NCBI GenBank assembly: GCA_028289585.1
Contig: JANQPI010000026.1
Location: 1-64,000 of the forward strand
Direction of reading: 5' to 3'
Length of the DNA: 64,000 nucleotides
From: Candidatus Zixiibacteriota bacterium
Lineage (GTDB): Bacteria; Zixibacteria; MSB-5A5; GN15; FEB-12
Under the pieces are notes generated by a model, which made no database searches, was not told where the DNA came from, and worked only from the letters and a program-made list of their open reading frames with translations. This document shows positions 1 through 64,000 of this stretch, one piece after another (positions within the stretch are counted from its first letter, which is position 1; every line of letters starts with the position of its first letter). Both the position numbers and the translations under genes were made by a program.

Positions 1-596
1 GTGAAGTTGGCCGAATCGAAGGAAGCGAACTGCGCGACGGTTGTGTCGGCAATCGTCCCGATCATCCAGAACTCGGACGGCTCGTCCGGCTGGAAGAGGG
101 AGTCGGTCGCAGTAACGAACCAGACCGTGAGAAGGTCGGTCGTCTCTTCGTGTTCAACCTCGATCTCGCCAGTGACGGTCAGACCATCGACCCAGACGAG
201 GGTGTCACCCATGGCGTCAACAATGCGGAGACCTTCCGCCTCAGCATGCTCTTCTTCAACGACGTGAATCTCAAGGAGCGGAGATGAGTAGTCGGTAGTA
301 TCGTCTTGGAAGAGACCGATCGTGAAGTCGGCGTGACCTTCCTCGACGCCAATCACACTAAAGCTGAAGTTGGTCGAATCGTAAGAAGCAAACTTTGCTG
401 TCGACGTATCGGAGATATTGCTGAGGATCATGAACTCAGATGGCTCATCCGGCTGGAAGAGGGAGTCGGTCGCCGTCTTAAACCAGACGGTCAGAGACTC
501 GGTTGTGTCTCCATGGGCAACCTCAATCTCACCGGTCACGGTCGCACCATCGACATAGACGAGCGTATCACCCGCCGCATCGACGATACGAAGACC
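1..596 (-). repeat. Tandem in-frame 363-bp coding repeat (second copy truncated by window edge)
   Basis: Reading the minus strand, the unit starting at 596 (GLRIVDAAGDTLVYVDG) recurs at 233 (GLRIVDAMGDTLVWVDG), an exact 363-bp period. The two copies differ by scattered substitutions, so the duplication is not brand new. More copies may lie outside the window. Confidence 0.8.
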
Positions 597-743
597 ATCG
601 GCCTGGGGACTCGCCGCTGAAGCGGCGGACTGACCGGCCGGTGTCGCGAGATTCGAGCCGCTAAATTGCTCCGATGCATCAACTGTGATGCCGACGAGCA
701 GAGCCGCGAACAGGATCCCGCGAAGAACCTTTGCGATTAGCAT
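1..743 (-). CDS. Secreted protein with tandem Ig-like (Big2-like) repeats, 3' end missing
   Basis: This minus-strand frame is open from an ATG at 743 to the window edge and is missing from the ORF track because no stop lies in the window. A GGGAGG ribosome site sits just before the ATG. The product starts MLIAKVLRGILFAALLVGIT, a signal peptide, followed by a low-complexity linker. Two near-identical units of 121 residues follow, each beginning GLRIVDA-GDTLV and containing TATDSLFQPDEPSEF and a stretch like SDTSTAKFASYDSTNF that resembles bacterial Ig-like type 2 folds. Acidic and histidine-containing linkers (VVEEEHAEAE) join the units. It lies 105 bp downstream of a Fur-family repressor and a His-rich small protein, so a role in metal handling at the cell surface is plausible, but this is inference from neighbourhood only. 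Confidence 0.8.
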   Translation of the reverse strand, partial: MLIAKVLRGILFAALLVGITVDASEQFSGSNLATPAGQSAASAASPQADGLRIVDAAGDTLVYVDGATVTGEIEVAHGDTTESLTVWFKTATDSLFQPDEPSEFMILSNISDTSTAKFASYDSTNFSFSVIGVEEGHADFTIGLFQDDTTDYSSPLLEIHVVEEEHAEAEGLRIVDAMGDTLVWVDGLTVTGEIEVEHEETTDLLTVWFVTATDSLFQPDEPSEFWMIGTIADTTVAQFASFDSANF

Positions 744-848
744 TCTATGCCTCCCTTTTGCGTGGCGCCGTCATCTTGTGACCGACACGACCACACGTGT
801 GGGTATAAGTGAAGTAACGTAGTGGGCAGAGTTAAATGAGACGGTGAA

Positions 849-1247
849 TCAGGCGGAAAAAGGAGGGGCACGTAGCCCGGGAAGCTGACTACCGTCGATT
901 GACGTAGCCGCTGAGGTTGCGGTTCCGATAGGTGTCGGCGGTAGTTGACTAACCGCGAGGTCCGTCAGGGGCGATTCAGCTGATGCGCTGAATGCTGCGA
1001 TGACGATGCAGAGTGAACACGACTGGCTCTCTGATGTCGTTTCACCCGATGACGATTCGGGCGCTGAATGGCTGCACGCGCTTGAATGGCAGTGCCCGTG
1101 ATCGCTTTCACTAGTTTCTTGATTGTCGTAATGATAATGAGTCGGCGTGGCAAGAAGCATGGCGAGCAGTGCAATGCAGCCGAGACCGGTGAGAAGCGAC
1201 TTGCAGATCGTTACCGATCCGTGACGAGACAACAGCATCTTAGCCAT
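849..1247 (-). CDS. Small exported His/Cys-containing protein (DUF2946-like, tentative)
   Basis: The product of 132 residues starts MAKMLLSRHGSVTICKSLL, has one hydrophobic segment (GLGCIALLAMLLATP), then a histidine-rich stretch (HYHYDNQ, SDHGHCHSSACSH) and a Cys pair in CSLCIVIAAF before a low-complexity tail. This layout resembles DUF2946-type small proteins found with metal-regulated genes; the match is loose. The ATG at 1247 lies inside the end of the Fur-family gene (overlap of 8 nt, ATGGCTAA), implying translational coupling. The ORF track shows a longer frame that is mostly an extension inside the regulator gene. Location in or across the inner membrane and metal binding by the His/Cys residues are inferences. 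Confidence 0.65.
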   Translation of the reverse strand: MAKMLLSRHGSVTICKSLLTGLGCIALLAMLLATPTHYHYDNQETSESDHGHCHSSACSHSAPESSSGETTSESQSCSLCIVIAAFSASAESPLTDLAVSQLPPTPIGTATSAATSIDGSQLPGLRAPPFSA

Positions 1248-1623
1248 GGGTGGTCGCCTTGCCAGTCGGGTGGCATTGATCGCAGCAGCCGCTAAACAAA
1301 ATGTCATGCTGCGTCGACAGGAATCCATCCGGTAACAGGTCGTGGATACCGTCGACACACCCGTCGATGTTAAAGACGCGATTGCACACGGTGCAGTGGA
1401 AATGGTGGTGATGCGGTCGTGAGGTAGGCTCATACCGAGTCGGACCACCAGCGATGTCAACCGTCTGCAGATGACCATCGGCTACACCCTGTTGCAGCGT
1501 ACGATAAACCGTGGCAAGACCGGGCTTCGCCAGTTGAGCGTGGAGCTCGGCTGCCGAGAGCGGTCCCTTGGCATCTTCAAGGGCGGCCAGAATAGATTGG
1601 CGTTGTGCTGACACACGTCCCAC
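1240..1623 (-). CDS. Fur-family metal-responsive transcriptional repressor
   Basis: The product of 127 residues has the Fur winged-helix domain (SAQRQSILAALEDAKGPLSA through LATVYRTLQQGVADG) and then the metal-binding dimer domain with HHHHFHCTVCNRVF and a second Cys pair, CCDQC. The two CxxC pairs would hold structural zinc. Fur, Zur and PerR cannot be separated with certainty from sequence alone; the partner genes (His-rich small protein, secreted repeat protein) fit zinc or iron homeostasis. Translation appears to start at a GTG at 1623. No clear ribosome site precedes it, and the palindromic operator at 1632-1647 lies only 8 bases upstream, which points to autoregulation. Confidence 0.88.
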   Translation of the reverse strand: MGRVSAQRQSILAALEDAKGPLSAAELHAQLAKPGLATVYRTLQQGVADGHLQTVDIAGGPTRYEPTSRPHHHHFHCTVCNRVFNIDGCVDGIHDLLPDGFLSTQHDILFSGCCDQCHPTGKATTHG

Positions 1624-1631
1624 AACACAAA

Positions 1632-1647
1632 TGAGAATCGATTCTCA
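1632..1647. promoter_or_regulatory. Perfect palindromic Fur/Zur-type operator
   Basis: TGAGAATCGATTCTCA is an exact 8+8 inverted repeat. It contains the GAGAAT/ATTCTC half-sites typical of Fur-family boxes and sits directly upstream of the Fur-family start codon, so it is most likely the autoregulatory site controlling the 1623-to-1 transcription unit. Confidence 0.8.
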
Positions 1648-1787
1648 CGAGTTGTCAAGCGAGTTACGTAGTTTTCCGTACTTTTGTGTCTAGCTGTCGT
1701 CTAACTGACGGCGATCGCTGCTTGACCGAAGTATGCGACCGGATCGGCGGACCCGGTCTTCCTGCATCAGTTCTGCGTCGTGATCAG

Positions 1788-3029
1788 TTACGTCGTGTCG
1801 AACCGTACCATGTGGCTGCCGGCGATCCAGCCGGTCGTCCAGGCCGACTGGAAGTTGAACCCACCCGTCACACCGTCGATATCAAGAATCTCGCCGCCGG
1901 CATACAGCCCCGGACAGACCCGGCTTTGCATCGTCCGGAAATCGATCTCGGTCAGTGCGATGCCGCCGGCAGTAACGAATTCCTCTTTAAAGATCCCTTT
2001 GCCGGAAATCGCAAACGATGCCTCGGTCAATTCCTGCGCCATTCTCTGCATGACCGACTTAGCACAGTTTGCCCAGATGTTGGTCTCACTAACTCCCGAC
2101 TTTGCAGCTATGCGCGCCCAGTATCGTTTCGGCAGAGCATGCGGTGAACTCGTACGAATCTGACGGCGGGCATACCGCTGCTTGTGATTTACCAACGCGT
2201 CGTACGCTGTTTCGATAGATTCACTGCCAAGGAAATTGACATGCAGAGTCGCATGATATCGGCAATCATGCAGGGGCCGTGCCGCAAACGCGGAGAGCTT
2301 AAGCACCGCCGGACCGCTCACCCCCCAATGCGTGATCAGTAACGGTCCCACCGCTCGGTAGTCCGGTTTCGATTCCGTCTCCAATCGTAACTCGACAGTG
2401 TCGAAACTGATTCCGGCCAGGTCGCGGAGGCGTTCGTCCTGGATCTTGAAGGTGAAGAGCGAGGGAACACACGGCACAATCGAGTGACCGAGCGATTCGG
2501 CCAGACGATAACCTTGTCGACTGCTGCCGGTTGCAAGCATAACGCGATCGGCAAATATCGAATCGCCACGTGCCAAACCGATTGCGAACGAGTGTGATTC
2601 AGACGCTCCGGCTCGTGAGATTGCTGTAACGCGCTTTTCCAACTGTAGATCGACTCCGCGCGCGCGAGCCACCGAAAGCAGACAGTCGATAATCGTTTCC
2701 GACGAGTCGGTTATCGGAAACATACGCCCGTCGGCTTCGGTCTTTAAGCGGATGCCCTGTCGCTCGAAGAAAGCGACGGTGTCGCTCGGCTGGAACGTGG
2801 CAAACGGTCCGCGCAGTTCCTTTTGTCCGCGGGGGTAATTGCCAATGAGCTCGGCTGGATCGAAACAGTGATGCGTGACGTTGCACCGGCCACCACCGGA
2901 GATGCGCACTTTGCTCAACGGCTCCCGAGTCGCTTCCAGGATAGTCACCGTGTGCTCCGGGCCAACCTCGGCAGCTCGGATTGCAGCAAAAAAACCAGCG
3001 GCTCCGGCCCCGATAACAACGATCCTCAT
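1788..3029 (-). CDS. NAD(P)/FAD-dependent oxidoreductase, HI0933/BaiN family
   Basis: The product of 413 residues begins with a Rossmann FAD motif, MRIVVIGAGAAGFFAAIRAAE, followed by the family signature KVRISGGGRCNVTH. Near the C-terminus it has VTAGGIALTEIDFRTM and GLYAGGEILDIDGVTGGFNFQSAWTTG, the usual ending of the HI0933/BaiN/RdsA group of flavoproteins. Length is normal for the family. Members are cytosolic; some reduce double bonds in bile acids, but the substrate of most is unknown. It is monocistronic, transcribed toward the Fur locus. No function more specific than flavin-dependent redox enzyme can be supported. Confidence 0.88.
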   Translation of the reverse strand: MRIVVIGAGAAGFFAAIRAAEVGPEHTVTILEATREPLSKVRISGGGRCNVTHHCFDPAELIGNYPRGQKELRGPFATFQPSDTVAFFERQGIRLKTEADGRMFPITDSSETIIDCLLSVARARGVDLQLEKRVTAISRAGASESHSFAIGLARGDSIFADRVMLATGSSRQGYRLAESLGHSIVPCVPSLFTFKIQDERLRDLAGISFDTVELRLETESKPDYRAVGPLLITHWGVSGPAVLKLSAFAARPLHDCRYHATLHVNFLGSESIETAYDALVNHKQRYARRQIRTSSPHALPKRYWARIAAKSGVSETNIWANCAKSVMQRMAQELTEASFAISGKGIFKEEFVTAGGIALTEIDFRTMQSRVCPGLYAGGEILDIDGVTGGFNFQSAWTTGWIAGSHMVRFDTT

Positions 3030-3208
3030 CGGTCTGTTCGCCAGAAAGCCAAGTGGGTCATATGCGCCAGTATGTGCGTAACTGGTTTAGCCACCAAGTG
3101 CAATTCCGTATTCCCGCTCGCTGACTTCGGAGGTTGCGTTGTCGCTAGCACAACGTAGTATTCCCTATTGCCAATCTAGCGCATCAAAAATGCGGAGAGA
3201 CTCGGGTA

Positions 3209-3667
3209 ATGAACACTGCTCACGCAATCGCTCACCACATCCGAACACTTCACGTCGGGCCCAACTTCACCGCGTCGGACATGAAATCGCAATTGTCCGA
3301 TGTCAACGTACAGAAGGCGACTGCCTCAATCGGTCAGCACAACACAATTGCCAAACTCACCTTCCATGTGAACTACTACGTTCGGGCCGTGCTGGGAGTA
3401 TTGAAGGGTGGTCCGCTCGATGCCCATGACAAGTTCAGCTTCGATGCTCCGCCAATCCAATCTGAAGAGGACTGGCAGCTACTCGTGAAGAAAGTTCTGG
3501 CCGATGCCGAAGAGCTCGCTGACATCGTTGAGACCCTACCCGAGGAACGATTTGCCGCCGACTTCGCCGATCCCAAGTACGGTTCGTTGCACCGCAATCT
3601 GATCGGCTTGATCGAACATACCTACTACCATCTCGGGCAGATTGCGATTCTCAAGCGCCTTATCTGA
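3209..3667 (+). CDS. DinB-like / DUF1572-type metal-dependent helical bundle protein
   Basis: The product of 152 residues looks like a four-helix DinB-superfamily protein. Candidate metal ligands are histidines in SIGQHNTIAKLTFHVNYY and in the C-terminal EHTYYHLGQIAIL, which match the spacing of the DinB His triad. Family members include thiol-dependent S-transferases and many proteins without known function. ATG at 3209 follows CTCGGGTA, a weak ribosome site. No operon partner is evident. Confidence 0.75.
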   Translation: MNTAHAIAHHIRTLHVGPNFTASDMKSQLSDVNVQKATASIGQHNTIAKLTFHVNYYVRAVLGVLKGGPLDAHDKFSFDAPPIQSEEDWQLLVKKVLADAEELADIVETLPEERFAADFADPKYGSLHRNLIGLIEHTYYHLGQIAILKRLI

Positions 3668-3878
3668 TGGTTGAGTCAGTATAGACGCAGGCGTTTTTCG
3701 GCCACGCGGGGAATCGCTTGGTTCCGCCGAGGCTGCCAGATACATTCGCCACCGACCCCTGAGTTAACCCGAGAACAGGCCATGATCACACTCTCGGTTC
3801 GCCTTGCTTTGGGGTTGGCTCTGGTACTCTGGCTAACCAAACGTATTTGCCACTTCCGTACAGGAGTTGACAACGTCA

Positions 3879-4643
3879 ATGCCGTGGGATCCAAATCAGT
3901 ATTTGCGCTATGCTGATAAGCGGGAACGCCCCGCCTATGAGCTACTCGACCGCGTTCCCGTGACCTCACCGGAACGCATCTATGATCTGGGATGCGGATC
4001 AGGGAATACGTCTCTTCTGCTCAAGCGGCGATGGCCGGACGCAAAAGTGACAGGCATTGATAACAGTGCGGCGATGTTGGATAAGGCCCGTACGGAGTCA
4101 ATCGATGTGGACTGGCAAGAGGCCGACATCGACGAGATTGACCTGTCCGACTCACCTGATCTGATTTACTCCAATGCGGCTCTACACTGGGTTGATAGCC
4201 ACGAGACACTGCTGCCGCGACTGGTGATGTTCCTCAAACCGGGCGGTGTGCTTGCCGTTCAGATGCCGGTCAATTTCACTGCGCCGTCGCACACTCTTCT
4301 TTTCGATCTGGCCACGGAGGAACCATGGCGCGAGTGGCTGGAGAATCTTCGACCGAGCAATCCAGTCGGTACGCCCGAATGGTACTGGCGAATCCTCTCG
4401 TCCCATTGCCGCGATATCGACATCTGGACGACAACGTATCTTCAGGTGATGTCGGGAGACGATCCGGTTCTCGAGTGGGTCCGCGGCTCGGCTCTTGTCC
4501 CGTTTCTTGATCGTCTTCCCAATGAGCATCGCGAGGCGTTCCTGTCTGCCTACGGTGTGCGATTGCGGGAGGCGTACCCCCAACGATCAAGCGGAGAGAC
4601 GCTCTTTCCCTTTACGCGGTTGTTTCTCGTTGGTCAACGGTAA
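3879..4643 (+). CDS. tam: Trans-aconitate 2-methyltransferase
   Basis: The protein reads MPWDPNQYLRYADKRERPAYELLDRV and then the SAM-binding motif IYDLGCGSGNTSLLLKRRWP, with VTGIDNSAAML (motif II region) and SNAALHWV. Later segments, GGVLAVQMPVNF, DIWTTTYLQVM and AYPQRSSGETLFPFTRLFLVGQR, line up end to end with E. coli Tam as I recall it. Tam methylates trans-aconitate, which forms spontaneously from cis-aconitate and inhibits aconitase. The ORF track starts at a TTG at 3867, directly abutting CAGGAG; the ATG at 3879, 12 bases from that ribosome site, matches the family N-terminus better and is chosen here. Confidence 0.88.
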   Translation: MPWDPNQYLRYADKRERPAYELLDRVPVTSPERIYDLGCGSGNTSLLLKRRWPDAKVTGIDNSAAMLDKARTESIDVDWQEADIDEIDLSDSPDLIYSNAALHWVDSHETLLPRLVMFLKPGGVLAVQMPVNFTAPSHTLLFDLATEEPWREWLENLRPSNPVGTPEWYWRILSSHCRDIDIWTTTYLQVMSGDDPVLEWVRGSALVPFLDRLPNEHREAFLSAYGVRLREAYPQRSSGETLFPFTRLFLVGQR

Positions 4644-4744
4644 CGTCGGGCTACGGCGCTCGACCTGAATCGAGTTGTCTATTCTGCAGACGCCGAATTT
4701 CGAGTGATAGCGTCAGACCGAAACTGAAAATACAGGAGGTAGCA

Positions 4745-5140
4745 GTGTTTCCCGAATCATCGATGGCCCTGACCCATATGCTGGTCGTCAGTGATCTTTC
4801 CTCAGCGAAAACGTTTTACTCCGACGTTCTCGGTGCCGAAGTCTACCGCGAGTACGGTGGAACGTCGTGCGTCCTTTCGTTTCTCGGAACCTGGCTTCTC
4901 CTCGTCACCGGGGGGGAGCCAACCCAGGACAAACCCAACACGACCTTTGCGCCACCACATGACCCCGATCGAGTCAGTCATGCCATGACGATTCGGGTTC
5001 CCGATTGCGTCGCCGCCTACAAAACGTTGCATGAACGGGGGGCCATGTTTCTTACGCCTCCTGTTGACTGGGGAGCGGAGATCCGCTGCTTCTTCCGTGA
5101 TCCCGACGGTCACCTGTGGGAAATCAGCGAGGCGCGATAA
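4745..5140 (+). CDS. VOC (glyoxalase/bleomycin resistance/dioxygenase) superfamily protein
   Basis: The product of 131 residues shows the paired beta-alpha-beta-beta-beta modules of the VOC fold: MALTHMLVVSDLSSAKTFYSDVLGAEVYREYGG at the start and a closing FFRDPDGHLWEISEAR, whose Glu is a typical metal ligand. Translation starts at a GTG preceded by AGGAGG at good spacing. VOC proteins range from glyoxalase I to extradiol dioxygenases and resistance proteins, so the substrate cannot be told. Confidence 0.82.
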   Translation: MFPESSMALTHMLVVSDLSSAKTFYSDVLGAEVYREYGGTSCVLSFLGTWLLLVTGGEPTQDKPNTTFAPPHDPDRVSHAMTIRVPDCVAAYKTLHERGAMFLTPPVDWGAEIRCFFRDPDGHLWEISEAR

Positions 5141-5166
5141 TCCTGAGTTCATGGGTCACATTATAG

Positions 5167-5188
5167 TTCCTGATATCCGAGTCAGGAA
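5167..5188. promoter_or_regulatory. Inverted-repeat operator upstream of the Rrf2 regulator gene
   Basis: TTCCTGA-TATCCGAG-TCAGGAA is a perfect 7-bp inverted repeat with an 8-bp spacer, ending 12 bp before the regulator start codon and just downstream of a possible -10 box (TATAGT, 5162-5167). The same arms and spacing recur at 5692-5713, so this is probably the autoregulatory site of the Rrf2 protein. Confidence 0.75.
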
Positions 5189-5200
5189 TTATCATAGGGC

Positions 5201-5641
5201 ATGGTTCTTTCCAAGACATGCTCCGACGCAATCCGTGCTACCTATGCCATCGCTCATCTGGTCGAAGAACGAGATGTCACCTATGTCCCGATTCGCGATG
5301 TTGCCGATGAGGTCGGGATGTCAGCCCACTTTCTGGGCAAGATTGTCCAGCCGCTCCTTGAAGCCGGAATTTGGACCTCCTATCGCGGCCCGAACGGTGG
5401 GTTGGGGTTGAGTCGGTCGCCCCGCGAGATATCGCTATTGGCGATTGTCGCGGCCACGGACGGGCTCGGTGTGTTCGAGTCCTGTCTCCTGGGCCTGCCC
5501 CAATGCGGTGGGCATAATCCCTGTCCGGTACATGATCGTTGGGGAGCGCTTCGGGAGGCCTTGCAGGAGGCGTTCGAGCGCTCTTCAGTGGCCGATGGGC
5601 TCAATGCCTACCGCCAACGCGGCCGCAGTAAGCCTTCCTGA
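5201..5641 (+). CDS. Rrf2-family Fe-S transcriptional regulator, NsrR/IscR-like
   Basis: The product of 146 residues has the Rrf2 winged helix (CSDAIRATYAIAHLVEERDVTYVPIRDVADEVGMSAHFLGKIVQPL, wing RGPNGGLGLSRSP) and a cluster-binding loop with three cysteines, ESCLLGLPQCGGHNPC. The spacing C-x6-C-x5-C is close to that of NsrR and IscR, which use three Cys to hold an Fe-S cluster. It stands directly upstream of a nitrite ammonification locus, and identical inverted repeats flank both promoters. I infer a nitric-oxide or redox sensor that represses the nrf locus and itself, as NsrR does elsewhere; the ligand is not proven by sequence. Confidence 0.88.
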   Translation: MVLSKTCSDAIRATYAIAHLVEERDVTYVPIRDVADEVGMSAHFLGKIVQPLLEAGIWTSYRGPNGGLGLSRSPREISLLAIVAATDGLGVFESCLLGLPQCGGHNPCPVHDRWGALREALQEAFERSSVADGLNAYRQRGRSKPS

Positions 5642-5648
5642 GCGAAAA

Positions 5649-5666
5649 AAGTGATTCTTTTCACTT
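5649..5666. promoter_or_regulatory. CRP-type activator site
   Basis: AAGTGA-TTCTTT-TCACTT is a perfect inverted repeat containing GTGA-N6-TCAC, the core of CRP/FNR-superfamily binding sites. Its centre lies about 42 bp upstream of the transcription start predicted from the adjacent promoter, the usual class II activator position. It begins 8 bp after the regulator stop codon; lack of a following T-run argues against a terminator. Confidence 0.5.
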
Positions 5667-5693
5667 GCTCGTGGCGTCCGTATGGCCAATATT
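5665..5693 (+). promoter_or_regulatory. Predicted promoter of the porin-nrfHA locus
   Basis: TTGCTC (5665-5670) and AATATT (5688-5693) are separated by 17 bp. The -35 box is poor (3 of 6), which is expected for an activator-dependent promoter, while the -10 box matches 4 of 6. The CRP-type box overlaps the -35 side and the TTCCTGA/TCAGGAA operator overlaps the start site. Confidence 0.4.
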
Positions 5694-5713
5694 CCTGACA
5701 ACAGAGTCAGGAA
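5692..5713. promoter_or_regulatory. Second Rrf2-type operator, in front of the nrf locus
   Basis: TTCCTGA-CAACAGAG-TCAGGAA has the same 7-bp arms and 8-bp spacer as the site at 5167-5188, with an unrelated spacer sequence. It overlaps the predicted -10 box and transcription start, a position suited to repression. It also shows that the longer ORF-track start at 5682 is wrong. Confidence 0.78.
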
Positions 5714-5750
5714 ACTGGAAAGGGGCCGGGGTCGGCCGGGAGGAAATCCG

Positions 5751-7022
5751 ATGAAACGAGCAGGGTGGCTTGGCTGCCTCATCATCGCAGGCGTTGCAAC
5801 GGTCGGCGCGGAAACCTCAATCGACATCACAGGCAATGTCCGCGTCCGGACCGAGCTCGATAAGCGGAGTTTTCTCAGCAACGCGATCGTGCGGGACTAC
5901 ACGGACCTCAGAACTCGCCTCACGGTTTCGGCGAGTCGAGATGAGAACGCGAAAGCGGTTATCCAATTCCAGGATAGCCGGCGGCTTGGCGGTCAAAATG
6001 GTACCGGTGCGGACCTGTCCGGCACGCTCAACAACGGCTTGAATGTCGATGTTCACCAGGCCTATCTCTGGGTCAATCATCTCTGGTCGGGTGGCTTGGG
6101 TCTTCAGGCCGGCCGCTTTGAGGTTAATCTCGGTTCGCAACGCGTCTTTGGGGCTGTCGGATGGCAGAACGTCGGACGATCGTGGGAGGGACTGCATACC
6201 TGGTGGTCGGGCAAGTCAGTCGCCGTTCACGGGTACTGGCTGAAACGCCGGGAGCTTAACTCGCCGACTGAGAACAACGACTTCACGATAGTCGGCGGTA
6301 ACCTCGCCGCACCGGAGATCGGTCTTCAGGTATTTGTCTTTCTTGAGAACGATAACAATCGCTTTGTCGCCGGGGAGATAACACCCGTCGACGCTCTGAA
6401 CCGAGTTTCTGCCGGACTCTATGCCAAGCGAACGTTCGGAGCTGTCGACATCGAAGCTAATGGTGTCTACCAATTCGGCACGCAGCGAATCGTCGATCCT
6501 CAGGCAATCCCCCTCATGGCTGGTGAGCAGGATATCGCTGCCTTCCTCGCCACCTTTGAAATAGGTGTGACCGTAGCGCCCGAGGCCAAAGCACGTCTCG
6601 CCGCTGCTGTCGACTTTGCCTCTGGCGACGACGACCCGACTGACAACGAGTTTTCAGCCTATAACAATCTCTACTACACCGGACACAAGTTCCGCGGCTT
6701 CATGGATTACTTCCTCGCGTCAAATCCAGAGGGTCTCATCGACTTGATTCTTCGGGGTTCGGTGGCGCCCGCACCGAAATGGATGCTGAAAACTGATCTG
6801 CATCTTTTCCAAACGGTCGAAGACTACACCGTTTCAGGTTCAACCGAAACGAGTACCTCGGTCGGCACGGAAATCGATATCACGCTTGTCACAACGAGTA
6901 TTCCCGGATTCACCTGGCAGACCGGGTTCTCGGCGTTCCTTCCCAGTGAGGATTTCGCGGGTCCCGATGCTGATCCGGGGATCTGGGTTTACCTGATGGG
7001 AATCGTATCGTTCGGAGGATAA
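5751..7022 (+). CDS. Outer-membrane porin, alginate-export-like beta-barrel
   Basis: The protein (423 residues) starts MKRAGWLGCLIIAGVATVGAETS, a clear signal peptide, at an ATG preceded by GGGAGGAAAT. The rest is a beta-barrel with alternating hydrophobic strands, many Asn/Asp/Gly turns and a segment, LGLQAGRFEVNLGSQRVFGAVGWQNVGRSWEG, typical of alginate-export-type porins. It is the first gene after the Rrf2/CRP-type control region and precedes nrfH by about 140 bp. The likely job is letting nitrite or other small anions pass the outer membrane for NrfA; this is inferred from position. The ORF-track start at 5682 lies in the operator and lacks a signal peptide. Confidence 0.8.
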   Translation: MKRAGWLGCLIIAGVATVGAETSIDITGNVRVRTELDKRSFLSNAIVRDYTDLRTRLTVSASRDENAKAVIQFQDSRRLGGQNGTGADLSGTLNNGLNVDVHQAYLWVNHLWSGGLGLQAGRFEVNLGSQRVFGAVGWQNVGRSWEGLHTWWSGKSVAVHGYWLKRRELNSPTENNDFTIVGGNLAAPEIGLQVFVFLENDNNRFVAGEITPVDALNRVSAGLYAKRTFGAVDIEANGVYQFGTQRIVDPQAIPLMAGEQDIAAFLATFEIGVTVAPEAKARLAAAVDFASGDDDPTDNEFSAYNNLYYTGHKFRGFMDYFLASNPEGLIDLILRGSVAPAPKWMLKTDLHLFQTVEDYTVSGSTETSTSVGTEIDITLVTTSIPGFTWQTGFSAFLPSEDFAGPDADPGIWVYLMGIVSFGG

Positions 7023-7163
7023 CTGATTATGCGAGCGTTTCCGTATCTCAGTACTGCTGTGGCTATCCAAACGATAGTGGTTCGCTATCGACGGCGGCTC
7101 AGCAGCAAGATGACTCCCCAGGTTGACACTGGCACGGCACACGTGGGTGTCCGGTAGGTGCAT

Positions 7164-7682
7164 ATGGCAACTATACCAGCGCTCAAACTCATTCCCACCG
7201 TGACCTTCACACTACTAGGGATCCTGATTGGTCTTGGTGCAGCAACGTTCAACTATGCTGAGGGGCTTTCCTATCTAAGCACAGACCCCGCTGCGTGTGC
7301 CAACTGCCACATCATGCAGTCCCAATATGATTCCTGGCAGAAGGCGAGCCACCATACATCGGCCACCTGTGCAGACTGTCACCTGCCACATGAGTTCCCC
7401 AGTAAGTACATAGCAAAGGCCGAGAATGGCTGGAATCATTCCAAGGCGTTTACACTCCAGGACTTTCAGGAGCCGATCGTCATTAACGACAAAAATGCCG
7501 ATGTTTTGCATGCGAACTGTATTCGGTGTCACCAGGACCTGATTCATGATCAATCGATTGTGTCAACAGAAGGAGCCCCTCGATGCGTGCGATGCCACGT
7601 TTCAGTAGGTCACGGCGAATCTGTGGGTTTAGGCGGGCCGATTTCAGAACAAGAGATTAGGGAGATCCTAGAAAATGACTAG
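7164..7682 (+). CDS. nrfH: Cytochrome c nitrite reductase small subunit, tetraheme quinol dehydrogenase NrfH
   Basis: A single N-terminal membrane anchor ([21 protein letters not shown]) is followed by four CxxCH heme sites, CANCH, CADCH, CIRCH and CVRCH, the NapC/NirT/NrfH pattern. NrfH oxidises menaquinol in the membrane and passes electrons to NrfA. Residues near heme 1 ([14 protein letters not shown]) match the usual CxxCHxM motif of NrfH. The frame also allows a GTG start two codons upstream; the ATG at 7164 has the better-spaced GGTAGG. The stop overlaps the nrfA start by 8 nt, so the two subunits are translationally coupled. Confidence 0.93.
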
Positions 7683-9102
7683 CACACCACGCAGCATATT
7701 TTCACGTGGCTGGTTCTACATCATTCTCATCGTTGTAGTCGCAGCGGCCACGGTAGGCGTTACCTCACTACTGCTGAATGTCGCCGACAGAAAGGCCGAG
7801 GAGCGCACTCCTTTCGTACGACTGGTAGAGGTTGATGAAAACACAACCGATCCCGCAGTGTGGGGAAAGAACTGGCCGAAGCAGTATGATACGTACAAGC
7901 TGACGGCAGAGCATACCCAGACGACATACGGTGGGCACGGTGGAAGTGAAGCGTTGCCGGAGCAGAAGATTGAGCGCGATCCCTGGCTCAAACGCATGTT
8001 TCTGGGCTATTCCTTTGCGCTCGACTACCGGGACCGCCGGGGGCATGCCTACATGCTTGAAGACCAGGAGCAGACAAAACGGCAGAATGTTCCACTTGCG
8101 GGCTCATGCCTGCACTGTCATGCCTCGGTGATGCCATTGTATCGTGAACTCGGCGACGGGGATCCAGCGGTTGGTTTCGAAATGACTCATGCGATGTCGT
8201 ACTGGGAAGCCAATAAGATGCTTCATGATATGGGGCACGCTCACCCGGTCTCCTGTGTTGATTGTCACGATCCACAATCAATGGCGCTTCGCGTGACTCG
8301 TCCTGGACTTATTCAGGGGATCGAAATGCTCGCTGAGGGGAACAGCGAGGTTCCCTATCTTCCATCGGTGCAGCGTTGGAGAGATGGCGCTCGCGATAAG
8401 CCGTATGATATCAATGCGGATGCGTCACGCACAGAAATGCGCTCGCTCGTGTGTGCGCAATGTCATGTGGAGTACTACTGTGCCAGCGACTTCAAGCTGA
8501 CCTTCCCGTGGGGTAACGGGTTGACTGTTGAGCAAACCGAGCAGTACTGGAATCAAACAACTTTGACCAGTGGTGAACGGTTCTTCGACTACAAGCATAA
8601 GGAAACCGGAGCAGCAATTCTCAAGGCACAACATCCCGAATACGAGCTGTGGAGCGAAGGCGTTCATGCTCGAAACGGCGTAGCGTGTGCGGACTGCCAT
8701 ATGCCGTATATGCGCGATGGGGCTACCAAGGTCTCTGACCATTGGGTTCGGAGCCCTCTTTTGAACATCAACAACGCGTGCCAGACATGCCATAAGTCCT
8801 CGGAAGAGGAGATCAAGGCACGAGTTGCCAAGATCCAGGATACAAACTACGGACTACTTCAGAATGCCGGTGAAGCGATTGTCGACCTCATCGAAGCGGT
8901 GTTGGTGGCACGGGAAAACGGTGCGACTGAAGAAGAGCTTACCAAGGCGCTCGAGTATCAGAGGCAGGCACAATGGCGACTCGATTTCATTGCCGCTGAA
9001 AACTCAATGGGATTCCATGCCCCGCAGGAGGCCGCCAGAATCCTAGGCGAGGCAACCAACCTGGCACGGATGGGACAGATCTCAGCTATTCAGACGTATT
9101 AA
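7675..9102 (+). CDS. nrfA: Ammonia-forming cytochrome c nitrite reductase NrfA, all-CxxCH variant
   Basis: The protein (475 residues) carries an uncleaved-looking N-terminal anchor ([22 protein letters not shown]) and five heme sites: CLHCH (145-149), CVDCH (194-198), CAQCH (260-264), CADCH (338-342) and CQTCH (369-373). NrfA reduces nitrite to ammonium with six electrons in the periplasm. The active-site elements CAQCHVEYY (Tyr) and EGVHARNG (His331) and an Arg in YRDRRGHAY are present. In the classic enzyme the first site is CxxCK, where Lys ligates the catalytic heme; here it is CxxCH, as in a minority of NrfA clades such as Campylobacter. The rest of the sequence is collinear with NrfA and length is normal. 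Confidence 0.93.
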
Positions 9103-9295
9103 CATGCTCGAAAGGAACTGACTCATCTACGCACATTCTGTGAGAGTTGCACGCAACGTTGGAGGCCGACGACAGTGACCAGCCGATTCCATTCGTCAAC
9201 AGACCGGATACTACTCAGCCCGGTTATGTCTGGCACACTTGATCTGCACAACGGATGGTTTGTGACCCTTCACGCCATGTCGGAGTGATTGTCCT

Positions 9296-10405
9296 ATGCT
9301 GACCGTAACAACGAATGCCAATGCTGCCGACACATCGTTGGTCATTCCAAAAGGGAAGAAGCGAACCCTTAAGGAACGCTTGCCGATCGGGCGATTCCGC
9401 CTCGGGGTGCAAATCGCTTTCTCTCTGTTGTGCGTATGGATCGGGATAGAGTTCATGCTGTTTGTCGCCGGTCTCGCGCCCGACGCCGCGGGACCGATGG
9501 TGAGGCGACCACCGGGGGTTGAGGGCTTTCTCCCGATTTCAGCGCTGATGTCGCTCCAGTACTATCTTCTGACCGGAACGATTCACCCCTTTCACCCGGC
9601 CGGACTCTTCATCCTGCTTGCTATCATCTTGGTCTCACTCGTCGCCGGTAAGGCATTCTGCTCGTGGATGTGTCCGGTCGGCCTGATATCGGAAACGGTC
9701 GGCGATCTCGGCCAGCGCCTCTTTGGGCGGCCACTACATCTGCCACGCTGGCTTGACTGGCCGTTGCGGTCGTTGAAATACCTTCTGCTTGGGTTTTTCG
9801 CGCACGCCATCTTTGTGGTTATGGGAGCAACGGCTCTGAAACAGTTTCTTGACACGCCCTATAATCTGATGGCTGATGTCAAGATGTATCACTTCTTCGC
9901 CGACGCGAGTCAGACGACGATCATCGTTCTTGCGGTTCTGATCGTGCTCTCGTTCGTCTTCAACCGCTTTTGGTGCCGATACCTCTGTCCGTACGGCGCT
10001 CTCCTGGGGATTGTCGGAATCCTGAGCCCCAACAAGATCACGCGCGATCCGATCTCCTGCATCGATTGTGGGCGATGCGCCACGGCTTGTCCGTCACGTA
10101 TCCCGGTCGACCGCCGCAAGACGGTTGTTTCTGATGAATGTACATCCTGCCTCACCTGTGTGGCATCGTGTCCGGTGCGCGGTGCTCTCGAATTGAAGAC
10201 CGTCGGACGAAAACAAGCGATCAGCCCCCGCCGGATCGCGATTGCTATCGTCGCCACGTTCATGATCGTAACGGGTACGGCGATGGTTACCGGGTACTGG
10301 GATAACAACGTCCCGGTTGATCACTACCGACAACTCTATCCGATGATCGAGTCGATGGGCCATCCGACATCCACCCAGGAACTCGACGAGCTCAACCGCC
10401 CCTAG
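9296..10405 (+). CDS. Membrane-bound polyferredoxin, NapH/CcoG-like
   Basis: This protein of 369 residues has about five to six membrane segments and two cytosolic Cys motifs at membrane edges, AFCSWMCPVGL and FWCRYLCPYGAL, which define the NapH/RdxA family. Two [4Fe-4S] ferredoxin sites follow, CIDCGRCATACP and CTSCLTCVASCPV, then a last membrane segment and short tail. Such proteins move electrons between quinols and periplasmic or cytoplasmic partners. Placement after nrfHA, 193 bp downstream, suggests a support role in nitrite respiration. The ATG at 9296 follows CGGAGTG. Its TAG stop shares CTAG with the opposing gene's stop. Confidence 0.82.
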   Translation: MLTVTTNANAADTSLVIPKGKKRTLKERLPIGRFRLGVQIAFSLLCVWIGIEFMLFVAGLAPDAAGPMVRRPPGVEGFLPISALMSLQYYLLTGTIHPFHPAGLFILLAIILVSLVAGKAFCSWMCPVGLISETVGDLGQRLFGRPLHLPRWLDWPLRSLKYLLLGFFAHAIFVVMGATALKQFLDTPYNLMADVKMYHFFADASQTTIIVLAVLIVLSFVFNRFWCRYLCPYGALLGIVGILSPNKITRDPISCIDCGRCATACPSRIPVDRRKTVVSDECTSCLTCVASCPVRGALELKTVGRKQAISPRRIAIAIVATFMIVTGTAMVTGYWDNNVPVDHYRQLYPMIESMGHPTSTQELDELNRP

Positions 10406-11145
10406 CGGTACTCCGGATTTGCAAAGTCAAAGCGGCAGCCCGCTTCCCATTGGGAACGCTGGTTGCCATGCGCGGGCACGCCGCCAGCCTGGTTGAGCAT
10501 GCGGGCGAGGTGAAGCAGATTCCAGGTCATGAACGTCGTATTGCGATTGGTGAAGTCGTTCGCTGGCCCACCGGAGTCGGGGTCACGATAGGACGGCCCT
10601 GGCCCTGCCTCTCCCAACCATGCGGCGTCTGCCTGCGGAGGGATTGTGTAGCCAAGATGCTGGAGCGAGTACAGGATGTTCATCGCACAATGCTTGGCGC
10701 CGTCCTCATTGCCGGTCATCAGGCAACCGGCTACCTTGCCGTAGTACGCGTATTGTCCGTCGGTGTTTAGCTGACTGGAGTTACCGTAGAGTCGTTCAAT
10801 AACTTTGGTGCAGACAGATGTCTTCTCACCCAACCAGATGGCGGAGCCGAGTATCAGAATATCCGCTGCCTGGACCTTTTCATATAATGTCGGCCAGTCA
10901 TCGCGCTCCCACCCGTGTTCGGTCATGTCGCCCCAGACGCCGTAGGCAATGGTCTGGTCAACCGGACGAATGACCTCGGTAGCAACACCGTTCCGTTCCA
11001 TGATCAGTCGCGAGATTGCGATCAGCCCTTCGGTATGCGACAATTCGGGTGATCTCTTAAGCGTGCAGTTGAGGAAGAGGGCCTTGAGATGGGAGAAGTC
11101 CCAATCGTGACTGGTACACAATTCGTTCTGGTAATCGTTGAGCAT
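10402..11145 (-). CDS. Flavodoxin-family / NAD(P)H-dependent FMN reductase-like protein
   Basis: After MLNDYQNEL the protein has a flavodoxin-like core: LKALFLNCTLKRSPE (phosphate-binding loop region), ADILILGSAIWLGEKTS and VAGCLMTGNEDGAKHC, matching NADPH-dependent FMN reductase/flavodoxin-2-like folds. It likely binds FMN and reduces a quinone or small electrophile in the cytosol. The ORF track extends 34 codons further upstream; the ATG at 11145 is preferred because AAAGGGA precedes it and the upstream part has no family similarity. Stop codons of this gene and the polyferredoxin overlap tail to tail (CTAG). Confidence 0.75.
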   Translation of the reverse strand: MLNDYQNELCTSHDWDFSHLKALFLNCTLKRSPELSHTEGLIAISRLIMERNGVATEVIRPVDQTIAYGVWGDMTEHGWERDDWPTLYEKVQAADILILGSAIWLGEKTSVCTKVIERLYGNSSQLNTDGQYAYYGKVAGCLMTGNEDGAKHCAMNILYSLQHLGYTIPPQADAAWLGEAGPGPSYRDPDSGGPANDFTNRNTTFMTWNLLHLARMLNQAGGVPAHGNQRSQWEAGCRFDFANPEYR

Positions 11146-11290
11146 GATGTCCCTTTCTCTCGTGAATCCTCGACTGTCGCTAGGTACACTTGATACTTGA
11201 ACCATTACACTGAAATCGTGATCCGACGTCAGAACGCGCCACCTCAATCAAGGCAGCGCGTCCGCGTAGATTTCTGTGGTCTGTGGGCTG

Positions 11291-11902
11291 CTAGAAACGG
11301 TAACCCGCGGTAACTGTCAGGGCTGGGACAACCGCACTCGCCTCACCTGGTGCCGCGAAAGAGATGATGATCGGTGTTTCGGCGCGGAGATCAAGACCGC
11401 TGGAGAACGTGTAGCCGATGCCGAAATTGAAGATTGTTCCCCCTCCGGAGCCATCATCTTCCTGAAAACTGCCGCCCCCAGGTAATGGTGTACCCAGTGA
11501 CGGATCAGTGGTACTCCGCTCCTCCCATGTCATATTGACCGAGCCGAGACCGAAACCAGTAATGAAATACGGCCGATCCTGACCGGGAACATAGTTCAGG
11601 AGGTAGTTTGCCATAAGCGCGAAAACGAACAGGTCGGTGTTCTCTTCGTAGCGATTGAAACCGTTATCCGTCTCTTCATTATAGGAGCCACCGAACAGCA
11701 TGATGCCAATCTCAAGCGCATTACTGGGAACCGGGATCCGGTAGTTCACACCGAGACCGTAGGCCAGTCCCAGGGAGACATCGGTTCCGATGCCGGCTCG
11801 AACGCCAATTGCCGGGACTGTCGCCGGCGTTTCAGCTGTCGCTCCGGTTGTTAAAAGGGCAAGGCCCAGGGCGATGGGTGCGATTCGCGATAACTTCAGC
11901 AT
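11291..11902 (-). CDS. Small outer-membrane beta-barrel protein
   Basis: The product of 203 residues has a signal peptide (MLKLSRIAPIALGLALLTTGATAE) and then strands typical of an 8-stranded OmpA/OmpW-like barrel, ending VVPALTVTAGYRF with a terminal Phe, the usual outer-membrane insertion signal. A glycine-rich loop (PLPGGGSFQEDDGSGGG) sits in the middle. It follows the anti-sigma gene by 109 bp on the same strand and may be part of that operon or a target of the ECF factor. No transport substrate can be inferred. Confidence 0.7.
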   Translation of the reverse strand: MLKLSRIAPIALGLALLTTGATAETPATVPAIGVRAGIGTDVSLGLAYGLGVNYRIPVPSNALEIGIMLFGGSYNEETDNGFNRYEENTDLFVFALMANYLLNYVPGQDRPYFITGFGLGSVNMTWEERSTTDPSLGTPLPGGGSFQEDDGSGGGTIFNFGIGYTFSSGLDLRAETPIIISFAAPGEASAVVPALTVTAGYRF

Positions 11903-12011
11903 GGAAGACTCCTCACCATTTTCGAGTGTTGCGTTGCTCTTGGTGGGGATGTTTGGGGGAGGGGGAGCTTCTTACACCGAGCCCGGAGAAAAGTCGAGCG
12001 AGAGACTCTGA

Positions 12012-12680
12012 TTATTCAACGACCACAAACGGATACCGGATAGATACCGACGAGTCGCGGAGAGAGGTCACGCGCAGCGTATAGCTCCCAGGTTGCAATG
12101 ATCCCTGAGAGACGACGATGGTGGCTTGTCGGCGTTCGTTGAGTTGATCAAGGCTGGCGATCGTCCGAACGACGCTAGCGTCGTCGTTGAGAATATCGAT
12201 TCGGAAGGTCGCATCCTCGGCGTTACCCGGAACCCGGAAGGTAACAGATGTCGTTTGGCCGGATTCGAGTGCTGTCCCCACCGAGCGGGTTCCGGAGAGT
12301 GTGATCGCCGCTACCGACGTTACGGCTTCGCCTGACGGACCTCGCAGGCCAAGATAGGCGGGGTAGAGCATGAGGGCGAACAAGAGATACGCCACTGCCG
12401 GGCGGGCCAAGATTGGCACCTGGGATGGCCACAACGCCGCTCCGAGCCGCTGCCAGAAGGAGGCTTGAGGAACGACTGATCGCACGTGTTCCTCGACTTC
12501 GGCCCGGACGTCGGGATCTCCTCGCAGAAGCGAGGCGGCGTCGGAGAACTCGGCCACGGCGGTGAAACAGCTTTCGCAGCTGATCAGATGAACCTCGAAG
12601 GCCGTCTTCTCTTTTTCTGACAGCTGGCCAAGTTCATACGCATGGAGAAGTTTCCCCATTTCCGGATCTGTACACGCCAT
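12012..12680 (-). CDS. Membrane anti-sigma factor with zf-HC2 domain
   Basis: The N-terminus carries the zinc anti-sigma motif, with HLISCESC (H-x3-C-x2-C) preceded by an acidic helix ending in EKTAFEV. One membrane segment follows (ARPAVAYLLFALMLYPAYLGL, roughly residues 90-112), and the C-terminal half, ending SVSIRYPFVVVE, would be outside the cytosolic membrane face and looks like an all-beta sensory domain. Its ATG overlaps the TGA of the ECF sigma gene (ATGA), the standard arrangement for a cognate pair. It should hold the sigma factor inactive until an envelope signal arrives. Confidence 0.85.
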   Translation of the reverse strand: MACTDPEMGKLLHAYELGQLSEKEKTAFEVHLISCESCFTAVAEFSDAASLLRGDPDVRAEVEEHVRSVVPQASFWQRLGAALWPSQVPILARPAVAYLLFALMLYPAYLGLRGPSGEAVTSVAAITLSGTRSVGTALESGQTTSVTFRVPGNAEDATFRIDILNDDASVVRTIASLDQLNERRQATIVVSQGSLQPGSYTLRVTSLRDSSVSIRYPFVVVE

Positions 12681-13219
12681 CAGTTCAGTCCCTTTTTATC
12701 AAGGCAGGCTCGCAGGTGTGCGCGACCCCGACTCAACCCGGCATAGTAGTTGGTCCGGGTAAGGTCAAGGCGTTCGCATATGTCCTCGGGTGGGTAGCCC
12801 TGATGCACCAAGTTGAGGATTCGTGCGTACAGCACGGTCTTTGTCCGTAGTCCCCGCAGGCAATCGAGCAGTGACCGGAGCAGCAGTGGGTTGCTTGGCG
12901 CTGTCTGATCTCGTTCCGGATCAATCTCCAGTGGGACGCCACGCCGTTTCTGCCGTTGCAGGTAGTTGCCAATTGTCATTCTGAGGACTCCGTAGGACCA
13001 GGCGTCGAAACTGACATGGAATTGCTCGTCACGATATTTGCGTAAGATTGTCATGACCGCTTCCTGAGCCAGATCGTCGGCATCCTCCTCTCCCACGGTA
13101 CGTTTGGCAAGCCAGCGAAGTCTTACCGTGAGTCGATCAAAGAGCTCTTTCTCCGCGGTTTCATCGCCGCCGCGTGCCGCGTCGGCCAGGTGAGCGAGCG
13201 TTTCCGATTGGCGGTTCAT
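12680..13219 (-). CDS. ECF-type RNA polymerase sigma factor
   Basis: The product of 179 residues shows region 2 (EEDADDLAQEAVMTILRKYRDEQFHVSFDAWSYGVLR) and region 4 with a helix-turn-helix (YPPEDICERLDLTRTNYYAGLSRGRAHLRACL). It lies 31 bp downstream of the CHAT peptidase gene and overlaps the anti-sigma gene by 1 base, all on the same strand. The cognate promoter motif cannot be derived from a single locus. It probably regulates its own operon and envelope genes. Confidence 0.88.
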   Translation of the reverse strand: MNRQSETLAHLADAARGGDETAEKELFDRLTVRLRWLAKRTVGEEDADDLAQEAVMTILRKYRDEQFHVSFDAWSYGVLRMTIGNYLQRQKRRGVPLEIDPERDQTAPSNPLLLRSLLDCLRGLRTKTVLYARILNLVHQGYPPEDICERLDLTRTNYYAGLSRGRAHLRACLDKKGLN

Positions 13220-13250
13220 AGATCGAGGCTAATCCGTTTCCGCGAGTCCG

Positions 13251-16200
13251 TCAGCGGTCCGCGCCCGACGAAATCGGCATCCAGGCTCCCCACCAGAAGG
13301 GGTGACGGTCTCCGGGAGTAGGCGCGTTGGCCAGCCACGTCAATTGTTGTTCCCGAAGTTGTTGAGAAAACGACCTATGGTCATGTCGCTCCCCGTAGAG
13401 CGGGGCGAGGAGCTGTGTGGTCGATTGGTCACTCACCGGCCAGAGAGCCGTCAGCACCAGGTCGACTCCGGACAGCAGGAATGAGCGTCGGAGTCCATAA
13501 ACACCCTCGCCGTCGAGAATATCGCCACGCCCCGTCTCGCAGGACGACAGCACCGCAATTTCGAGCGTACCCAGGTCGAGGTTCGTTACCTCTAATGCCG
13601 TTAAAACACCGTCATCACTGGCGGACGAATCGACCGCGGTTGCCCCGGCCAGGTAGAGCCCCGATCGCAGGAGCGGATTGAAGACCGCATCGGTTCCGGC
13701 AGAGTCAACAGTATAGTAGCCGTGCGTCGCCAAGTGCGCGATCCGTCGTCCGGCAATCATTGCGCGTACGCACGATTCACTCGCGTTGCTGTCGACAAGG
13801 ATATCGACCGGCTCGTCGGTTGCCGCTCGCCAGGCTGTTTCCAGGTCGGCCAGTTCCCGGCGGGTTCCCGGCAGCGGTGCGAGTTGCGATCGCTGGCCGA
13901 CTCGCAAGGTCGGACCATAGGTACTTGGCTCTCGCTCGGTTGTCATTGTTGCCACATGGCAAACGGTGCTTGGTTGGCGGTCGAAGGTGGGATCACCGAG
14001 TGCCAGCAGGCCGGCTCCCGCGGACGTTCCAGTGCGTTCCCGAACAAGGTCTCGGGCGCCGCCGACGTACGAGACTCGGTGAGACTCGATAACGAATTGT
14101 CCAGACTGATTGATCAACGTGCCGATCGACACGAGATTAATTGCACCATCAGCGCCAACAATGATGTCCTCGACATCATTCGCATTAGCGGGCAAACATG
14201 GCGCTACAATGAGGTTGTAGAGTGTCTTTCCAATGTCGTTGAACGTCTCCAGATCGGTAGGGCCGGCTGCTCCTGCGGCGGCAACCTCGTCGAGATGAGT
14301 GCGATACTGGGCAATGGTGGTATCGATTGGTCCAGCCTCCCCGAGGGAAACGAATCGACCTTCACCGTTCGATTGCAAAACCGCCGCGACATACATCGGG
14401 CGCAGTGTATCGTTTGCCCAATCAGCATAATCGAAACGTAGATAGTCGATCAAGAGTGCTGACTTCGGAAGTGCCGCCGTGATCGCGTCGATCGTGGGCA
14501 ACTGGCGCTCGACACTCGACGCCGACGCGTCAATGGCATTAGCAAGCTGCCGTTCGAGCTCGTTGGCCCGGGCAATCGCTTGTTCTAGTTCGGAAGCGTA
14601 TTCCGCCCCCAGAAGTTCGGGACCGGCGGCATAGATCCGCGCGATGAGGCGACGTTGGGTGCGAAGGTCCGCAACGATCGACTCGGTCGCCTCCGGTGGC
14701 AACGCATCAAGGAGTTGGCGTCGTGCAACCAGTTCGTCGTAAACGATGCCTTTGGTTCGCACGAGTGCGGTGATTGCGAGTTTGTTGTCGTGGCTGGTGT
14801 CAACGTTGTCGACGGCTACCGAAAGCAGTTGCTCGGCAGCTTCGCGCTGCAATTCCGAATAGTTGATAGCATCCGATTCGGACAGCGTGGCGCTGTTGAG
14901 GGTGAAAGCTAGCTGCCGAATGCGAAAAGCATCAGCAAAGTGCGCCGATGCTGCCGAATCTTGCCGTAACATCCGGTATGTCCCGCCGTACGCGCGGGCA
15001 ATCTCGGCCAGCCACGGACTAGTGGCGCCGAAGCGTTCGCGGCGAATCGCAAACGCACGATTCAGGCAGGCGAGCGACGAGTCAAGTTGATCGACCTGAG
15101 CGAGAGCTTGACCGAGGTTCATCCACGACTCCGATGTCAGGACATGTTCGGCTCCGAGCTTGGTCTGACGAATCTCAAGCGCCCGTTGGTGCCAATCGAC
15201 AGATTCGGCATACCGCCGGTCCGACATCGCCAGTCCACCGAGATTGTTGTAGATGTCAGCGATCTCCGGATGATCGGGACCCAGCTGAGCCTGTTTCATC
15301 AGAAGTGCTTGTTCGTAGTAGCCTGCGGCTTCGTCAAGCCGCCCGGTCTGCCGGCAGATGATGGCCAGGTTAGTCAGTGCAAGCGCCACGTGACCACTTT
15401 CGGGTCCCCCGATGCTTGCAAACAATTCCCGAGACGTTTCCAGATTGGCCTCGGCGGCACGGTATTGACGCTGATCGATCTGTACCAGAGCGAGATTGTT
15501 CAGCGTACCGGCAACGTGGGGATGATTCGGTGACAGAGTTTCCCGGAAGATGCGAAGCGCTTCGTGAAATTGCCGGCTAGCCTCGACATAATTGCCCAAC
15601 GCCCAGTGCGTTGTCGCGAGATTGCCTACAACCGAACCAACCGAGCGATGCGTCGTTCCGTACAGTTGCGTTCGAACGCGGTAGGCGGCCTTGAACTGTC
15701 GAATCGCATCCTCGAACCGACCCTGATCCTGGCGGACCAGGCCGAGGACATTGAGCGCCTCGCCAAACGTCGATGTCGCTGTCTCGTCATGCCGTCGCAT
15801 GACATCCATACTGGCTGCGAGACTGGCCGCGGCTGACGTGTACTCAGCAACCGCTCGGTGAACGCGCCCGTGGGTTAAGTAGACAAGACGCAGTTGGCGA
15901 TTGGGTAGCGAGGTATCTGTCGGTGCGTAGTGAGAAATCGCTGCGGAGAGAATAGAATCGGCCGTTGCATAGTTTCGTTGACGTCGTAATGAGAGTGCGT
16001 AGCCGTTATAGGCTTCCAGTACGGCGTCGATTCGCGGTGACTCGAGTGATTGCTCGATAGCAATCGCTTGCTGGTACGCGTCATCGGCAACCGCATACGC
16101 GCGTTTTAACCGATTGATTCGACCAGTGTGATACCAAGCGTCGGCGAGAAGTGACCGATCGACCCCCGTTAATGATTTCTCTGTCGCAATGACTTGGGCC

Positions 16201-16469
16201 AGGATCGCGAGAGCCGAATCCCCCAGTCGAATCTGGCTGAGTCCTCGGGCCAGCACAACCCGAATGACTGTCTGACCGACAAGATCCGTTGGCTCGACAG
16301 CAGCGAGTTCGCGCTCGGCCAGAGCCACGAGCTCGGCATAGGATCGAGTGTCAGCAAGACTGTCGACCGTTAGCTCAAATGCGGTGCGATCAAACGACCA
16401 CGCGGTCGGCGTACCGATGCCAATCAGGACAAAGAAACAGAACAGCAGGGAGGTGGATTGTCGTCGCAC
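13251..16469 (-). CDS. Secreted TPR-repeat CHAT-domain (caspase-like) peptidase
   Basis: The product is 1072 residues with a signal peptide (LLFCFFVLIGIGTPTAWSF). Residues about 60-530 hold a long array of kinesin-light-chain-type TPRs, with repeated motifs such as ALNVLGLVRQDQGRFEDAIR and IYNNLGGLAMSDRRYAES. The C-terminal third is a CHAT domain with the catalytic dyad visible as HLATHGYY (His916) and VLSSCETGRG (Cys977), then FLLSGVDLVLTALWPVSD. CHAT enzymes are caspase/separase relatives cleaving proteins. It starts at a GTG preceded by AAGGAG. As first gene of an operon with an ECF sigma and membrane anti-sigma, a role in processing an envelope sensor is attractive but unproven. Confidence 0.9.
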   Translation of the reverse strand: MRRQSTSLLFCFFVLIGIGTPTAWSFDRTAFELTVDSLADTRSYAELVALAERELAAVEPTDLVGQTVIRVVLARGLSQIRLGDSALAILAQVIATEKSLTGVDRSLLADAWYHTGRINRLKRAYAVADDAYQQAIAIEQSLESPRIDAVLEAYNGYALSLRRQRNYATADSILSAAISHYAPTDTSLPNRQLRLVYLTHGRVHRAVAEYTSAAASLAASMDVMRRHDETATSTFGEALNVLGLVRQDQGRFEDAIRQFKAAYRVRTQLYGTTHRSVGSVVGNLATTHWALGNYVEASRQFHEALRIFRETLSPNHPHVAGTLNNLALVQIDQRQYRAAEANLETSRELFASIGGPESGHVALALTNLAIICRQTGRLDEAAGYYEQALLMKQAQLGPDHPEIADIYNNLGGLAMSDRRYAESVDWHQRALEIRQTKLGAEHVLTSESWMNLGQALAQVDQLDSSLACLNRAFAIRRERFGATSPWLAEIARAYGGTYRMLRQDSAASAHFADAFRIRQLAFTLNSATLSESDAINYSELQREAAEQLLSVAVDNVDTSHDNKLAITALVRTKGIVYDELVARRQLLDALPPEATESIVADLRTQRRLIARIYAAGPELLGAEYASELEQAIARANELERQLANAIDASASSVERQLPTIDAITAALPKSALLIDYLRFDYADWANDTLRPMYVAAVLQSNGEGRFVSLGEAGPIDTTIAQYRTHLDEVAAAGAAGPTDLETFNDIGKTLYNLIVAPCLPANANDVEDIIVGADGAINLVSIGTLINQSGQFVIESHRVSYVGGARDLVRERTGTSAGAGLLALGDPTFDRQPSTVCHVATMTTEREPSTYGPTLRVGQRSQLAPLPGTRRELADLETAWRAATDEPVDILVDSNASESCVRAMIAGRRIAHLATHGYYTVDSAGTDAVFNPLLRSGLYLAGATAVDSSASDDGVLTALEVTNLDLGTLEIAVLSSCETGRGDILDGEGVYGLRRSFLLSGVDLVLTALWPVSDQSTTQLLAPLYGERHDHRSFSQQLREQQLTWLANAPTPGDRHPFWWGAWMPISSGADR

Positions 16470-16926
16470 GCGTGATTGACTCCTTGGGATAGCCTCGGTC
16501 CAAAATCATAACCGATCAAGGTGTCGTTTCAAGCATTTCTTCGTCGGGGTAGGCTGTCGGCTCTCGCGATATCGTGCTGTAAGACTCCGGCTGATCGCTA
16601 AACGTCTCGAATGAAAACGCTCTATCTGCCTGGGCTCTACGGCTGTAGAGGAGTTACCCTATGCCTTGAGATCTGTCATTCCGAGCCACCCGTTCGAGTC
16701 GATCTACGTGGTTGGTTTTGTCCAAGTTTGGGTGGTTTGGGAAGATCGATTGGTGGGCCATGGGAAGATTTCGGCTAAAAATGTGTCGGCAGTCAACATT
16801 GCCCCCTTGTTATTGCACGTAAGAAGCGTACTCTATAGCGGACGGTTGGCGCGAGGGTCACCGTGGGATACCAACGGGTCGCGTCGCCTGCGAGTAACAC
16901 CTTCGATTGCTGCGAGATATTACCTC
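16470..16926. other. Intergenic region between divergent CHAT operon and flavoprotein gene
   Basis: This 457-bp stretch separates two divergent start codons and should hold both promoters. The ORF track extends the rightward gene into it from a TTG at 16666, but that part has no family similarity and no ribosome site. I see no convincing -35/-10 pair, RNA gene, hairpin or repeat in it. Confidence 0.5.
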
Positions 16927-18096
16927 ATGACTGCCTCTACTCCGGTAGACGTCATTATCATCGGGGCCGGTGCCGCCGGTCTGGCTGCTGCAGAGCGATT
17001 GCGCTCAGTCGGCGTCGCGTGCCGATTGTTGGAGCGTCAACCACGCGTTGGTGGCCGGGCATGGAACGGTAACGCCGATCGGCCGGGCAGCTTCCCCGGA
17101 CAACTCGGTCCAGTTCGCTTCCTCTCACACTATCAGCGAGTCCGAACCTACGTTGAGCGCTACGCACTCGCGACCGATCCGATGTATCCACGACAGAAAC
17201 CGATCGCGGCGCGCAAAAACGGTCGGCGACTTGCCACCTACTGGCCCGGCCCGGATGAAATGTGGGGCCACCCCGGTCGCCCCGAACCGACTGTCAAGCA
17301 GCTTGCCCGCAAGCTGCTGGGACGACCGGAGGGAACAACGTTTACCATTCGCGGTGGCACCGAGCGGCTCACCGATGCCCTTGCCGCTCCGTTGACCAAT
17401 TGTATCACCACGGGTGTTGCTGTGTCGGCAATTGACAGTCACGCGGACCATGTGTCTATTTCGTACTCCGATGAGCATCACGAAGGGATTGTGAGGGCAA
17501 GATTTGCCATTTGTGCGATCCCCTTATCGGAACTCGACAAGATCGCCTGGTATCCGCAGTTGCCGAAGTCGTGCGCGGACGTTGCCCAACGAATTCCGTT
17601 TGCCTCGGCCGTTCGTATTTTTCTCCGCTGTCGCACACCCGTCTGGGCGATTGCAGGCGAGAGTGGTTTCGCCGTCTCTGAGGAGGTCGGAGAGATTTGG
17701 CCACAGTCGACGGGCGACTCCGAGGCTCACCATTGGCTGATCTGCTACGCCCAGGGGAGCATTGCTCAGCGACTCGAACCACTCTCCAATAGTGATCGCG
17801 TGGCAATCGCTACTAACGAGATCGAACAGCTATGGCCGGGAGCGTCACGGCAGATCGACAGCGGTTGGTCGTTCTCGTGGAAATCACAGAACTGGATTGC
17901 AGGGGGGTGGCCGCTCGTCCGCGACGGGTTTATTGGCGAGACCGACGTCTTTCTCAATCCGCACGGTAGTGTTTACTTTGCTGGCGATTATGTCACGTCG
18001 CCGGATCTCTTGAATACGGTTGAAGGAGCGATCCAGTCTGGCCACCGAGCTGCCGATGCGGTTCACAGTGCGCTGTCACCGGCGCGACGAAACTAG
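16927..18096 (+). CDS. FAD-dependent amine-oxidase-like oxidoreductase
   Basis: The protein (389 residues from ATG 16927) opens with the FAD motif VDVIIIGAGAAGLAAAERLRSVG, continues with the GG doublet LLERQPRVGGRAWNG, and ends with VYFAGDYVTSPDLLNTVEGAIQSGHRAADAV, the C-terminal FAD contact of the flavin-containing amine oxidase/desaturase family. Members oxidise amines, polyamines, phytoene or protoporphyrinogen; which applies here cannot be decided. The ORF track's extra 87 N-terminal codons are rejected because the flavin motif normally lies at the N-terminus. It is convergent with hypE with no spacer between the stop codons. Confidence 0.8.
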   Translation: MTASTPVDVIIIGAGAAGLAAAERLRSVGVACRLLERQPRVGGRAWNGNADRPGSFPGQLGPVRFLSHYQRVRTYVERYALATDPMYPRQKPIAARKNGRRLATYWPGPDEMWGHPGRPEPTVKQLARKLLGRPEGTTFTIRGGTERLTDALAAPLTNCITTGVAVSAIDSHADHVSISYSDEHHEGIVRARFAICAIPLSELDKIAWYPQLPKSCADVAQRIPFASAVRIFLRCRTPVWAIAGESGFAVSEEVGEIWPQSTGDSEAHHWLICYAQGSIAQRLEPLSNSDRVAIATNEIEQLWPGASRQIDSGWSFSWKSQNWIAGGWPLVRDGFIGETDVFLNPHGSVYFAGDYVTSPDLLNTVEGAIQSGHRAADAVHSALSPARRN

Positions 18097-19107
18097 TCAA
18101 CAGATTCGCGGCAGAAGTTCCCCCGCTGGCAGATCGATAACCCGTTCCGTTCCGATCGCTGAGCGACCGATCACCAGACCGGCGTTAGAGTCAGTAACCG
18201 TGGCGATGCGCTGAGCCTGACGGCCCAGTTCTGTCTGCCGCCAACACTCAACGATTGCATCGGCCGTTTCCGATGCGACCGCCAGAACGACTTTGCCTTC
18301 GTTTGCGACGTGAATGAGATCGATGCCGAGGATTTCGGCGACTGACTGGGCAGCCGGAGAGGTAGGCAACGCGTCGACCTCAACGGTGATGCCAACATTC
18401 GACGCTCGAGCCCATTCGGTCAGGGTTGCGGCCAGACCACCGCGTGTGGGATCGCGCATGCATCGAATCTCGGAGCCGCCAGTCTCCATTGCTATCGATG
18501 TCAACGACACGATCGGCGCACAGTCGCTCTTGAGTGGCGCACCGAGCGGTAGCTTGTCGCGAGCTGCCATCACTGCCATGCCGTGATCCCCGATCGAACC
18601 ACTCACGATAATCGTATCGCCCACTTTCAGGCCGGTTGGCCCGGGAGGAATGATTGCACCAGCCCGTCCGATTCCGCTGGTCGTGATGAAGCAGAGATCC
18701 CCCTTGCCCCGTGGGACTACTTTGGTATCGCCGGTTGCGATCGTGACATTGGCCCCGCGAGCCGCTACAGCTACGTCGTCCAGAATCTTACGCAACACCT
18801 CAAACGGCAACCCTTCCTCAAGGATCAGTGCCAGTGAGAGTACATCGGGAATCGCCCCGGCGACGGCGAGATCATTGACCGTGCCATTGATCGCGAGCGA
18901 ACCGATTGATCCGCCAGGGAAGAAGAGTGGATCGACAACAAACGAATCGGTGGTGAACATAGCGTTTCCCGCCGATTCAATATGCGCGCTATCGTTGAGT
19001 CCGGAGCTGGTCGTGTCACCGAGCGTCGGCAGGATGATGTCATCGATCAGTCGATGACTGAGTTCACCACCGGCACCATGTGCCAGTACGATGTAGTCGC
19101 TACTCAT
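18097..19107 (-). CDS. hypE: Hydrogenase maturation protein HypE (carbamoyl dehydratase)
   Basis: The product of 336 residues has HAGGELSHRLIDDI-like N-terminal HGAGG, AMFTTDSFVV, the ATP-binding region and CMRDPTRGGLAATL, and ends in LLPRIC. The C-terminal Cys is the residue that receives the carbamoyl group from HypF and is dehydrated to a thiocyanate, the precursor of the CN ligands of the NiFe site. It starts at ATG 19107 overlapping the hypD stop (ATGA). The ORF track start 55 codons upstream lies inside hypD. Confidence 0.95.
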   Translation of the reverse strand: MSSDYIVLAHGAGGELSHRLIDDIILPTLGDTTSSGLNDSAHIESAGNAMFTTDSFVVDPLFFPGGSIGSLAINGTVNDLAVAGAIPDVLSLALILEEGLPFEVLRKILDDVAVAARGANVTIATGDTKVVPRGKGDLCFITTSGIGRAGAIIPPGPTGLKVGDTIIVSGSIGDHGMAVMAARDKLPLGAPLKSDCAPIVSLTSIAMETGGSEIRCMRDPTRGGLAATLTEWARASNVGITVEVDALPTSPAAQSVAEILGIDLIHVANEGKVVLAVASETADAIVECWRQTELGRQAQRIATVTDSNAGLVIGRSAIGTERVIDLPAGELLPRIC

Positions 19108-20210
19108 GCCGGTGTCGATGGTGTGCGCTTTTGGTACTGATAGTACGCGGCGCAAGCACCCTCGGAGGAAACCATCGGTGCCCCAAGAGGTCGGTCCGGA
19201 CGACAGGCGGTGCCGAATGCCGGGCACTCGACCGGCTTGATTACCCCCTGCAAAACTTCGCCGGAACGGCAAACCGAGTCCTCTACAACCGATACGTCGC
19301 AGGCGGTTAGCAACTGTCGGGCATCGAATCGTTCGTAGGCCAAACGTAACCCGAGTCCCGAATCCGGAATCGGACCGATTCCGCGCCAGGAGCGGTCACA
19401 CGGTTCAAAAATGGTTTCGACGACACGCCACGCGTTGGCATTGCCCGTTTCGGTAACAGCCCGTCCATACGCATTGTAAATTCCGATGTCACCGCGTTCG
19501 AGCATCGCGATGGCGACTTCGACGCCTTGAAGAATGTCGACGGGTTCGAAACCCGTAACAACCATTGGCATCGATAACTCTTGGGCTAGGGCGGCGTAGT
19601 CCTGCCATCCGGTGACCGCACAGACGTGGCCTGCGAGCAGAAACGCGTCAAGTCGACTCAATCCTGATGCCACCAGAAAGCGCAAGGCCGGCGGGACCAG
19701 GACGTGTGCGGAGAGCAGCCACAGGTTACGCAAATCGCGACGCGCTGCTTCCTGCACCAGCAGGGCGGTGAGCGGGGCGGTGGTCTCGAAGCCGACACCA
19801 AAGAAGACGAAGTCGCAGTCGGGATCGGCATCCGCGAGCGCCAGAACATCGATTGGCGAATAGACCGTGCGGATCGCCCCACCGGTTGCGCGGATATCCA
19901 AGAGGCTCTCGCGTGCTCCGGGCACCCGCAGCATATCGCCAAAGCTGACGAGAACGGTATTGGGACGTCGGGCGAGCTGCTGTGCCTGCTCAATGATGTC
20001 GATCGGTGTTACGCAGACCGGGCAGCCAGGTCCGTGGATTAGATGCACTCGGTCGGGCAGTAGCTGGTCGAGTCCGTGACGAACAATCGCGTGCGTTTGC
20101 CCCCCACATACTTCCATGAGATGCCAGGGCTTGGTCGTCAGTCGTGTAATTTGGTCGGCAAGCTGTCGGACTCGTTTGGGATCCCGCCAGGGCGTGAGGT
20201 CAACGGTCAT
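19104..20210 (-). CDS. hypD: Hydrogenase maturation protein HypD
   Basis: The product of 369 residues contains the family signatures LMEVCGGQTHAI, HGPGCPVCVTP, FFGVGFETTAP and AGHVCAVTG, plus C-terminal cysteines holding the [4Fe-4S] cluster (VECPAFGTAC). HypD with HypC assembles the Fe(CN)2CO unit of the NiFe site. The ATG at 20210 gives MTVDLTPWRDP and overlaps the end of hypC by 11 nt; the ORF track start runs into hypC. Confidence 0.95.
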   Translation of the reverse strand: MTVDLTPWRDPKRVRQLADQITRLTTKPWHLMEVCGGQTHAIVRHGLDQLLPDRVHLIHGPGCPVCVTPIDIIEQAQQLARRPNTVLVSFGDMLRVPGARESLLDIRATGGAIRTVYSPIDVLALADADPDCDFVFFGVGFETTAPLTALLVQEAARRDLRNLWLLSAHVLVPPALRFLVASGLSRLDAFLLAGHVCAVTGWQDYAALAQELSMPMVVTGFEPVDILQGVEVAIAMLERGDIGIYNAYGRAVTETGNANAWRVVETIFEPCDRSWRGIGPIPDSGLGLRLAYERFDARQLLTACDVSVVEDSVCRSGEVLQGVIKPVECPAFGTACRPDRPLGAPMVSSEGACAAYYQYQKRTPSTPA

Positions 20211-20457
20211 CGCTCGCCATCTCCTCTCGAAGATACGATTCGATATCGTCGAACAAAGCCAAGGTCCGCTTGGCCTCATCGGGGTCAAGCTGGGAGATCG
20301 CCACCCCTGCATGGACGAGTACGTAATCTTTGATCCCCGCATCTGGCACAAGAGCCAGACAGACCTGGATTGGCATCGCACCAATTTCCACTGTTCCGGT
20401 ACGGAGTGCCTGGGAGTCATCGATTGCTGTTATCTGTCCCGGCAACGCTAAACACAT
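20200..20457 (-). CDS. hypC: Hydrogenase maturation chaperone HypC/HupF
   Basis: This 85-residue protein begins MCLALPGQITAIDD, the invariant HypC N-terminus whose Cys2 binds the Fe(CN)2CO fragment with HypD and delivers it to the large subunit. The middle VLVHAGVAISQLDPDEAK is also typical. It overlaps hypF upstream by 10 nt and hypD downstream by 11 nt. Confidence 0.95.
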   Translation of the reverse strand: MCLALPGQITAIDDSQALRTGTVEIGAMPIQVCLALVPDAGIKDYVLVHAGVAISQLDPDEAKRTLALFDDIESYLREEMASDDR

Positions 20458-22736
20458 AATGCTGACCTCGCGATTGTGGCAACCAGTTGACCGTAAGCCA
20501 GGCCACCATCGTTGGGCGGTACGGCGCGATGCTGCAGCACCGCAAACGACTGTTTGCTCAGTTGGCCAACAAGCCGAGCGACAAGCAGCCGGTTCATCAT
20601 CACGCCACCACTCAGTGCAATCGTGGAGAGGCCGGTCGCGGAGCGAGCCGCTGTTGCCGCGCTCACCACCAGCGTGGCGAACCGGTCATGCCACCACCGG
20701 GCCAGTTGGGATCGATCTTCGCCTCGACGATAACGACTCACCAGCTCAGCAACCAAGGGCCGCCAGTCAATCTCTCCTGTCACAGCCGCTGACGAAGATT
20801 CCTCAGCGGTGGGAGTACCTGCCATAGCCAACTGCTCGAGCTCGATCGCCGCCTGAGCATCGTAGGTGGTTCGTGTTCGTCCCGTGAGTAAGACACCAAT
20901 GGCATCCCACAGGCGACCGGTGCTCGACGTACGGATCGGATAGCGTATCTGCGGTATCATATCATGGAGTTGGCGGGCGGCGTTACGCACAGCAGCAGGG
21001 AAAAGCTCGGCGTTGTAACAATCGGCCTCGTGCAATACCGAGACGAGCATTCGCCACGGTTCCACGATCGCCGTTTCCCCTCCCGGGAGCATGAACGGCC
21101 GAAGCCAACCAACGCGCGTCGAATCGGCACTATCGCCGCACAGCAGTTCTCCGCCCCAGATGGTACCATCGGTTCCCCATCCTGTCCCGTCAAGCATGAG
21201 GCCCAATGCCCGGTCACGGTATCCGTGTTCTGCGAGAACTCCTGCAAAGTGGGCATGATGGTGCTGAACGCGCTCAATTGGTAGCCCGGACTGCTCGGCC
21301 CAGCGGGTCGATGCATAGTCGGGATGCAGATCACACGCGACGGCGGCGGGAGTCACATTTAGGAGCTTGCCAAAGTCACCAATCGTCTCGTCGAACCATC
21401 TTCGAGCTGCCGGATGGTCAAGGTCACCCAGGTGTGTCGAAAGGTATGCCTGGTCATTGATGGCAAACGCGATTGTCGACTTCTGCTGCCCACCAACCGC
21501 CAATCTGGGAACGTCGGTAGCTGTCGGCAGCGACACACGTTGCGGCACCGAACCGCGGGCACGACGGACCACAACCGTCGGAGCGCCGACATGCGCTGCC
21601 AGAACGATACCATCATCGCAGCGACGGCGAATTTGTCGATTATGAAGCAGCAAGCAGTCGGCAATAGCACCGAGTGCTTCGCGTGCCTCGTCGTTCGTAG
21701 CGCAGATTGGGGCACCGGCCGGATTGCCTGAGGTCATTACGAGTGCTCGACCACAATCGTGCAGCAACAAATGATGCAACGGCGTGTAGGCAATCATGAT
21801 TCCCACCGTATCATGACCTGGTGCCACCGATCGTGCCAGACAGTTGTCTGCGCGGGTCGGGACAACCACAATGGGCCGCGATGAGTCGAGCAACGCCGAC
21901 GCTGCGGCGTCGTTGATGTCGGCTAAGTGGCGAGCCGCTTCAAGGGACGGAACCATGATTGCCAACGGTTTGTCAGGGCGCCGTTTGCGCTGCCGAAGCC
22001 GCATCACAGCATCGTTGTTGGTAGCATCGCAGGCGAGATGAAATCCGCCCAGCCCTTTTACTGCCAGTATCTTTCCCGCCAGTACCAGTTGAGCGGCGTG
22101 ATTGACCACATCAATCGTGTCGGTGGTCGGTTCCTCGTCACCCTCCAGCCAAGCGGCTGGACCACACGCCGGGCAGGCCGTCGGTTGGGCATGGTAGCGG
22201 CGATCGCTTGGGGACTTGTATTCGTTGCGGCACTGTGAGCAGAGCTCAAACGAAGACATAACAGTCGATGTACGGTCGTACGGCATGTGATCAATGATCG
22301 AATAGCGCGGACCGCAGTTCGTGCAGTTCAAAAACGGGTAACGGTAGCGGCGATCGCTCGGATCGAATAACTCGGCCAGGCACGCGTCGCAGATCGGCAG
22401 ATCAACCGATGGTCGAATCGTCACCACGGATGCACGGTTCGATGCTTCGATCGTGAACGACTCGGCTCTGGTTGCTAATGTGCTTTCGACCTCGAAGGAG
22501 TCGATGCGGCTAAGCGGTGGTGCTTCGCGAGGTAGACGGTCGATGAACGACGCCGTTGCCGTGGGCTCTCCTTCGATACGGATTTCAACGCCAGTACATC
22601 CGTTGCGCACCGAACCGGTGACATGACAATCAGTGGCTAACCGCCACACGAATGGTCGGAAGCCCACTCCCTGCACGATACCACGCACGGTGAGTAGGTA
22701 CGCTGTAGGTGTCGCTGTCGTCGTTGCTTCGGTCAC
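20448..22736 (-). CDS. hypF: Carbamoyltransferase HypF
   Basis: The product of 762 residues has the full HypF order: an acylphosphatase domain (LTVRGIVQGVGFRPFVWRL), two zinc fingers (CDACLAELFDP...NCTNCGPRYS and CSQCRNEY...CPACGP), a YrdC-like domain (AVKGLGGFHLACDA) and a Kae1-like C-terminal domain with HHHAHFAGVLAEHG. It makes the carbamoyl adenylate from carbamoyl phosphate and ATP and loads HypE. Translation begins at GTG 22736, overlapping the hypB stop (GTGA). carAB, which supplies carbamoyl phosphate, lies about 6 kb away on the same strand. Confidence 0.95.
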   Translation of the reverse strand: MTEATTTATPTAYLLTVRGIVQGVGFRPFVWRLATDCHVTGSVRNGCTGVEIRIEGEPTATASFIDRLPREAPPLSRIDSFEVESTLATRAESFTIEASNRASVVTIRPSVDLPICDACLAELFDPSDRRYRYPFLNCTNCGPRYSIIDHMPYDRTSTVMSSFELCSQCRNEYKSPSDRRYHAQPTACPACGPAAWLEGDEEPTTDTIDVVNHAAQLVLAGKILAVKGLGGFHLACDATNNDAVMRLRQRKRRPDKPLAIMVPSLEAARHLADINDAAASALLDSSRPIVVVPTRADNCLARSVAPGHDTVGIMIAYTPLHHLLLHDCGRALVMTSGNPAGAPICATNDEAREALGAIADCLLLHNRQIRRRCDDGIVLAAHVGAPTVVVRRARGSVPQRVSLPTATDVPRLAVGGQQKSTIAFAINDQAYLSTHLGDLDHPAARRWFDETIGDFGKLLNVTPAAVACDLHPDYASTRWAEQSGLPIERVQHHHAHFAGVLAEHGYRDRALGLMLDGTGWGTDGTIWGGELLCGDSADSTRVGWLRPFMLPGGETAIVEPWRMLVSVLHEADCYNAELFPAAVRNAARQLHDMIPQIRYPIRTSSTGRLWDAIGVLLTGRTRTTYDAQAAIELEQLAMAGTPTAEESSSAAVTGEIDWRPLVAELVSRYRRGEDRSQLARWWHDRFATLVVSAATAARSATGLSTIALSGGVMMNRLLVARLVGQLSKQSFAVLQHRAVPPNDGGLAYGQLVATIARSALCV

Positions 22737-23413
22737 GGTGCTATCGAGCGTTCCCGTGTCATCGCCTTCAGGGCGTGCAGGTGGTCGACGACACCATCAA
22801 TGCCTGCCCCGGTTCGCCCGGATGTTTGCACGATGTCGATTTTCGGATTAACAGTGTGGGCATTGGCAATCAGTGTGTCGATGTCGACATCGCAATAGGG
22901 CACGAGATCAGTTTTCGTGACCACCATGAGACGGGAGCGGGTAAAGATGCCCGGATACTTGAGCGGTTTATCCTCGCCCTCGGTCACACTCACCAGGACG
23001 ATCTTTTGATGTTCACCCAGATCCCAATTCGACGGGCACACGAGGTTGCCGACGTTTTCAATGATCAGGAAATCTGGATTCGGTGTTGGCGCGTTGACAA
23101 GTGCTTCCTCCACGAAGCGGGCATCGAGGTGACATCGGCCATGTGTCACGATCGGCAGCGCGCAACTCCCTGCTGCAGCGCGAATTCGTTCGGCGTCGTT
23201 TTCCGTCTGACAATCTGCTGCAAGAACCAAGACGGAATGTGACTGCTGCAGTTTCGGCACCAGGCGCTCAAGCAGACGCGTTTTGCCTGACCCCGGGGAC
23301 GAGATCAGGTTGACAACAGTCGTGCCAGCTTCATCCCAACGATGACGTAAACGAGCCGCAATATCGTTGTTTTCTGACATTACCACTTTGCGAATCGCGA
23401 CAGTTGTACTCAT
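22733..23413 (-). CDS. hypB: Hydrogenase nickel incorporation GTPase HypB
   Basis: The product of 226 residues has the P-loop VVNLISSPGSGKTRLLERL, metal-site residues in LPIVTHGRCHLDARFV, and the segment NVGNLVCPSNWDLGEHQKIVL, with TKTDLV as the G4 motif. There is no histidine-rich N-terminus, so nickel storage is unlikely. The ATG at 23413 (MSTTVAIRKVV) follows GGAGA; the ORF track uses a TTG five codons upstream inside hypA, judged less likely. It delivers nickel together with HypA. Confidence 0.94.
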   Translation of the reverse strand: MSTTVAIRKVVMSENNDIAARLRHRWDEAGTTVVNLISSPGSGKTRLLERLVPKLQQSHSVLVLAADCQTENDAERIRAAAGSCALPIVTHGRCHLDARFVEEALVNAPTPNPDFLIIENVGNLVCPSNWDLGEHQKIVLVSVTEGEDKPLKYPGIFTRSRLMVVTKTDLVPYCDVDIDTLIANAHTVNPKIDIVQTSGRTGAGIDGVVDHLHALKAMTRERSIAP

Positions 23414-23417
23414 GGGA

Positions 23418-23765
23418 TTAGTCTCCAACGGTCATAGCGGTGATCGTTACTTCCGACGAGGCATCGACGCGCAGTCCACGCTTTCCACATCTCGGGCAAT
23501 CGAACCGCAATTCAGTAAGCTCTCCGTGCCAGACGCACGACGGACAGTGGGCCGTCGCCGGCTGATGCATGATTGCGAGATTGCACTGCTCGAAACCGGT
23601 GTAGAGCGATCGTGCGCCGCCAAACGCGAAGTCGAGTGCGGTTGGCTCGATGTCGCTCAGTAGCCCCACCGATACCGTCACCGACTCGACGACGGACCAA
23701 CCATGGAGCTTTGCTTCCCGGTCGGCGACCGTGAGGAGTTGCCGGGCTATCGAGAGCTCGTGCAT
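23418..23765 (-). CDS. hypA: Hydrogenase nickel metallochaperone HypA
   Basis: The product of 115 residues starts MHELSIARQLL, whose His2 is the nickel ligand, and carries a zinc site of two CxxC pairs, CPSC and CPRC. GAGGAA precedes the ATG. It is the first gene of the hypABFCDE operon, divergent from the hydrogenase structural genes. Confidence 0.95.
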   Translation of the reverse strand: MHELSIARQLLTVADREAKLHGWSVVESVTVSVGLLSDIEPTALDFAFGGARSLYTGFEQCNLAIMHQPATAHCPSCVWHGELTELRFDCPRCGKRGLRVDASSEVTITAMTVGD

Positions 23766-23819
23766 GCCGATTCCTCGTTTAGGAGAGTCATTTAGTCTTC
23801 CTTAAGATACGCCAACATC

Positions 23820-23836
23820 CTCTTGGCCGGCAAGAG
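23820..23836. promoter_or_regulatory. Inverted repeat in the divergent hypA-hydrogenase promoter region
   Basis: CTCTTG-GCCGG-CAAGAG is a perfect 6-bp inverted repeat with a 5-bp spacer in the 212-bp gap between the divergent hypA and hydrogenase beta genes. It is placed where a shared operator would act on both units. No T-run follows on either strand, so it is not an obvious terminator. The binding protein is unknown. Confidence 0.35.
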
Positions 23837-23977
23837 AATACCGCTATTTCTTTGTCTGCTTTTATTGTTTTAAGGGGGGAAACCAGACCGATTTTGTGAA
23901 AAAAATCTCAATACCCCTTGATCAAGCCGTCCCTGACTGCGATACTGAAAACAGCACTAAAAAGGTTGGGGGTTACC

Positions 23978-25135
23978 GTGGCGGATACGCATTCCGGATA
24001 CGCTCCACGCCGGATGGAGCGCGCCGAGCTTGGCCACTTGATTGATGTCCTTCAACGCGAAGGGCGCGAAGTGGTGGGGCCCATCTTCCGCAATCAGGCG
24101 ATCGATATCGGCCCGATTACTACTGAGGCCGACCTTCCGATCGGTTGTGTCGATGAGCAGGAGCGGGCGACCTACCGACTGACCCGCAACGGTTCAGCTC
24201 GGGTCTTTGGCTTCTCTGAACCGGCGGCCTCGTTCAAGCCGTACATCTTTCCGCAGCGACAACGCATTGCGGCGTTTCGTCGAGAAGGACGTGGATTTGT
24301 TGACGAGCATCACGAGGAGCCAATTCCTCGGCTCGCACTGTTCGGTGTTCGCGCGTGTGACCTCGCTGCGATTGCAATCCTGGACCGCATTTTGCTCGAA
24401 GGGCCGTATGTCGATGAATCGTATCGCCGCCGTCGCGAATCCTGTTTCATCGTGGCGGTCAACTGCGCGCAGCCGGGAGGGACCTGCTTCTGTGCATCGA
24501 CGCAGACCGGTCCCAATTGCACCTTCGGCTACGATCTGGTTCTGACCGAGCTCCATGCCAAAGGGAATCATCGATTCCTGATTGAAGCCGGTAGTCCCGA
24601 CGGATTGGAAATCCTGGAGCACCTGGAACTGTCTGAACCGACCGATGATGATATCGATTTCGCGCGGCGCCAGCGAGAGCATGCGGCCGATTCGATGGGT
24701 CGGGAGATGAACGTTCATGGTCTCACGGAACTCCTGAATGACAATACGCAACACTCACGCTGGGACGATGTTGCGAGTCGCTGTTTCAACTGCACCAACT
24801 GTACGCTTGTCTGTCCGACCTGTTTCTGTGCTACGATCGAAGATACAACTTCGTTCGATGGCAAGCAGGCGGAGCGGTGGAAGCGGTGGGACTCCTGCTT
24901 CACCCTCGACCATTCCTATGTCCACGGCGGCGCGGTACGGGTTTCCAGCCGAGCTCGGTATCGTCAGTGGCTTACGCACAAGTTCGGCACCTGGAAAGAG
25001 CAATTCGGGATGCTTGGTTGCGTCGGCTGCGGTCGCTGCATCACCTGGTGTCCCGCCGGAATTGACGTGGTCGAGGAGATTGAGGCGATCCGCGGGAGTG
25101 ATGAGAAGGTAAGAGAGGAGGTCGATCATGGTTAG
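23978..25135 (+). CDS. hydB: Group 3b-like hydrogenase beta subunit (4Fe-4S electron transfer)
   Basis: The sequence is collinear with the sulfhydrogenase beta/anaerobic sulfite reductase A family: [19 protein letters not shown], the Cys-rich [13 protein letters not shown], and two ferredoxin-type clusters, [16 protein letters not shown] and [16 protein letters not shown]. It carries electrons between the small subunit and the flavin subunit in the cytosol. The ORF track starts at TTG 23918 without a ribosome site; the GTG at 23978 ([15 protein letters not shown]) has GTTGGGGG at good spacing and is preferred. First gene of a six-gene operon; it overlaps the next gene by 8 nt. Confidence 0.88.
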
Positions 25136-25595
25136 TGATCTGGGCCCGTATTTGGCAGAGCACCCGATTCTCGAAGGGATGCGGCCCGAGCATATCCAGC
25201 TGATGGTTGGTTGTGCCGAAAACGTTCGTTTTCACCCCGAGGAGTATCTGTTCCGCGAAGGGGAAAAATCTGATCGGTTCTATTTCCTGCGTCACGGCAA
25301 GGTGAGTCTGGAGTTGTACCACCCCAAAGGGGGCGGTGCGATGGTGGTGCAGACGCTCGGTGAGGGAGACGTTATCGGCTGGAGTTGGTTGTTTCCTCCG
25401 CACTACCGGAATCTCGACGGCCGCGCTACCGAATTGGTCCGTGCGATTGCGCTCGACGGTGCCTGCCTTCGCGGAAAGTGTGAGGCGGATCACGAACTCG
25501 GCTATGAGATCATGAAGCGATTCGCGCACCTCATGGAAAAAGAACTTCAGGCAATGCAGCTGCGGCTCCTGGACATGTATGCACCAACTCACTGA
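25128..25595 (+). CDS. Stand-alone cyclic nucleotide-binding (cNMP) domain protein
   Basis: The product of 155 residues is a single CRP-like effector domain (EEYLFREGEKSDRFYFLRHGKVSLELYHP, LGEGDVIGWSWLFPPH) with a C-terminal helix, but no helix-turn-helix. Such proteins recur between subunit genes of group 3b hydrogenases. The phosphate-binding cassette is degenerate (no obvious RxxxxA after GE), so cyclic nucleotide binding is doubtful. It overlaps its neighbours on both sides (8 and 17 nt), so it is expressed with the enzyme; a regulatory or assembly role is likely. Confidence 0.82.
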   Translation: MVSDLGPYLAEHPILEGMRPEHIQLMVGCAENVRFHPEEYLFREGEKSDRFYFLRHGKVSLELYHPKGGGAMVVQTLGEGDVIGWSWLFPPHYRNLDGRATELVRAIALDGACLRGKCEADHELGYEIMKRFAHLMEKELQAMQLRLLDMYAPTH

Positions 25596-26445
25596 GCCTG
25601 CCGTTGACGTGGCGCCGTCACCGGATGTCATGCTGCCACACCGGTTTCGGATCGACAAGTATCGGAAAGATACCGCTGATACGTTCACGGTTGATTTGGT
25701 GCCGGTCAATCCGGATCAGCCGTTCATGTATCAGCCGGGCCAGTTTAACATGATCTACATCTTCGGGGTCGGCGAGGCACCGATCTCGATCTCCGGCGAT
25801 CCGGCCACGGCACCCAAGCTGGTGCACACAACCCGTGTCGTCGGCACGGTCACCACGGCAATGAGGGGATTGGGCGTCGGTCACGAGCTCGGAATCCGGG
25901 GACCATTTGGGCGGCCCTGGCCAACCGATCATGCGCGTGGACACGACGTTGTTCTGGTTGCCGGTGGTATCGGTCTCGCGCCATTGCGACCTGTCCTCTA
26001 CCATGTGCTGGCGAATCGCTCCGACTACGGCAAACTTGTGCTGCTCTACGGCACGCGCACACCGGCCGACATTCTCTATCAACGCGAACTCCAACAGTGG
26101 CGGTCGCGACTCGATATGGAAGTCTTTGTGACGGTCGATCGCGCGACGCCCGGGTGGCGGGGCAATGTCGATGTTGTCACGACCCTCATTCCCAAGGCGC
26201 CGTTCGACCCCTTGAACACGGTGGCGATGATCTGCGGTCCGGAGATCATGATGCGGTTTGCCGCTATCGGTTTGCTCAAGCGCGGTGTCCCGGCCAATCA
26301 CCTTTATGTCTCACTCGAACGGAACATGAAGTGCGCGGTCGGTTTCTGTGGCCATTGCCAGCTGTCACGTGAATTTGTCTGTCGCGATGGTCCGGTCTTC
26401 CCGTACGATCGTGTTCGTGACCTCATGATGACTCGGGAGCTGTAG
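25579..26445 (+). CDS. hydG: Group 3b-like hydrogenase gamma subunit, FAD/NAD(P)-binding
   Basis: The product of 288 residues has a ferredoxin-reductase-type FAD domain (FMYQPGQFNMIYIFGVGEAPISIS), an NAD(P) domain (DVVLVAGGIGLAPLRPVL, MICGPEIMMRFAA) and a C-terminal [2Fe-2S] site in MKCAVGFCGHCQL...FVCRDGP. This is the dihydroorotate dehydrogenase electron-transfer/sulfhydrogenase gamma pattern. It exchanges electrons with NAD(P)H. The gene overlaps the cNMP-domain gene and is followed by the small subunit after 3 bp. Confidence 0.9.
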   Translation: MHQLTEPAVDVAPSPDVMLPHRFRIDKYRKDTADTFTVDLVPVNPDQPFMYQPGQFNMIYIFGVGEAPISISGDPATAPKLVHTTRVVGTVTTAMRGLGVGHELGIRGPFGRPWPTDHARGHDVVLVAGGIGLAPLRPVLYHVLANRSDYGKLVLLYGTRTPADILYQRELQQWRSRLDMEVFVTVDRATPGWRGNVDVVTTLIPKAPFDPLNTVAMICGPEIMMRFAAIGLLKRGVPANHLYVSLERNMKCAVGFCGHCQLSREFVCRDGPVFPYDRVRDLMMTREL

Positions 26446-26448
26446 GAA

Positions 26449-27225
26449 ATGAAAGCGAAGCCGAAACTCGCTGTCTGGAAATTTGCTTCGTGTGATGGCT
26501 GTCAGTTGTCGTTGCTGGACTGCGAGGACGAGCTGCTGGCGGTCGCCGACGCCGTTCACATTGCCAACTTCCCGGAAGCATCACGCGCGGTTGTCAAAGG
26601 ACCGTACGACCTGTCGCTGGTTGAAGGTTCCATTACCACTGCTCATGATGCCGAGCGTATCCATAAGATCCGCCGGCAGAGCAAGACCGTGATAACGATT
26701 GGCGCCTGTGCTACGTCGGGTGGAATTCAAGCCTTAAAGAACTTCGCCGATCACACGGACTTGATTCGGACGGTTTACGCGCATCCGGAATACATCTCAA
26801 CCCTGCCGAATTCGACTCCGATTTCGGATCACATCTTTGTGGACTATGAGCTTCGCGGCTGTCCCATCAATAAGGAGCAGCTGCTTGAGGTGGTGAATGC
26901 CTTTCTCAATGGTCGCAAGCCGGCGATGCCCGAACATTCGGTCTGCCTCGACTGCAAACTCCAGGGCAATCTGTGTGTGATGGTTGCACATGGGACACCC
27001 TGTCTCGGCCCAGTGACTCATGCCGGCTGTGGTGCCCTCTGCCCATCATACAATCGCGGCTGCTACGGATGCTTCGGACCGAAAGAAAACGCTAACCCTC
27101 GGGCGTTGACGGTTCATCTGCAAGAGATGGGCGTGCAACGTGACGAATTGCTGCGCCTCTATCGCAGTTTCAATGCCTATCACAGCGAATTTCGAAAAGA
27201 GAGTGAACGCATTGAGCAAGAGTAA
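26449..27225 (+). CDS. hydD: [NiFe] hydrogenase small (delta) subunit
   Basis: The product of 258 residues starts [19 protein letters not shown], the proximal-cluster CxxC motif, with [26 protein letters not shown] and a C-terminal set of cysteines ([39 protein letters not shown]) that can bind the proximal and further Fe-S clusters. No twin-arginine signal is present, so it is cytoplasmic as in group 3 enzymes. It overlaps the alpha subunit by about 14 nt. Confidence 0.93.
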
Positions 27226-28504
27226 GACCTACAAAGTAAACTACCTTGCCCGCGTTGAGGGTGAAGGCGGGCTTCAGGTACGCGTCAAAGACGGTACCGT
27301 GAGCGATGTTAAACTCAATATCTTCGAGCCACCTCGGTTCTTCGAAGGCTTCCTTGTTGGCCGTAACTTCATGGAAGTCCCAGACATCACAGCTCGAATC
27401 TGTGGCATCTGTCCGATCGCGTATCAGATGAGTTCGTGCCATGCCCTCGAGGAGGCGTGCGGGGTAACGGTCGACGGTCCGCTGCGGGAGCTACGTCGAC
27501 TCATCTACTGTGGAGAATGGATTGAAAGCCACGCCCTGCACATGTTTCTTCTCCACGCCCCGGACTTTCTCGGCTATCAGGATGCGATGGAGATGGCGGC
27601 CGACTATCCGGTCGAGGTCGAGGCGGCACTGAAGATCAAGAAGGCCGGTAACGACTTGATGTCATTTATCGGCGGCCGCGAAATTCATCCGATTAACGTC
27701 CGCGTTGGTGGTTTCTACAAAGTACCAACGCGTGCCGAACTTCGGGCCCGACGCCCGGAGCTCGAGGCTGCGCTGGAACTCATAGGGCCGGCCGTTGACT
27801 TTCTCAAAAAACTCCCGATTCCGGAGTTCGCTGTCGACTACGAGTATGTCAGCCTGCAACATCCTGATGAGTATCCGCTCAATGAGGGACGGGTCGTCAC
27901 GACCAGCGGTCTCGATATCCCGATTAGTGAATTTCCCACCCATTTCATCGAAGAACATGTCAAGCATTCGACCTCGTTGCATGGTCGGACGCGTGACGGG
28001 CGCTGGTATCATGTTGGTCCGCTCGCCCGCTTCGCTCATAACTTCGACCGACTCAGCGAGCCGGCCAAGGATGCTGCCAAAGCGTTCGGTCTGACACCCA
28101 CGATAACGAATCCGTTTTCGTCGATTCTGGTTCGAGCGGTCGAGCTGGTCTATGCCTTCCACGAGGCGTTGCGCATTATTGACAATTACGAGGAACCGGA
28201 ATGGCCGCACGTTGATGTTGTCCCGCGGACCGGTTCGGGAACGGGCTGCACAGAAGCGCCTCGTGGTCTTTGCTGGCACACGTATTCGATCGACGATGAC
28301 GGGCTTATCACCAAGGCTCGTATTGTCCCGCCAACGTCACAGAATCAGAAAACGATTGAGGAAGACCTCCGGCTCTTCGTACAGGATCATCTCGATTTAC
28401 CTGAAGACGATCTTGTCTGGCGGTGTGAGCAGGTCGTTCGGAACTATGATCCGTGTATCTCCTGTTCGTGTCACTTCCTCAAACTAGACATGATCTACGA
28501 ATGA
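27212..28504 (+). CDS. hydA: [NiFe] hydrogenase large (alpha) subunit
   Basis: The catalytic subunit carries the L1 motif [12 protein letters not shown] and the L2 motif DPCISCSCH, whose four cysteines ligate the NiFe(CN)2CO centre. Nine residues (FLKLDMIYE) follow the terminal His and would be removed by the maturation protease encoded next. The N-terminus [17 protein letters not shown] is typical. The ORF track start at 27140 lies within the small subunit gene; TTG 27212 (GAGAG at 8 nt) or GTG 27203 fit better. With beta, gamma and delta subunits it forms a cytosolic, bidirectional, NAD(P)-coupled group 3b-like hydrogenase. Confidence 0.93.
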
Positions 28505-29013
28505 CCGCGCCGACACTCGTGATCGGTATCGGCAACCCGTATCGCGGTGACGATGCAATCGGGTTATTGGTCATTGAGCGACTACGTGCAGACTATCGGG
28601 ATTCGGATCAGGTTCGGTTCCTGGCTGTCACCGCCGATGGTGCTGAGATACTCCATCAGTTACGCAACAGCCAACGGGTGGTTATTGTCGACGCGGTCGT
28701 CTCAGGTGCACGACCCGGGACGATTCACTGTCGTGACCTCGTGACCGAGCCATTGCCGCGTGATTGGAGTTGTTTTTCCTCACACGCGTTTGGGCTTCGC
28801 CAGGCGATCGAACTGGCCCGAACGACTGACACGCTATCGGAAAGATGTCAGTTTGTCGGGATTGAAGTGACGAATGTCGGTGTGGGGGCGGAGCTGTCCG
28901 ACGATATCGTCATCGCAATGGCATCGTTAGAACAAGCTGTGCAAGATGCGATTGCGACCGTCAGTGCTGACCGCGAACATATGCCGACCACGGTTCGATC
29001 GGAAGAGCTGTAG
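28501..29013 (+). CDS. Hydrogenase maturation protease (HyaD/HycI family)
   Basis: The product of 170 residues begins [16 protein letters not shown], with the Glu/Asp metal-site region typical of the family, and continues [18 protein letters not shown] and [14 protein letters not shown] (conserved His). It removes the C-terminal peptide of the large subunit after nickel insertion. Its ATG overlaps the large subunit TGA (ATGA); the earlier ORF-track start lies inside hydA. Its last 53 nt overlap the 3' end of carB on the other strand. Confidence 0.92.
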
Positions 29014-32000
29014 GATCACGACGCGCCAGCGCCTCGGCCAGCCGCTCCGCCATCTGCAGATTGGTAATCAACGGAACGTTGTAATCAATCGCCGCTCGCC
29101 GAATCATATACCCGTTGGTGAGTTCAACACGGCGATTGTCTTTGGGAATATTGACCACCAGATCGATTTTTCCGTCCCGGATATAGTCGATCGCCGAGAG
29201 TAGCTCGTTGTCGAGCGGCCAGGCAACCGTTTCGATATCGAGCCCTTCTTTGCGCAGGAACTTCGCGGTCCCCGTTGTCCCGTAGAGTTTGATGCCAATC
29301 GAGGCCAGCAGTTGCGCACCGGAGAGGAAAGCCGCCTTGCTGGCGACCGGACCTGTTGACAGCAGGATCGACGCGATCGGAAAACGGAAACCGACCGCCA
29401 TCAGTGCTTTCAGAAACGCCTCATCAAAATCGTACCCGAGGCAGGCTACCTCGCCGGTCGACGCCATTTCCACGCCAAGCGTTGGATCGGCCCCATCGAG
29501 GCGACTAAACGAGAACTCCGGCGCCTTGACACCAACATAATCGAGTTCCAGGTACCGATGCGGCTCTACCGGGTCGATCGGTCGACCCATCATGACCCGA
29601 GTCGCCAAGTCGATGAAGTTCGTCTTGAGAACTTTCGAGACGAATGGCAGCGACCGTGCTGCGCGCAGATTGCATTCGATAACCATCACACGATTGTCGC
29701 GGGCGAGGAACTGAATGTTAAAGGGGCCATTGATATGCAGCGCCGCGGCAATCTCTCCGGCAACGCGACGGACTTGGCGCATCGTTTCGAGATAGGTTCG
29801 TTGCGGCGGCAACACCAGCGTAGCATCGCCCGAATGGACGCCGGCGTTTTCTACGTGCTCGGATACGGCGAGACAGACGAGCTCGCCGTCGCGAGCAACC
29901 GCGTCGATATCGATCTCTTTTGCGCCCTGAATGAACTTGCTGACCACGACTGGATGCTCGGGTGAGACGTCGGTCGCCTTGGCTAAAAACGTCTCGAGCT
30001 CAGCATCGTTCGCGGCTACAGCCATCGCAGCTCCTGATAAAACATACGATGGCCGGACGATAACCGGGTAGCCAACCGATCGCGCGAATGAGTAGATGGC
30101 GTCGAGATTGGTCAACTCCTGCCATGGTGGTTGAGGCAGGTCGAGTGATTCCAGAAGTTGTGAGAAGCGATGGCGGTTTTCGGCGCGATCGATCGATTCC
30201 GATGCGGTGCCCAGTACGCGGTACCCCGAATCGGCACAGCGGGTAGCCAGCGAGTTCGGCACCTGTCCGCCTACTGACAGAATAAGCCCCAGCGGATTTT
30301 CGAGACGATAGATTTCCGACACGGTTTCGAATGACAGTTCCTCGAAATAGAGTCGGTGGCACTCGTCGTAATCGGTCGATACCGTCTCCGGATTATGGTT
30401 CACCATGATTGTTCGGTAACCGAGCGACCGCAGTGTGCGGACACAGTTAACACAGCACCAGTCGAACTCGACCGAACTACCGATGCGATAGGCGCCGGGA
30501 CCGAGGATCATAACCGCTCCTGCCTCGGTGATGTCGATATCGTCAAACGCTCCGTTGTACGTGAGGTAGAGATAGTTCGTGCGCGCCGGAAACTCGGCCG
30601 CGAGCGTGTCGATCTGTTTGACGATCGGACGAATACCGAGATTACGTCGACGTCTGGTCACAGACGATTCATCGCACCCGATCAGAGCTGCAATCTGTTC
30701 GTCGGCGAAACCGCGCTGCTTGGCCGCACGCAGGTCATCTGCGGAGAGAGAATCAAGATCAGATGTGGCGATGTCCTGGGATTGCCGCACAATCGCGTCG
30801 AGCTTGAACAGGAACCACCGGTCAATATGCGAGATCGCGTGCACCTGTTCGACTGACCAACCGGCAGCAAAGGCATCGGCAAGGGCGAAGATGCGCTCAT
30901 CGGTTGGTTCGGCAATCGCCCGGGTGAGGTCATCCCATTGTCGGGAGCGATTTCCGGTGAGGCCACGGGCTCCGGTCGCCAGCATCCGCAACGCCTTTTG
31001 CAGTGCCTCCTCAAACGTTCGTCCAATTGCCATAACCTCACCGACCGACTTCATTGCGGAACCGATCTGCTGAGTTACGCCGGGAAACTTCTTGAGGTCC
31101 CAGCGCGGGGCTTTAACGACAACATAATCCAGGGCCGGTTCAAAACAGGCTTGGGTGACACCCGTGACGGCATTGACAATATCCGGCAATGCTTTCCCCA
31201 GGGCGAGCTTGGCAGCGACAAACGCGAGCGGGTAGCCGGTAGCCTTTGAGGCTAGCGCCGACGAACGCGACAGGCGCGCATTGACCTCGATGACCCGGTA
31301 GTCATCGCTGCTTGGGGAAAGGGCGTACTGAATGTTGCACTCACCGACAATCCCCAGATGTCGTACGACTCGCAGGGCAACATCACGAAGCTTCTGATAC
31401 TCATGATTGGTCAACGTCTGACTCGGCGCGACAACGATACTTTCGCCGGTATGGATACCCATCGGGTCGAGGTTTTCCATATTGCAGACCGCGACGCAGT
31501 TATCGTGGCGATCCCGAACGACCTCGTACTCGATTTCCTTCCATCCTTCAAGATACTCCTCGACGAGCACCTGGCTGGTATGTGCAAACGCTCGCTGCGC
31601 AAGGTCGCGCAGTTCGGTACGGTTGCGACAGATGCCTGAGCCAAGACCGCCCAGGGCGTACGCAACCCGAGCCATGCACGGGTAGCCGAGTTGTTCGCCG
31701 GCAGCAACCGCGGCATCGACCGAATCGACCGCGACCGAGCGTGCGGTGTGAACGTCGATCTCTGTTAAACGGGCAATGAATCGGTCTCGATCCTCGGTAT
31801 CGATCACCGATTCGATGGGCGAGCCGAGGATCCGTACGCTCAATCGCTCAAACACTCCCTGATGAAACAACGTAACACCACAGTTCAGAGCGGTCTGGCC
31901 ACCGAAGCTCAAGACGATCGCATCCGGTCGCTCGCGTTCAATCACCCGTGTTACGAAAGCGGGTGTGACCGGAACGAAGTAAACTTCGTCCGCGAGCCCT

Positions 32001-32173
32001 TCCGATGTCTGTATTGTGGCAACGTTCGGATTGATCAGGATTGTCCGGATGCCTTCCTCGCGAAATGCTTTGATCGCCTGGCTACCCGAATAGTCGAACT
32101 CGCCGGCCTCACCGATCTTGAGAGCAGCCGAGCCGAGGATCAACACGGATCGAGGTTGGGTGGTCGTCGACAT
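28961..32173 (-). CDS. carB: Carbamoyl-phosphate synthase large subunit
   Basis: The product of 1070 residues is full length: two ATP-grasp halves (SVLILGSAALKIGEAGEFDYSG and the second-half VMILGPGAYRIGSSVEFDW), an oligomerisation region between them and a C-terminal MGS allosteric domain (GIKLYGTTGTAKFLRKEGL, VVNIPKDN). The amino-terminal sequence (EGLADEVYFVPVTPAFVTRVI) resembles the eukaryotic CAD/Bacteroidetes-like branch more than E. coli CarB, from memory. It makes carbamoyl phosphate for pyrimidines and arginine; it could also feed HypF. Its ATG overlaps the carA TGA by 1 base. Confidence 0.95.
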   Translation of the reverse strand: MSTTTQPRSVLILGSAALKIGEAGEFDYSGSQAIKAFREEGIRTILINPNVATIQTSEGLADEVYFVPVTPAFVTRVIERERPDAIVLSFGGQTALNCGVTLFHQGVFERLSVRILGSPIESVIDTEDRDRFIARLTEIDVHTARSVAVDSVDAAVAAGEQLGYPCMARVAYALGGLGSGICRNRTELRDLAQRAFAHTSQVLVEEYLEGWKEIEYEVVRDRHDNCVAVCNMENLDPMGIHTGESIVVAPSQTLTNHEYQKLRDVALRVVRHLGIVGECNIQYALSPSSDDYRVIEVNARLSRSSALASKATGYPLAFVAAKLALGKALPDIVNAVTGVTQACFEPALDYVVVKAPRWDLKKFPGVTQQIGSAMKSVGEVMAIGRTFEEALQKALRMLATGARGLTGNRSRQWDDLTRAIAEPTDERIFALADAFAAGWSVEQVHAISHIDRWFLFKLDAIVRQSQDIATSDLDSLSADDLRAAKQRGFADEQIAALIGCDESSVTRRRRNLGIRPIVKQIDTLAAEFPARTNYLYLTYNGAFDDIDITEAGAVMILGPGAYRIGSSVEFDWCCVNCVRTLRSLGYRTIMVNHNPETVSTDYDECHRLYFEELSFETVSEIYRLENPLGLILSVGGQVPNSLATRCADSGYRVLGTASESIDRAENRHRFSQLLESLDLPQPPWQELTNLDAIYSFARSVGYPVIVRPSYVLSGAAMAVAANDAELETFLAKATDVSPEHPVVVSKFIQGAKEIDIDAVARDGELVCLAVSEHVENAGVHSGDATLVLPPQRTYLETMRQVRRVAGEIAAALHINGPFNIQFLARDNRVMVIECNLRAARSLPFVSKVLKTNFIDLATRVMMGRPIDPVEPHRYLELDYVGVKAPEFSFSRLDGADPTLGVEMASTGEVACLGYDFDEAFLKALMAVGFRFPIASILLSTGPVASKAAFLSGAQLLASIGIKLYGTTGTAKFLRKEGLDIETVAWPLDNELLSAIDYIRDGKIDLVVNIPKDNRRVELTNGYMIRRAAIDYNVPLITNLQMAERLAEALARRDPTALPIEPWSAYVRGQH

Positions 32174-33288
32174 CAGGTCTCGCGTCCCTCCCGAAGCTGC
32201 GTCTCGAATCGATCAAAAAGCCAATTTGTGTCATTCGGTCCGGGGGTCGCTTCCGGGTGAAACTGCACGGCGGAGAGTGGTCGGGAGTGATGCCGGATAC
32301 CCGCGACCGTCTGGTCATTGGCATTCTCGAACCATACCTGCCAGTCATCCGGAAGGGAATCACGTCGAACGGCGTACCCGTGATTCTGTGACGTCAGATA
32401 ACATCGCGTACCGATTGTGCCTGATTCATCGCCGAGCAGATCTCGGCACGGTTGATTGTGGGAACGATGACCGAATTTGAGTTTGTAGGTCGATGCGCCA
32501 ATGGCCAGCGACAGCACCTGAATGCCCATGCAGATACCAAAGATCGGTACCGATAGCGCGAGAGCGTGTTTGATATGGTTGACCGTTGTAGTCAGCGTCT
32601 GCGGGTCACCCGGACCATTGGAGATAACGATGCCGTCAAAGGTATCGTTCAGGAAGTAGTGATCGTGTGGGACGCGTCGAACGTTGATTCCACGACGAAG
32701 GAGCGATCGAATGATGTTGGCTTTTACACCACAGTCGATCAGGACAACCGTCGGACCGGTTTCATCCACTCGGTAGTCCTGTGGCTCGGTGCAACAGACT
32801 TCGACCGCGAGATTACGCGCGTTGGGATCGACAAAAGTTGGCTCGCCCGGTCCCGCAATGAGTTTCCCCAGCATACTACCTTTGTCTCGAAGCAGTTTGG
32901 TTAGCGCGCGCGTGTCGACTCCCGCAAGACCGGGAATACCTTGGCCGTGAAGCCATTCATCCAGCGTTCTCGTCGAACTATGGTGACTCGGCTGCTTGCA
33001 GAGATCGGTGATGACGAGTCCCGCTGCCTGAATGCGTTCCGACTCGAAGTACCGCGGCAACCCCAGGTCATCCAGTTCGTCGCCGGGAACACCGTAGTTA
33101 CCGACGAGTGGATACGTACAGACGAGGATCTGCCCGCGGTACGACGGATCGGTTAATGCTTCCGGATACCCGACCATGCCGGTCGTGAAGACAACTTCAC
33201 CGGCGATTGCTTCCGAGGCACCGAACGGTTGTCCGCGGAGTTCAGAGCCGTCTTCCAGTACGAGGCGAGCTGCATCAAATCCACTCAT
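32173..33288 (-). CDS. carA: Carbamoyl-phosphate synthase small (glutaminase) subunit
   Basis: The product of 371 residues has the N-terminal small-subunit domain (VFTTGMVGYPEALTDPSYRGQ) and a class I glutamine amidotransferase domain with ISNGPGDP, the nucleophile Cys in IFGICMGIQVL and the His/Glu pair in VQFHPEATPGP. The ATG at 33288 (MSGFDAARLVLEDG) has GGAAG upstream; the ORF track start 27 codons earlier lacks similarity. It releases ammonia from glutamine for CarB. Confidence 0.95.
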   Translation of the reverse strand: MSGFDAARLVLEDGSELRGQPFGASEAIAGEVVFTTGMVGYPEALTDPSYRGQILVCTYPLVGNYGVPGDELDDLGLPRYFESERIQAAGLVITDLCKQPSHHSSTRTLDEWLHGQGIPGLAGVDTRALTKLLRDKGSMLGKLIAGPGEPTFVDPNARNLAVEVCCTEPQDYRVDETGPTVVLIDCGVKANIIRSLLRRGINVRRVPHDHYFLNDTFDGIVISNGPGDPQTLTTTVNHIKHALALSVPIFGICMGIQVLSLAIGASTYKLKFGHRSHNQPCRDLLGDESGTIGTRCYLTSQNHGYAVRRDSLPDDWQVWFENANDQTVAGIRHHSRPLSAVQFHPEATPGPNDTNWLFDRFETQLREGRET

Positions 33289-33416
33289 CGTGCATCTTCC
33301 GGATTCGTCATAGCCGCAGTCGTTAGGGGGCGCGGAAACCAAACGACGGTGGTCAGCAGCCGATACCAAGATGTGATGAGCGAGGTGACTTGGATACGCA
33401 AGTGCCCGGCAACTCC

Positions 33417-34265
33417 TTACAACGGAAACGAAAGTTGAATGATCGGTGCGGTTATCTCGGATTCCCGCACGATCGCGTTACTGTCATCAAAGGTGGCAAA
33501 CAACTCACCGACACCCCAGCCGGCGACCGCCCCGACAGCGACGTCAAGGAACCAGTGCTTGTTCGCATGGATTCGCGACAGACCGACATAACCCGCCCAG
33601 CCGTAGAGAACAACCGGAGCAACCCAGCCCCACGTGTCGAATTCGCTGCCTGAAAGTCGTGTTCGCATCACCGCTCGTGTCCTGATGTTGACCCAAGTGG
33701 CGGCGTAGAAGGCGCTCGACGTATGGCCCGAGTAGAACGATTCGCGCCAGTCGCCACGCTCCGGATCACCGGTGACACGAGCGGAGTCGGGGTAGAGATA
33801 GGCGAGTGGGCGTTGTCGACGGATCAGCTTTTTGGCCAGATCAGTCGCACCTTTCTGAGCCAACGCGCCGGTCCAGTAGAGAAACTGAGTCTGGCCAATA
33901 TCACGGCCGCGTTCTCCACGTGGCTCCATCGCATCGAGACTCGCCAGAGCTGCCGCATGAGCGATGATATTGATGAACGCGGCACTCGACGGATCCATGA
34001 AGTTGCGATACCCCGGTTTGGGGTCCGCTCCCAGCCAATCAGTCAACGACTGTTCGAAACCAAGTGGTTGCCGCCAATTTGGTCCCCGATCCTCCGTGGC
34101 GACATGTACCCACTGGCTAATACCAAACAGCGCAACGGTGCCGCCGGCGATGCCAGCGATTTCTCCGGCGTCAAGGTAATCTCGTTCCTGAGCGGGTGAC
34201 GAGTGGGCTGCGATCAAGAATGCCGAGACGACAATGATGCCAAGAAGTGATCGCAGATCAGTCAT
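33417..34265 (-). CDS. PAP2-superfamily phosphatase, exported or membrane-associated
   Basis: The product of 282 residues has an N-terminal hydrophobic/signal segment (LLGIIVVSAFLIAAHSSPAQ) and the three PAP2 motifs: KKLIRRQRP, SFYSGHTSS and SRIHANKHWFLDV. Such enzymes remove phosphate from lipid phosphates such as undecaprenyl pyrophosphate or phosphatidic acid at the outer face of the inner membrane. It is the last gene of a four-gene envelope operon and its start overlaps the upstream lipoprotein gene by 8 nt. Confidence 0.85.
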   Translation of the reverse strand: MTDLRSLLGIIVVSAFLIAAHSSPAQERDYLDAGEIAGIAGGTVALFGISQWVHVATEDRGPNWRQPLGFEQSLTDWLGADPKPGYRNFMDPSSAAFINIIAHAAALASLDAMEPRGERGRDIGQTQFLYWTGALAQKGATDLAKKLIRRQRPLAYLYPDSARVTGDPERGDWRESFYSGHTSSAFYAATWVNIRTRAVMRTRLSGSEFDTWGWVAPVVLYGWAGYVGLSRIHANKHWFLDVAVGAVAGWGVGELFATFDDSNAIVRESEITAPIIQLSFPL

Positions 34266-35967
34266 GGCGCTGCACGCCTACAAGCTGCCATTTATTGTCG
34301 TCATCGTGATACCACAACCAGAGATCAACGTGGTGGGTCGCCCAATTACTCTCCGATCGTTCCGTTGTCAGTCGCAGGCGGAAGAGCGGTGATGCATCGG
34401 GATTGGTGCGTTTTGCGTCCCACGCTGTTTGCATGGCCGATACCGTTTCTGAGGGGACCGTGATCTGCTGTTCACGTGTCCGGGGGAGCACTGTGATTAT
34501 GTTTCCGTCGAAACGGACTTCACCGCGAGTCTCGCCGCTTGTAACCAAACCCCAGTCCTGGAGCAAGTCATCCCACGATACAACCAACGAGCCGTTGCCG
34601 TCGTCGCTTATCGCAAAGCGGTCAAGCGTACTTGTGGCTCCCAAGTAGGCGCGACCGATCTTGTCGCGTCGCTCGCGGAGAATACGAAGCATCTCGGTGC
34701 GTACTTCCGGCCGCGTGAAATAGGCGGCATCTACCAATGCCTCCAGATCGTCATCCCGAAATGCCATGACGAGTTTGGCTCCCCAGAAGGCGTCCCGATG
34801 GGTCATGTTTTCAAACGGCGGAATCGGGTATCCGGGTTTCCAGCGTTTCGGATTGAACTGCTCACTCTCAAAGTAGCCAATCTCTGGGTATGTGATCGGG
34901 CCAATCTTCTCCCAGGGCCAGACATACAGTCCCAGGGACAGGCTCGTGAGAAAGATGTCTTTCAGGTCGAAGTAGTTATGGTAGCCGCGACGTCGTCCAT
35001 ACGGTCGATCAGATACGGTTCCCATAACCGTACCAAAATCGAGTAGATAGTGTCGCACATACCCGGTGTCATCGTTGCCTACGAATGAGTTGATCGTGTT
35101 GGCGTCTTTGATGTCCCAGTGATTGAGCCAAGCGCAGAGAATTTTAAGCGCTCGAATCTCCCGTCGGTTCTCCGCCGGACACCAGTCATTCGGATCATCG
35201 GACCGTGTCCCGGTGAACGACCACGGTCCCATGACGTTGGGAATCAGCTTCGATGCCAGCACGCGATAGTAGCCATCGGAGCTCGCTTGAACACGAGCCA
35301 GGATGCCGTCAAGCGTCTCCGTCGTGAACAGTACGCGTTCCCCGTCAACTTTGTACGTCAGCCCCTCTTTAATCTCAAGCGAGTCGCGGTGGAAGTACGA
35401 GATATGCTCCTCCGCCACGAAGTACCCGGCGGCATGAAAGACGCGTCCGGCAATGGCGGCGGCACCGGTCGCAAGCTCGGGAAAACCAATACGATCAAAC
35501 TTTAGAATGTACGTATCACCCTTCGGGTCGGTGATCCAGAAGCCGGGGGTGACACCGCCCACTTTTGGGCGCGAGACAACCCACGTACCGGTCGTATCAG
35601 GCGGAGCCGTGCCGGCACCGGACATCATCTTCTTGCGGGAGAGGGGAGTAAAGTAATGGCGATTGGTGAACCACGATGAGTTCGGGACCTCGTCGTAGCT
35701 GTTGATGTTCCACGATTCCTGCCGATTGCCGAAAATGATGCGCGTCGAACGATCGACATCGAGCAACTGCTGGATCTGATTAAACGTCCCGCGGCGCACA
35801 GCATCCCACGCGATACTCTCCGACGACTCCTCAGGCTTCGGAATGGGGCGGGCATCATTGTCACGCCAGTGTGGGTCTTCGGGGGTCAGCTTCGGGGCCG
35901 ACGATCCGCATCCGATGAAGAGAGCCATCACGGTGGTGATGCTGAGCGTTACCCAGAGCCGGTTCAT
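34258..35967 (-). CDS. Probable lipoprotein with protein-kinase-like catalytic motifs
   Basis: The product of 569 residues begins with a lipoprotein-type signal (LSITTVMALFIGCGSS; Cys20). I do not recognise an established family. Inside, the spacing of possible kinase elements is striking: a beta-strand Lys in TYILKFDRIGFPELATGA (K156, with a following Glu), HWDIKDANT (residues 283-291, compare H-x-D-x-K-x-x-N of kinase catalytic loops) and LLDFGTVMG (DFG at 310-312). This recalls HipA, CotH or Fam20-type atypical kinases, which include secreted enzymes. It lies between an Omp85-like barrel gene (ATGA overlap) and a PAP2 phosphatase gene. Kinase activity is inference. Confidence 0.6.
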   Translation of the reverse strand: MNRLWVTLSITTVMALFIGCGSSAPKLTPEDPHWRDNDARPIPKPEESSESIAWDAVRRGTFNQIQQLLDVDRSTRIIFGNRQESWNINSYDEVPNSSWFTNRHYFTPLSRKKMMSGAGTAPPDTTGTWVVSRPKVGGVTPGFWITDPKGDTYILKFDRIGFPELATGAAAIAGRVFHAAGYFVAEEHISYFHRDSLEIKEGLTYKVDGERVLFTTETLDGILARVQASSDGYYRVLASKLIPNVMGPWSFTGTRSDDPNDWCPAENRREIRALKILCAWLNHWDIKDANTINSFVGNDDTGYVRHYLLDFGTVMGTVSDRPYGRRRGYHNYFDLKDIFLTSLSLGLYVWPWEKIGPITYPEIGYFESEQFNPKRWKPGYPIPPFENMTHRDAFWGAKLVMAFRDDDLEALVDAAYFTRPEVRTEMLRILRERRDKIGRAYLGATSTLDRFAISDDGNGSLVVSWDDLLQDWGLVTSGETRGEVRFDGNIITVLPRTREQQITVPSETVSAMQTAWDAKRTNPDASPLFRLRLTTERSESNWATHHVDLWLWYHDDDNKWQLVGVQRHD

Positions 35968-37289
35968 AGGCCCGCACCAAGTTGAAATGCGAAGCGTGTC
36001 GTCTCTTGGGATGTTGATATGCGCATCGTCGCGATGACACCATCAGCACCCCACAACCGAATACCGCCCCCCCAGGAGAATCGCCAGTTGCGCCAACTGA
36101 AGTCATTGGTGAACGAACTGAACACTCGACCCTGCTCATAGAAGAGAAAGCCATCAAGGATATCCCAGATCGGATAGCTGTATTCGATCAGCCCACGGAG
36201 GGATTCCTTATCGATAAAGCGTTCCGGTTCATAGCCGTACAATCCGGCATTGCCGCCCAACGACGATTCCAGGTAAAATGGTGGTTCCTCATTCTCTGTT
36301 GGGTCGACCACATCGATCGAGTTTGCCTCGACAAGGAGCGTGAAAACCCGCTCGCGGAAGAACTGTATCCGCTGGTATAGCTCTACGTGGGTCCGGAAGT
36401 ACTGTAGGTTATCCGACCGTGCGACACCCTGATGGTATAGCGTCTGGGCTCGGATCTGACCACCGGTCGTAGGCCGGAACGGCTGGTTCTCCCAGTTGAG
36501 TTGCAACCCAAGTCCACCGAAGAGGTAGCGAGTCGAGGCAATGTCCTCGGTGGCCAGACCGAACGTATCGATGATTGCATCCAGGTCAGAAACGAAGTCA
36601 TCGTCTTCGCCATCGCCGAGATTGTGCGCGGCGTAGCCGGCGTTGCCTAAAACTGTTAACGATTGGCTGAGGACAAACCGGGCATCGGCTTCCAGCGTTG
36701 TCGTTTCCAGCGTAAAGTTAACCTCATCCCGCTGCTGGGAACCATTACCAATTCCGAAGAACGGCTCACGAGTGTTCTTTGTGTACCGTCCGGAGATGAC
36801 CAACTGAAACGGCTGCCGGTTACGTCTGCCAAATGAGGCTTCAGCCAGAACCGATGCATAGTTGTACTGGGAATACGAACCGGCCAGGCGCCATTCGTCA
36901 CCTGACGTAGCGATATCTCTCAGCCGGAACCCCAAACCGCCGGCGAACCCCTCTCGACCTGAATACGAGATGATTGGAACGACGGGGAGAGTGGGATCAA
37001 GAATACCCTCAATGATCTGTTTGCCAAACTGTTGTTCGTAGCCAAGCCAGACGAGACCATAGGTCGCCTGTTCCAGCACCCAGAAGGGTGCGTAGAGGAT
37101 GGTTGATGGAACTCGGGCAAGTTTGGTAGAGAGGGGAAGCTCCGGGGGGCGAGGATCCCGCGTCCGGGTTGTATCGATGTCATAGGCCTCAGCACCTATG
37201 ACACCAACAGTCACTATGCTAAGACACGCTACTGCAACGTATCGCGAAAGGCTCCGGAAGGTGAGTCGGTTCGATCGATGAATCCCCAT
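35964..37289 (-). CDS. Omp85/BamA-TamA-like outer membrane protein
   Basis: The product of 441 residues has a signal peptide (YVAVACLSIVTVGVIGAEA), a short periplasmic part without recognisable POTRA repeats, and a C-terminal barrel of the bacterial surface-antigen type: GGNAGLYGYEPERFIDKESLRG matches the conserved strand pair with its turn in this superfamily, followed by FLFYEQGRVFSSF and a terminal strand ending FQLGAGL. It may export or anchor a product at the outer membrane. It overlaps the upstream TatT-like gene by 61 nt and the downstream lipoprotein gene by 4 nt. Confidence 0.75.
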   Translation of the reverse strand: MGIHRSNRLTFRSLSRYVAVACLSIVTVGVIGAEAYDIDTTRTRDPRPPELPLSTKLARVPSTILYAPFWVLEQATYGLVWLGYEQQFGKQIIEGILDPTLPVVPIISYSGREGFAGGLGFRLRDIATSGDEWRLAGSYSQYNYASVLAEASFGRRNRQPFQLVISGRYTKNTREPFFGIGNGSQQRDEVNFTLETTTLEADARFVLSQSLTVLGNAGYAAHNLGDGEDDDFVSDLDAIIDTFGLATEDIASTRYLFGGLGLQLNWENQPFRPTTGGQIRAQTLYHQGVARSDNLQYFRTHVELYQRIQFFRERVFTLLVEANSIDVVDPTENEEPPFYLESSLGGNAGLYGYEPERFIDKESLRGLIEYSYPIWDILDGFLFYEQGRVFSSFTNDFSWRNWRFSWGGGIRLWGADGVIATMRISTSQETTRFAFQLGAGL

Positions 37290-38062
37290 GAGGCGAGCTT
37301 TTCGCGCGCTTTCTCCTTGATATGTGTATCCTCAACCAGGCCGTGGACCGGCCGAGGGAAGTCAACGACACTTTGCAGAAGGGCGCAAGCTCGCTCTTTC
37401 TCATCTTGATCCCAGAGAAATTCAGCGAGGAAGCGGCGATTATAGAGATTATCGGGGAACTGTGCGAAGGCGCGCTCATAGTATGCGCGCGCCTTCTTCT
37501 TCGACGGCCAGCCCATCAACAACGGTATCTTGGGTGTCCGGGCGTGCACGCCACCCAGGACTCGCCAGCCTCCCCCATCCGCGAACGTTGAATCGAGGTA
37601 GGCCGCTCGTTCGGAGTGGCGACGGATTTTTTTGGGAACGCCACGCCCGAGAATGTCACTCTTACGATGGAATTCAGTCCACATCGCCCAGTTTATTGCC
37701 AGCCAGAGATGCACGCCCGCCTCATCAGGATAGCGTTTAGCCAGCATATCACCGACCGCCACGCCGCGATCATATGCCGATTGTCGGGCATCATCGGTCG
37801 CCGACGCATAGTAACCGCGGAATACGATTGCCCGGAGATACTTCCACGCAATTTCCGGCTGCCGGTCACTCGGACAGAGCACGAGCGCTCGGGCGTAGAC
37901 GGTAATCGCTTCATCGATAATCATGGAGTCCGCGAGAAGCTGCTCACGATCGAAATCGATATGGCGCTGCTCGAAGAGAACGTCAGCCTCCGCCAGACAG
38001 GTGCAAGGCTCCGCTAGTGGCGCTGCGAGCGTAAAGCCAATCAGGAGCAGACTAAGTGTCAT
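37229..38062 (-). CDS. TatT-like helical repeat (TPR-type) periplasmic protein
   Basis: From ATG 38062 (GGAAGG upstream) the protein has a signal peptide, MTLSLLLIGFTLAAPLAEP, then helical repeats. The segment KKARAYYERAFAQFPDNLYNRRFLAEFLWDQ resembles the TatT family of TRAP-transporter-associated trimeric periplasmic proteins. The ORF track start 58 codons upstream gives a non-signal extension and is rejected. It is the first gene of an operon of four overlapping envelope genes. Confidence 0.68.
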   Translation of the reverse strand: MTLSLLLIGFTLAAPLAEPCTCLAEADVLFEQRHIDFDREQLLADSMIIDEAITVYARALVLCPSDRQPEIAWKYLRAIVFRGYYASATDDARQSAYDRGVAVGDMLAKRYPDEAGVHLWLAINWAMWTEFHRKSDILGRGVPKKIRRHSERAAYLDSTFADGGGWRVLGGVHARTPKIPLLMGWPSKKKARAYYERAFAQFPDNLYNRRFLAEFLWDQDEKERACALLQSVVDFPRPVHGLVEDTHIKEKAREKLASWGFIDRTDSPSGAFRDTLQ

Positions 38063-38413
38063 CGGACGAACCTTCCGGTAGACAGTGCTGGCATGATGCG
38101 AGGAGACGCGAAATTGGGGCCGAAAAAGTATCCCAACGAATAGTGGTAGATTTGATGTAAGTGCGTAAAGATACGGTTTCCCTGGCACTGGCAGCGACAG
38201 CCTAAGTACCTCAAAAATAACCAGATATCCGCTCAACAGTAGTTAGCTTTCGGTAAATGCTTGATGAATAGCAGGTTAAGAGGACTTTCCTGGGCGGTTC
38301 TGCGTGGGTGTCCGTCATATGGGGTGAGTTCCTATCCAGCTCGAATTTGGACTGGCAAATTTCGTCCCGAATGCTATACTCCCCCTAGGTAATCCTGGGA
38401 GAATTGTAACACT
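38063..38413. other. Intergenic region between divergent envelope operon and dockerin-like gene
   Basis: This 351-bp AT-richer gap lies between two divergent start codons. Apart from a candidate promoter for the rightward gene at 38353-38380, I see no RNA gene, repeat or strong hairpin. Confidence 0.5.
38353..38380 (+). promoter_or_regulatory. Candidate extended -10 promoter
   Basis: TGCTATACT (38372-38380) is an extended -10 element; TGGCAA, 16 bp upstream, could be a weak -35. The start codon lies 33 bp downstream, with GGGAGA between as ribosome site. Confidence 0.35.
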
Positions 38414-39040
38414 ATGCGCATTCGATTGCACCGACCTGTAGCACTCTTCTGCTTGTTCCTCTTTGTCTGTCTCGCTGTTCCTCCCGTTTCCGCAGCTGGA
38501 AAGGGTGATTCGAAGCAGGTGGCCAAGCCGGTCGTCGTTGAACCCAACAAGGCCGTGGTTACTAAGGCTGCCCAGCCGGTCACCGCGAAGCAGGCTCAGA
38601 ACCTTCAGGCAGATTCCGCACTCACACCGACTGCCCCGGTTGCAACGGCGGCCCGAACTGGTGAAATGATCTCCTGGTCGGTTATCGCCTCGGGTGGTGG
38701 TACATCGGTCTCGACCAACTTCATCCTCTCATCCACGATCGGTCAAACTGCGGCAGGCTTCTCCTCGAGCACCTCGTTCCAGCTGAACGCGGGCTTCCAG
38801 CAGAATTTTACGGCGGGCGGCGGCTGCTGTGTTGGAACAACGGGTGATGTCAACTGTGATGGCTCGGTTGGACTGCCCGATCTGTCGACGCTGATTGACC
38901 ATCTGTTCATCACGTTTACACCGCTTTGTTGTGAGGGCGAGGGAGATGTAAACGCCGATGGTTCGGTTGGCTTGCCCGATCTGTCGAACTTGATCGACAA
39001 CCTGTTTATTACGTTTACGCCGCTTCCGAACTGTTTCTAG
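38414..39040 (+). CDS. Secreted protein with paired dockerin-like loops
   Basis: The product of 208 residues has a signal peptide (ALFCLFLFVCLAVPPVSAAG), an Ala/Lys/Val-rich linker, a short beta domain (WSVIASGGGTSVSTNFILSSTIGQTAAGFSS) and a C-terminal tail of two units, GDVNCDGSVGLPDLSTLIDHLFI and GDVNADGSVGLPDLSNLIDNLFI, each ending TFTPL. The D-x-N-x-D-G pattern is that of dockerin type I calcium loops, here with CC pairs between units. In this kind of organism such tails are likely sorting or anchoring modules for secreted proteins. The same tail occurs on the protein at 51387-53597. Confidence 0.78.
   Translation: MRIRLHRPVALFCLFLFVCLAVPPVSAAGKGDSKQVAKPVVVEPNKAVVTKAAQPVTAKQAQNLQADSALTPTAPVATAARTGEMISWSVIASGGGTSVSTNFILSSTIGQTAAGFSSSTSFQLNAGFQQNFTAGGGCCVGTTGDVNCDGSVGLPDLSTLIDHLFITFTPLCCEGEGDVNADGSVGLPDLSNLIDNLFITFTPLPNCF
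38843..39037 (+). repeat. Two tandem dockerin-like coding units (99-bp period)
   Basis: Units starting at 38843 and 38942 both encode GDVN-DGSVGLPDLS-LID-LFITFTPL and are offset by 99 nt. The second copy lacks the final cysteine pair. The protein at 51387-53597 ends in the same double unit. Confidence 0.8.
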
Positions 39041-39161
39041 CTGACCTGGTTTGATCGGTGGATGGATGACCGTTATCCGATCCCCGTACAGCTTTGGTGA
39101 CAATTTCGGCATTACACTTGCCCGCTAACGGGTTGTGGATGCGATAGAACCTACAGTTGTT

Positions 39162-40487
39162 ATGCGTAGCACCTCGACCAACCACTGGTGGCAGCGCATC
39201 GTCGCGCCATGTCTAACGACGCTTGTCATTGCCGCGATCGCGGTGGTGTCACCAGTGCAGGCGGCGCCCCAACCTGGTCTCACGTATCAGGGACGGATCC
39301 TCGATTCTCTGGGGGTGCCGATTACCGATGGACCGTATCTGGTTCGCTTCTCTCTCTACTCAACGTCTGTTGGTAGCACTGATTTATGGAGTTCTGGTTT
39401 CTTGGAACTGACGGTCGTTGACGGATTACTCGTGCACCAGTTGGGAGACTCTGTCTCCCTCGATCCTGCCATATGGTCGACAACAGACAGCCTTTGGTTG
39501 GGCGTTAAAATCGGGACCGATCCCGAACTGACGCCACGCCAGAAGCTGACGTCACCGCCGTATAGTGCCCTGGCCGGTCGGGCCGACAGTGCGGGCTTTG
39601 CGCTTCGTGCCGATTCCGCACGTTGGGTCGACAGCTCGGCCTTTGCCGCGCGGGCCGATTCCGCTTCGACCGCCGATCTGCTCGATGGCAAGGAATCGGC
39701 CTTCTACCTGCAGTGGTCAAATCTGATTGGGATTCCGGCTGACTTCGCCGACGGCGTCGATAATGACAGTCGTAATGCTGATTCACTCGACGGACAATCA
39801 CCGGACTTCTACCGGGACTGGCAGAACTTGATCGGAGTCCCCTCCGACTTTGCCGACGGCGTCGACGATACCGGAGCCGGCGATATCACGTCGGTTCTCG
39901 TTGGTCCCGGACTCGCCGGGGGAGCGCTTGCTGGCGACGCCACGATCTCTGTTGCGGAACTTGGCATTACTAACACCGAACTGGCCGACAACGCCGTGGC
40001 GAATCGTAATCTGCAAGGAAACTCAGTAACCGCCGTCAAGATGTTCGACGAACCAGGCGTTGCGCAGTCACTTTCCGGAGTGAACTATAGCTCGCCTCCG
40101 GGACCGGTGAACATCCCCGATGGAGCGGGTCCCGTTGCGCTTGATTCGCTCACCTTGAACCTGCCCGGCAACGGCTTCGTGGAATTGACGTTTTCAGTCA
40201 CTCTTCGCGTTACGGCTTCATCGAATGTCTACGTGATTCTCTTTCCGTCGCCTGACGGCAGTAATGCGTTCGGCAGTGGGGGAGCAAACAGCCTGACAGT
40301 TACGGATTCACGCCCCTCGACATACTTCCAGACGTTCCACTATTCGCTCCTCGTTGCAGCCGGTATCGGTGCCCAAACGTACTATGTGGTTGGTAACAAC
40401 ATCGGGTCCGATCTGGTCCAGGTTCAGAACATGGCCTTTATCGCCCGTTTCTATCCGACCGCCTACGGAACCGTGACTAACCCCTGA
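39162..40487 (+). CDS. Secreted ADSA-repeat protein
   Basis: After a signal peptide (MRSTSTNHWW then TLVIAAIAVVSPVQA) the protein has a beta-rich N-terminal domain (LTYQGRILDSLGVPITDGPYLV), then alanine/aspartate repeats of the form ADSAGFALRADSA and ARADSASTADLLDGKESAFYL, two copies of LIGIPADFADGVD-like text, and a beta-rich C-terminal domain. Related proteins, often giant, are common in deep-branching FCB-group genomes, and the middle region resembles stalk segments of surface fibres. The ORF track starts nine codons upstream at GTG 39135; either start keeps the signal peptide. Function unknown, cell-surface or secreted. Confidence 0.72.
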   Translation: MRSTSTNHWWQRIVAPCLTTLVIAAIAVVSPVQAAPQPGLTYQGRILDSLGVPITDGPYLVRFSLYSTSVGSTDLWSSGFLELTVVDGLLVHQLGDSVSLDPAIWSTTDSLWLGVKIGTDPELTPRQKLTSPPYSALAGRADSAGFALRADSARWVDSSAFAARADSASTADLLDGKESAFYLQWSNLIGIPADFADGVDNDSRNADSLDGQSPDFYRDWQNLIGVPSDFADGVDDTGAGDITSVLVGPGLAGGALAGDATISVAELGITNTELADNAVANRNLQGNSVTAVKMFDEPGVAQSLSGVNYSSPPGPVNIPDGAGPVALDSLTLNLPGNGFVELTFSVTLRVTASSNVYVILFPSPDGSNAFGSGGANSLTVTDSRPSTYFQTFHYSLLVAAGIGAQTYYVVGNNIGSDLVQVQNMAFIARFYPTAYGTVTNP

Positions 40488-40498
40488 ACAGCCTTGAT

Positions 40499-41008
40499 CT
40501 AGACCGGTTGGCGGACGACGGAGATGTCGTCGATCCAGACAGTCCCCGAGCCTGTAATGATCAGATTTAACGTCACGCGATCCGGTCGTTCGCCCGAGCG
40601 AAGGTAAAACGGTGTCGTCTCCCTGGTCCATTCGGTCGTGCCGGTGATCGGTGTGGCAACGTCACGGCTGAAGAATTCGCCTTTCCCGTCAAAATAGCAC
40701 CACATCTCAAGAAACGCTGAACCTTCGAGTTCATCTGATCGAATGAACGCCTGATAGGAGAGCCGACAATCTTCGGCGTCAATTTCGTCGAGACAGGCGA
40801 CCTGTACGATGACTGGAACGGCGGTTTGGACGATCAAGGAACCGGCGCCGTCTGAGGATTCCGTTGAATCAAATCCTGCCAGGTGGGACGAGATGATTTC
40901 ACTTGGAGAATCGAGTGGCAGATGGACCAATGTCGTCGGCGTCGACGGGGCTCCCGACGAACACGCGATCATCAGTGACAGACTACCTGTGATGGCTACC
41001 CAACGCAT
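40499..41008 (-). CDS. Lipoprotein with a carbohydrate-binding-like beta domain
   Basis: The 169-residue product from ATG 41008 (GGAGGT upstream) starts MRWVAITGSLSLMIACSSG, a lipoprotein signal with Cys16. The rest looks like a jelly-roll such as carbohydrate-binding module 4/9: TTEWTRETTPFYLRSGERPDRVTLNLIITGSGTVWIDDISV is the typical closing of those domains. The longer ORF-track version extends through the upstream region without similarity. It is convergent with the ADSA-repeat gene, ending 11 bp away. Confidence 0.68.
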   Translation of the reverse strand: MRWVAITGSLSLMIACSSGAPSTPTTLVHLPLDSPSEIISSHLAGFDSTESSDGAGSLIVQTAVPVIVQVACLDEIDAEDCRLSYQAFIRSDELEGSAFLEMWCYFDGKGEFFSRDVATPITGTTEWTRETTPFYLRSGERPDRVTLNLIITGSGTVWIDDISVVRQPV

Positions 41009-41159
41009 AACGTGACCTCCGAACGAATGATGCACGCTGCATGGGACCGATGTCGGCCAATCCGCGGTGAGCCTTATTCCCCACCGGTCCAGAAACACAG
41101 TCAGGCATCGCGCCGAGGCAAATCTGCGCAGTTTTGCTACACAAGAGCCGCCGCCTTGC

Positions 41160-42236
41160 CTAAGGTCGGCTTGGAACTCCATGATCACCGTGGATCGCCC
41201 CCTGTATCGGTGGCGTGAAGAACATCCACGGGAACGGTCGTGCCGGTTCCGAAACTGCGTTGAGTTTCGCTTCCATTTCGATCGGCAAGGAGAACGACAA
41301 CGCGCCAAGGTTGTCTTCCAACTGGCTTAACTTTCTTGCACCAATAATCGTCGACGTGATCCCCGGACGATTGGTTACCCAATTGAGGGCAACCTGGGCC
41401 GGGGAGTGGCCGAGCTCTTTGGCGACCGCAAGGACGACGTCGGTGATATCAAAGTTGCGATCGATCAGTTTGTGGAACACGGGATTGGGAGATTCCTCGG
41501 TTACTTTGAGTCGACTGTCCTCCGGTTTCTCGGTGCGCGAGTACTTGCCGGTGAGCAGGCCCGATGCCAGTGGTGACCACGGCGTAATGCCCATGCCAAG
41601 TTCGAGGGCGGCGGGAACGTGTTCGAGCTCGATATTCCGCTCGACCAGCGAATACTCGAGCTGAAGGGCGGCAACTTTGGCCCAGCCGTGCCATTCGGCC
41701 AGCGTTTGAGCTCGGGACAGGTACCAGGCCGGTGTATCTGACAGACCAATGTAGCGAATCTTACCCGCTGTGACGAGCCGATCGAGCGTCTGCATGACTT
41801 CCTCGACGGGTGTTACCAGATCCCAGCAGTGGAGCCAGTAGAGGTCGATGTAGTCGGTCTGCAGCCGCCGCAGTGACCCCTCGACCGCATCCATGATATG
41901 TTTGCGGCCATTGCCGCCGCTGTTTGGGTCGGCCGGGTTGTGGCTAAACGTGAATTTGGTCGCGACAACGACCTCATGACGTTTCCCGCGTTCGGCGAGG
42001 TACCGCCCGATCATCTCTTCCGATGTCCCACCAGTGTAGCGATCGGCGGTGTCGAAGAAGTTGCCGCCGGCATCGAGATAGTGATCCATGATGTCGCGAT
42101 TTGTCTGCTCATCGGCCCCCCAGCCCCACTCGGTGCCAAAGGTCATCGTTCCCAGGCAGAGCGGGGAGACACGAAGGCCGGAACGGCCGAGCAAGCGGTA
42201 ACTGGTCAGGCCGGGATAGGTGCTGTGATCGGGCAT
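41160..42236 (-). CDS. Aldo/keto reductase
   Basis: The product of 358 residues matches the AKR fold: YRLLGRSGLRVSPLCLGTMTFG at the start, catalytic Asp/Tyr in FDTADRY, Lys in VVATKFTF and His in LYWLHCWD, and the NADP-binding end TSTIIGARKLSQLEDNLGAL. It resembles the YajO/Tas-like group. Substrate unknown; cytosolic, NADPH-dependent. Confidence 0.9.
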   Translation of the reverse strand: MPDHSTYPGLTSYRLLGRSGLRVSPLCLGTMTFGTEWGWGADEQTNRDIMDHYLDAGGNFFDTADRYTGGTSEEMIGRYLAERGKRHEVVVATKFTFSHNPADPNSGGNGRKHIMDAVEGSLRRLQTDYIDLYWLHCWDLVTPVEEVMQTLDRLVTAGKIRYIGLSDTPAWYLSRAQTLAEWHGWAKVAALQLEYSLVERNIELEHVPAALELGMGITPWSPLASGLLTGKYSRTEKPEDSRLKVTEESPNPVFHKLIDRNFDITDVVLAVAKELGHSPAQVALNWVTNRPGITSTIIGARKLSQLEDNLGALSFSLPIEMEAKLNAVSEPARPFPWMFFTPPIQGAIHGDHGVPSRP

Positions 42237-42381
42237 GGGCTTCTCCGAGAGTTTGGTTCACTTAACCACAAGCAAGCTCGTCCGAGTCGCGCGCACTGTC
42301 AAGCCGGTGCAGGGGGAAGATACTGGTTGTAGCGCGAAAAACGCTTGAATCGCTGAATCATTTCGGTCATCTCCGTATCTA

Positions 42382-42987
42382 ATGACTGAGACGACACTCA
42401 TTGCCCGAGCCCAGGCCGGGGACTTTGATGCATTTCTCGAACTGGTGCGCGAGCATCAGCAATCGATCTACGCCCTGGCTAAGCGGCTTACGGGGAGTGC
42501 TGAGGATGCTGAGGACGTGTTACAGGAAACACTACTGAAAGCGATCGACAAGATCGATACCTTCCGAGCGGAGTCGACGTTCGGGACGTGGCTTCACGCC
42601 ATCGCTCTGAACGAGGCGAGACGCATCTATAGTTCGCAACAACGGACCGATCCCAAACCGATCGAAGAGTATCTTCCACCGCGCTTAAGCAGTGGTGCCC
42701 CACCTAACAGTGGTGTCGCCCTGTTTGATTGGGGGGATCCAGCGGCATATGTCGAACGGGTGGAGTTGGCGGACATAATCGATGCGGCGCTCATCGAACT
42801 CGCTCCTCCATATCGGGAGGCGTTTGTGCTTCGTTATCTTGAGGAACTACCAGTAAAGGAAGTCGCCGCATTGATTGGAGAGTCCGAGGCTGCGACGAAA
42901 TCGCGCATACTCCGTGCCCGGTTGGCGATGCGCGATCATATTGCCACCAAACTGGAAGTCAGCTATGGCAAACGACAAGTGTCCTGA
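42382..42987 (+). CDS. ECF-type RNA polymerase sigma factor
   Basis: The product of 201 residues has region 2 (LAKRLTGSAEDAEDVLQETLLKAIDKIDTFRAESTFGTWLHAIALNEARR) and region 4 (LAPPYREAFVLRYLEELPVKEVAALIGESEAATKSRILRARLAMR), typical of RpoE-like ECF factors. Its last 23 bases overlap the next gene, which encodes a zinc-finger-like anti-sigma factor. Possible targets are the envelope genes that follow, but a terminator separates them. Confidence 0.9.
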   Translation: MTETTLIARAQAGDFDAFLELVREHQQSIYALAKRLTGSAEDAEDVLQETLLKAIDKIDTFRAESTFGTWLHAIALNEARRIYSSQQRTDPKPIEEYLPPRLSSGAPPNSGVALFDWGDPAAYVERVELADIIDAALIELAPPYREAFVLRYLEELPVKEVAALIGESEAATKSRILRARLAMRDHIATKLEVSYGKRQVS

Positions 42988-43225
42988 ATATCTCGAGCAG
43001 CTCAATGAGTACCTCGACGGCGAACTCGATACCGGCCTGTGTGCCGAAATCGACGCCTTTGTCGGCGAATGTACCAATTGCCGTGTCATGGTCGACTCGC
43101 TGCGGCAAACCGTCCGTCTTTGTCGCGATGGAACCGAGATTTCGCTCCCTGCCAGCGTGACCAATCGTCTCACCGAGCTGCTGCGGCGTCGCTGGGAGGC
43201 AAAGTTCGGGTCCCCCCCCCAATAA
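42965..43225 (+). CDS. Short zf-HC2-like anti-sigma factor with altered zinc ligands
   Basis: The 86-residue product (ATG 42965 within the sigma gene) reads MANDKCPEYLEQLNEYLDGELD and then DAFVGECTNCRVM. This is the anti-sigma zinc domain, but the usual His four residues before the first Cys is Phe; extra cysteines (DKCPEY, GLCAEI) might replace it. No membrane segment is present, so it would act in the cytosol, perhaps as a redox-sensitive anti-sigma. The coding end contains a run of nine C. The ORF track's upstream extension lies inside the sigma gene. Confidence 0.78.
   Translation: MANDKCPEYLEQLNEYLDGELDTGLCAEIDAFVGECTNCRVMVDSLRQTVRLCRDGTEISLPASVTNRLTELLRRRWEAKFGSPPQ
43212..43220 (+). 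repeat. Nine-cytosine homopolymer in the last codons of the anti-sigma gene
   Basis: TCCCCCCCCCAATAA encodes the terminal Ser-Pro-Pro-Gln. Loss or gain of one C would remove the stop and change the C-terminus. It may be a slippage site or simply an error-prone stretch. Confidence 0.6.
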
Positions 43226-43246
43226 GCCGCTCCAACTGCCTGATAC

Positions 43247-43277
43247 GCGCCGTTCGTTACCGAAAGGCGCTTTTTTT
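43247..43277 (+). terminator. Rho-independent terminator after the sigma/anti-sigma pair
   Basis: GCGCC-G-TTCG-TTAC-CGAA-A-GGCGC forms a nine-pair stem with one mismatch and is followed by seven T. It lies 21 bp after the anti-sigma stop codon and 67 bp before the exporter start. Confidence 0.85.
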
Positions 43278-43344
43278 GCATCGTTTTCGGTCGCTCCTGA
43301 TCTAACCCGAAACGAGCAACCGGCCATTGTGCCTGTAGAGGAAT

Positions 43345-45678
43345 ATGAAAACAGCACTCGTCAACTTCGCCATCAATCGACCGCGGTGGGTCATCGGTAT
43401 CGCGGTCGTCATCACGCTCTTCTTTGCCGCGCAGTTCCCGCGCATACAAATCGATACCGACCCGCAAAACATGCTGCGGACCGACGAACCCGTTCGACTC
43501 TGGCACCAAGAGACGAAGGAGATCTTCGAGCTCGCTGATTTCCTGGCGGTCGGTGTCGTTGCCGAGGAGGGAGCGTTTACGCCCCCACACCTCAACGCCG
43601 TCTATCGCATCACGGCAGAGATTGCAACTCTCGACGGCGTCATTGTTGAGGATATCCTCGCGCCCTCGACCGTCGACGATATTCGTCAAGGGGATGCTGG
43701 CGAGTTGATTATCGAGCCGTTGATGGGCGACACGATTGCAACGCAGGCTGAAGCCGACTATCTGCTTTCTCGAATCGTGTCCAATCCGATTCTCCGGGGC
43801 AAGCTGGCGTCGGACGACGGTGCTGCCATCGCGCTCTTCATTCCGATCGAATCGAAGGACATCAGTTTCCGATTGGCGGGCGAAATTCAGGAGATCACCG
43901 ATCGCCTGGGTGGTGATGCTGAGTATCATATTGCCGGATTGCCCGTCGCCGAAGACTCGTTTGGTGCCGAGATGTTTACACAGATGGCGCTCTCCGCGCC
44001 TCTTGCGTTCGTCATCATCTTTCTCCTGATGGTACTCTTTTTCCGCAAGGCGGTTGTTGTTCTGGCGCCGATGATCGTGGCGATGATGGCGGTGATCTGG
44101 GCGATGGGACTGTTGATCCTGACCGGCAACACGGTCCACATTATGTCGTCAATGATTCCCGTGTTTCTTATCCCGATCGCGGTGTTGAACTCGATTCATA
44201 TTCTCTCAGAGTTCCACGACCGGTTTGCTCAACATGACGACAAGTCGACAACGATGCGGCATGCAATCACGGAGCTCTTTTTCCCGCTACTGTTCACATC
44301 GCTGACAACAATCGCCGGGTTTGTCTCGCTGGCGACAACACCAATTCCACCGGTCCAGGTATTTGGCATCTTCGTCGCTGTTGGCGTTCTCTCCGCCTGG
44401 CTGTTGTCACTGACGGTTAACCCTGCGGTTGCGATGCTGATCCGACCCGAGTCATTGCGCTCATTTGGACGATCCGACGATTCCCATGGTCCGCTGGCAA
44501 GGGTCTTACACGGCTTCCGCGATACGGCCTGGCGGCACTATCGGTTGCTTATCGGAGCAGCGGTTGTAGTCGTCGCGATTGCTGGGTACGGATTGACGCT
44601 CCTGGTGATCAATGATAATCCGGTTAAATGGTTCAAGGCTGATCACCCGATTCGCATCGCCGACCAGACGATGAATGCTCACTTGGCCGGGACGTACATG
44701 AACTTCCTGGTTTTTGAAGGTGACGATATCGATCGGATGAAAGACCCCGACGTGTTGCGCTACATGGAGGCGATGCAACGGGAGTTAGAAAACGAGCCGA
44801 TTGTCGGAGGAACAACCGGGCTCACTGACATCGTGACCAAGATTCGCTTCGAACTCTTTGGTGCCGACTCTGCCGAAATGCGCCTGCCTGATAATCTGAA
44901 TGAGGTGGGGCAGATGCTCTTTCTGTTCGAAATGTCCGGTGGTTCCGCCGACGACCTCTACAAGTTTGCCACATCAGACTACGACATGGCGAATCTCTGG
45001 GTACAAATGACTGCTGGTGACAATCAGGCGGTCTCCGATGTTGTCGCTCGGGGGAACGCGTTCCTGGCCAACAATCCGCCGCCACCGGGGGTAACCGCTC
45101 GTTGGGCGGGGCTGCCGTACATCAATATCGAATGGCAGGAACAGATGGTCGCGGGGATGCGATCGGCGTTTCTCGGGTCGTTCCTGGTTGTTCTGATCAT
45201 GATGATCATTCTCTTTCGGTCGATCATTTGGGGGCTTATTTCCATGCTGCCATTGACCATTACCGTCATGTCGATCTATGCGTTTATCGGATATATTGGC
45301 AAACCGTACGACATGCCGGTAGCAGTACTGTCAGCACTAACGCTTGGACTGTCGATTGACTTTGCGATTCACTTCATTGGCCGACTCCGCATTATCCACC
45401 GTCGAACGGGATCGTTCCGTGAGTCGTACAACGAAATCTTCGAGTCGGCCGGACGAGCGATTCTGCGCAATGTGTTGGTCATCGCAATCGGTTTTGTGCC
45501 CATGCTCTTTTCGAGCCTGGTTCCCTATATCACCGTCGGTGTGTTCTTCCTCTCAATAATGCTGGTATCCGGCTTGGTCACCATGCTCTTGTTGCCCGCT
45601 TTGGTCCGGGCGATGCACAAACGGTTGTTGCCCGACCGCGCGACAGTCGATCGACCGCAGCCGGCGAACGTGTCCTGA
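43345..45678 (+). CDS. MMPL/RND-superfamily exporter
   Basis: The product of 777 residues has the RND two-fold layout: a first membrane helix (VIGIAVVITLFFAA), a large periplasmic loop, a block of about five helices including the sterol-sensing-like segment (HIMSSMIPVFLIPIAVLNSIHILSEF, LFTSLTTIAGFVSL), then a second loop and block (LGLSIDFAIHFIGRLR). This matches MMPL/hopanoid-type exporters, which move lipids or hydrophobic compounds. It is followed at once by a LolA-like protein and a DUF1302-like porin, a recurrent trio in which these proteins probably work together in lipid or hydrophobic solute transfer to the outer membrane. Confidence 0.88.
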   Translation: MKTALVNFAINRPRWVIGIAVVITLFFAAQFPRIQIDTDPQNMLRTDEPVRLWHQETKEIFELADFLAVGVVAEEGAFTPPHLNAVYRITAEIATLDGVIVEDILAPSTVDDIRQGDAGELIIEPLMGDTIATQAEADYLLSRIVSNPILRGKLASDDGAAIALFIPIESKDISFRLAGEIQEITDRLGGDAEYHIAGLPVAEDSFGAEMFTQMALSAPLAFVIIFLLMVLFFRKAVVVLAPMIVAMMAVIWAMGLLILTGNTVHIMSSMIPVFLIPIAVLNSIHILSEFHDRFAQHDDKSTTMRHAITELFFPLLFTSLTTIAGFVSLATTPIPPVQVFGIFVAVGVLSAWLLSLTVNPAVAMLIRPESLRSFGRSDDSHGPLARVLHGFRDTAWRHYRLLIGAAVVVVAIAGYGLTLLVINDNPVKWFKADHPIRIADQTMNAHLAGTYMNFLVFEGDDIDRMKDPDVLRYMEAMQRELENEPIVGGTTGLTDIVTKIRFELFGADSAEMRLPDNLNEVGQMLFLFEMSGGSADDLYKFATSDYDMANLWVQMTAGDNQAVSDVVARGNAFLANNPPPPGVTARWAGLPYINIEWQEQMVAGMRSAFLGSFLVVLIMMIILFRSIIWGLISMLPLTITVMSIYAFIGYIGKPYDMPVAVLSALTLGLSIDFAIHFIGRLRIIHRRTGSFRESYNEIFESAGRAILRNVLVIAIGFVPMLFSSLVPYITVGVFFLSIMLVSGLVTMLLLPALVRAMHKRLLPDRATVDRPQPANVS

Positions 45679-45695
45679 AACGAAGGAGTCTTCTT

Positions 45696-46493
45696 ATGAC
45701 GATACGTATGTTGCTTCTCCCTGTCTTGTTCCTCGTGGTCTTCGCGTCCGTACGAGCTGAACTCGATGCCGATGAGCTTATGAAACAGTCTCATCTCGCT
45801 CTCTACTATGCCGGCGATGACGGCCGCACCGATGTGACAATGACGATCGTCAACAAGCGCGGCAAGGAACGTCTGCGCGAATTCACGATGCTACGCCTCG
45901 ACAACGAAGAGGGTGGCGATCAGAAGTATTACACCTACTTTCGGAAACCGTCGGATGTCAGTCGCCTGACTTTTATGGTTCACAAGTCGGCTGAAGCGAA
46001 TGACAAGCGGTGGATCTATGTCCCGTCTGTTGATCTGGTTCGGCCGATTTCAGCCGACGACAAAGCCTCGAGCTTCGTCAACTCGCACTTCACGTATGAA
46101 GATGTCTCCGGGCGCCACTGGTCGGAGGATAATCACGCGATCGTCGGTGATTCGACCGTCGATGGCGTCCCCGTGGTTGTCGTGGAGTCAACGCCGGTTG
46201 AGGATTTATCCAGCTTCACGACCCGTCGCACCTACATTGACACCAGTACGTACCTGCCCCTGCGGGAACACTATTACGACGGCGACGGAACTCTCATTCG
46301 CGTCTTTACGGCTGAGACGATTGAGACGGTTAGCGACATTCCAACGATCACGGTTCGCAAGATCGAGGACGTCCAGAAAGGTGGCCACACGATCGTGGCG
46401 TTTACGGGTATCGAATACAATCTCGGCATTGGTGATGACATCTTTACGGAGCGGTATCTCAAAGCCCCGCCGCGGGAGTACATCGGTCGATGA
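45696..46493 (+). CDS. LolA-like outer-membrane lipoprotein-sorting protein
   Basis: The product of 265 residues has a signal peptide (MLLLPVLFLVVFASVRA) and the segments TDVTMTIVNKRGKERLREF, YYTYFRKPSDVSRLTFMVH and YVPSVDLVRPISADDKASSF typical of the DUF4292/LolA-related outer membrane lipoprotein-sorting family found beside MMPL exporters. It likely shuttles a lipid or hydrophobic product in the periplasm. The last 4 nt overlap the next gene (ATGA). Confidence 0.82.
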   Translation: MTIRMLLLPVLFLVVFASVRAELDADELMKQSHLALYYAGDDGRTDVTMTIVNKRGKERLREFTMLRLDNEEGGDQKYYTYFRKPSDVSRLTFMVHKSAEANDKRWIYVPSVDLVRPISADDKASSFVNSHFTYEDVSGRHWSEDNHAIVGDSTVDGVPVVVVESTPVEDLSSFTTRRTYIDTSTYLPLREHYYDGDGTLIRVFTAETIETVSDIPTITVRKIEDVQKGGHTIVAFTGIEYNLGIGDDIFTERYLKAPPREYIGR

Positions 46494-47734
46494 AACAGGG
46501 TGCTCGAGTTCTGCTTTTGGTGATTGTCATGGCCGGATCGATCTCCGCAGATCCGTACATAGACGGTTTCCTTCAAGCGCTCTACGGTGCGAACGTCTCC
46601 AAGGCAAACCCAACCGATAACGACCAGACCGTATCGGAAACTCGGTTCCAGCTTCGTTTCGAGGAGATCGGGAGCCGCGCCGAGATGTTCACTCGCATCG
46701 ATTTCGTGGGTGACAATGCCGACTCCACCGAATTCGATATCGAGATACGCGAGGCGTTTCTTCGCGCGCGACTTGGTTCGTTTGATTTCAAAATCGGTCG
46801 TCAGATTCTCACGTGGGGAACCGGAGACCTGATCTTCATCAACGATCTGTTCGCCAAGGACTACCGGTCGTTCTTCGTCGGTCGCGACGATCAGTATCTC
46901 AAAGCCCCGCAGACTGCAATCCGCGCGGAATGGTATGCCGGTCCGGCCGATCTGACCGTCGTTTGGACACCGTCATTTGAACCGAATCGTCTTCCCAACG
47001 GTCGTACGCTAAGCTACTTCGATCCGTTGTCCGGCACTTTTGTCGGGGATCGCCCTCTGCCGACCAAGGAACCCGGAAACAGCTTCCAGGAGTCCGAACT
47101 CGCGGTTCGTCTTGCCCGGAGAGTGGGACCGTTTGCGGTCGCAGGCTATTTCTACACCGGTTTCTATAAGAACCCGGTTGGACTTGATCCAACCGACCCG
47201 ACCTCACCCTATGTCTACCCTCGATTGCGTGTCTATGGCGCCTCGCTTCGCGGCACCGCGCTCGGTGGAATTGTGTGGGTGGAGGGCGGTTACTATGAGT
47301 CGCGTGATGATCGTACTGGTGACAATCCGTTCATCCAGAATTCGACCGCAGCTGCGCTGGTCGGTTATGAACGGCAGCTGTTTGAGAATCTGACTGTTAA
47401 CCTGCAATGGCAGGGCGAGCAGATTCTTGACTATGAGACCTACTCGCTCCAGCAACAACAAGGGGGCCAGTTCGCGCGAGATGAACTCGCTCATCTGGTT
47501 ACGAGCCGCGTAACCCGGTTGCTCTACGATGAGTTGATCATGCTCTCCGGGTTCGTCTTCTGGTCACCGTCGGATGAGGATATCTATGCGCGGGCGTCGA
47601 TCGCCTATGACTACTCGGACGAGTTGACGGTCGCTGTTGGCGCGAACCTCTTCCATGGTGAACAGCCGGTCACACAGTTCGCACGTTTCGCCCTAAATGA
47701 CAATTTTTGGCTCAAACTGACGTACGGATTTTAA
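46490..47734 (+). CDS. DUF1302-like outer-membrane porin
   Basis: The product of 414 residues has a signal peptide and barrel strands: RARLGSFDFKIGRQILTWGTGDLIFINDLFAKDY is the conserved DUF1302-type motif (GRQ followed by WG and N), and the protein ends FALNDNFWLKLTYGF with a terminal Phe. It is in the exporter operon and probably provides the outer-membrane step. Confidence 0.82.
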   Translation: MKQGARVLLLVIVMAGSISADPYIDGFLQALYGANVSKANPTDNDQTVSETRFQLRFEEIGSRAEMFTRIDFVGDNADSTEFDIEIREAFLRARLGSFDFKIGRQILTWGTGDLIFINDLFAKDYRSFFVGRDDQYLKAPQTAIRAEWYAGPADLTVVWTPSFEPNRLPNGRTLSYFDPLSGTFVGDRPLPTKEPGNSFQESELAVRLARRVGPFAVAGYFYTGFYKNPVGLDPTDPTSPYVYPRLRVYGASLRGTALGGIVWVEGGYYESRDDRTGDNPFIQNSTAAALVGYERQLFENLTVNLQWQGEQILDYETYSLQQQQGGQFARDELAHLVTSRVTRLLYDELIMLSGFVFWSPSDEDIYARASIAYDYSDELTVAVGANLFHGEQPVTQFARFALNDNFWLKLTYGF

Positions 47735-47748
47735 AAGGAGGTTCACTG

Positions 47749-47952
47749 GTGACACTCGAAAACGGAGTGCGCGTGCTGGCTGGAACAATGGTGCTGATCT
47801 CGGTAGCCCTTGCCTACTTCCTCTCTCCCTACTGGTTGCTTCTGACCGCTTTCGTTGGCGTAAATCTGGTGCAATCGGCGTTTACCGGCATTTGTCCGGC
47901 CAATGCTATTCTCTCCCGACTGTTCGGACTCAAGCCCACTGGGTCTGCCTAG
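47749..47952 (+). CDS. YgaP-like two-helix inner-membrane protein (DUF2892)
   Basis: The 67-residue product from GTG 47749 (AGGAGG upstream) has two membrane helices (VLAGTMVLISVALAYFLS and WLLLTAFVGVNLVQSAFTGICPANAIL) with the conserved G-ICP motif of the DUF2892/YgaP transmembrane family. No rhodanese domain is attached. The ORF track's 14 upstream codons overlap the previous gene and are rejected. Its role is unknown; related proteins are linked to sulfur or thiol chemistry. Confidence 0.78.
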   Translation: MTLENGVRVLAGTMVLISVALAYFLSPYWLLLTAFVGVNLVQSAFTGICPANAILSRLFGLKPTGSA

Positions 47953-48011
47953 ACAATACGACGCGGGCAAAGTGCTTGAATTAGCCGCCCTCGACATGCT
48001 AATTCACTGCT

Positions 48012-49169
48012 GTGAGGCGGAACAACCAGCATCTCCTGCGACTACTGTTGACTGGCTTACTGATTGCCGGTCCGGCCTATCTGACCCTCGCGCCTTCGGC
48101 TGAGGCGCAACGTCACGCAGCGCCGCTGCGGATTTTTGGCTACTTCCAGAGCCAGTTCTATCATCAGGAATGGCTCGGTGGCGGCGGCGATCAGAACAGC
48201 TTCCAGCTCCAGCAGCTGAATCTGATGCTCCAGAAAGACCTGGCACGCCGATGGACAGCATTCGTCAATTTCGAAGTCGTCAATAACTTCTCCTCATTCC
48301 GTGACTGGGGATCGTTCAATCTTGAGGAGGCATGGATTCGATGGCGCTTTGATAACCGCCTTTCGCTGCGACTCGGCTTGCAGATCCCAACGTTCAACAA
48401 TCTGAATACGATCAAGAACCGTACCCCGGTCATCCCGTACATCATCCGGCCCCTTCCCTATGAACGCAGTTTCGAGGAGTTTATCCGAATCGACGAGTAC
48501 ATACCCCAGCAGGCGTATGTTCAGGCGTTTGGCTGGCTGCCGATCGGGAGTGCGAAGATCGACTACGCGGCATACCTCGGTAATTCGGCGAACATCAACG
48601 AGGATTCCGACCTCGGGCAGACCGGGATTGATACGACGGATCTCCTTCTCTTTGGTGGACGGATAGGCATGCGCTGGGGAGATTTCAAGGCCGGAGCGTC
48701 GATTACCTACGATGAGTACGTTCTCGGCAACAGTGTTGCGATAATCGAGATGGAGCCAGAGCAGCCATCGACCAACAAGGTACCACGCCTCCGCCTGGGT
48801 GGTGACCTGTCGTTCCGCCTTGGTCCGATTTTCTCCGAAAACGAAATCATCAACGTGCGGTACGATGAATCGGGACCAGTTAGCGATCTCGACATTTTGT
48901 TCTACTATTTGACTCTCGGGGTAGCAACTGACGAAGGCGTGCAGGTGTACGCATCCTACTGGCGAACTGACGAGAGCCTCGTCACCGATATTGAGGACCT
49001 TGACCTGACGCTCGATATCTACGGCCTCGGGATCGTCGTCCCCGTCTCTGGCGCTTTCTTCTACAAAGCTCAGTATGCGCGGGTTGAACAGGAGTTTAAA
49101 CCGGATGTCAACGGCGTCACCTCGCAGGCGATCAACTATTTCTCTATGGCCATTTCGGTGAGTTTCTGA
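48012..49169 (+). CDS. Outer-membrane porin-like beta-barrel
   Basis: The product of 385 residues has a signal peptide (LLRLLLTGLLIAGPAYLTLAPSAEA) and a barrel with GYFQSQFYHQEWLGGGGDQNSF, LEEAWIRWRFDNRLSLRLGLQIPTFN and a C-terminal strand INYFSMAISVSF. Translation starts at GTG 48012. The stop overlaps the start of a PstS-like binding protein, and a histidine kinase follows, a three-gene arrangement that suggests ligand sensing. Confidence 0.78.
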   Translation: MRRNNQHLLRLLLTGLLIAGPAYLTLAPSAEAQRHAAPLRIFGYFQSQFYHQEWLGGGGDQNSFQLQQLNLMLQKDLARRWTAFVNFEVVNNFSSFRDWGSFNLEEAWIRWRFDNRLSLRLGLQIPTFNNLNTIKNRTPVIPYIIRPLPYERSFEEFIRIDEYIPQQAYVQAFGWLPIGSAKIDYAAYLGNSANINEDSDLGQTGIDTTDLLLFGGRIGMRWGDFKAGASITYDEYVLGNSVAIIEMEPEQPSTNKVPRLRLGGDLSFRLGPIFSENEIINVRYDESGPVSDLDILFYYLTLGVATDEGVQVYASYWRTDESLVTDIEDLDLTLDIYGLGIVVPVSGAFFYKAQYARVEQEFKPDVNGVTSQAINYFSMAISVSF

Positions 49170-49612
49170 TGCCCACTCCGTGGCGCATAATTCTTGGATT
49201 GCTGGCTGTACTGGCCTGTTCACCCGCGTCTGCCGCTGAGTCCGATGTCTGCATCATCGCCCACCTTGACGTGCCGATCGACGAACTATCCCGCGGTAGC
49301 ATTCTCGACTTTTACACTGGAGATATCCGGCAGTGGTCCGACGGCTCCCCGGTCGTCCTGTTCGACCAGGAAGACAACGATACAGTCCGCGATCGCTTCT
49401 TTTCGTTCCTCGGCAAGTCGTCGTCGCGGATGCGGACCCTCTGGATGAAGCGCATGCTCGCGGGTGAGGGAGAGCCACCCGCGACATATGGCGGGGACTC
49501 CGCGATGGTCGCCGCGGTTGCCTCGACCCCCAGCGCCATCGGCTTCGCGCAGCGCAGTGCGGTCACAGACGACGTCAAGGTCTTGTTAGTCATTCCCGAA
49601 CGAGAACCGTAA
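49169..49612 (+). CDS. PstS-like periplasmic phosphate-binding-type protein, small
   Basis: The product of 147 residues has a signal peptide (WRIILGLLAVLACSPASAAE) and one lobe of a PstS-like fold: LSRGSILDFYTGDIRQWSDGSPVVLFDQEDND and TYGGDSAMVAAVASTPSAIGFAQRSAV, patterns of the PBP-like domain found in orphan phosphate-binding proteins. It is too short to be a full ABC binding protein and no transporter is nearby; it more likely delivers a signal to the histidine kinase encoded next. Confidence 0.78.
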   Translation: MPTPWRIILGLLAVLACSPASAAESDVCIIAHLDVPIDELSRGSILDFYTGDIRQWSDGSPVVLFDQEDNDTVRDRFFSFLGKSSSRMRTLWMKRMLAGEGEPPATYGGDSAMVAAVASTPSAIGFAQRSAVTDDVKVLLVIPEREP

Positions 49613-49620
49613 GGTCATCC

Positions 49621-51294
49621 GTGGCACGACGGTTCTCCGATATTGGTCTCGGAACCAAGCAGGCGGTCGGATTCGGTTTTATCCTTCTCATCACGATCGC
49701 GCTTGGGTTCTTCCTGATTACACAGGTGAACGCGCTTCGCAAGAGCGTGATTGACGTCACCGATCTCTACCTCCCCCGAATCATCGCTCTTAACACGATC
49801 AGTCAGGACGCCGTTACGCTCCATCTCCTGCAGCTGGAGTACCTCCGTGCCGAGGATGACGGTCAGCGTCGTTCCATTACACTGGGTATGTCGGTCTTGG
49901 TCGACGGCATCTCCGCAGCTCTCGATCAATACGACTCATTGCGCACAACTGCCGAACAGCGAGCGATATTCATCGAATCTGATCGCGAATACTTCGGTCG
50001 ATTTGAAGAGCGGTGGGACGATTATCTCTCGGCCTCGTTTGCGTTCTTTGGCCTCGTACAGGCGGACTCGACCGATGCCGCCCAGCAAGTGATGGGAAGC
50101 GAGATGACACCTGCGATTCAGGGAGTCACCGAAGCTATTGAGACGTTGGTGCAGAATACGATTCGAGAGTCCGACGTCGCGGCCGATGAGGCAACAGCGA
50201 CCTGGGAGAAGACCCGTACAGTAACGCGAATCGCCGTCTTCGCGGCTGTCGTTCTGGCGACGTTGATGGCGATCTTGCTCGTGCGGTTAACGCTTGTACC
50301 GGTGCGCCGGCTCCGTGCTGCCGCCCAGCAGATCGAAACCGGTGATCTCTCCGCCAGTGTGGCGGTGAATCAGCGTGATGAAATTGGCCAATTGGCGATC
50401 TCGTTTAACCGCATGTCTGACTCGCTCCGGCGAGCACGCGACAAAGAGGCCGAACAGGCGAAGGCGCTCCGGGCACAATACGATGAACTCCAGGCGACGC
50501 TTTCCGAGCTTCGCTCGACCCAGGAGCAATTGCTACTCAAGGAGAAGATGGCGTCGCTGGGTGATATGGTGGCGGGACTGGCCCACGAGATAAACAACCC
50601 GATCGGGTCGATTATTGCCGCCAATGATACTGCAACGCGTGCCACCTCGCGTGTCCGCGAATTGCTCGATGACAACAGTCTAGCTGACGAAACCCGCTCA
50701 AAACTGACGCGCGTACTTTCGGTTCTTGCCGATACGCAGGGCATCACTACCACCGCCGGAGAGCGCATCGCCAAATTGATTCAGTCATTGAAAAATTTCT
50801 CACGGCTCGATGAAGCGGAGTATCAGGTCGTCGACATTCATGCGGGAATTGAGAGCACGCTCACGTTGCTGGCTAATCGTATCGATAGCCAGATCCTGAT
50901 TGAGCGAGAATTCGGTGACCTACCGCGTATCGGTGCCTATCCCAGCCTGCTTAATCAAGTTTTCCTCAATGTCCTCAAGAACGCGGTGACCGCCATTACT
51001 CCGCCTGGCAGTATTCGTATTCGAACGACCTCGGTCGCTGAGGCGGTTGAGATTGAGATCAGCGACACGGGGATCGGGATTCCGCCGGAACGTCTGGAGC
51101 GGATCTTTGATGTTGGGTTCACACGGTCCGCCTCGCGGATCAAGATGGGCTCTGGATTGTCGACCGCCTACGCGATCATGGAGCGTCATGGCGGTGAGAT
51201 TCGACTGCAGAGTCACCCCGGGGCAGGGACGACGGTCTATCTCCGTCTGCCGGTTGAACTTCGGCCAACTCACAGCGACCGGCCGGCGAAATAA
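49621..51294 (+). CDS. Membrane sensor histidine kinase
   Basis: The product of 557 residues has helix 1 (AVGFGFILLITIALGFFLIT), a helical periplasmic sensor (about 35-200), helix 2 (VTRIAVFAAVVLATLMAILLVRL), a HAMP domain, a short coiled coil and a kinase core. The phospho-accepting His is His322 in GLAHEINNPIGS; the N box NVLKNAVTAI, the G1 box DTGIGIP and the G2 region MGSGLSTAY are present. It belongs to the NtrB/ZraS-like HEINNP type. It starts at GTG 49621. No response regulator gene follows, so the partner is elsewhere. Confidence 0.92.
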   Translation: MARRFSDIGLGTKQAVGFGFILLITIALGFFLITQVNALRKSVIDVTDLYLPRIIALNTISQDAVTLHLLQLEYLRAEDDGQRRSITLGMSVLVDGISAALDQYDSLRTTAEQRAIFIESDREYFGRFEERWDDYLSASFAFFGLVQADSTDAAQQVMGSEMTPAIQGVTEAIETLVQNTIRESDVAADEATATWEKTRTVTRIAVFAAVVLATLMAILLVRLTLVPVRRLRAAAQQIETGDLSASVAVNQRDEIGQLAISFNRMSDSLRRARDKEAEQAKALRAQYDELQATLSELRSTQEQLLLKEKMASLGDMVAGLAHEINNPIGSIIAANDTATRATSRVRELLDDNSLADETRSKLTRVLSVLADTQGITTTAGERIAKLIQSLKNFSRLDEAEYQVVDIHAGIESTLTLLANRIDSQILIEREFGDLPRIGAYPSLLNQVFLNVLKNAVTAITPPGSIRIRTTSVAEAVEIEISDTGIGIPPERLERIFDVGFTRSASRIKMGSGLSTAYAIMERHGGEIRLQSHPGAGTTVYLRLPVELRPTHSDRPAK

Positions 51295-51386
51295 ACAACC
51301 TAAAGCGTTGCCAAATCGGCAGCATCGGCTATTTTCTACTCAATCGCTCGCAATTGTCATCGCCCAACCGGAATAGGAATTATCGT

Positions 51387-53597
51387 ATGCAACGTCTGGC
51401 AATGCGCCTTGTCCTGTCTGTCTTTGCGTTTGTTGTGGTCGCCACGACGGTGTCGTCGGAGGTTATTCCGAACGAGCTGCAACGCTGGGAGCGACTCTTT
51501 GACCCCGCGGTTGAGGGTGACCGAGCAGTGCACTTCAATCAGCGTGGATCGACGCCCCAGGCCGCAGCGATACCAAATGATGCGGATGTCGTTGCGGAGT
51601 GGATCGGGGCAGTACCGTGGCCGGTCGGTGTTGGCTGGGGCGGCGAAACCTACTTTGGATCGATTTCTCGGGGCTCTCTATTCTTCGGCTCAACGATTGC
51701 CAACGGCGATCTCTACCCGGTCGATCTCGTCATCTCAACAACCGATACATCGCTTTGCCAGACATTTCGCCGTGATCTAGGCTACGTCGCCTCCGGTGTC
51801 GGTACGTTCCCCGGTGCGGCTTACGACATGTCCGACCCAAACAACCCGCGCCGCCTCAACATCTGCTTTGTCGAAGATGCTGGCGAAGGGGCTGTAAATC
51901 TCACCTGGGACCCGAGCAACACTAACTCAGGTAAACGAGAATACGTTTTCATCATGGACACCGACTATGATGGTACCGGAGCGACATACGCGAGCGCGAA
52001 TATCTTCCAGGATGCCAACACGCTTCCGGTCGTCTACGCTTGGTGGCCGCGAGTTGCGACGGGCCGTGTGTTGCTTCAGTCCAACGGTACGCTGGAAATC
52101 AATCCATACTTCGTCCGTAATCTCCGCGGTCTGCCCGATCAGTCGTCGTTGACGCTTGGCTGGGCTACCGCATTTCCCGGGATCGCGCAGTTTCAGGTCT
52201 CTCTCGGGATAACCAACCCGCCACCGCCGACCGCAATCATTTCCGGAAGCGACCGTACGTATGAGGCGACCGGACTGGTCAATGGCGCCACCTATTACTA
52301 CAAGATCGAGGGGTTGGATGGCGAAGGTAACCCGATTGCTGAATCGGAGATTGCGTCCGCTGTTGTTCAGCAGGTGAGCCAGGGAATGAGTATCAATTCC
52401 GTCTGGCACGGTCGTGGTACCTACGGCGATTGCTGGGGATATATCGACCCCGCCGACAGCACCGAGTATGCGCTCATCTGTGCTCGCAATGAGGGTGTCA
52501 GTATTATCGACATCAACGTTGATCCGCCGGTTGAGGTTGGCTTTATGCCGGCGCCGTTCTTTGGCGCCGACGCCAAAGATGTCAAAACGAAAGATACCTA
52601 TGCGTTCGTTGTGAACGAGTACTCGGTTGTCCAGGTCTTCGATATCACGGATGTCACCGCGCCGGTTCAGATCGGTTCGTTTGAACCGGATGGGGGATCA
52701 AATCTCGGTTCGCACAACTGTCTGATCGATGGCGATTACCTGTATGTCATCGGTAATCACGGTGTCGGTGGGTTGGAGATTGTCGACATCTCAGACCCCG
52801 CCAATCCGGTGGAAATCGCTGACTTCCAGCCATTCTACTATCACGATATTGATGTTCGCAACGACACGATCGCCGCTGCCGGTATCTACGGCGATGGCGT
52901 GGATATCCTTGACGTAACCGATAAACTCAATCCACAGTTGGTCGCTCGCTTCAACTACCCCGGCTCGGGGGCACATAACTGTGAATTCACGCCCGATGGA
53001 CAGCACGTTTTTATCGGCGATGAAATCGGAACCGGTCAGTGGACACGAACATTCGATATCTCCGACATGACCTCGATCAATATGGTATCGGAAATCATCG
53101 TCGACAGTGCAGCATCAGTTCACAACTGCTACATCGTCGATACGTTTCTCTACGTTGCTCACTATACCGAAGGCATTCGGGTCTGGTCGATTGCCGATCC
53201 GGCGAACCCCTACGAGGTTGCCTATTACGATTCCTATCCGAATCCCGGTTTCGGTTACAGCGGCTGCTGGACAGTTTATCCGTTCCTGCCGTCGGGTCGC
53301 ATTATCGCATCAGACATGCAGACCGGACTCTATGTCCTCAATGCCGATTTCCTGAGTGCGCCGCCGAGTTGTTGTATCGGTACAGTTGGTAATGTCGACT
53401 GCGACGGCGCTGAAGGCGTCGGACTTCCGGATCTCTCAACGCTGATCGATAACCTCTTTATCACCTTCACACCGCTTTGTTGTGAGGCGGAGGGAAATGT
53501 GGACGGTTCCGAGGACGGTGCCGTGTCACTTCCCGACCTGTCGGTCCTGATCGATCATCTGTTCATCTCGTTCACACCTTTGGCTGCCTGCGAGTAA
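51387..53597 (+). CDS. Secreted choice-of-anchor-B/LVIVD-repeat protein with dockerin-like tail
   Basis: The protein (736 residues from ATG 51387, AGGAA upstream) has a signal peptide (LVLSVFAFVVVATTVSSE). A first beta domain (about 50-300) is followed by a fibronectin-like piece, then beta-propeller-like repeats with SIIDINVDPPVEVGF, VQVFDITDVTAPVQIGSF and GLEIVDISDPANPVEIADF (LVIVD motifs), and finally two dockerin-like units, DCDGAEGVGLPDLSTLIDNLFI and SEDGAVSLPDLSVLIDHLFI. It is probably exported and held at the surface by the tail. The ORF track start 11 codons upstream lacks a ribosome site. A strong terminator follows. Confidence 0.8.
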   Translation: MQRLAMRLVLSVFAFVVVATTVSSEVIPNELQRWERLFDPAVEGDRAVHFNQRGSTPQAAAIPNDADVVAEWIGAVPWPVGVGWGGETYFGSISRGSLFFGSTIANGDLYPVDLVISTTDTSLCQTFRRDLGYVASGVGTFPGAAYDMSDPNNPRRLNICFVEDAGEGAVNLTWDPSNTNSGKREYVFIMDTDYDGTGATYASANIFQDANTLPVVYAWWPRVATGRVLLQSNGTLEINPYFVRNLRGLPDQSSLTLGWATAFPGIAQFQVSLGITNPPPPTAIISGSDRTYEATGLVNGATYYYKIEGLDGEGNPIAESEIASAVVQQVSQGMSINSVWHGRGTYGDCWGYIDPADSTEYALICARNEGVSIIDINVDPPVEVGFMPAPFFGADAKDVKTKDTYAFVVNEYSVVQVFDITDVTAPVQIGSFEPDGGSNLGSHNCLIDGDYLYVIGNHGVGGLEIVDISDPANPVEIADFQPFYYHDIDVRNDTIAAAGIYGDGVDILDVTDKLNPQLVARFNYPGSGAHNCEFTPDGQHVFIGDEIGTGQWTRTFDISDMTSINMVSEIIVDSAASVHNCYIVDTFLYVAHYTEGIRVWSIADPANPYEVAYYDSYPNPGFGYSGCWTVYPFLPSGRIIASDMQTGLYVLNADFLSAPPSCCIGTVGNVDCDGAEGVGLPDLSTLIDNLFITFTPLCCEAEGNVDGSEDGAVSLPDLSVLIDHLFISFTPLAACE

Positions 53598-53618
53598 AAG
53601 TTCTCAGATAGCCAACAA

Positions 53619-53666
53619 GACAATGAGAAACGCCCGATCGATCGCGACCGGGCGTTTTTCATTGTC
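53619..53666. terminator. Very strong bidirectional terminator hairpin
   Basis: GACAATGAGAAACGCCCG pairs with CGGGCGTTTTTCATTGTC over 18 positions (one G-U pair in RNA) around a 12-nt loop. On the plus strand the stem is crossed by TTTTT; on the minus strand TTTCTCATTG follows the GC core. It separates two convergent genes and can serve both. Confidence 0.88.
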
Positions 53667-53693
53667 AGAGTTGTGGGAGTAGCTATGGTTTAC

Positions 53694-54962
53694 TTAGTGC
53701 TGCCGTGTAATCGGCATCGTCATACACCGAGCCCCACCGCGACCGCGCGATAACTCTGCACCGGATAGCGTCACCAGCAGGTGACTTGCGGTGCTCGGGT
53801 CACGTTTTACCACTTCCTCGGGTCGAATGATCTCGTAGCCGGCTTTGGCAAACGCATCGATTGTGTGGATGTTGCGTTCGTAGATGAACGTGATCTGAGG
53901 GCTCAACGCAAACATGTTGGCCCCATCGGTCCATTGCTCGCGCGTTTGGTAATGCGGGATGTCCCCGCCACACGGAATACGATTCCGAAATGAGTAGCCG
54001 AGGGTTTCCAGCGTCGTGAAGAGCCCGCGATCTCCTGATGTGTAGGTCGCTTGCACCGATCCTCCAACACTTTCAAACACGGTGCAGGGGATTGGATGAC
54101 TGTCATCGGCCTCGGAGAAGAAAGGCGGATAGTAGACGCAATCGTGCGGGCCAATGATCGTGAAGACCGTATCCAGATGCATCGTCGCGCGATCAGACGG
54201 CATCTCCACCTGAATGACACGCTTGACGGTACCGTCGGCGATCAGCCTGCGCGCAAGCAGCATCGCGGCGGTCGGAGAGCTTCGTTCGCCGGTACCGATC
54301 AACAGTGTTTCATCGTCGATAAGATTGATGTCGCCGCCCTCTAACGAAATGCTCCCCGTCAGGCCGTGACTGGTGGCATCATCGAGAACGTCGACAATGG
54401 CGTAGTCCGTGAAGAGGGGATGATTGCAGAAGATGTAGCGAGCCAACAGAGCTTCGCGCCGCCTGATTGCTTTCGCTGGATGGGCCAGGATGAACGACTG
54501 ACCTACGATCATGCCGATGTCGCGCGTAAACAGCAGATTCGGCGCTGGAGGAAAAAGCACGGTATAGCCGCGGTGATCTGGATCCTCGGGCTTGTACGCT
54601 CCGGCAATCAGCAGCTGAACGAGAACGTCAAGGGGGAGGTCGTTGGAGAGCAAAGAGTCGTGGGTTCGCACACCAACCCGCTCCAGCGCCGACACCGCTC
54701 CGACAACATCCGAGCGAACTTCGCGATCGGTCAGAATATCTTTCAGAAGCTCGGCAAACTCGATAACGCCATCGTCGCCTACCATCCAACGAAGACAGTT
54801 CGTGAACTCCCGATGATCGTGGGCGGCACGGTCCGTAAAGAGAACATCCTCAATGAGGAACTTCTCGGGCATGTCGTCCTCTACGGTCACGAGATTCCAC
54901 TCGTAACCCGGTTCATGGATGATCACCTGAGACAACGGTGCGTATTCATTCTGGACGGGCAT
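53694..54962 (-). CDS. arcA: Arginine deiminase
   Basis: The product of 422 residues carries the guanidino-modifying signatures: LFTRDIGMIVG, SLEGGDINLID, the catalytic His in ATMHLDTVFTIIG and the nucleophilic Cys in GGARCMTMPI near the end. It hydrolyses arginine to citrulline and ammonia, the first step of the arginine deiminase pathway. No ornithine transcarbamylase or carbamate kinase lies nearby. Start ATG 54962 gives MPVQNEYAPLSQVIIHEPG, the usual family N-terminus. Confidence 0.9.
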   Translation of the reverse strand: MPVQNEYAPLSQVIIHEPGYEWNLVTVEDDMPEKFLIEDVLFTDRAAHDHREFTNCLRWMVGDDGVIEFAELLKDILTDREVRSDVVGAVSALERVGVRTHDSLLSNDLPLDVLVQLLIAGAYKPEDPDHRGYTVLFPPAPNLLFTRDIGMIVGQSFILAHPAKAIRRREALLARYIFCNHPLFTDYAIVDVLDDATSHGLTGSISLEGGDINLIDDETLLIGTGERSSPTAAMLLARRLIADGTVKRVIQVEMPSDRATMHLDTVFTIIGPHDCVYYPPFFSEADDSHPIPCTVFESVGGSVQATYTSGDRGLFTTLETLGYSFRNRIPCGGDIPHYQTREQWTDGANMFALSPQITFIYERNIHTIDAFAKAGYEIIRPEEVVKRDPSTASHLLVTLSGAELSRGRGGARCMTMPITRQH

Positions 54963-55033
54963 GGGTCACTCACTTTGGCTTTAGCTACGGGGGAGAGAAA
55001 TACCCGCTCGGTTGCCCAACGTCAAGCGCCGGT

Positions 55034-56056
55034 CTAGGATCCGATGCGGGCGAGCAACGCCTCTCCGGCTGCCAGACCAGACAGATACGCCCCCTCGATA
55101 CGCGCGGCGCCAAACGCATCGCCGGCAAAGACGAGGGGGGCTGGTCGATCGGCGGCAAGGTACGGTCCCGGATGCTGAATAAGCGCCTGGCTGTAGCGCC
55201 AGCGGTGGAGATACGTTTCCGTCACCACGGCATTTCCGATCCAGCGCTCGGCGGCTTCCAGCAACTCCTCCGTGATCCTGGTGGGGTCATCATCAAAACG
55301 GGCGGTGCTGAAGCCTGGGCCAGCATGGATCGTCACTACCGGCTGTTTGCTGACCCCTTTCTGCTGGTTATCCGCCAGCCAGGCAATCGGCTCGCCATCT
55401 CCGTGCAGGCCTCCGGGCGACGGAACCCGACTTGGCCGGTCGAGCGCTACCAACAGCGCGAAACACGGTGCATAAGAAATACGGGCCAGAGCTTCAGCAA
55501 CAGGCGGTTCGAGTCCCACTTTACCGGCTTCCAGCAGCGCGAGCGCTTGCGGAACCGGTGGGGTCAGGATCAGGCGGTCAGCACCGACGAGCTCACCTGA
55601 CTCCACCGTGATCTCCCAACGATGATTGTGGGCGGTGATGGCTGTGACGCGTGTCTCCTGATGGACCGCCAGGTTAGTGGCGAGCTGTGCCGGGATTCCG
55701 TTCATGCTGTCAGCTCCCCGATAGCGCGGATAGCCGTTGCCGACCCGGTCGTGGCCGTCGGCTGTGGGAAAACCGCGTGCCCAAACAGCACACGAACCAC
55801 CCGCAAGCCAATCGGTGACAAGCCGTGTAAACTGCTGATTCCGTGCCGTGAAGTACTGGGCGCCATGGTCGGCCAGCGCATCGCCCAACTTTCGACTCGC
55901 CATGCGACCACCGGGTCGCCGTCCTTTGTCGACTACGAGTGGTTGCAGACCATTTTCGGCCAACACCCGGGCTGCGGCGAGTCCGGCAATACCAGACCCA
56001 ACAATAACAACCGGGTGAACGCGATCGAGCAGTGGACTCATCATTGATGACCACAT
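55034..56056 (-). CDS. Renalase-like FAD/NAD(P)-dependent oxidoreductase
   Basis: The product of 340 residues opens VVIVGSGIAGLAAARVLAENGLQPLVVDKGRRPGGRMASRKL, the FAD motif with the GGRM(A/S)SR sequence typical of renalase-like proteins, followed by HGAQYFTARN. It ends LVFAGDAFGAARIEGAYLSGLAAGEALL. Bacterial renalases oxidise off-form dihydronicotinamides. Several in-frame Mets (56056, 56044, 56041) could be the start; none has a clear ribosome site. Confidence 0.85.
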   Translation of the reverse strand: MWSSMMSPLLDRVHPVVIVGSGIAGLAAARVLAENGLQPLVVDKGRRPGGRMASRKLGDALADHGAQYFTARNQQFTRLVTDWLAGGSCAVWARGFPTADGHDRVGNGYPRYRGADSMNGIPAQLATNLAVHQETRVTAITAHNHRWEITVESGELVGADRLILTPPVPQALALLEAGKVGLEPPVAEALARISYAPCFALLVALDRPSRVPSPGGLHGDGEPIAWLADNQQKGVSKQPVVTIHAGPGFSTARFDDDPTRITEELLEAAERWIGNAVVTETYLHRWRYSQALIQHPGPYLAADRPAPLVFAGDAFGAARIEGAYLSGLAAGEALLARIGS

Positions 56057-56245
56057 CGTAAGGGCGGAACTGGCATCATGGTGCTGTCAAGGAACGGGTC
56101 GATTACCGGTCGAATCAAGAGAAAGCCACGGGTATGTGTAATGCTACTCGCCACCGAACGACAACCCCCAGGGATAGCGTTGGCCGACTCGCACTCATGG
56201 CCATATATTGAATCTCAGTGGGGCTGTGCTGTGGGAGGCACAGAA

Positions 56246-57517
56246 ATGCGCTATGCTATAGTTGGTAACGGTGTTGCCGGTATCAACGCCGCCAACACAT
56301 TGCGACACCGCGACGAATCTGCTTCGATCTCGCTCGTCAGTTCCGAGCGTGATCACTTCTTTAGTCGTACCGCTTTGATGTACGTTGCCTGCGGACAACT
56401 GTCCGAGGCATGTGTCGAACCGTACGAACGCGACTACTATGAAAAAATGGGTTTCACTCGTGTACGCGAGCGTGCCTCCGGAATCGATGCCGCGAATCAC
56501 CAGTTGATCTTTGATTCCGGCAATCGCCTTGAGTACGATCGGCTGCTGCTTGCCTGTGGCTCGGTTGCCGTCGCACCACCATGGCCCGGGAGTGACATTG
56601 GTGGTGTCGGTCACTTTGTGACGTGGGACGATCTGACGTGGTTGCGCCGTGAGATGACACAAGCTAAGCGCGCTGTGGTCGTCGGGGGCGGATTGATTGG
56701 GATCGAGGTCTGCGAGGTTCTCATCCAGGCCGGTATCGAAACGCACTTTCTGATCCGAGAAAAGAAATTCTGGCCGATCGCTCTGTCGGCCGCCGAAAGC
56801 GATGTTGTCGTTCCGCACATGAAGCACCACGGCTGCCACGTTCACCTCGGAACCGAGATGGCCGAAGCAGTCGCAACTAACGGCCGCCTCTCGTCCGTTC
56901 GGCTGAGCGACGGTAGCCAACTCGACTGCGACTTGCTTGTCGTGGCTATTGGCGTGCGACCCCAGACTGATTGGCTTCGTGAAACTGGCATTGCTCTCGA
57001 CGATCGCGGTGGAATCATTGTTGATGACCAGCTTAAGACGAATCTACGTGATGTTTACGCTGCCGGCGATTGTTCTTCGGTGGTCTGGTTCAATGGCGTC
57101 CAGCGTCCGGAACAGCTCTGGTACACCAGTCGCGACCAGGGCGTAGTTGCCGGACATAACATGGTTGGTGATGCCCGTGAGTATCGGCGCGGGACCTTCT
57201 ATAACTCGGCTAAGTTCTTTGACATCGAATACACCACTGCCGGACTCGTCAACTTTCATGTCGAGGGTGAAGTGGACTGGTGGCAGCACGAGCCGGGAAC
57301 ATACTACACAACGCGCATTACGTATCTCCCCGCTGAGAACAATCGGGTGATCGGATTCAACGGTCTCGGACGGCGCTGGGATCATTCGATCCTCGTTCAA
57401 TGGATTGAGGAGCGACGAACGCTTGAGTGGATGCTGCGCCATCTTGGTGAAGCGAATTTTGACGAGGAATTCATGCCCCGGTTTGCCGCTACGGTCCCGG
57501 TTGAGGGAGGTCGCTAA
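56246..57517 (+). CDS. Pyridine nucleotide-disulphide-type FAD oxidoreductase
   Basis: The protein (423 residues) has two Rossmann motifs, MRYAIVGNGVAGINAANTLR and RAVVVGGGLIGIEVCEVL, and the FAD-binding LRDVYAAGDCSSV, with no CxxxxC disulphide, as in NirB-type or ferredoxin reductases. The ATG at 56246 follows GGGAGG; the ORF track begins 56 codons upstream without similarity. The stop overlaps the start of a membrane polyferredoxin (TAATG), suggesting that it exchanges electrons between NAD(P)H and that protein. Confidence 0.85.
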   Translation: MRYAIVGNGVAGINAANTLRHRDESASISLVSSERDHFFSRTALMYVACGQLSEACVEPYERDYYEKMGFTRVRERASGIDAANHQLIFDSGNRLEYDRLLLACGSVAVAPPWPGSDIGGVGHFVTWDDLTWLRREMTQAKRAVVVGGGLIGIEVCEVLIQAGIETHFLIREKKFWPIALSAAESDVVVPHMKHHGCHVHLGTEMAEAVATNGRLSSVRLSDGSQLDCDLLVVAIGVRPQTDWLRETGIALDDRGGIIVDDQLKTNLRDVYAAGDCSSVVWFNGVQRPEQLWYTSRDQGVVAGHNMVGDAREYRRGTFYNSAKFFDIEYTTAGLVNFHVEGEVDWWQHEPGTYYTTRITYLPAENNRVIGFNGLGRRWDHSILVQWIEERRTLEWMLRHLGEANFDEEFMPRFAATVPVEGGR

Positions 57518-58620
57518 TGCAGTCCGGACTCATGAATACGTTTCAGAGCGGCATTAAGACACGCAACTGGGCCGCCTGGGCAATCGCTATTGCCCTCTTC
57601 GCCTTCTACATTCTCATCTACTTTGATTACGCTCTTGGTATTCTCGGCCCGGTCGCCGAGCGACTCGGCATGGGCATTTGGACGTTGTACGGACTGATGT
57701 ACACGATCGCGATGATTATCGGTGGCATCTACTTCCTGCATAAGCATGGCAACAGCCGTTACCATCAGGTTCGAACGATCGTGGTGGTGCTCGTCCAGAT
57801 CATCTTCGCGTTCTCGATTCCACTCGTTATGGAGATCTTCGACTCTAAGGGCTTTATCCTGTCGCTCTTCTGGCCATTGAAAATCGAATACTTCTATCCA
57901 CAGAATATTTTCACCTACCCACTGACCCTCGTGCTCTATGCGTTCCTCAGTTTTGTTATCGGCGTTCCGCTGCTTACGTATTTCTACGGTAAACGCTGGT
58001 ACTGTTCCTGGGTGTGTGGGTGTGGTGGACTCGCCGAAACAGCAGGAGATCCGTTCCGTCATCTGTCAGATCGGAAAGCCAAAGCGTGGAAATTTGAACA
58101 GTGGTCGATCCATCTCGTCATGTTCGCGGCTTTCGCGACTACCGCAATGGTGATTATCAACTGGTCGTTGCATCACACGTCACCAGACGGTCAATGGATC
58201 ACGCAGTATCCGCTGTTTGACTCGATTGCAACGACAGTTCAAAAAGGCTACCAAACGGTCGTCGTTGCGATGCTCTCCGGCGTGATTGGTGTCGGTCTTT
58301 ATCCCTTAATGGGAACGCGGGTCTGGTGTCGGTTCTTCTGTCCGTTGGCGGCGATTCTGGGGATCATCCAAAAGCTCGGACGGTTCCGCATTACCGTGAA
58401 ACCGGACATGTGTATTTCGTGTGGAAACTGTTCGACGTATTGCGAGATGGGAATCGACGTTCGCCAGTACGCGCAGAACAATCAGAGCTTCAAACGAGCC
58501 GCCTGTGTCGGCTGCGGCATGTGCGCTCACGTCTGTCCGCGCGGAGTGTTACGGTTAGAGAACAAAGCTGACCTGCGCGAGTCAGCCGACAAAGAGCGTC
58601 GGCCGATCGTAGATATGTAA
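57517..58620 (+). CDS. Membrane-bound 4Fe-4S polyferredoxin, NapH-like
   Basis: The product of 367 residues has about six membrane segments, a Cys motif WYCSWVCGCGGLAETAGDP, a second motif VWCRFFCPLAAILG, and two [4Fe-4S] sites, CISCGNCSTYCE and CVGCGMCAHVCP. Overlap with the oxidoreductase gene marks a two-gene unit. It is distinct from the NapH-like protein at 9296 in having the CxCGG-type first motif. Likely a conduit between a soluble flavoprotein and the quinone pool; the acceptor is unknown. Confidence 0.83.
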   Translation: MQSGLMNTFQSGIKTRNWAAWAIAIALFAFYILIYFDYALGILGPVAERLGMGIWTLYGLMYTIAMIIGGIYFLHKHGNSRYHQVRTIVVVLVQIIFAFSIPLVMEIFDSKGFILSLFWPLKIEYFYPQNIFTYPLTLVLYAFLSFVIGVPLLTYFYGKRWYCSWVCGCGGLAETAGDPFRHLSDRKAKAWKFEQWSIHLVMFAAFATTAMVIINWSLHHTSPDGQWITQYPLFDSIATTVQKGYQTVVVAMLSGVIGVGLYPLMGTRVWCRFFCPLAAILGIIQKLGRFRITVKPDMCISCGNCSTYCEMGIDVRQYAQNNQSFKRAACVGCGMCAHVCPRGVLRLENKADLRESADKERRPIVDM

Positions 58621-58623
58621 CGA

Positions 58624-59649
58624 TTATCGCTCTGACGAAGTCGTCTGCTTTTCGGTCACTAACTCACCACCGCAGCTCGATCCGGCCCCGGCCGTGCAGC
58701 CAAAGCAATGGTTCGCGGTTCGAATCGCACGCTTCATAAAGCGTTCATAATCCCAGCTGTCGATGTGAGCGACCGGCTCGACCGTCAGGTCGAGCATCTG
58801 GTTGAAATCGCAGTCATAGATACGACCATCCCACCCGACCGAAATCTGATGCCGGCACATCAGGCCTTCGAGTGTACCAGGGTTGTAAGCGTTGACGAGC
58901 AGCGTCATGTACTCTTCAAACTTCTCCTTGCGGACGAGCGACGCCAGGAAGCGATTGATGGGCAGATTGTTGATGCAGTAGAGGTTGTTGAAGACGATTC
59001 CATAGCGTCGATCGAGCTGATCCTTAAACTCTCGCTCCAACTGCGTCTGTGGTGCCGAAAGAAAGAGGCCGCTTGGGTTGTACACCAGGTGCAGGGGGAG
59101 TTTTGGATTGATTCCATACCCCTTGGCGTTGAATTTCTGAAGCGCAGTAATCGACGCATCAAACACTCCGTCACCGCGCTGCTGGTCGGTTCGCGACGCC
59201 GCAAAGTACGGCAATGATGCGACAATCTCGACTTCATGGTCGGTCAGGAAATCGTAGAGGTAGTTAAATGCTTTGACCTCGTTGATCGTAAGATTGTTGC
59301 GGTCGATAACGTGCTTGCCGAGTCGTTTCGATTCGGTGACAAGATAACGGAACTGCGGACAGATTTCTGGCGCTCCGCCGGTGATGTCGACCGTCTCCAC
59401 TTCTGGGAGTGAGGCGACGATCTCCATGCACCGCTCGGCCGTCTCGCGGGTCATCGATTCCGTGCGCGTTGGTCCGGCATCGACATGGCAATGCACGCAC
59501 GTCTGGTTGCATTGTTTGCCGACGTTGATCTGAAATGTTTTGAGAGACAGCGCTCGTAGCGAGGGCGAACCGCCGTTGACGTCAGCAATCGTGGCGGCGA
59601 AACCGGTTGGGTATGATCCAAGAACACGGAGTTGTTTCTGTATTTTCAT
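58624..59649 (-). CDS. arsS: Arsenosugar biosynthesis-type radical SAM protein ArsS
   Basis: The product of 341 residues has the radical SAM motif NVGKQCNQTCVHCHVDAGP (CxxxCxxC), TVDITGGAPEICPQFRYL and a C-terminal cysteine-rich tail, NHCFGCTAGAGSSCGGEL, that matches the DUF3641/ArsS group as I recall it. ArsS adds a deoxyadenosyl unit to methylated arsenic in arsenosugar formation. It is followed by a carboxymuconolactone-decarboxylase-like protein and a DUF2064 glycosyltransferase, the standard partners. No arsM is in the window. Confidence 0.88.
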   Translation of the reverse strand: MKIQKQLRVLGSYPTGFAATIADVNGGSPSLRALSLKTFQINVGKQCNQTCVHCHVDAGPTRTESMTRETAERCMEIVASLPEVETVDITGGAPEICPQFRYLVTESKRLGKHVIDRNNLTINEVKAFNYLYDFLTDHEVEIVASLPYFAASRTDQQRGDGVFDASITALQKFNAKGYGINPKLPLHLVYNPSGLFLSAPQTQLEREFKDQLDRRYGIVFNNLYCINNLPINRFLASLVRKEKFEEYMTLLVNAYNPGTLEGLMCRHQISVGWDGRIYDCDFNQMLDLTVEPVAHIDSWDYERFMKRAIRTANHCFGCTAGAGSSCGGELVTEKQTTSSER

Positions 59650-59652
59650 ACG

Positions 59653-59985
59653 CTAGAGCGTCTTTGCGTCGATATGATTCTGCATCTGAACCGAATGAAC
59701 GAGCGTAATCCCCGCACTCATCGCCGCCGCAACATGGACCGCTTCTGACATCATTTCCTCGTCGGCACCCTTTTCCAGCGACGCTGTGGTGTAGGCATCG
59801 ATGCAGTATGGACATTTCAATGCGGTTGCGACAGCGAGGGCGATGAGCGCCTTTTCCCGTTCGGACAATGCACCGGCGGCCATTGCCGATCCGTAGTACT
59901 CGAAGTATTTATCTGCGAGTTCTTTGTTTACTCGCCCGATATCGCCAAATTTCGCGAGGTCTTCCGATTTGAAATAGTCACCCAC
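59653..59985 (-). CDS. Arsenosugar-associated peroxidase-like (carboxymuconolactone decarboxylase/AhpD-type) protein
   Basis: The product of 110 residues has the AhpD/CMD fold with EREKALIALAVATALKCPYCIDAYTTASLEKG, the CxxC being the redox pair, and a following His region. Its start is GTG 59985 preceded by AGGAG. The gene lies between DUF2064 and arsS and overlaps the DUF2064 gene by 8 nt; such small peroxidase-like proteins accompany arsS. The exact reaction is unknown. Confidence 0.82.
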   Translation of the reverse strand: MGDYFKSEDLAKFGDIGRVNKELADKYFEYYGSAMAAGALSEREKALIALAVATALKCPYCIDAYTTASLEKGADEEMMSEAVHVAAAMSAGITLVHSVQMQNHIDAKTL

Positions 59986-60643
59986 GGTGGTGTGCTCCTG
60001 AGATGTGTGAAGAGATAAGATCGGCCAACGGATGCAATGCGGGTCGATCGTGAAGTTCGACTAAATCATTATACGTATCGATGTCCCGGCGGATCGGCAG
60101 CAGACCAACCGACGCACCGATTGCGTCAAGTCGCTCGCGGGTCAGTATGTACACGCGGTCACTCGACCACGGCATGTCGACCAGCAGGTCAGGAAGCAAT
60201 CGCTGCATCCCGATCAAGTAGTAGCCGCCATCGTGCGACGGTCCCAGCACGCAATCGTGCGTATCTAAGAGCGCAATCGCCGCATTCAAATCTTCAGCGG
60301 TCAACTCGGGGCAGTCCGCACCAATCAACAGCGCTGGACCGTCGTTGAGCAGTGAACTGAGTGCCGCGCTCATACGCATCCCCAGATCACCCTCAATCTG
60401 TGCGTCGTACGCGTCAATACCGGGATAGTCACGGGCGAACGATCGCAAATCGTTTGCATCGGCGACGAACGCAACGACCCGGGTACTTGTCGCCTTGGCG
60501 TTCTTCAATACGGTAACAGTGTACGTCAACAAAGCTTCGTAAACCGTCAGCGCATCGTCGTCGCCAATCGTTGCTGCCAGGCGCGTTTTCACCTGACCAC
60601 GATGCGGGTAGCGAGCTATGAGACCAATCGAGATGCTAGACAT
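59978..60643 (-). CDS. DUF2064 / TIGR04282-type arsenosugar biosynthesis glycosyltransferase
   Basis: The product of 221 residues begins ISIGLIARYPHRGQVKTRLAATIGDDDA, the typical nucleotide-binding start of the family, and contains LLIGADCPELTAEDL and LGPSHDGGYYLIGM with the DGGYY motif. It belongs to the GT-A fold of DUF2064 proteins found with arsS. It overlaps the downstream gene at 8 nt and the large glycosyltransferase upstream by 8 nt, so the four genes look like one operon. Confidence 0.85.
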   Translation of the reverse strand: MSSISIGLIARYPHRGQVKTRLAATIGDDDALTVYEALLTYTVTVLKNAKATSTRVVAFVADANDLRSFARDYPGIDAYDAQIEGDLGMRMSAALSSLLNDGPALLIGADCPELTAEDLNAAIALLDTHDCVLGPSHDGGYYLIGMQRLLPDLLVDMPWSSDRVYILTRERLDAIGASVGLLPIRRDIDTYNDLVELHDRPALHPLADLISSHISGAHHRG

Positions 60644-62084
60644 AGCGCTCTTTCAGGGATCGGAGCGAGAAGTATGCATACCCGACAACAAATGTGGTCA
60701 GGAACGGTAATGTCGGCCAGAGATTCAGCGAGATTGCTACAGCAAAGGCACAACACGTGTAGAGCAACATGGCGAACTCGATCATCGCTGTGTGATCGAA
60801 GGGAACACGATAATCGGACGGCAGAGCGACCGGCTGGTTGTCCATTGTTCCCGACTTCGGCGTACGGATAAACGCTCCTGGTTTGGCGAAGAGCGCCGCG
60901 AGTACGGCCAGCGTGTTGTTGACCGCGAGAGCGATACCGATCGATGTCAGCATCGGCATGATGACCGAGTTCTTCCAGGTTCGGATTTCCTGCTGCCGTT
61001 TATAGGCGATCGAATAGAAAATCGACATTGAACCGGTACCAGCGAGAAAAATCGGCAGATCGATCGCCAGCAGTTTCCAGAGGCCACCCTCAAGGCGGAT
61101 ATAGAGTGCAGGGATGATAAGAATCGCGAGAAGCATCAACGCGACTGACATCGATTTCTGGGTCAGATGAAAGAATGCTGCCGCTTTAACCTTGAGTGGG
61201 AGCGGTCGTCGCAGCAGCGTCGGTAGGATTTTGAGGCCGGTCTCAAATGCTCCCCGTGCCCAGCGGTACTGCTGAGATTTGTAGGCACGGATGGTCGACG
61301 GTAACTCCGTTGGTACGTCGATCTCTTCGGCCATGACAAACTTCCAACCAGCCATTTGTGCGCGATACGAAAGATCAAGGTCTTCGGTCAGTGTGTCAGC
61401 TGACCAACCACCGGCGTCAGTAATCGTTTGAGTTCGCCAGATACCACCGGTCCCATTGAAGTTGAGGAAAATCTCCCCACGGGAACGAGCCGCCTGCTCA
61501 ACGAAGAAATGGGAGTCGAGCTGCAATGCCTGGGCACGGCACAGCAGCGATTCGTTCCGATTAAAGAATGACCATCTTGCCTGAACGAGTCCTACGTTGT
61601 CGTCGTCGAAGTACGGCATCATTCGGCGCAGGAAGTCGGAGCGCGGAAGATTATCGGCGTCGAAAACCGCAACGAAGTCACTGCGAGCGCGGGCAAGGCC
61701 ATAGGCAAGGGCGCCTGCCTTATAGCCGGAACGGTCCGGTCGACGGATGTGGCGTACATTGATGCCGCGTGCCTGCCATGCGGCCACTGTCTCAGCAATG
61801 ATATGGGCAGTGTCGTCGTCCGAGTCGTCCAACACCTGGACCTCAAGGCGGTCTGCCGGCCAGTCGAATGAGCAGGCGGCATCGATCAGTCGTTGTGCCA
61901 CTCGCCGTTCGTTGTACATCGGCAACTGTACCGTTACCGTCGGCTCGTCGCCTCGTGCTGTCGTACGGTTTAGCGGCTGATACTTGCGGGAAAAATAGAG
62001 ATAGATGAGCGAATAAAGATTCGCGCCATAAATGGCGAGGTAGAAAAGAAGAAAGAAATAGAGCCCCAGAAACAGTTCACGCAT
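60636..62084 (-). CDS. Membrane family 2 glycosyltransferase (cellulose synthase-like)
   Basis: From ATG 62084 the protein (482 residues) has an N-terminal membrane helix (LFLGLYFFLLFYLAIYGANLYSL), a GT-A domain with TVQLPMYNERRVAQRL, VQVLDDSDDDT and FVAVFDADNLPRSDFL (DXD), TEDLDLSYR and the QYRWARGAF motif of processive enzymes, then about five membrane helices. It probably extends or adds a sugar to a lipid-linked or secreted glycan. The ORF track start at 62216 overlaps the upstream gene and is rejected. Confidence 0.87.
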   Translation of the reverse strand: MRELFLGLYFFLLFYLAIYGANLYSLIYLYFSRKYQPLNRTTARGDEPTVTVQLPMYNERRVAQRLIDAACSFDWPADRLEVQVLDDSDDDTAHIIAETVAAWQARGINVRHIRRPDRSGYKAGALAYGLARARSDFVAVFDADNLPRSDFLRRMMPYFDDDNVGLVQARWSFFNRNESLLCRAQALQLDSHFFVEQAARSRGEIFLNFNGTGGIWRTQTITDAGGWSADTLTEDLDLSYRAQMAGWKFVMAEEIDVPTELPSTIRAYKSQQYRWARGAFETGLKILPTLLRRPLPLKVKAAAFFHLTQKSMSVALMLLAILIIPALYIRLEGGLWKLLAIDLPIFLAGTGSMSIFYSIAYKRQQEIRTWKNSVIMPMLTSIGIALAVNNTLAVLAALFAKPGAFIRTPKSGTMDNQPVALPSDYRVPFDHTAMIEFAMLLYTCCAFAVAISLNLWPTLPFLTTFVVGYAYFSLRSLKERYV

Positions 62085-63423
62085 ACCGCGGAATTCCCCA
62101 AGTGTGTGGCCAGCGTCGCATGAAAAGAAGAAGACCGAAGAACGGCAAGTAGACGAGAAGACGGATGTACCACAATTCCGTCCACTCACCGGTCGCGTAA
62201 AGTACGACAAGAACATCGTAGGTTATCGGGAAGATGGCTGCCAGCCAGACGAACGGCGGCAAAGGGCGAGCGACCACGAGCGGAAGCGCCCAGATCAGGT
62301 ACCACGGAAAGATCGTCGGTGACAACACGACAAACCCGGCAAACGTCCACAGGAGACGTTCGTACACATCGCCGCGTCGCACCGCATGCCAGGCCACCCA
62401 TCCAATCAGCAGGACTGCTGACAGCCAGCGAGCGACCTCCTGGCCGAACAGATAGATGAACACGTACGCCAGGGAACCATTGGCATGCCACTGTGCCAAG
62501 TAGGTCCCCAATGAGCCGAAGACGTCGAAGCCACCCAGTATCACAAGAGGAGCGTAGAGGGCAACCACAGTTGTTGCGGCGCCAACAATGAACGCCACTA
62601 ACTCGCGCCGTCGCAACTCCCAGAGCAGCAAGGGGGCGAAGATCAACGCGAGGAACTTCACGAGTACCGCGACACCGAAGAGCATACCGGCGAGAAACGG
62701 TCGACGCTGCGGTCCCGAAAAAAGAACGAGCCACGTCCCAATCAGAAAGGGTAGACCGATTACGTCAAGGTGAGTGGAAATCGTGAACTCAATAATCAGA
62801 AGCGGGCAGAGAGCGAAAGCAACCCAGGCGGTTGGCTCAATCCCCGAGCGACGCATCCATATCCAGAGAATAGCGAGCGTCGCAATCTCAAAGACGGACA
62901 GCACCAGTTTCATCGCCATCAGGTCTAGCCCAAAGAGGCTGTAAGTTCCCCAGAAGACAAGTTGTGCCGCGGGCGGATAGATAGTTGGCAGGTGCGGGTG
63001 GTTGATGAACGGCCAGACCACATTGTCACGAAGCGATTGGAGTTCCGAGGCAAGAGGGGGGAGAGCGAACGGATTGATGCCGTTTGCCAGCATCTTACCG
63101 TCCCAGAGATAACGATAGACATCATCAGACAGTGGAAACGAATCCCCGGCCAGAGCCAACAGCCCCCAGCGGAGCGTAACCGCTATTGCGGCAAACCCGA
63201 GAATATGGCCAGCATCGATCCGTTCGATCCGACTAGTCTGCCACCACATCGCCAGCCACAGGGCACCTGCCGAAGTCGCGGCAATAACGAAGCCGAGCGG
63301 CTTAAACGGCTCGAACCCCCAGCCGACCATCACCAGGAGCAGGGATGCCAGCATTCCCGCCAACACGAGCGACCGAGTCGCCGGTCCGATCACGGTGTAA
63401 CGGCCTCGCGACCGATGATCCAC
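62077..63423 (-). CDS. Integral-membrane polyprenol-phosphate sugar transferase (GT87/PIG-M-like)
   Basis: The product of 448 residues has about ten to twelve membrane helices, with the first loop containing DDVYRYLWDGKMLANGINPF, a motif common in dolichol/polyprenol-phosphate-dependent mannosyl- or arabinosyltransferases (GT-C fold), including an acidic DD pair. It overlaps neighbours on both sides (34 nt and 8 nt). The donor is probably a polyprenyl phosphate sugar made by the GT2 protein encoded next. Confidence 0.8.
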   Translation of the reverse strand: MDHRSRGRYTVIGPATRSLVLAGMLASLLLVMVGWGFEPFKPLGFVIAATSAGALWLAMWWQTSRIERIDAGHILGFAAIAVTLRWGLLALAGDSFPLSDDVYRYLWDGKMLANGINPFALPPLASELQSLRDNVVWPFINHPHLPTIYPPAAQLVFWGTYSLFGLDLMAMKLVLSVFEIATLAILWIWMRRSGIEPTAWVAFALCPLLIIEFTISTHLDVIGLPFLIGTWLVLFSGPQRRPFLAGMLFGVAVLVKFLALIFAPLLLWELRRRELVAFIVGAATTVVALYAPLVILGGFDVFGSLGTYLAQWHANGSLAYVFIYLFGQEVARWLSAVLLIGWVAWHAVRRGDVYERLLWTFAGFVVLSPTIFPWYLIWALPLVVARPLPPFVWLAAIFPITYDVLVVLYATGEWTELWYIRLLVYLPFFGLLLFMRRWPHTWGIPRYA

Positions 63424-64000
63424 AGAAACTTGATGCCCGCCCGAACCGATCCACTCACCGTCCCGCTTATCTTAGAGACGCCAATGCGCGGTCGATAGTT
63501 GACCGCTACCTCCGTTGCGCGAATGCCTCGCTTCGCCGCTTTCGCCTGCATCTCGGTCGTCCATCCAAAGTTTCGATCGCGCATCTCCAGATCACGGTAC
63601 GTGTTCATACGAATCGCGCGAAAGGGTCCAATATCGGTGAAGCGTACCCCCCAGATGAATCTGATGAGATTGCTCGTCAGCCAGTTCCCGAATGCCGCGA
63701 CTGGTGGTAGTGCTTTGTGGTCACGGTACGTTAGCATGCGCGAGCCGATCACGAGGTCATATCTGCCTTCTAGGATGGGTGCCAGCACGTTAGTCGCTTC
63801 AGCCGGGTAATCGGAATAGTCACCATCGATAAACAGCAGGATGTCGGTGCGGGGATCTGCGTGGGCGATTGCTGTCAAACAGGCGATTCCGTATCCACGT
63901 TCCGACTCTGTGACCACACGCGCTCCGGCTGCCTCGGCCACTAATCGCGTGGAGTCGGTCGAGCCGTTGTCGCAGACAATGACTTCACTGACCGATTCTG
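63390..64000 (-). CDS. Family 2 glycosyltransferase, 5' end missing (DPMS-like)
   Basis: The frame is open to the window edge; the first visible residues are ESVSEVIVCDNGSTDSTRLV, then the ORF-track part with TDILLFIDGDYSDYPAEATNVL (DXD-type) and LVIGSRM, ending in SGTVSGSVRAGIKFLWII. This fits GT2 enzymes like dolichol-phosphate mannose synthase (UgtP/DPMS-like), lacking a C-terminal membrane domain as far as seen. As first visible gene of the minus-strand cluster it likely makes the polyprenol-linked sugar used by the GT-C enzyme. Confidence 0.85.
   Translation of the reverse strand, partial: ESVSEVIVCDNGSTDSTRLVAEAAGARVVTESERGYGIACLTAIAHADPRTDILLFIDGDYSDYPAEATNVLAPILEGRYDLVIGSRMLTYRDHKALPPVAAFGNWLTSNLIRFIWGVRFTDIGPFRAIRMNTYRDLEMRDRNFGWTTEMQAKAAKRGIRATEVAVNYRPRIGVSKISGTVSGSVRAGIKFLWIIGREAVTP

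What the first reader, a model, noticed from the sequence alone, without database searches (positions are those of the whole stretch)
34258..35967. Exported lipoprotein with an apparent kinase-type catalytic loop
The protein combines a lipoprotein signal with TYILKF (Lys156), HWDIKDANT and LLDFG (about 24 residues apart), in the right order and spacing for a kinase fold of the HipA/CotH/Fam20 style. No named family was recognised. Extracytoplasmic kinase-like proteins in bacteria are few, and this one is fixed between an Omp85-like barrel and a PAP2 phosphatase, so it could be an envelope kinase or pseudokinase.
Basis: partly seen in the sequence, partly recalled or inferred. Interest (0 to 1): 0.7.

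Follow-up and report, generated by a model that had tools for sequence, protein, structure and literature searches.

The report
Exported HipA-like kinase with Omp85 barrel
This gene belongs to an unnamed family of exported bacterial proteins that carry the complete active site of a HipA-type kinase, sit beside an outer-membrane Omp85 barrel gene wherever this could be checked, and tend to occur in genomes that also have an ATP/ADP transporter, which hints at a phosphorylation system working outside the cytoplasm.

Summary
In detail: window 34258-35967(-) encodes a 569-aa lipoprotein-like protein with K156, D285, N290 and D310 in kinase order. It is not chance. Across 89 non-redundant relatives from more than ten phyla, K156 is kept in 87/87, D285 in 89/89, N290 in 88/89 and D310 in 89/89. 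No Pfam or NCBIfam family claims it. A profile-profile comparison links it to HipA_2 (PF20613; probability 95.6%, E 1e-8) with all four residues paired; reversed and unrelated controls score 2.8% or less. CotH is not supported. New here: an Omp85 barrel without visible POTRAs is directly adjacent in 70 of 70 testable loci, so the pair is the conserved unit; PAP2 is not. TLC/NTT ATP/ADP transporter genes lie within 6 kb in 39/80 loci and co-occur with the kinase across genomes (29 both, 6 kinase only, 3 TLC only, 91 neither; in Acidobacteriota 36/5/40/166). Export looks general; lipidation is not universal. Best reading: an extracytoplasmic kinase-Omp85 module, possibly supplied with ATP by NTT exchange. 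Homology to HipA-like kinases is well supported; catalysis, substrate and ATP direction are inferred.

The parts
34258..35967 (-). CDS of the exported HipA-like kinase-fold protein, 569 aa
   Evidence: homologues; conservation; HipA_2 profile match
35908..35967 (-). signal sequence with lipobox FIG-C20
   Evidence: read from the translation; lipobox regex found in 61 of 89 relatives, others have a plain signal peptide, a near-miss lipobox or are truncated
34918..35583 (-). kinase-like domain, about residues 129-350 (Gly-containing loop KVGGVTPGF, K156, catalytic motif, DFG-like motif)
   Evidence: alignment to HipA_2 covers both lobes; the hmmscan HipA_2/HipA_C hits seen in detail lie on the N-lobe
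35500..35502 (-). codon of K156, ATP-binding lysine equivalent
   Evidence: 87/87; paired with HipA_2 Lys
35098..35115 (-). codons D285 to N290 (catalytic motif HWDIKDAN)
   Evidence: D 89/89, N 88/89; paired with the HipA_2 D-x4-N motif
35038..35040 (-). codon of D310, metal-binding Asp equivalent (LLDFG)
   Evidence: 89/89; paired with HipA_2 LIDH
34261..34635 (-). C-terminal region of unknown function, residues 445-569
   Evidence: less conserved; absent from the short sister family
35964..37289 (-). Omp85-family outer-membrane barrel, 441 aa, no recognisable POTRA
   Evidence: NCBIfam Omp85_fam; 47 of 52 aligned copies hit PF01103; adjacent to the kinase in 70/70 testable loci
33417..34265 (-). 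PAP2-superfamily phosphatase, overlaps the kinase 3' end by 8 bp; lineage-specific neighbour
   Evidence: PF01569 E 4e-16; PAP2 in only 12 of about 80 relatives' loci

Best explanation
The gene encodes an exported lipoprotein, probably of the outer membrane, with a HipA-like kinase domain that most likely still transfers phosphate. It works as one unit with the Omp85-family barrel encoded directly upstream: the barrel sits in the outer membrane and the kinase is tethered next to it, probably on the periplasmic side. Phosphatases encoded nearby (PAP2 here, a calcineurin-like enzyme in other lineages) would reverse or process the mark. Since the periplasm is thought to have no ATP pool of its own, the family's repeated association with TLC/NTT transporters suggests that these exchange cytoplasmic ATP for periplasmic ADP and so feed the kinase. 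Shown here: export signal, invariance of the four catalytic residues, homology to HipA-like kinases, fixed pairing with Omp85, statistical and physical link to TLC transporters. Inferred: the fold, catalysis, substrate, which membrane side, and direction of ATP transport.
For: Invariant K156, D285, N290, D310 over 89 relatives. hhalign to HipA_2: prob 95.6, E 1.2e-8, all four residues paired; reversed alignments and six unrelated neighbour families all at 2.8% or less. HipA_2 and HipA_C are the commonest Pfam families among 78 members, 13 and 9 members, best E 7.9e-4 and 0.018, with matches on the N-lobe. A sister family of shorter exported proteins in Acidobacteriota keeps K, D-x4-N and D (hhalign to this family 99.7%, E 1.7e-26). 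Omp85 adjacent in 70/70 loci with enough upstream sequence, usually overlapping or touching. TLC over Pfam's cut-off near the kinase, in 39/80 loci and 23/37 with full flanks; one copy matches solved ADP/ATP carriers, E 3e-13. Genome co-occurrence p 1e-19 in the window's phylum and 7e-17 in Acidobacteriota.
Against: No structure could be predicted. The single window protein alone has no Pfam hit, and the match to classical HipA_C by profile-profile is at or barely above noise (2.5-5.6%). hhalign E-values are for single comparisons. In the window's own genome the TLC genes lie on other contigs. TLC occurs without the kinase in 40 Acidobacteriota genomes, so it has other uses. Fisher p-values ignore shared ancestry, and the two genome sets in the window's phylum were not identical (132 and 129). 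Transport direction cannot be read from sequence.
Confidence: 0.6

Rival explanations
1. It has a kinase fold but is not a phosphotransferase: a nucleotide-binding pseudokinase or structural accessory lipoprotein of the Omp85 barrel, comparable in role to the lipoprotein partners of BamA.
For: Fixed one-to-one pairing with an Omp85 barrel; extracytoplasmic location where ATP is normally scarce; the catalytic motif is HxDxKxxN rather than the NxDR-type motif of HipA_2.
Against: All residues normally lost in pseudokinases are invariant over many phyla, and the association with ATP/ADP transporters would be unexplained.
Confidence: 0.15
2. The system imports nucleotides: the Omp85 barrel is the outer-membrane pore, the kinase-fold protein binds or processes nucleotides, phosphatases trim them, and TLC/NTT takes them up, as in intracellular parasites.
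For: The characterised NTT proteins take up nucleotides into parasites or plastids (PMC5381601); phosphatases sit in the same loci.
Against: Hosts have genomes of ordinary size and are presumably free-living; a binding protein would not need an intact catalytic Asp; Omp85 proteins are not known as nucleotide porins (own knowledge).
Confidence: 0.1
3. It is an active enzyme of the kinase fold with another chemistry or a non-protein substrate: AMPylation, or phosphorylation of a lipid or glycan of the envelope.
For: Kinase folds with intact sites are known to AMPylate or glutamylate (SelO, SidJ; own knowledge); a PAP2-superfamily phosphatase, a family that includes lipid phosphatases, is adjacent in the window.
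Against: Nothing specific; PAP2 is not a conserved neighbour.
Confidence: 0.12
4. The kinase-like motifs are a coincidence and the fold is unrelated.
For: Weak single-sequence similarity; no structure available.
Against: Invariance of exactly the four catalytic positions and a motif-consistent HipA_2 profile match with clean controls.
Confidence: 0.03

Closest known systems
HipA_2, HipA-like kinase (Pfam PF20613)
   Same: Both lobes align and all four catalytic residues pair; the best supported relative
   Different: HipA_2 members found here are in frames of about 260-320 aa; none was found in 128 genomes of the window's phylum; this family is about 570 aa, exported, with extra N- and C-terminal regions and an Omp85 neighbour
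HipA/HipT toxin kinases (Pfam PF07804 HipA_C)
   Same: N-lobe similarity in single-member scans, 9 of 78 members; [quoted passage not shown]
   Different: No conserved adjacent DNA-binding antitoxin; exported; profile-profile match not clearly above noise
CotH spore-coat kinase (PF08757)
   Same: Kinase-like protein acting outside the cytoplasm (own knowledge)
   Different: No sequence support: hhalign 0.3%; no Pfam hit
NTT/TLC ATP/ADP transporters, including NTT-HEAT and cNBD forms (PF03219; PMC5381601)
   Same: The neighbouring transporters are of this family; NTT-HEAT followed by cNBD is the architecture described there
   Different: That paper leaves the role in free-living bacteria open; the parts read here mention no kinase or Omp85 partner
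POTRA-less 'noNterm' Omp85 proteins (PMC4104836)
   Same: Omp85 barrel without an N-terminal extension domain
   Different: No fixed kinase-like lipoprotein partner was found described

Membership tests
HipA-like kinase superfamily (PF20613/PF07804) | ATP-binding Lys after a Gly-containing loop | tested here: met
   K156 87/87, paired with HipA_2 Lys; G138 87/87 and G142 86/87 precede it
HipA-like kinase superfamily (PF20613/PF07804) | Catalytic motif D-x4-N and downstream Mg-binding Asp | tested here: met
   D285 89/89, N290 88/89, D310 89/89; paired with HipA_2
HipA-like kinase superfamily (PF20613/PF07804) | Score above the Pfam gathering cut-off of either family | tested here: not met
   Best 19.2 bits against 27 for HipA_2; so it is filed as a distant relative, not as a member of either Pfam family
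HipA toxin-antitoxin kinases | Adjacent antitoxin gene, usually a DNA-binding protein | tested here: not met
   Conserved neighbours are Omp85, TLC and phosphatases; no conserved small DNA-binding neighbour was found, though only frames of 110 aa or more were clustered
HipA-like kinase superfamily (PF20613/PF07804) | Kinase fold and phosphotransfer activity | not testable with these tools
   Structure prediction switched off; activity needs experiment
CotH (PF08757) | Sequence profile similarity to CotH | tested here: not met
   hhalign 0.3% against 15 CotH sequences from the same phylum; no hmmscan hit
Fam20C (PF06702) | Sequence profile similarity to Fam20C | tested here: not met
   No hit at E up to 1 in hmmscan of 78 members; no profile-profile comparison was made
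Bacterial lipoprotein | Signal peptide with lipobox Cys | tested here: met
   FIG-C20 in the window protein; in relatives 61 of 89 by regex, with several members having a plain signal peptide
Omp85 superfamily (neighbour) | PF01103 barrel | tested here: met
   47 of 52 aligned copies hit PF01103; the window's own copy only through NCBIfam, below cut-off

The most novel reading that the evidence does not exclude
A widespread extracytoplasmic phosphorylation system of bacteria with an outer membrane: a HipA-like kinase anchored beside a dedicated Omp85 barrel, supplied with ATP by NTT antiporters that export ATP in exchange for ADP, with exported phosphatases as counterparts. This would give NTTs of free-living bacteria a function and give the envelope an ATP-dependent signalling or assembly step.
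Probability: 0.3. Interest if true: 0.93.

Novelty: new variant of a known kind. Interest (0 to 1): 0.75.

Why it matters
Bacterial kinases known to act outside the cytoplasm are few, partly because no ATP is expected there. This family is unnamed in Pfam and NCBIfam, spans many phyla, keeps its active site and comes with its own outer-membrane barrel. Its tie to ATP/ADP transporters offers a testable answer to two open questions at once: how an envelope kinase could be fed, and what NTT transporters do in free-living bacteria.

Tried and rejected
Structure prediction: switched off, so no fold search. Sequence search of solved structures: weak hits to RACK1 in the C-terminal region with the single protein, none with the A1 profile, one weak unrelated hit with A2. 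CotH: rejected by profile comparison. Classical HipA_C by profile-profile: not clearly above noise. PI3/PI4-kinase-like acidobacterial proteins: weak, C-lobe only. Apparent Omp85-kinase gene fusion in L092: rejected; the 1149-aa open frame contains a run of N and reads through unrelated sequence, and the barrel is a separate overlapping frame. PAP2 as the fixed partner: rejected. Universal lipoprotein status: rejected. Plasmid copies: none found. Literature searches found no description of this family or gene pair, in an open-access library only.

Full report
Observation. The window's minus strand at 34258-35967 encodes 569 aa. The N-terminus is a signal sequence ending in FIG-C20. K156 lies in DTYILKF, D285 and N290 in NHWDIKDAN, D310 in HYLLDFG. 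The gene lies between an Omp85-like barrel (35964-37289) and a PAP2 phosphatase (33417-34265), all on the minus strand with overlapping ends. No Pfam or NCBIfam family matches the protein itself.

Relatives. The gene is single-copy in its genome. It occurs in 36 of 132 genomes searched in its phylum, one of these hits being marginal, and a scan of GTDB species contigs gave 251 encoding stretches, of which the best 80 come, by record title, from Zixibacteria, Calditrichota, KSB1, Marinimicrobia, Latescibacterota, Gemmatimonadota, Krumholzibacteriota, Acidobacteriota, Poribacteria, Aminicenantes and others. The window's phylum is inferred to be Zixibacteria because contigs of the same lengths carry that label.

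Conservation. In an alignment of 89 non-redundant relatives K156 is 87/87, D285 89/89, N290 88/89, D310 89/89 and F311 89/89; D258, D261, R269, R272, H306 and G316 are also fixed. Surrounding positions vary.

Relation to known kinases. Scanning 78 members one by one against Pfam, the two families touched by most members were HipA_2 (13 members, best E 7.9e-4) and HipA_C (9 members, best E 0.018); all others were touched by one member except one with five. The matches seen in detail fall on the N-lobe around K156. All are below Pfam's cut-offs. I therefore built alignments of HipA_2 (30 sequences), HipA_C (13), CotH (15) and acidobacterial PI3/PI4-kinase-like hits (27), extracted, and compared profiles. 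HipA_2 gave probability 95.6%, E 1.2e-8 over both lobes, pairing K156, D285, N290 and D310 with the corresponding HipA_2 residues. Reversed versions and six unrelated neighbour families stayed at 2.8% or below. CotH gave 0.3% and HipA_C 2.5-5.6%, which I treat as no evidence from this method. E-values from hhalign are for single pairs.

Sister family. The profile also found shorter proteins, about 325-370 aa as read, in Acidobacteriota, often with clear signal peptides, that keep WKVK, NWDLKxxNN and SDLG-type motifs but lack the C-terminal region. They align to the long family with probability 99.7%, E 1.7e-26, and reach no Pfam cut-off.

Export. Sixty-one of 89 relatives match a simple lipobox pattern; some others have near-miss lipoboxes, several are truncated at contig ends, and a group mainly from Acidobacteriota and Gemmatimonadota has an ordinary signal peptide. 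Export thus appears general, lipidation not. Signal peptides were judged by eye, not with a dedicated predictor.

Gene neighbourhood. With an Omp85 profile, 69 of 70 loci with at least 1 kb upstream have an Omp85-family gene on the same strand next to the kinase; the remaining one, L092, is an artefact of the frame's start coordinate (barrel frame 4844-5953, kinase start 5953), so 70 of 70. In L084 the order is reversed. Forty-seven of 52 aligned copies hit PF01103; their length of about 430 aa leaves little room for POTRA domains. PAP2 is found in 12 of about 80 loci, mostly labelled Zixibacteria, and immediately adjacent in only a few. A calcineurin-like phosphatase family appears in 14 loci.

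Transporter link. The next most common neighbour family is TLC, the ATP/ADP transporter family, as a 440-aa form and a 900-1000-aa form with HEAT repeats, sometimes with a cyclic-nucleotide-binding domain. One copy matches the solved ADP/ATP carriers 9j3j and 9j3n at E 3e-13 and 1e-10. TLC is within the fetched flanks in 39 of 80 loci and 23 of 37 loci with full flanks. Across genomes of the window's phylum the counts are both 29, kinase only 6, TLC only 3, neither 91. The 'kinase only' group includes G111, whose contig does carry TLC in locus L052 and which was probably not in the second sample. In Acidobacteriota, counting strong kinase hits only, both 36, kinase only 5, TLC only 40, neither 166. 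Fisher p-values of 1e-19 and 7e-17 ignore ancestry, but joint presence or absence also varies within genera (for example g4, g20, g27 and g40). In the window's genome the two TLC genes are on other contigs, one in an NTT-HEAT, cNBD, response-regulator array.

Mechanism. From this I infer an exported kinase that works with an Omp85 barrel at the outer membrane. NTT proteins bring ATP and nucleotides into intracellular parasites and plastids; Major et al. 2017 (PMC5381601) describe them in free-living bacteria and leave their role there open. ATP-for-ADP exchange toward the periplasm would supply the kinase. This last step is a hypothesis: sequence cannot give direction, and TLC clearly exists without the kinase. 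An import system, a pseudokinase and other chemistries remain possible.

Novelty. The kinase kind is known; the exported long form paired with Omp85 appears undescribed in the libraries and open-access papers searched. I call it a new variant of a known kind. Interest 0.75.

Noticed in passing
L217 587-1618 (+) and 3088-4347 (-); L218-L222, L224-L226: A sister family of short exported kinase-like proteins in Acidobacteriota, with two copies within 4 kb in L217, no Pfam family above cut-off.
   Followed up: partly
L215 10450-17130: In the window's own genome an NTT-HEAT gene is preceded by a PAS-type histidine kinase and followed by a cNMP-binding protein, a response regulator with a SpoIIE-like tail and another response regulator (named from reading the sequence).
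   Followed up: no
L035, L036, L037, L038, L039, L041, L045, L048, L051, L077, L081 (directly downstream of the kinase): An exported family of about 410-450 aa, without a Pfam hit for the one member scanned, directly follows the kinase in 11 Zixibacteria-type loci.
   Followed up: no
L098 4549-6396 and 7771-9594: Two tandem copies of the kinase-like gene in one Latescibacterota locus.
   Followed up: no
L178-L204: Acidobacterial proteins with short matches to the PI3/PI4-kinase profile (motif NxDRxxGN...LIDH); they align well with HipA_2 (96%) but weakly with this family.
   Followed up: partly
window 37229-38236 (-): A TPR protein with weak similarity to TRAP-transporter T-component and BstC profiles overlaps the Omp85 gene upstream; it was not found in the relatives' loci.
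   Followed up: partly
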